NCBI GenBank assembly: GCA_021788565.1
Contig: JAJYKO010000331.1
Location: forward strand, 1 to 6,469
Direction: 5' to 3'
Source of the DNA: Chloroflexota bacterium
Lineage (GTDB): Bacteria; Chloroflexota; UBA6077
DNA: 6,469 nt
In this document: positions 1 through 6,469 of the stretch, piece by piece
How the letters are laid out: every line of letters starts with the position of its first letter
Position numbering within the stretch: position 1 is the first letter of the stretch
Made by a program: the position numbers and the translations under genes
Notes under the pieces: generated by a model
Seen by the model: only the letters and a program-made list of their open reading frames with translations
The model's database searches: none
What the model was told of the DNA's origin: nothing

Positions 1-132
1 CGGCGGCGGAACGCAACTAGTTGAGGATCCCGTAAGGTCAGACCGAGTAACGTAGAAGCGGGAAGGAGGTTTTCATCTCCCCCCCGCCCCATATCGAGTT
101 ACTGCTTCTTGACGAACGGCTGCATCCGAGGC
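1..132. other. Sequence past pnp, no supported gene
   Basis: Apart from the hairpin at 60-85, nothing can be supported here. A plus-strand frame is open from the window edge to a TAG at 53-55 and could be the tail of a gene converging on pnp. A minus-strand frame is open from an ATG at 92 to the edge but has no Shine-Dalgarno sequence. Neither is long enough or similar enough to a known protein to call. Confidence 0.4.
60..85 (-). terminator. G-rich hairpin downstream of pnp, possible transcript end
   Basis: Read on the minus strand, GGGGGGGAG (85 to 77) can pair with CTCCTTCCC (68 to 60). This gives a 9-bp stem, with two G-U pairs, around an 8-base loop. It starts about 48 bases after the pnp stop codon. 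On the plus strand the two G-U pairs become A-C mismatches, so the structure favours the pnp transcript. No run of U follows (GCTTCTACG), so it may be a 3'-end stabilising hairpin, a weak terminator or chance pairing of G- and C-rich tracts. Confidence 0.4.
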
Positions 133-2346
133 CTAGTGCCCATCGTGCGTTTCTCGCGGTCCAGTGTGCCTGGACCTGTCGTAGGGGCGGCCTCCACCCT
201 CGTGTCCGTGGGGACGCGGCGAGGGCCCTGCGGTCCGAGCCGGAACTCCTTCACCTGGGGTACGCGGCTTCGCCCCGGGTAGCGCCTGCCGGCGAGAGAG
301 ATTGATCCGGCCCTGCCGGTCTATCTCGGTCACGACCACCGTCACCTCGTCTCCGATGTTCACGACGTCTTCGACGCGACCGACTCGGAAGTCTTCGAGC
401 TCAGAGATATGGACGAGCCCTTCCTTGCCGGGCAGTATCTCGACGAAGGCGCCGAACGGCAAGATTCGTGTCACCGTGCCGGTGTACGTCTTCCCGACCT
501 CGACGTCTTTGGTGAGCCGCTCGATGATATCGATAGCCTTGTTGGCATTGCTAGAACTGGTCGAGCCTATGACGACGGTGCCGTCATCCTCGATGTCGAT
601 GGTGCACTTCGTCTCGTCGATGATCTTGCGGATCATCTTCCCACCCGGGCCGATGACTTCTCGGATCTTGTCCGGGTTGATCTGGATCTTCACCATCCTG
701 GGGGCATACGGCGACAGCTCAGTCCGTGACTCCGAGATGGCGCCCAGCATGACGTCGAGGACCTTCGCGCGGGCTTCCTTGGCCTGGGCAAGTGCCTTCT
801 CCATGATCTCGGCCGTTATGCCCTTGACCTTGATATCCATCTGGAGGCCAGTGATTCCGGCTGGTGTGCCCGCCACCTTGAAGTCCATGTCGCCGAGGGC
901 GTCCTCGATGCCCTGGATGTCGGTGAGTATCGAGTATTTGCCCTCCTCACCGATCACCAGCCCCATCGCGATGCCCGCGACCGGAGCCTTTATGGGCACA
1001 CCGGCGTCCATCAGAGCCATCGTGCTGCCGCATACGCTGGCCATTGAGCTGGACCCGTTGGACGAGACCACCTCGGACACCACGCGGATGGTGTAAGGGA
1101 AGTCCTGCTCGCGGGGGATGACTGCTCCTACTGCGCGCTCCACCAGATGGCCGTGGCCAATGTCGCGGCGAGATGCGCCCCGAAGCGGCTTCACTTCGCC
1201 GGTCGAGTAAGGCGGGAAGTTGTAGTGGTGCATGAACCGCTTGGAAACGTCGATCCCGATGCCATCTATTATCTGCTCCTCGCTGGCAGAGCCGAGGGTT
1301 GCCACGGAGAGCACCTGTGTTTGCCCTCGAGTGAACAGAGCGGATCCATGGGTTCTGGGGAGGAGGCCCACCTCCGCCGAGAGCGACCTGATCTCATTCA
1401 GGCCCCTGCCGTCGGGGCGAAGTCCTCGGTCCAGCACGGCGGATCGGACCTGCGCCTTGTGCAAGGCGTCGAACACCTTGGCCACCAGTACGGGGTCGTG
1501 GTTCTCGCCGAGCGCCTCAAGGGTCTCGCGCTTCAACTGGTCGGTGGCTGCCTCGCGCGTGTGCTTATCCGGGCTGGTCACAGCGGAAGCGAGCCGGTCC
1601 TTCACGAAGGCCATGACCGCCGCCATCGTCTCCTGTGGAATCTCCACTTCAGCGTAGGGGCGCTTTGGCTTGCCGACGGCCTCCACCATTTTCTGCTGGA
1701 TTTCGATGGCAGGCTGCATCGACCGGTGGGCGAACTGTATTGCCTCCAGCACCAGGTCTTCAGGCAACTCCAGCATGCCGGCCTCCACCATCATCACCGC
1801 GTCCGCGGTGCCCGCCACGCTGAGGTCCAGCTTGCTATCCTGCAATTGAGAGAGAGTTGGATTCAGAACCAGCTCCCCGTCGATGTAGCCAATCTTCACA
1901 GCGGCCACCGGGCCGAAGAAGGGGATGTTCGAAATGGACAGCGCCGCCGAAGCGGCGATGGTGCCTATCGTCGAGGGATCATTCTCCTGGTCCGCCGATA
2001 GGACCGTCAGAATCACCTGAACGTCGTTACGATACGCCTTCGGAAAGAGAGGGCGAATGGGGCGGTCGGTGAGGCGGGCAGCCAGGATTGCCTGCTCGCT
2101 CGGTCGGTTCTCGCGCTTAATAAAACCGCCGGGGATCTTCCCAGCAGCGTACATCTTCTCTTCGTAATCAACGGTAAGGGGGAAAAAGTCGACGCCTTCT
2201 CGTGGAGAGTCGGAGCTCGTCGCGGTCCCCAGGACCATCGTGTCGCCGTAACGAACTAGCGCTGCCCCATTGGCAAGTTGCGCTATCTTGCCGGTCTCGA
2301 TTGACAGACGCCTTCCACCGAGGACGGTCTCAAAGTGCTCGGTCAT
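133..2346 (-). CDS. pnp: Polyribonucleotide nucleotidyltransferase (PNPase)
   Basis: PNPase is a trimeric cytoplasmic 3'-to-5' exoribonuclease. It degrades RNA with phosphate to nucleoside diphosphates, can add tails in reverse, and is often part of the degradosome. The 737-residue protein has the full architecture. A first RNase PH domain (about 10-145) contains PGGFIKRE and [11 protein letters not shown] (92-102). A helical linker spans about 150-300. The catalytic second RNase PH domain (about 310-520) has TRGQTQVL, the [15 protein letters not shown] block (428-442) and the DALGDMDFK motif with D486 and D488. A KH domain (about 550-610) carries GPGGK at 566-570, and an S1 domain spans 618-686. 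The tail after 690 is Pro/Gly/Arg/His rich and looks disordered. Where many homologues read REGRPSE, this one has RENRPSE. The ATG has GAGGAG five bases upstream. It lies 59 bases after rpsO, the classic rpsO-pnp pairing, so co-transcription is likely. That gap shows only weak hairpins (TGGG-TTT-CCCA near 2360-2370). Confidence 0.99.
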
Positions 2347-2405
2347 TCATTCTCCTCGTTGGGAAACCCAGACAGGCCCATCTCAAGCAGTCAAGGTGCC
2401 GGCTG

Positions 2406-2675
2406 CTACTTGCGAAGGCCGAGTTCCGCGATCAACGTCTGGTATTTCCGGCTGTTTTGTCGATTGATGTAGGCCAGATGTCGGCGTCGCTGACCTATCA
2501 ACATCAACAGTCCTCGCCTCGAGTGGTGATCGTGCTTGTGGGACTTGAGGTGTTCCACCAACTGCTCGATGCGGCGAGTGAGGAGAGCGACCTGCACTTC
2601 CGAAGAGCCAGTATCCGTGTCGCTTGTCTTGAACTTCTCGATAATCGCAGCCTTGTCTTCTGTCCCTAGTGGCAC
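2406..2675 (-). CDS. rpsO: 30S ribosomal protein S15
   Basis: S15 binds 16S rRNA in the platform of the small subunit and helps nucleate assembly. The 89-residue product is the normal family length. It has the family blocks DTGSSEVQVALLT (21-33), HKHDHHSRRGLL (46-57), the basic GQRRRHLAYI segment and the C-terminal LIAELGLRK. The start is a GTG at 2675 giving (M)PLGTEDK. It is chosen because AAGGAGG lies nine bases upstream and because S15 begins here. The reading frame continues open upstream to an ATG at 2843, but those 56 extra codons cross the promoter and have no S15 similarity. The gene is first in the rpsO-pnp operon. In other bacteria S15 represses its own mRNA through leader structures. 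The leader here is about 57 bases, but I could not assign a particular S15-binding fold. Confidence 0.98.
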   Translation of the reverse strand: MPLGTEDKAAIIEKFKTSDTDTGSSEVQVALLTRRIEQLVEHLKSHKHDHHSRRGLLMLIGQRRRHLAYINRQNSRKYQTLIAELGLRK

Positions 2676-2684
2676 CTTGAAAAA

Positions 2685-2691
2685 CCTCCTT
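2685..2691 (-). promoter_or_regulatory. Ribosome binding site deciding the GTG start of rpsO
   Basis: AAGGAGG, a perfect Shine-Dalgarno match, lies nine bases before the GTG at 2675-2673. It fixes the start that gives an 89-residue S15 and excludes the longer ATG-initiated frame. Confidence 0.93.
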
Positions 2692-2738
2692 GGAGCTCCT
2701 GGGCACCCGTGTTTCATAAACTTCACAACAACGGCGAA

Positions 2739-2768
2739 AGTATAGCACACGGCTCGCAGCCTTGACAA
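2739..2768 (-). promoter_or_regulatory. Promoter of rpsO-pnp (extended -10)
   Basis: On the minus strand the -35 TTGTCA (2768-2763) and -10 TATACT (2744-2739) are 18 bases apart. A TG one base before the -10 gives an extended -10 (TGCTATACT). The predicted start near 2732 leaves a leader of about 57 bases before the rpsO GTG. The -35 shares five bases with the -35 of the divergent acetyltransferase promoter. Confidence 0.78.
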
Positions 2769-2790
2769 ACGACCCCTGTGGGACTGTAAT
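2762..2790 (+). promoter_or_regulatory. Promoter of the GNAT acetyltransferase gene
   Basis: A consensus -35 TTGACA (2762-2767) is followed after 17 bases by TGTAAT (2785-2790), a 5/6 match to TATAAT. Transcription would begin near 2797, leaving about 74 bases of leader. That leader holds a small hairpin (GCCTTCCGGAGGC, 2806-2818). The -35 overlaps that of the divergent rpsO promoter. Confidence 0.75.
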
Positions 2791-2870
2791 ACGTCTAACG
2801 ACGGCGCCTTCCGGAGGCACTTGCTGTTCGGGATGGCGCCCACTCCACTTGCATCGGAGGGAACACCGCG

Positions 2871-3308
2871 ATGAAGATCCGAACCATCGTAGACGACGAC
2901 CTGCCCCGATGCGCCCAGCTATACACCGAGATCTACGGTGCTACATCCTATCGCGAAGCCTGGACCTATGATAGTGCGCTTGCGCATCTATCCGAGTTGT
3001 GGGACAGCTGCGCGAACAGCTGCTTTATCGCCGAGGAGCGGGACAGAGTGGTGGGCTTCGCCTTTTGCTCATACCACACCTCGTGGATGGGCAAGGTGAT
3101 GAGGATCGACGAACTCGACGTTGACCCGAGGCTGCAACGACATGGCATCGGAACAGCTCTTCTGGAGCACTGCGTTGGGGCGGGCCGCTACCTGCACAGC
3201 GTGGTTGCGATAGAGGCGGTGTCTCCCCGTGCGGCTCCCGCGGTTGACTTCTATTCCTCTCGGGGCTTCGAGTCGGGAGGACGGGAATTGCTTAACAAGC
3301 GGCTGTGA
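2871..3308 (+). CDS. GNAT-family N-acetyltransferase
   Basis: GNAT enzymes transfer an acetyl group from acetyl-CoA to an amine; the substrate of this one cannot be told. The 145-residue protein is a single compact GNAT domain. An N-terminal strand and helix (KIRTIVDDDLPRCAQLYTEIY) come first, followed by strand-forming VVGFAFC (60-66). Motif A (RIDELDVDPRLQRHGIGTALLEH, about 78-100) contains the Q-R-H-G-I-G pyrophosphate-binding loop at 89-94. Motif B includes AVDFYSSRGFE (124-134), where Y128 sits at the usual general-acid position. The ATG has GGAGGG nine bases upstream. The gene stands alone, divergent from rpsO and convergent with the SRPBCC gene. RimI-like protein acetylation is possible given the ribosomal neighbour, but adjacency on opposite strands is weak evidence. 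Confidence 0.88.
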   Translation: MKIRTIVDDDLPRCAQLYTEIYGATSYREAWTYDSALAHLSELWDSCANSCFIAEERDRVVGFAFCSYHTSWMGKVMRIDELDVDPRLQRHGIGTALLEHCVGAGRYLHSVVAIEAVSPRAAPAVDFYSSRGFESGGRELLNKRL

Positions 3309-3348
3309 CGCCGTTTCGAGTCAGTGGAGGGCCGAAAGTGCGCATGGT

Positions 3349-3363
3349 GAGGCCGCGGGCCTC
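3349..3363. terminator. GC-rich hairpin between convergent genes
   Basis: GAGGCC-gcg-GGCCTC is a perfect 6-bp inverted repeat with a 3-base loop. It lies in the 62-base gap between the stop codons of the acetyltransferase and SRPBCC genes, and is symmetrical, so either transcript could form it. No U-run follows on either strand, so it is at best a weak or U-less bidirectional terminator. Confidence 0.4.
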
Positions 3364-3370
3364 GGTGGGG

Positions 3371-3808
3371 TCAGCTGCTCTCGAGTAGACGCTTCAGCTC
3401 TAGCAGTGACGCCGTGGTCATCGCCTTCACTTCTTGTGCCACGGACTCGCGCACGTTGCGCGGGATGAACGGTATGGGGAAGGAGTAGCTCGCGAAGAGC
3501 CTCACCCTGGTTTTGCCATCTTCGTCCGCGAAGTCCCATTCAAGCCAACTCTTGAGCCCCGCCACGGACGTGGAGACAATCCGCTGATCCTCCGCGAACT
3601 CCACTATGCGGAGCTTCGACCGCACCGGGATGCCCCGGAACCAACCCCTGGCGTCCACGGTATTGCCGATTCCGCGGATGGGTCCGGGCATGAGGTCCAG
3701 CCTGGAGAAGTGCTTCTCATACTTCGTCGTGTTTCGGTAGTCCGCAACGAAGTCAAACACCTTGTGGCGTGGAGCGTCGACCAGAATCGATTGGTCTGTA
3801 TGTGGCAT
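3371..3808 (-). CDS. SRPBCC (START/polyketide cyclase-like) family protein
   Basis: The product belongs to the SRPBCC superfamily of helix-grip proteins, which hold hydrophobic ligands in a deep cavity. Members include polyketide cyclases, lipid-transfer proteins and coenzyme Q-binding proteins. The 145-residue protein fits one domain. It opens with the hallmark strand-helix QSILVDAPRHKVFDFVADYRN (6-26), passes through a series of beta strands (SKLRIVEF, WLEWDFADEDGKTRVRLFASYSF) and ends in a long amphipathic helix (about 120-143). No signal peptide or membrane segment is seen. The chosen ATG at 3808 has GGAAGGAG just upstream. An in-frame ATG seven codons earlier (3829) has no Shine-Dalgarno sequence. 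Ligand and role are unknown, and the gene appears monocistronic. Confidence 0.87.
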   Translation of the reverse strand: MPHTDQSILVDAPRHKVFDFVADYRNTTKYEKHFSRLDLMPGPIRGIGNTVDARGWFRGIPVRSKLRIVEFAEDQRIVSTSVAGLKSWLEWDFADEDGKTRVRLFASYSFPIPFIPRNVRESVAQEVKAMTTASLLELKRLLESS

Positions 3809-3812
3809 CTTA

Positions 3813-3820
3813 CTCCTTCC
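3813..3820 (-). promoter_or_regulatory. Ribosome binding site of the SRPBCC gene
   Basis: GGAAGGAG ends four bases before the ATG at 3808. It supports that start over the upstream ATG at 3829, which has only AGAACTC in front of it. Confidence 0.8.
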
Positions 3821-3829
3821 CAACTGCAT

Positions 3830-4013
3830 GGAGTTCTAAAGGCTCTGGTTTCTGACGCTACGCCAGTATTCTCCACCGCGAATAGTCGTGAGTCAAATGC
3901 ATCCGGGATGAACCGTGCTAAATGCTAGCAGATGGTTAAGAACGAACTGCATGGCCCTGGGACGTCCGGAATGACACCCAAGCTGGCTATCAGGCGGAGT
4001 CGAGCATAGATGC
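3830..4013. other. Divergent intergenic region with small palindromes
   Basis: No gene is supported here. It holds the candidate SRPBCC promoter, a TGCTA-aatgc-TAGCA inverted repeat (3916-3930), an 8-base palindrome GGACGTCC (3960-3967) about 47 bases upstream of the next -35 box, and one copy of a 10-base direct repeat, AACTGCATGG (3945-3954). The other copy is at 3822-3831, beside the SRPBCC start. Confidence 0.5.
3868..3896 (-). promoter_or_regulatory. Candidate promoter of the SRPBCC gene
   Basis: On the minus strand TTGACT (3896-3891) lies 17 bases before GAGAAT (3873-3868). The -35 matches 5/6 and the -10 only 4/6. An alternative -10, AATACT at 3870-3865, would need a 20-base spacer. 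This is the best candidate in the upstream region but remains weak. Confidence 0.4.
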
Positions 4014-4041
4014 TTGACAGCCACGAGGCTGGTGATATAGT
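4014..4041 (+). promoter_or_regulatory. Promoter of the riboswitch-winged-helix transcript
   Basis: TTGACA (4014-4019), a 16-base spacer and TATAGT (4036-4041) with a TG one base upstream form a strong extended -10 promoter. The start would fall near 4048, about 20-25 bases before the riboswitch core, leaving a leader of nearly 300 bases. The spacer contains the inverted repeat CAGCC-acga-GGCTG (4018-4031), a possible operator. Confidence 0.78.
4018..4031. promoter_or_regulatory. Inverted repeat in the promoter spacer, possible operator
   Basis: CAGCC-acga-GGCTG is a perfect 5-bp dyad with a 4-base centre, between and touching the -35 and -10 boxes. A protein bound there would block RNA polymerase. 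The downstream winged-helix protein is an obvious autoregulation candidate, but no second copy was found, so this is inference. Confidence 0.3.
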
Positions 4042-4065
4042 AGGCTCAAGTAGATAAGAAACACA

Positions 4066-4194
4066 CGTCTGAGGCCGAGTTCCTGTCCTAGGGAGCGGGG
4101 GACCCAAATCGCGGGGCGAATCGCGCGAGTGCGCGTAGGGATGCTCTTTCTTCCCGAGCCCGTCAGCTAACCCCGTAGGCGTAGGAAGAGGACG
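4066..4194 (+). promoter_or_regulatory. ydaO/yuaA-class cyclic di-AMP riboswitch
   Basis: The aptamer is recognisable from conserved blocks in the right order: GCCGAG (4074-4079), GAGCGGGGGACCCA (4093-4106), GGGGCGAATC (4113-4122), GTAGGGAT (4135-4142), CCCGTCAGCTAACCCCG (4159-4175) and AGGCGTA (4177-4183). The expected helices form: CGGGG 4096-4100 with CCCCG 4171-4175; GGGC 4114-4117 with GCCC 4158-4161; GGGA 4138-4141 with TCCC 4152-4155; and a variable hairpin CGCGC-GAGT-GCGCG (4122-4135). The closing GCC/GGC helix is short, with CGTCT 4066-4070 and GGACG 4190-4194 possibly extending it. This class binds c-di-AMP and usually switches expression off. No U-rich terminator was seen in the next 150 bases, so control of translation is a possibility. 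The boundaries are approximate. Confidence 0.93.
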
Positions 4195-4344
4195 AGTGAG
4201 AACAGATCACCATTGGGCGGCTGGGCACGGTCCGTCGCCGTTCAAGTTCCCCCTCTCCGTTTTCCCGCTTAACGCCGGCAAGGTGCCCTCCAGGAGCTTC
4301 GGCCTGTCTGCTCACTGCTATCGAGCTAGGAGGTGCTCGGTTTC
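4195..4344 (+). other. Leader between riboswitch and winged-helix gene
   Basis: These 150 bases should hold the expression platform. Pairings visible by eye are GGCGGC (4217-4222) with GTCGCC (4234-4239, one G-U); a long-range GGGCAC (4223-4228) with GTGCCC (4283-4288); CCTCC (4287-4291) complementary to the Shine-Dalgarno GGAGG (4329-4333); and the hairpin at 4320-4341. No intrinsic terminator with a U-tract is apparent. A small ORF (4196-4357) runs through it. Confidence 0.45.
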
Positions 4345-4357
4345 ATGCTCAGTCTGA
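4196..4357 (+). CDS. Possible 53-residue leader ORF after the riboswitch
   Basis: A GTG at 4196 begins right after the riboswitch. It is preceded by AGAGGA four bases upstream, with AGGAA just before that. The frame stays open to a TGA at 4355-4357, overlapping the start of the winged-helix gene by 13 bases in another frame. The 53-residue product has no recognisable motif. It is rich in His, Pro, Ser and Arg, with a hydrophobic stretch PFKFPLSVFPL and a Cys/Ser-rich end. It could be a leader peptide coupling riboswitch-controlled translation to the next gene, or a chance open frame in GC-rich DNA. Its Shine-Dalgarno bases AGGAC (4189-4193) are complementary to GTCCT (4085-4089) in the aptamer's 5' region. 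Confidence 0.22.
   Translation: MRTDHHWAAGHGPSPFKFPLSVFPLNAGKVPSRSFGLSAHCYRARRCSVSCSV
4320..4341 (+). promoter_or_regulatory. Hairpin with the winged-helix gene's ribosome binding site in its loop
   Basis: ATCGAGC (4320-4326) pairs with GCTCGGT (4335-4341) over seven base pairs, one of them U-G. This exposes an 8-base loop TAGGAGGT that contains the whole Shine-Dalgarno sequence AGGAGG (4328-4333). The ATG at 4345 is four bases after the stem. The linear spacing of 11 bases is long, and folding would bring the two closer. This decides for ATG 4345 over GTG 4333, which overlaps the Shine-Dalgarno itself. Confidence 0.55.
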
Positions 4358-4761
4358 GACTGGATCCCGATATGGAGCGGTTGCTCGAGCGTGATGTCGA
4401 TGACCTGGCTAAGTACAACATTCTGCGATACCTACACGACAATCCTGAGGTGCGAGGCGACGTCGAATTCTTCGCCGATCGGCTGGGACTGCGATCTGTA
4501 GAGCGAGTCGGCGAGGCACTGGAAGCCCTGACTCGCTGCGGACTGCTGACTAGGCTCCCATCTGACAATAGTCCCGGCGACTGCTATCGGTTGAGCGGGG
4601 ATCCCACGGCCGTGGAAACGGTGGATCGACTCTATCAGCTCAGCTCCACAAGCTTCTATGGAGAGATCGTGGAGCGGCTGGCCGCTCGCTCGCTGCACAG
4701 GGCGCGACGGGCGCAGGCTGCACATGCAGTGCAACCCAGCGGTAACGGAGTCACCCGTTAG
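4345..4761 (+). CDS. Small winged helix-turn-helix protein, function unknown
   Basis: I do not recognise a named family. The 138-residue protein looks like a DNA-binding winged helix. A helix (about 20-32, LAKYNILRYLHDN) is followed by the helix-turn-helix pair DVEFFADRLGLRS (39-51) and VERVGEALEALTRCGLL (52-68). A beta wing comes next, LLTRLPSDNSPGDCYRLS (67-84). This layout resembles MarR/ArsR-type or FaeA-like domains. A further helix (about 88-115) may dimerise, and the tail is Arg/Ala rich (RSLHRARRAQAAHA). No ligand-binding domain, signal or membrane segment is present. The gene follows a c-di-AMP riboswitch on the same transcript, implying control by c-di-AMP. An in-frame GTG at 4333 would add four residues but overlaps the ribosome binding site. 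Confidence 0.8.
   Translation: MLSLRLDPDMERLLERDVDDLAKYNILRYLHDNPEVRGDVEFFADRLGLRSVERVGEALEALTRCGLLTRLPSDNSPGDCYRLSGDPTAVETVDRLYQLSSTSFYGEIVERLAARSLHRARRAQAAHAVQPSGNGVTR
4743..4760 (+). repeat. Small hairpin across the end of the winged-helix gene
   Basis: TAACGG-agtcac-CCGTTA is a perfect 6-bp inverted repeat. It overlaps the last codons and all but the final base of the TAG stop codon at 4759-4761. No U-run follows. It may add to 3'-end structure with the larger repeat downstream. Confidence 0.35.
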
Positions 4762-4794
4762 CAAACCGACCGGTCTTCAGTATTAGGCGTATTC

Positions 4795-4859
4795 ACAAAG
4801 TCGCAACGCCATTCACGGAGGAGGGTTATCCTCTCGGAGTGGCGTTGCGACTACTTTGT
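4795..4859. repeat. 65-base long inverted repeat between winged-helix gene and thiE
   Basis: Arms TCGCAACGCCATTC (4801-4814) and GAGTGGCGTTGCGA (4837-4850) pair over 14 bp with a single G-T. Outside them ACAAAG (4795-4800) and CTTTGT (4854-4859) add six pairs, with three unpaired bases (CTA) on the right arm. Inside, GAGGA (4818-4822) and TCCTC (4829-4833) add five more, leaving the loop GGGTTA. Possible roles are a transcript end for the winged-helix gene (no strong U-tract follows), a processed RNA hairpin, or a small palindromic repeat element. The -35 box of the thiE promoter lies in the right arm. Confidence 0.85.
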
Positions 4860-4874
4860 AGTGGGGCCTATAAT
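4845..4874 (+). promoter_or_regulatory. Promoter of the thiE-pyrophosphatase operon
   Basis: A perfect -10 TATAAT (4869-4874) lies 18 bases after TTGCGA (4845-4850), a 4/6 match to TTGACA that is part of the long inverted repeat. Transcription would start near 4881. The leader of about 70 bases can form two small hairpins (AGCAA-gtaa-TTGCT, 4882-4895; GCTAG...CTAGC, 4900-4918). None of the TPP-riboswitch consensus blocks (CUGAGA, ACCUGAUCUGG-like) is present. Confidence 0.65.
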
Positions 4875-4949
4875 TGGCTGGAGCAAGTAATTGCTTTGGG
4901 CTAGACCCTGTAACTAGCACATATTCTTTTGACTGCTCAGAGAAGTGCA

Positions 4950-5621
4950 ATGACGTTGAATAAGGAAGCGATGCTTGATTCGCTGATCGGCACCGGGCTG
5001 TACCTTGTGACCGAGGATGACGTCCCGCGACAGCGGAGATTGGATGCGGTGGCTCAGGCCCTCGCCGCTGGGGCGCGGGTTGTTCAGCTGAGGGATAAGC
5101 GCACCCCGAAAGGGCTGTTGCTGGAAGAGGCGCGGGCCATGAAGTCGCTCTGCGGCGATTGGGGCGCTGTGTTCATAGTCAACGACGACGTGGCTCTAGC
5201 GTGGTGCTGCGATGCGGATGGCGTCCACGTTGGACAGGATGACCTCCCAGCGTCGGAGGCCAGGAGGCTACTGGGAGACAGAAAGCTAGTTGGGCTGTCT
5301 GTCTCGGCCGTCAACGAGGCTGAAGTGGCTGATCGTTTGGCCGTGGACTATATAGGGGTTGGTGCGATTAGTGCTACCCCAACCAAGGTCGATGCCGAGT
5401 TGGGCGGGATCGATCTGCTCAGGCGCGTTCGCCTCGTAACGAAGAAGCCATTGGTGGCAATTGGAGGCATCGACGCATCCAATGCCGAGTCCGTGTTCGA
5501 AGCGGGGGCAGATGCCGTTGCGGTGGTCCGGGGCGTATTCGCTCAGCCGGACGTCCCAGGAGCAGTCGAACATTTGCTGAGTATCGCGAAGAAGGCGAGG
5601 GAGGCGCGAAGGGGCAGCTGA
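4950..5621 (+). CDS. thiE: Thiamine-phosphate synthase
   Basis: ThiE is a TIM-barrel enzyme that joins hydroxymethylpyrimidine diphosphate to thiazole phosphate, giving thiamine monophosphate and pyrophosphate. The 223-residue product has the family signatures. These are LYLVTE (17-22), VVQLRDK with Q46, R48 and K50, IVNDDVALA with N78 and D79, and DGVHVGQDDLP with H93 and D98. GLSVS follows at 115-119, then the phosphate-binding GAISATPTK loop (138-146) and PLVAIGGI with G172-G173. It ends with GADAVAVVRGVF. Start choice is uncertain. ATG 4950 has only GAGAAG upstream. ATG 4971 (216 residues) has AAGGA four bases before it and still keeps the whole barrel. A TTG at 4929 has no support. It overlaps the pyrophosphatase gene by one base. 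No other thiamine gene is in view and no TPP riboswitch precedes it. Confidence 0.96.
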   Translation: MTLNKEAMLDSLIGTGLYLVTEDDVPRQRRLDAVAQALAAGARVVQLRDKRTPKGLLLEEARAMKSLCGDWGAVFIVNDDVALAWCCDADGVHVGQDDLPASEARRLLGDRKLVGLSVSAVNEAEVADRLAVDYIGVGAISATPTKVDAELGGIDLLRRVRLVTKKPLVAIGGIDASNAESVFEAGADAVAVVRGVFAQPDVPGAVEHLLSIAKKAREARRGS

Positions 5622-6469
5622 TGGGCAAACGTGTCTACGTGGTTGGGCACAAGTTCCCCGATACGGACGCCATTTCCGCGGCCATTGCATACAGCTATCT
5701 GCTTCAAGCAATGGGCAATGGCGATGCTGTGGCGGCAAGGCAAGGGGAACTGAGAAGAGAGACCGAGTATCTGCTGGACCGCTTCTCGGTGGCCCCACCG
5801 GTTTACATAAAAGACGTGAAGACACGAGTTGGGGACGTCATGACGGTGCCTGCGATCTGCGTCAACGAGGAAGATTCGCTGTATGACGTAGGGCGGCTGC
5901 TCCAGGAGCGGGATCTGCGGGCGGTTCCGGTTGTGGACGGGGACGGCCGATTGCGCGGTCTGATCCAGGTGGAGAGGTACGCCGACGTTTTCATGGGTGG
6001 AGTGGGGTCCTCTCTTGAAGAGGAGATCCCGCTGAACCTCGATAATGTGCTTCGCGCTCTGGATGGCCGCCTGCTGGTGGAGGGGAACGGGAAGCGACTG
6101 TGGGACAGGGTGTTCGTCGGTGCCATGAGCCTCGAGTCGATGCGGACCCGTATCGGCCCCGGCGCATTGATGGTTATGGGAGACCGGAAGGACGCGCAGA
6201 AGTTAGCGATCGATCTAGGGATCAGCGCGATCGTGGTCACCGGTGGCCTTGCCGTGGATGAAGATGTGCTGGAACTGGCACGGGAGAGGAGAGTGGCCAT
6301 CATCTCGTCCCGGCACCACACCTTCAAAACCGTGCAACTCCTCAACCTGAGTATACCGGTGCGGCACATCATCTCATCCGACGTCCTGACCGTCGAGGAG
6401 GACGATCTGGTGGATGACGTGAGGCCCCTTCTCACAAGGCAGGCCATCGTGCCAGCGGTAGACCCGGAG
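5621..6469 (+). CDS. ppaC: CBS-domain Mn-dependent inorganic pyrophosphatase (3' end beyond window)
   Basis: Family II pyrophosphatases hydrolyse pyrophosphate to phosphate using Mn or Co. The subtype with inserted CBS domains is regulated by adenine nucleotides. The first 283 residues are visible. The DHH-type N-terminus VGHKFPDTDAISAAIAYSYLL has the metal ligands H10, D14 and D16, and RQGELRRETEYLLDRF (40-55) follows. CBS1 (about 68-124) begins GDVMTVPAICVNEEDSLYD and includes AVPVVDGDGRLRGLI. A DRTGG domain (about 135-245) has GDRKDAQKLA (187-196) and IVVTGG (204-209). CBS2 begins at about 248 (RHIISSDVLTVEEDD) and is cut by the window edge. The remaining catalytic part, with the DHH motif, and the DHHA2 domain should follow outside. 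The ATG overlaps the thiE TGA (TGATG), and GAAGGGG six bases upstream can serve as ribosome binding site, so translational coupling with thiE is likely. Confidence 0.95.
   Translation, partial: MGKRVYVVGHKFPDTDAISAAIAYSYLLQAMGNGDAVAARQGELRRETEYLLDRFSVAPPVYIKDVKTRVGDVMTVPAICVNEEDSLYDVGRLLQERDLRAVPVVDGDGRLRGLIQVERYADVFMGGVGSSLEEEIPLNLDNVLRALDGRLLVEGNGKRLWDRVFVGAMSLESMRTRIGPGALMVMGDRKDAQKLAIDLGISAIVVTGGLAVDEDVLELARERRVAIISSRHHTFKTVQLLNLSIPVRHIISSDVLTVEEDDLVDDVRPLLTRQAIVPAVDPE

What the first reader, a model, noticed from the sequence alone, without database searches (positions are those of the whole stretch)
4066..4761. c-di-AMP riboswitch in front of a putative DNA-binding protein
The aptamer at 4066-4194 carries nearly all conserved blocks of the ydaO class, and its own strong promoter lies just upstream. 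The first well-supported gene on that transcript encodes a 138-residue winged-helix protein. Known targets of this class are mostly cell-wall hydrolases, potassium and osmolyte transporters and related functions. A transcription factor as the direct target would turn c-di-AMP sensing into a regulatory cascade. The aptamer and gene order are seen; the cascade is inference.
Basis: partly seen in the sequence, partly recalled or inferred. Interest (0 to 1): 0.72.

Follow-up and report, generated by a model that had tools for sequence, protein, structure and literature searches.

The report
c-di-AMP riboswitch controlling a DNA-binding protein
In a group of little-studied bacteria (Chloroflexota), an RNA switch for the messenger molecule c-di-AMP sits in front of a gene for a predicted DNA-binding protein again and again, which suggests that the messenger may act not only on transporters and enzymes but also through a layer of gene regulation.

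Summary
A c-di-AMP (ydaO/yuaA, RF00379) aptamer lies at 4063-4195 (+), 91.3 bits against a cut-off of 38, 21 nt after a sigma-70-like promoter. The next gene, 4345-4761, encodes a 138-residue predicted winged-helix protein. The protein belongs to an unnamed Chloroflexota family; of 10 family loci found in whole genomes (9 among 400 Chloroflexota, 1 among 294 of a second class) 9 have RF00379 directly upstream, at 25-40% protein identity to the window. None of 24 more distant winged-helix loci scanned has one. The fold is MarR/ArsR-like; the helix-turn-helix resembles LexA's weakly. All nine relatives with an aptamer have an intrinsic terminator right after it, as in transcriptional OFF switches. 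The window has none; folding suggests that aptamer formation instead frees a CCUCC stretch that covers the ribosome-binding site (translational OFF switch). Genomes of one class also place c-di-AMP riboswitches before trehalose synthesis, ion transport and c-di-AMP receptor genes. Ligand binding, DNA targets and the cascade remain untested.

The parts
4014..4041 (+). sigma-70-like promoter TTGACA-N16-TATAGT, extended -10 (TG)
   Evidence: 11 of 12 consensus matches; 8 of 10 riboswitch-winged-helix loci (window included; not L107, L201) have a promoter-like site of at least 8 of 12 within 90 nt upstream
4063..4195 (+). c-di-AMP riboswitch aptamer (RF00379)
   Evidence: 91.3 bits, E 4e-21, full length
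4144..4151 (+). pseudoknot strand 1 (CUCUUUCU)
   Evidence: position; complementarity read from the sequence
4183..4190 (+). pseudoknot strand 2 (AGGAAGAG), in the 3' tail of the aptamer
   Evidence: position; complementarity read from the sequence
4196..4344 (+). leader between aptamer and gene; no intrinsic terminator found
4287..4291 (+). CCUCC, candidate anti-Shine-Dalgarno: predicted to pair with the aptamer's 5' part when the aptamer is unfolded and with 4329-4333 when it is folded
   Evidence: pairs with 4329-4333 at probability 0.90-0.92 with the aptamer enforced; in the free fold 4287-4289 pair with 4090-4092 (0.88-0.96) and 4291 with 4085 (0.99)
4327..4334 (+). Shine-Dalgarno region (TAGGAGGT), predicted exposed without and hidden with the folded aptamer
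   Evidence: mean unpaired probability of 4327-4333 0.89 free, 0.20 with the aptamer enforced; 0 of 100 shuffled leaders show a difference of 0.6 or more
4345..4761 (+). 138-residue winged-helix protein, unnamed Chloroflexota family
   Evidence: no Pfam family above its cut-off
4794..4856 (+). long hairpin after the gene, possible end of the transcript (weak T-tract)
   Evidence: -50.1 kcal/mol for 4780-4870, z -8.8, 0 of 200 shuffles as stable; the mir-458 hit there is far below its cut-off; the terminator scan did not flag it

Best explanation
The unit is a c-di-AMP-gated regulator. A promoter at 4014-4041 starts a transcript whose first ~150 nt fold into a ydaO-class aptamer. When c-di-AMP is high the aptamer closes and production of the 138-residue winged-helix protein stops; when it is low the protein is made. 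In nine relatives this happens by an intrinsic terminator directly after the aptamer. In the window, where no terminator was found, the likeliest route is translation: the folded aptamer frees a CCUCC stretch (4287-4291) that pairs with the Shine-Dalgarno sequence. The protein is most likely a DNA-binding repressor or activator of MarR/ArsR-like fold, acting on genes for osmolyte or ion balance. Shown by computation: aptamer, gene order, conservation of the pair in a divergent family, predicted fold, terminators in relatives. Inferred: c-di-AMP binding, OFF direction, translational control in the window, DNA binding, and the target genes.
Against: No binding or expression data. One family member (G047:C75, L129) lacks the riboswitch in 16 kb. 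The translational model rests on one sequence: close homologues' DNA could not be fetched. In it the unconstrained fold is 24-27 kcal/mol more stable than the aptamer-constrained ones (-124.4 against -100.5 and -97.6; ligand and pseudoknot energies not counted), and the SD is hidden also when the pseudoknot tail is left free (0.25). No shared operator: palindrome scores upstream of the family's riboswitches hardly exceed those upstream of other riboswitches (6.4 against 6.1, 10 and 38 loci). No Pfam family is matched above its cut-off by the window's protein. G138, which has two copies, gave no diadenylate cyclase match (a fragmented assembly).
Confidence: 0.72

Rival explanations
1. The riboswitch controls the gene, but the protein is not a transcription factor: its winged helix serves protein or RNA contacts.
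For: No Pfam DNA-binding family passes its cut-off for the window's protein; the recognition-helix region (about residues 52-64) is rather acidic by reading; no neighbouring target gene is conserved.
Against: The fold matches listed are dominated by MarR/ArsR-type regulators; the helix-turn-helix aligns with the LexA DNA-binding domain (Pfam LexA_DNA_bind in 7 of 85 members at E <= 0.01); the C-terminal helix is basic and conserved in the close homologues.
Confidence: 0.2
2. In the window itself the aptamer is uncoupled from the gene (decayed expression platform), although relatives are regulated.
For: The terminator present in 9 of 9 relatives was not found here; the aptamer has a C-G pair where most have U-A next to the GGG/CCC helix.
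Against: The aptamer scores 91 bits and the pseudoknot strands are complementary. The C-G change is compensatory and occurs in other riboswitches of the set (L113; by eye L140, L142, L154, L148, L149, L169). 35 other riboswitches of the 64 compared also lack a strong nearby terminator. The predicted SD toggle exceeds all 100 shuffles.
Confidence: 0.12
3. The riboswitch is an ON switch for the regulator.
For: None direct.
Against: Terminators directly after the aptamer in relatives; [quoted passage not shown]
Confidence: 0.08

Closest known systems
ydaO/kimA c-di-AMP riboswitch of Bacillus subtilis (RF00379)
   Same: Aptamer class and position in the 5' leader; relatives of the window also have the terminator.
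   Different: Target is a predicted DNA-binding protein, not a potassium transporter; no terminator was found in the window.
nlpC c-di-AMP riboswitch of Corynebacterium glutamicum (PMC9960051, passages read)
   Same: Lacks a canonical terminator; proposed translational OFF control.
   Different: Target is a cell-wall peptidase; phylum differs.
guanine riboswitch of nupR in Bacillus thuringiensis (PMC9430930, passages read)
   Same: A riboswitch that controls a transcription factor gene, called rare by its authors.
   Different: Different ligand, aptamer and regulator family; reported there as limited to the Bacillus cereus group, whereas this pair is found in two classes of Chloroflexota.
c-di-AMP-binding transcription factors BusR (PMC5919688, passages) and DarR (PMC5575661, PMC7288161, passages)
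   Same: c-di-AMP changes the output of a DNA-binding protein.
   Different: There the protein binds c-di-AMP itself; here an RNA sensor would set how much protein is made.
MarR/ArsR winged-helix regulators; LexA DNA-binding domain
   Same: Predicted fold and helix-turn-helix.
   Different: No family model passes its cut-off for the window's protein; no LexA peptidase domain, no known effector site.

Membership tests
c-di-AMP riboswitch (RF00379) | covariance-model score above gathering cut-off over the full model | tested here: met
   91.3 bits, cut-off 38, model 1-134
c-di-AMP riboswitch (RF00379) | pseudoknot between the CUCUUU loop and the 3' tail (feature recalled) | tested here: met
   8 complementary pairs, 4144-4151 with 4183-4190 (positions; pairing read from the sequence)
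c-di-AMP riboswitch (RF00379) | position in the 5' leader of a gene on the same strand | tested here: met
   promoter-like site 4014-4041, gene 4345-4761
c-di-AMP riboswitch (RF00379) | binds c-di-AMP | not testable with these tools
   needs in-line probing or calorimetry
transcriptional OFF switch of the ydaO type (mechanism, not the aptamer family) | intrinsic terminator between aptamer and gene | tested here: not met
   none found in the window; present in 9 of 9 relatives with an aptamer
winged-helix DNA-binding regulator, MarR/ArsR-like | winged-helix fold | tested here: met
winged-helix DNA-binding regulator, MarR/ArsR-like | match to a MarR or ArsR family model | tested here: not met
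   window protein: no Pfam family above cut-off, no NCBIfam match; MarR_2 in 1 of 85 members at E 0.008
winged-helix DNA-binding regulator, MarR/ArsR-like | sequence-specific DNA binding | not testable with these tools
   no operator found
LexA | LexA DNA-binding domain plus S24 peptidase domain | tested here: not met
   helix-turn-helix similar (E 4e-4) but no peptidase domain in the 138 residues

The most novel reading that the evidence does not exclude
An RNA-gated transcription-factor family not described before: in at least two classes of Chloroflexota, c-di-AMP acts through riboswitches both directly on osmolyte, ion and c-di-AMP-receptor genes and indirectly on one to three copies per genome of a dedicated winged-helix regulator, so that one second messenger runs a two-layer network, with the expression platform switched from termination to translation in the window's lineage.
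Probability: 0.4. Interest if true: 0.78.

Novelty: new variant of a known kind. Interest (0 to 1): 0.62.

Why it matters
c-di-AMP riboswitches are described as direct switches on transporters and wall hydrolases (PMC9960051, PMC10117811, passages), and riboswitches that control transcription factors are called rare (PMC9430930, passage). Here a second-messenger riboswitch and one regulator family have stayed together over deep divergence. That gives a defined protein family whose regulon can be mapped in vitro, and a way into c-di-AMP biology in a phylum where my two full-text searches found no dedicated study (0 papers; one paper, on KdpD, that mentions Chloroflexota once).

Tried and rejected
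Led nowhere: the window's own genome is not held. A scan of GTDB contigs with the protein alignment confirmed nothing, nor did viral contigs. Plasmid records gave one short Nonomuraea match over the aptamer region. PNPase found relatives at 61% at best, so the host lineage is not represented closely. None of 47 genomes of the class of the best PNPase hit (G001) has a match at E <= 1e-8, and none of 18 genomes named by PNPase loci at E <= 0.01; the tool warns that such empty answers show little. A first phylum search with the close-homologue model found 12 of 400 genomes, with 8 strong loci; the wider model replaced it because it had missed L109.

Considered and rejected: a 53-aa leader ORF (4196-4357; no Pfam match); the mir-458 hit at 4794-4854 (23.8 bits against 59); an autoregulatory palindrome (no enrichment); a conserved target gene next door (none). 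One homologue, P0010, carries a precomputed Pfam label PF25872.1 that my own scan of it did not reproduce; its best match there is LexA_DNA_bind, below cut-off.

Limits: the weaker homologues (E 1e-13 and above) were treated as another family because of the gap in scores; I scanned 24 distinct such loci (about 1.5 kb on each side), not all that one search lists. The expression for the U-A/C-G pair misread several aptamers: it counted U-A 40 and C-G 2 of 64, and further C-G cases were read by eye. For the 62 riboswitches the target was taken as a long ORF downstream, not proved to be the first gene; 8 were not run through Pfam (L143, L144, L146, L149, L151, L161, L163, L164) and 6 gave no match (L113, L116, L120, L156, L158, L160). 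The profile search scored only the 7998 candidates sharing most words. Nelson 2013 and Block 2010 on ydaO targets are not held, so a transcription-factor target may be listed there.

Full report
What is there. The window carries pnp and, recognised by eye, rpsO on the minus strand, a GNAT acetyltransferase, a minus-strand gene of the Polyketide_cyc2 family, then the unit in question, then thiE and the start of a CBS/DRTGG manganese pyrophosphatase. The aptamer is an unambiguous RF00379 match at 4063-4195, 91.3 bits. An 11-of-12 sigma-70-like promoter with an extended -10 ends 21 nt before it. The gene starts at 4345 with a Shine-Dalgarno sequence and ends at 4761. A hairpin at about 4794-4856 (z -8.8 for 4780-4870) follows the gene and may end the transcript, though its T-tract is weak.

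The protein. It matches no Pfam family above its cut-off and no NCBIfam model. A first search gave 35 homologues at 55-88% identity, without a functional name; one is from a 'Chloroflexota bacterium'. A profile search gave 92 among the 7998 candidates scored; where a source gives a readable name it is 'hypothetical protein', and where it names an organism it is a Chloroflexota (Chloroflexi) or Dehalococcoidia/Dehalococcoidales bacterium. The AlphaFold model (pLDDT 84.5) is a winged helix flanked by helices. Its structural neighbours in the PDB lists are mainly MarR- and ArsR-type regulators, and by profile the helix-turn-helix resembles the LexA DNA-binding domain, E 4e-4.

Does the riboswitch travel with the gene? 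In 400 Chloroflexota genomes the extended family model finds nine loci in five genomes at E 1.1e-35 or better, then a gap to 1e-13; in 294 genomes of the class of G010 (a 'Dehalococcoidia bacterium' by its record title) it finds one more such locus, in G418. G010 and G418 are not among the 29 genomes of G138's class, so two classes are involved. RF00379 lies directly upstream on the same strand in nine of these ten: L081, L082, L083, L084, L085, L093, L095, L109 and L201. The exception is G047:C75 (L094/L129), with none in 16 kb. Identity of the nine to the window's protein is 25-40%. Among more distant winged-helix loci none of 24 has the riboswitch: 20, plus L088, L090, L091 and L096 (the other four weak loci are the same places as four). 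Some of those genomes have no RF00379 at all (G208, G135), which softens that control. As a rough estimate of my own, not a call: with nine riboswitches in 3.5 Mb, the most seen, a gene start falls within 500 nt downstream of one by chance less than once in a thousand. The neighbourhoods compared share no other gene family except one match between two loci (L125, L128; L201 was not in that comparison). The link therefore looks old and specific.

Same messenger, same genomes. A diadenylate cyclase domain is found in five of six family-bearing genomes (G138, a fragmented assembly, gave none). In the 29 held genomes of G138's class, 62 RF00379 elements pass the cut-off in 21 genomes. I read downstream ORFs of all 62 (26, 36). 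Eight are the winged-helix family, in G138, G047, G037, G153 and G098. The others with a Pfam identity include trehalose-6-phosphate synthase GT20 (6), trehalose synthase TreT (2), GH57 (2), c-di-AMP receptor PF06153 (5), Mrp/NuoL-like antiporters (3), MFS transporters (4), proteins with 3D or NlpC domains (4), TrkA proteins (2), and single cases of a Na/H exchanger, MscS and an ABC transporter with a CBS domain. In G098 a riboswitch-winged-helix pair stands directly before a riboswitch-GT20 pair, and in G138 a pair is divergent from a riboswitch-GH57 gene. These point to osmolyte and ion balance as the theme; for the regulator's own targets that is inference.

How it switches. In all nine relatives with an aptamer an intrinsic terminator of 10-12 bp with a T-rich tail begins 9-20 nt after it; dinucleotide shuffles of the same leaders gave any terminator-like site (5 bp or more) in 1-22 of 100. 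None was found in the window; in the wider set 28 of 64 riboswitches have a strong terminator nearby and 36, the window included, do not. Partition-function folding of 4063-4380 gives the Shine-Dalgarno region a mean unpaired probability of 0.89 without constraint and 0.20 with the aptamer enforced and the pseudoknot strands kept free of other pairs; over 100 shuffles of the leader the difference averaged -0.26 and never exceeded 0.32. The switching strand is CCUCC at 4287-4291: with the aptamer enforced it pairs with GGAGG at 4329-4333 (probability 0.90-0.92); in the free fold four of its five bases are held by the aptamer's own 5' part, 4085-4092. I therefore favour a translational OFF switch in the window, as proposed for nlpC in C. 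glutamicum (PMC9960051, passages read). The weaknesses: one sequence, unequal energies (-124.4 against -100.5 and -97.6 kcal/mol), and the SD is hidden whether or not the pseudoknot tail is held (0.25 with the tail free).

The aptamer's oddity is a C-G pair where most of the set has U-A beside the GGG/CCC helix. It recurs in L113, and by eye in L140, L142, L154, L148, L149 and L169, so it looks like natural covariation rather than decay. From recalled crystal numbering this U is near the second ligand site; that mapping comes from memory, with only the residue list seen in PMC7288161.

Literature. Full-text searches for ydaO with Chloroflexi (0 papers) and for riboswitch with Chloroflexota and cyclic di-AMP (one paper, on KdpD) found no study of this. 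Searches combining c-di-AMP or ydaO riboswitch with transcription factor, regulator, trehalose or related terms (of 73 and 32 papers only 30 and 15 were listed) showed no title or abstract start that reports a transcription factor behind a c-di-AMP riboswitch. I read passages in six papers and those passages name none. Nelson 2013 and Block 2010 were not held. A passage in PMC9430930 calls riboswitch control of transcription factors rare.

Verdict. The finding is real, more than chance, and conserved. The parts are known kinds; the combination, and its persistence in a family with no name, is new as far as I could check. The regulatory cascade is the likeliest reading but is not shown.

Noticed in passing
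L136, L137, L154, L165, L166 (G145, G193, G169, G217, G130): c-di-AMP riboswitches lie about 10-390 nt before genes for the PII-like c-di-AMP receptor (PF06153, DarA/PstA): an RNA sensor apparently controlling a protein sensor of the same messenger.
   Followed up: partly
L098, L103, L106, L114, L118, L141 (GT20); L110, L138 (TreT); L108, L152 (GH57): c-di-AMP riboswitches repeatedly precede trehalose and related glucan genes in this class, i.e. osmolyte synthesis rather than uptake.
   Followed up: partly
L170 1551-2600 (-), G082:C219: A regulator-like protein with a SorC-type sugar-binding domain (PF04198) and a helix-turn-helix starts about 400 nt after a weaker RF00379 match (56 bits): a possible second kind of transcription-factor target.
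   Followed up: no
L129 7866-8366 (+), G047:C75: The one family member found without a riboswitch; its own promoter and control are unknown.
   Followed up: partly
window 4794-4856: Very stable hairpin (z -8.8) between the gene and thiE, overlapping a promoter-like site (4845-4874); weak T-tract, so terminator or other element.
   Followed up: partly
L148, L149, L169 (G114, G233, G082): c-di-AMP riboswitches with an atypical 3' core (the CAGCTAAC block replaced by other letters) before MFS transporter genes (L148, L169 by Pfam; L149 by eye): a divergent aptamer subgroup.
   Followed up: no
L093 718-852 (-) and 1129-1262 (+), G138:C67: Two divergent c-di-AMP riboswitches 276 nt apart, one for GH57 and one for the winged-helix gene.
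   Followed up: partly
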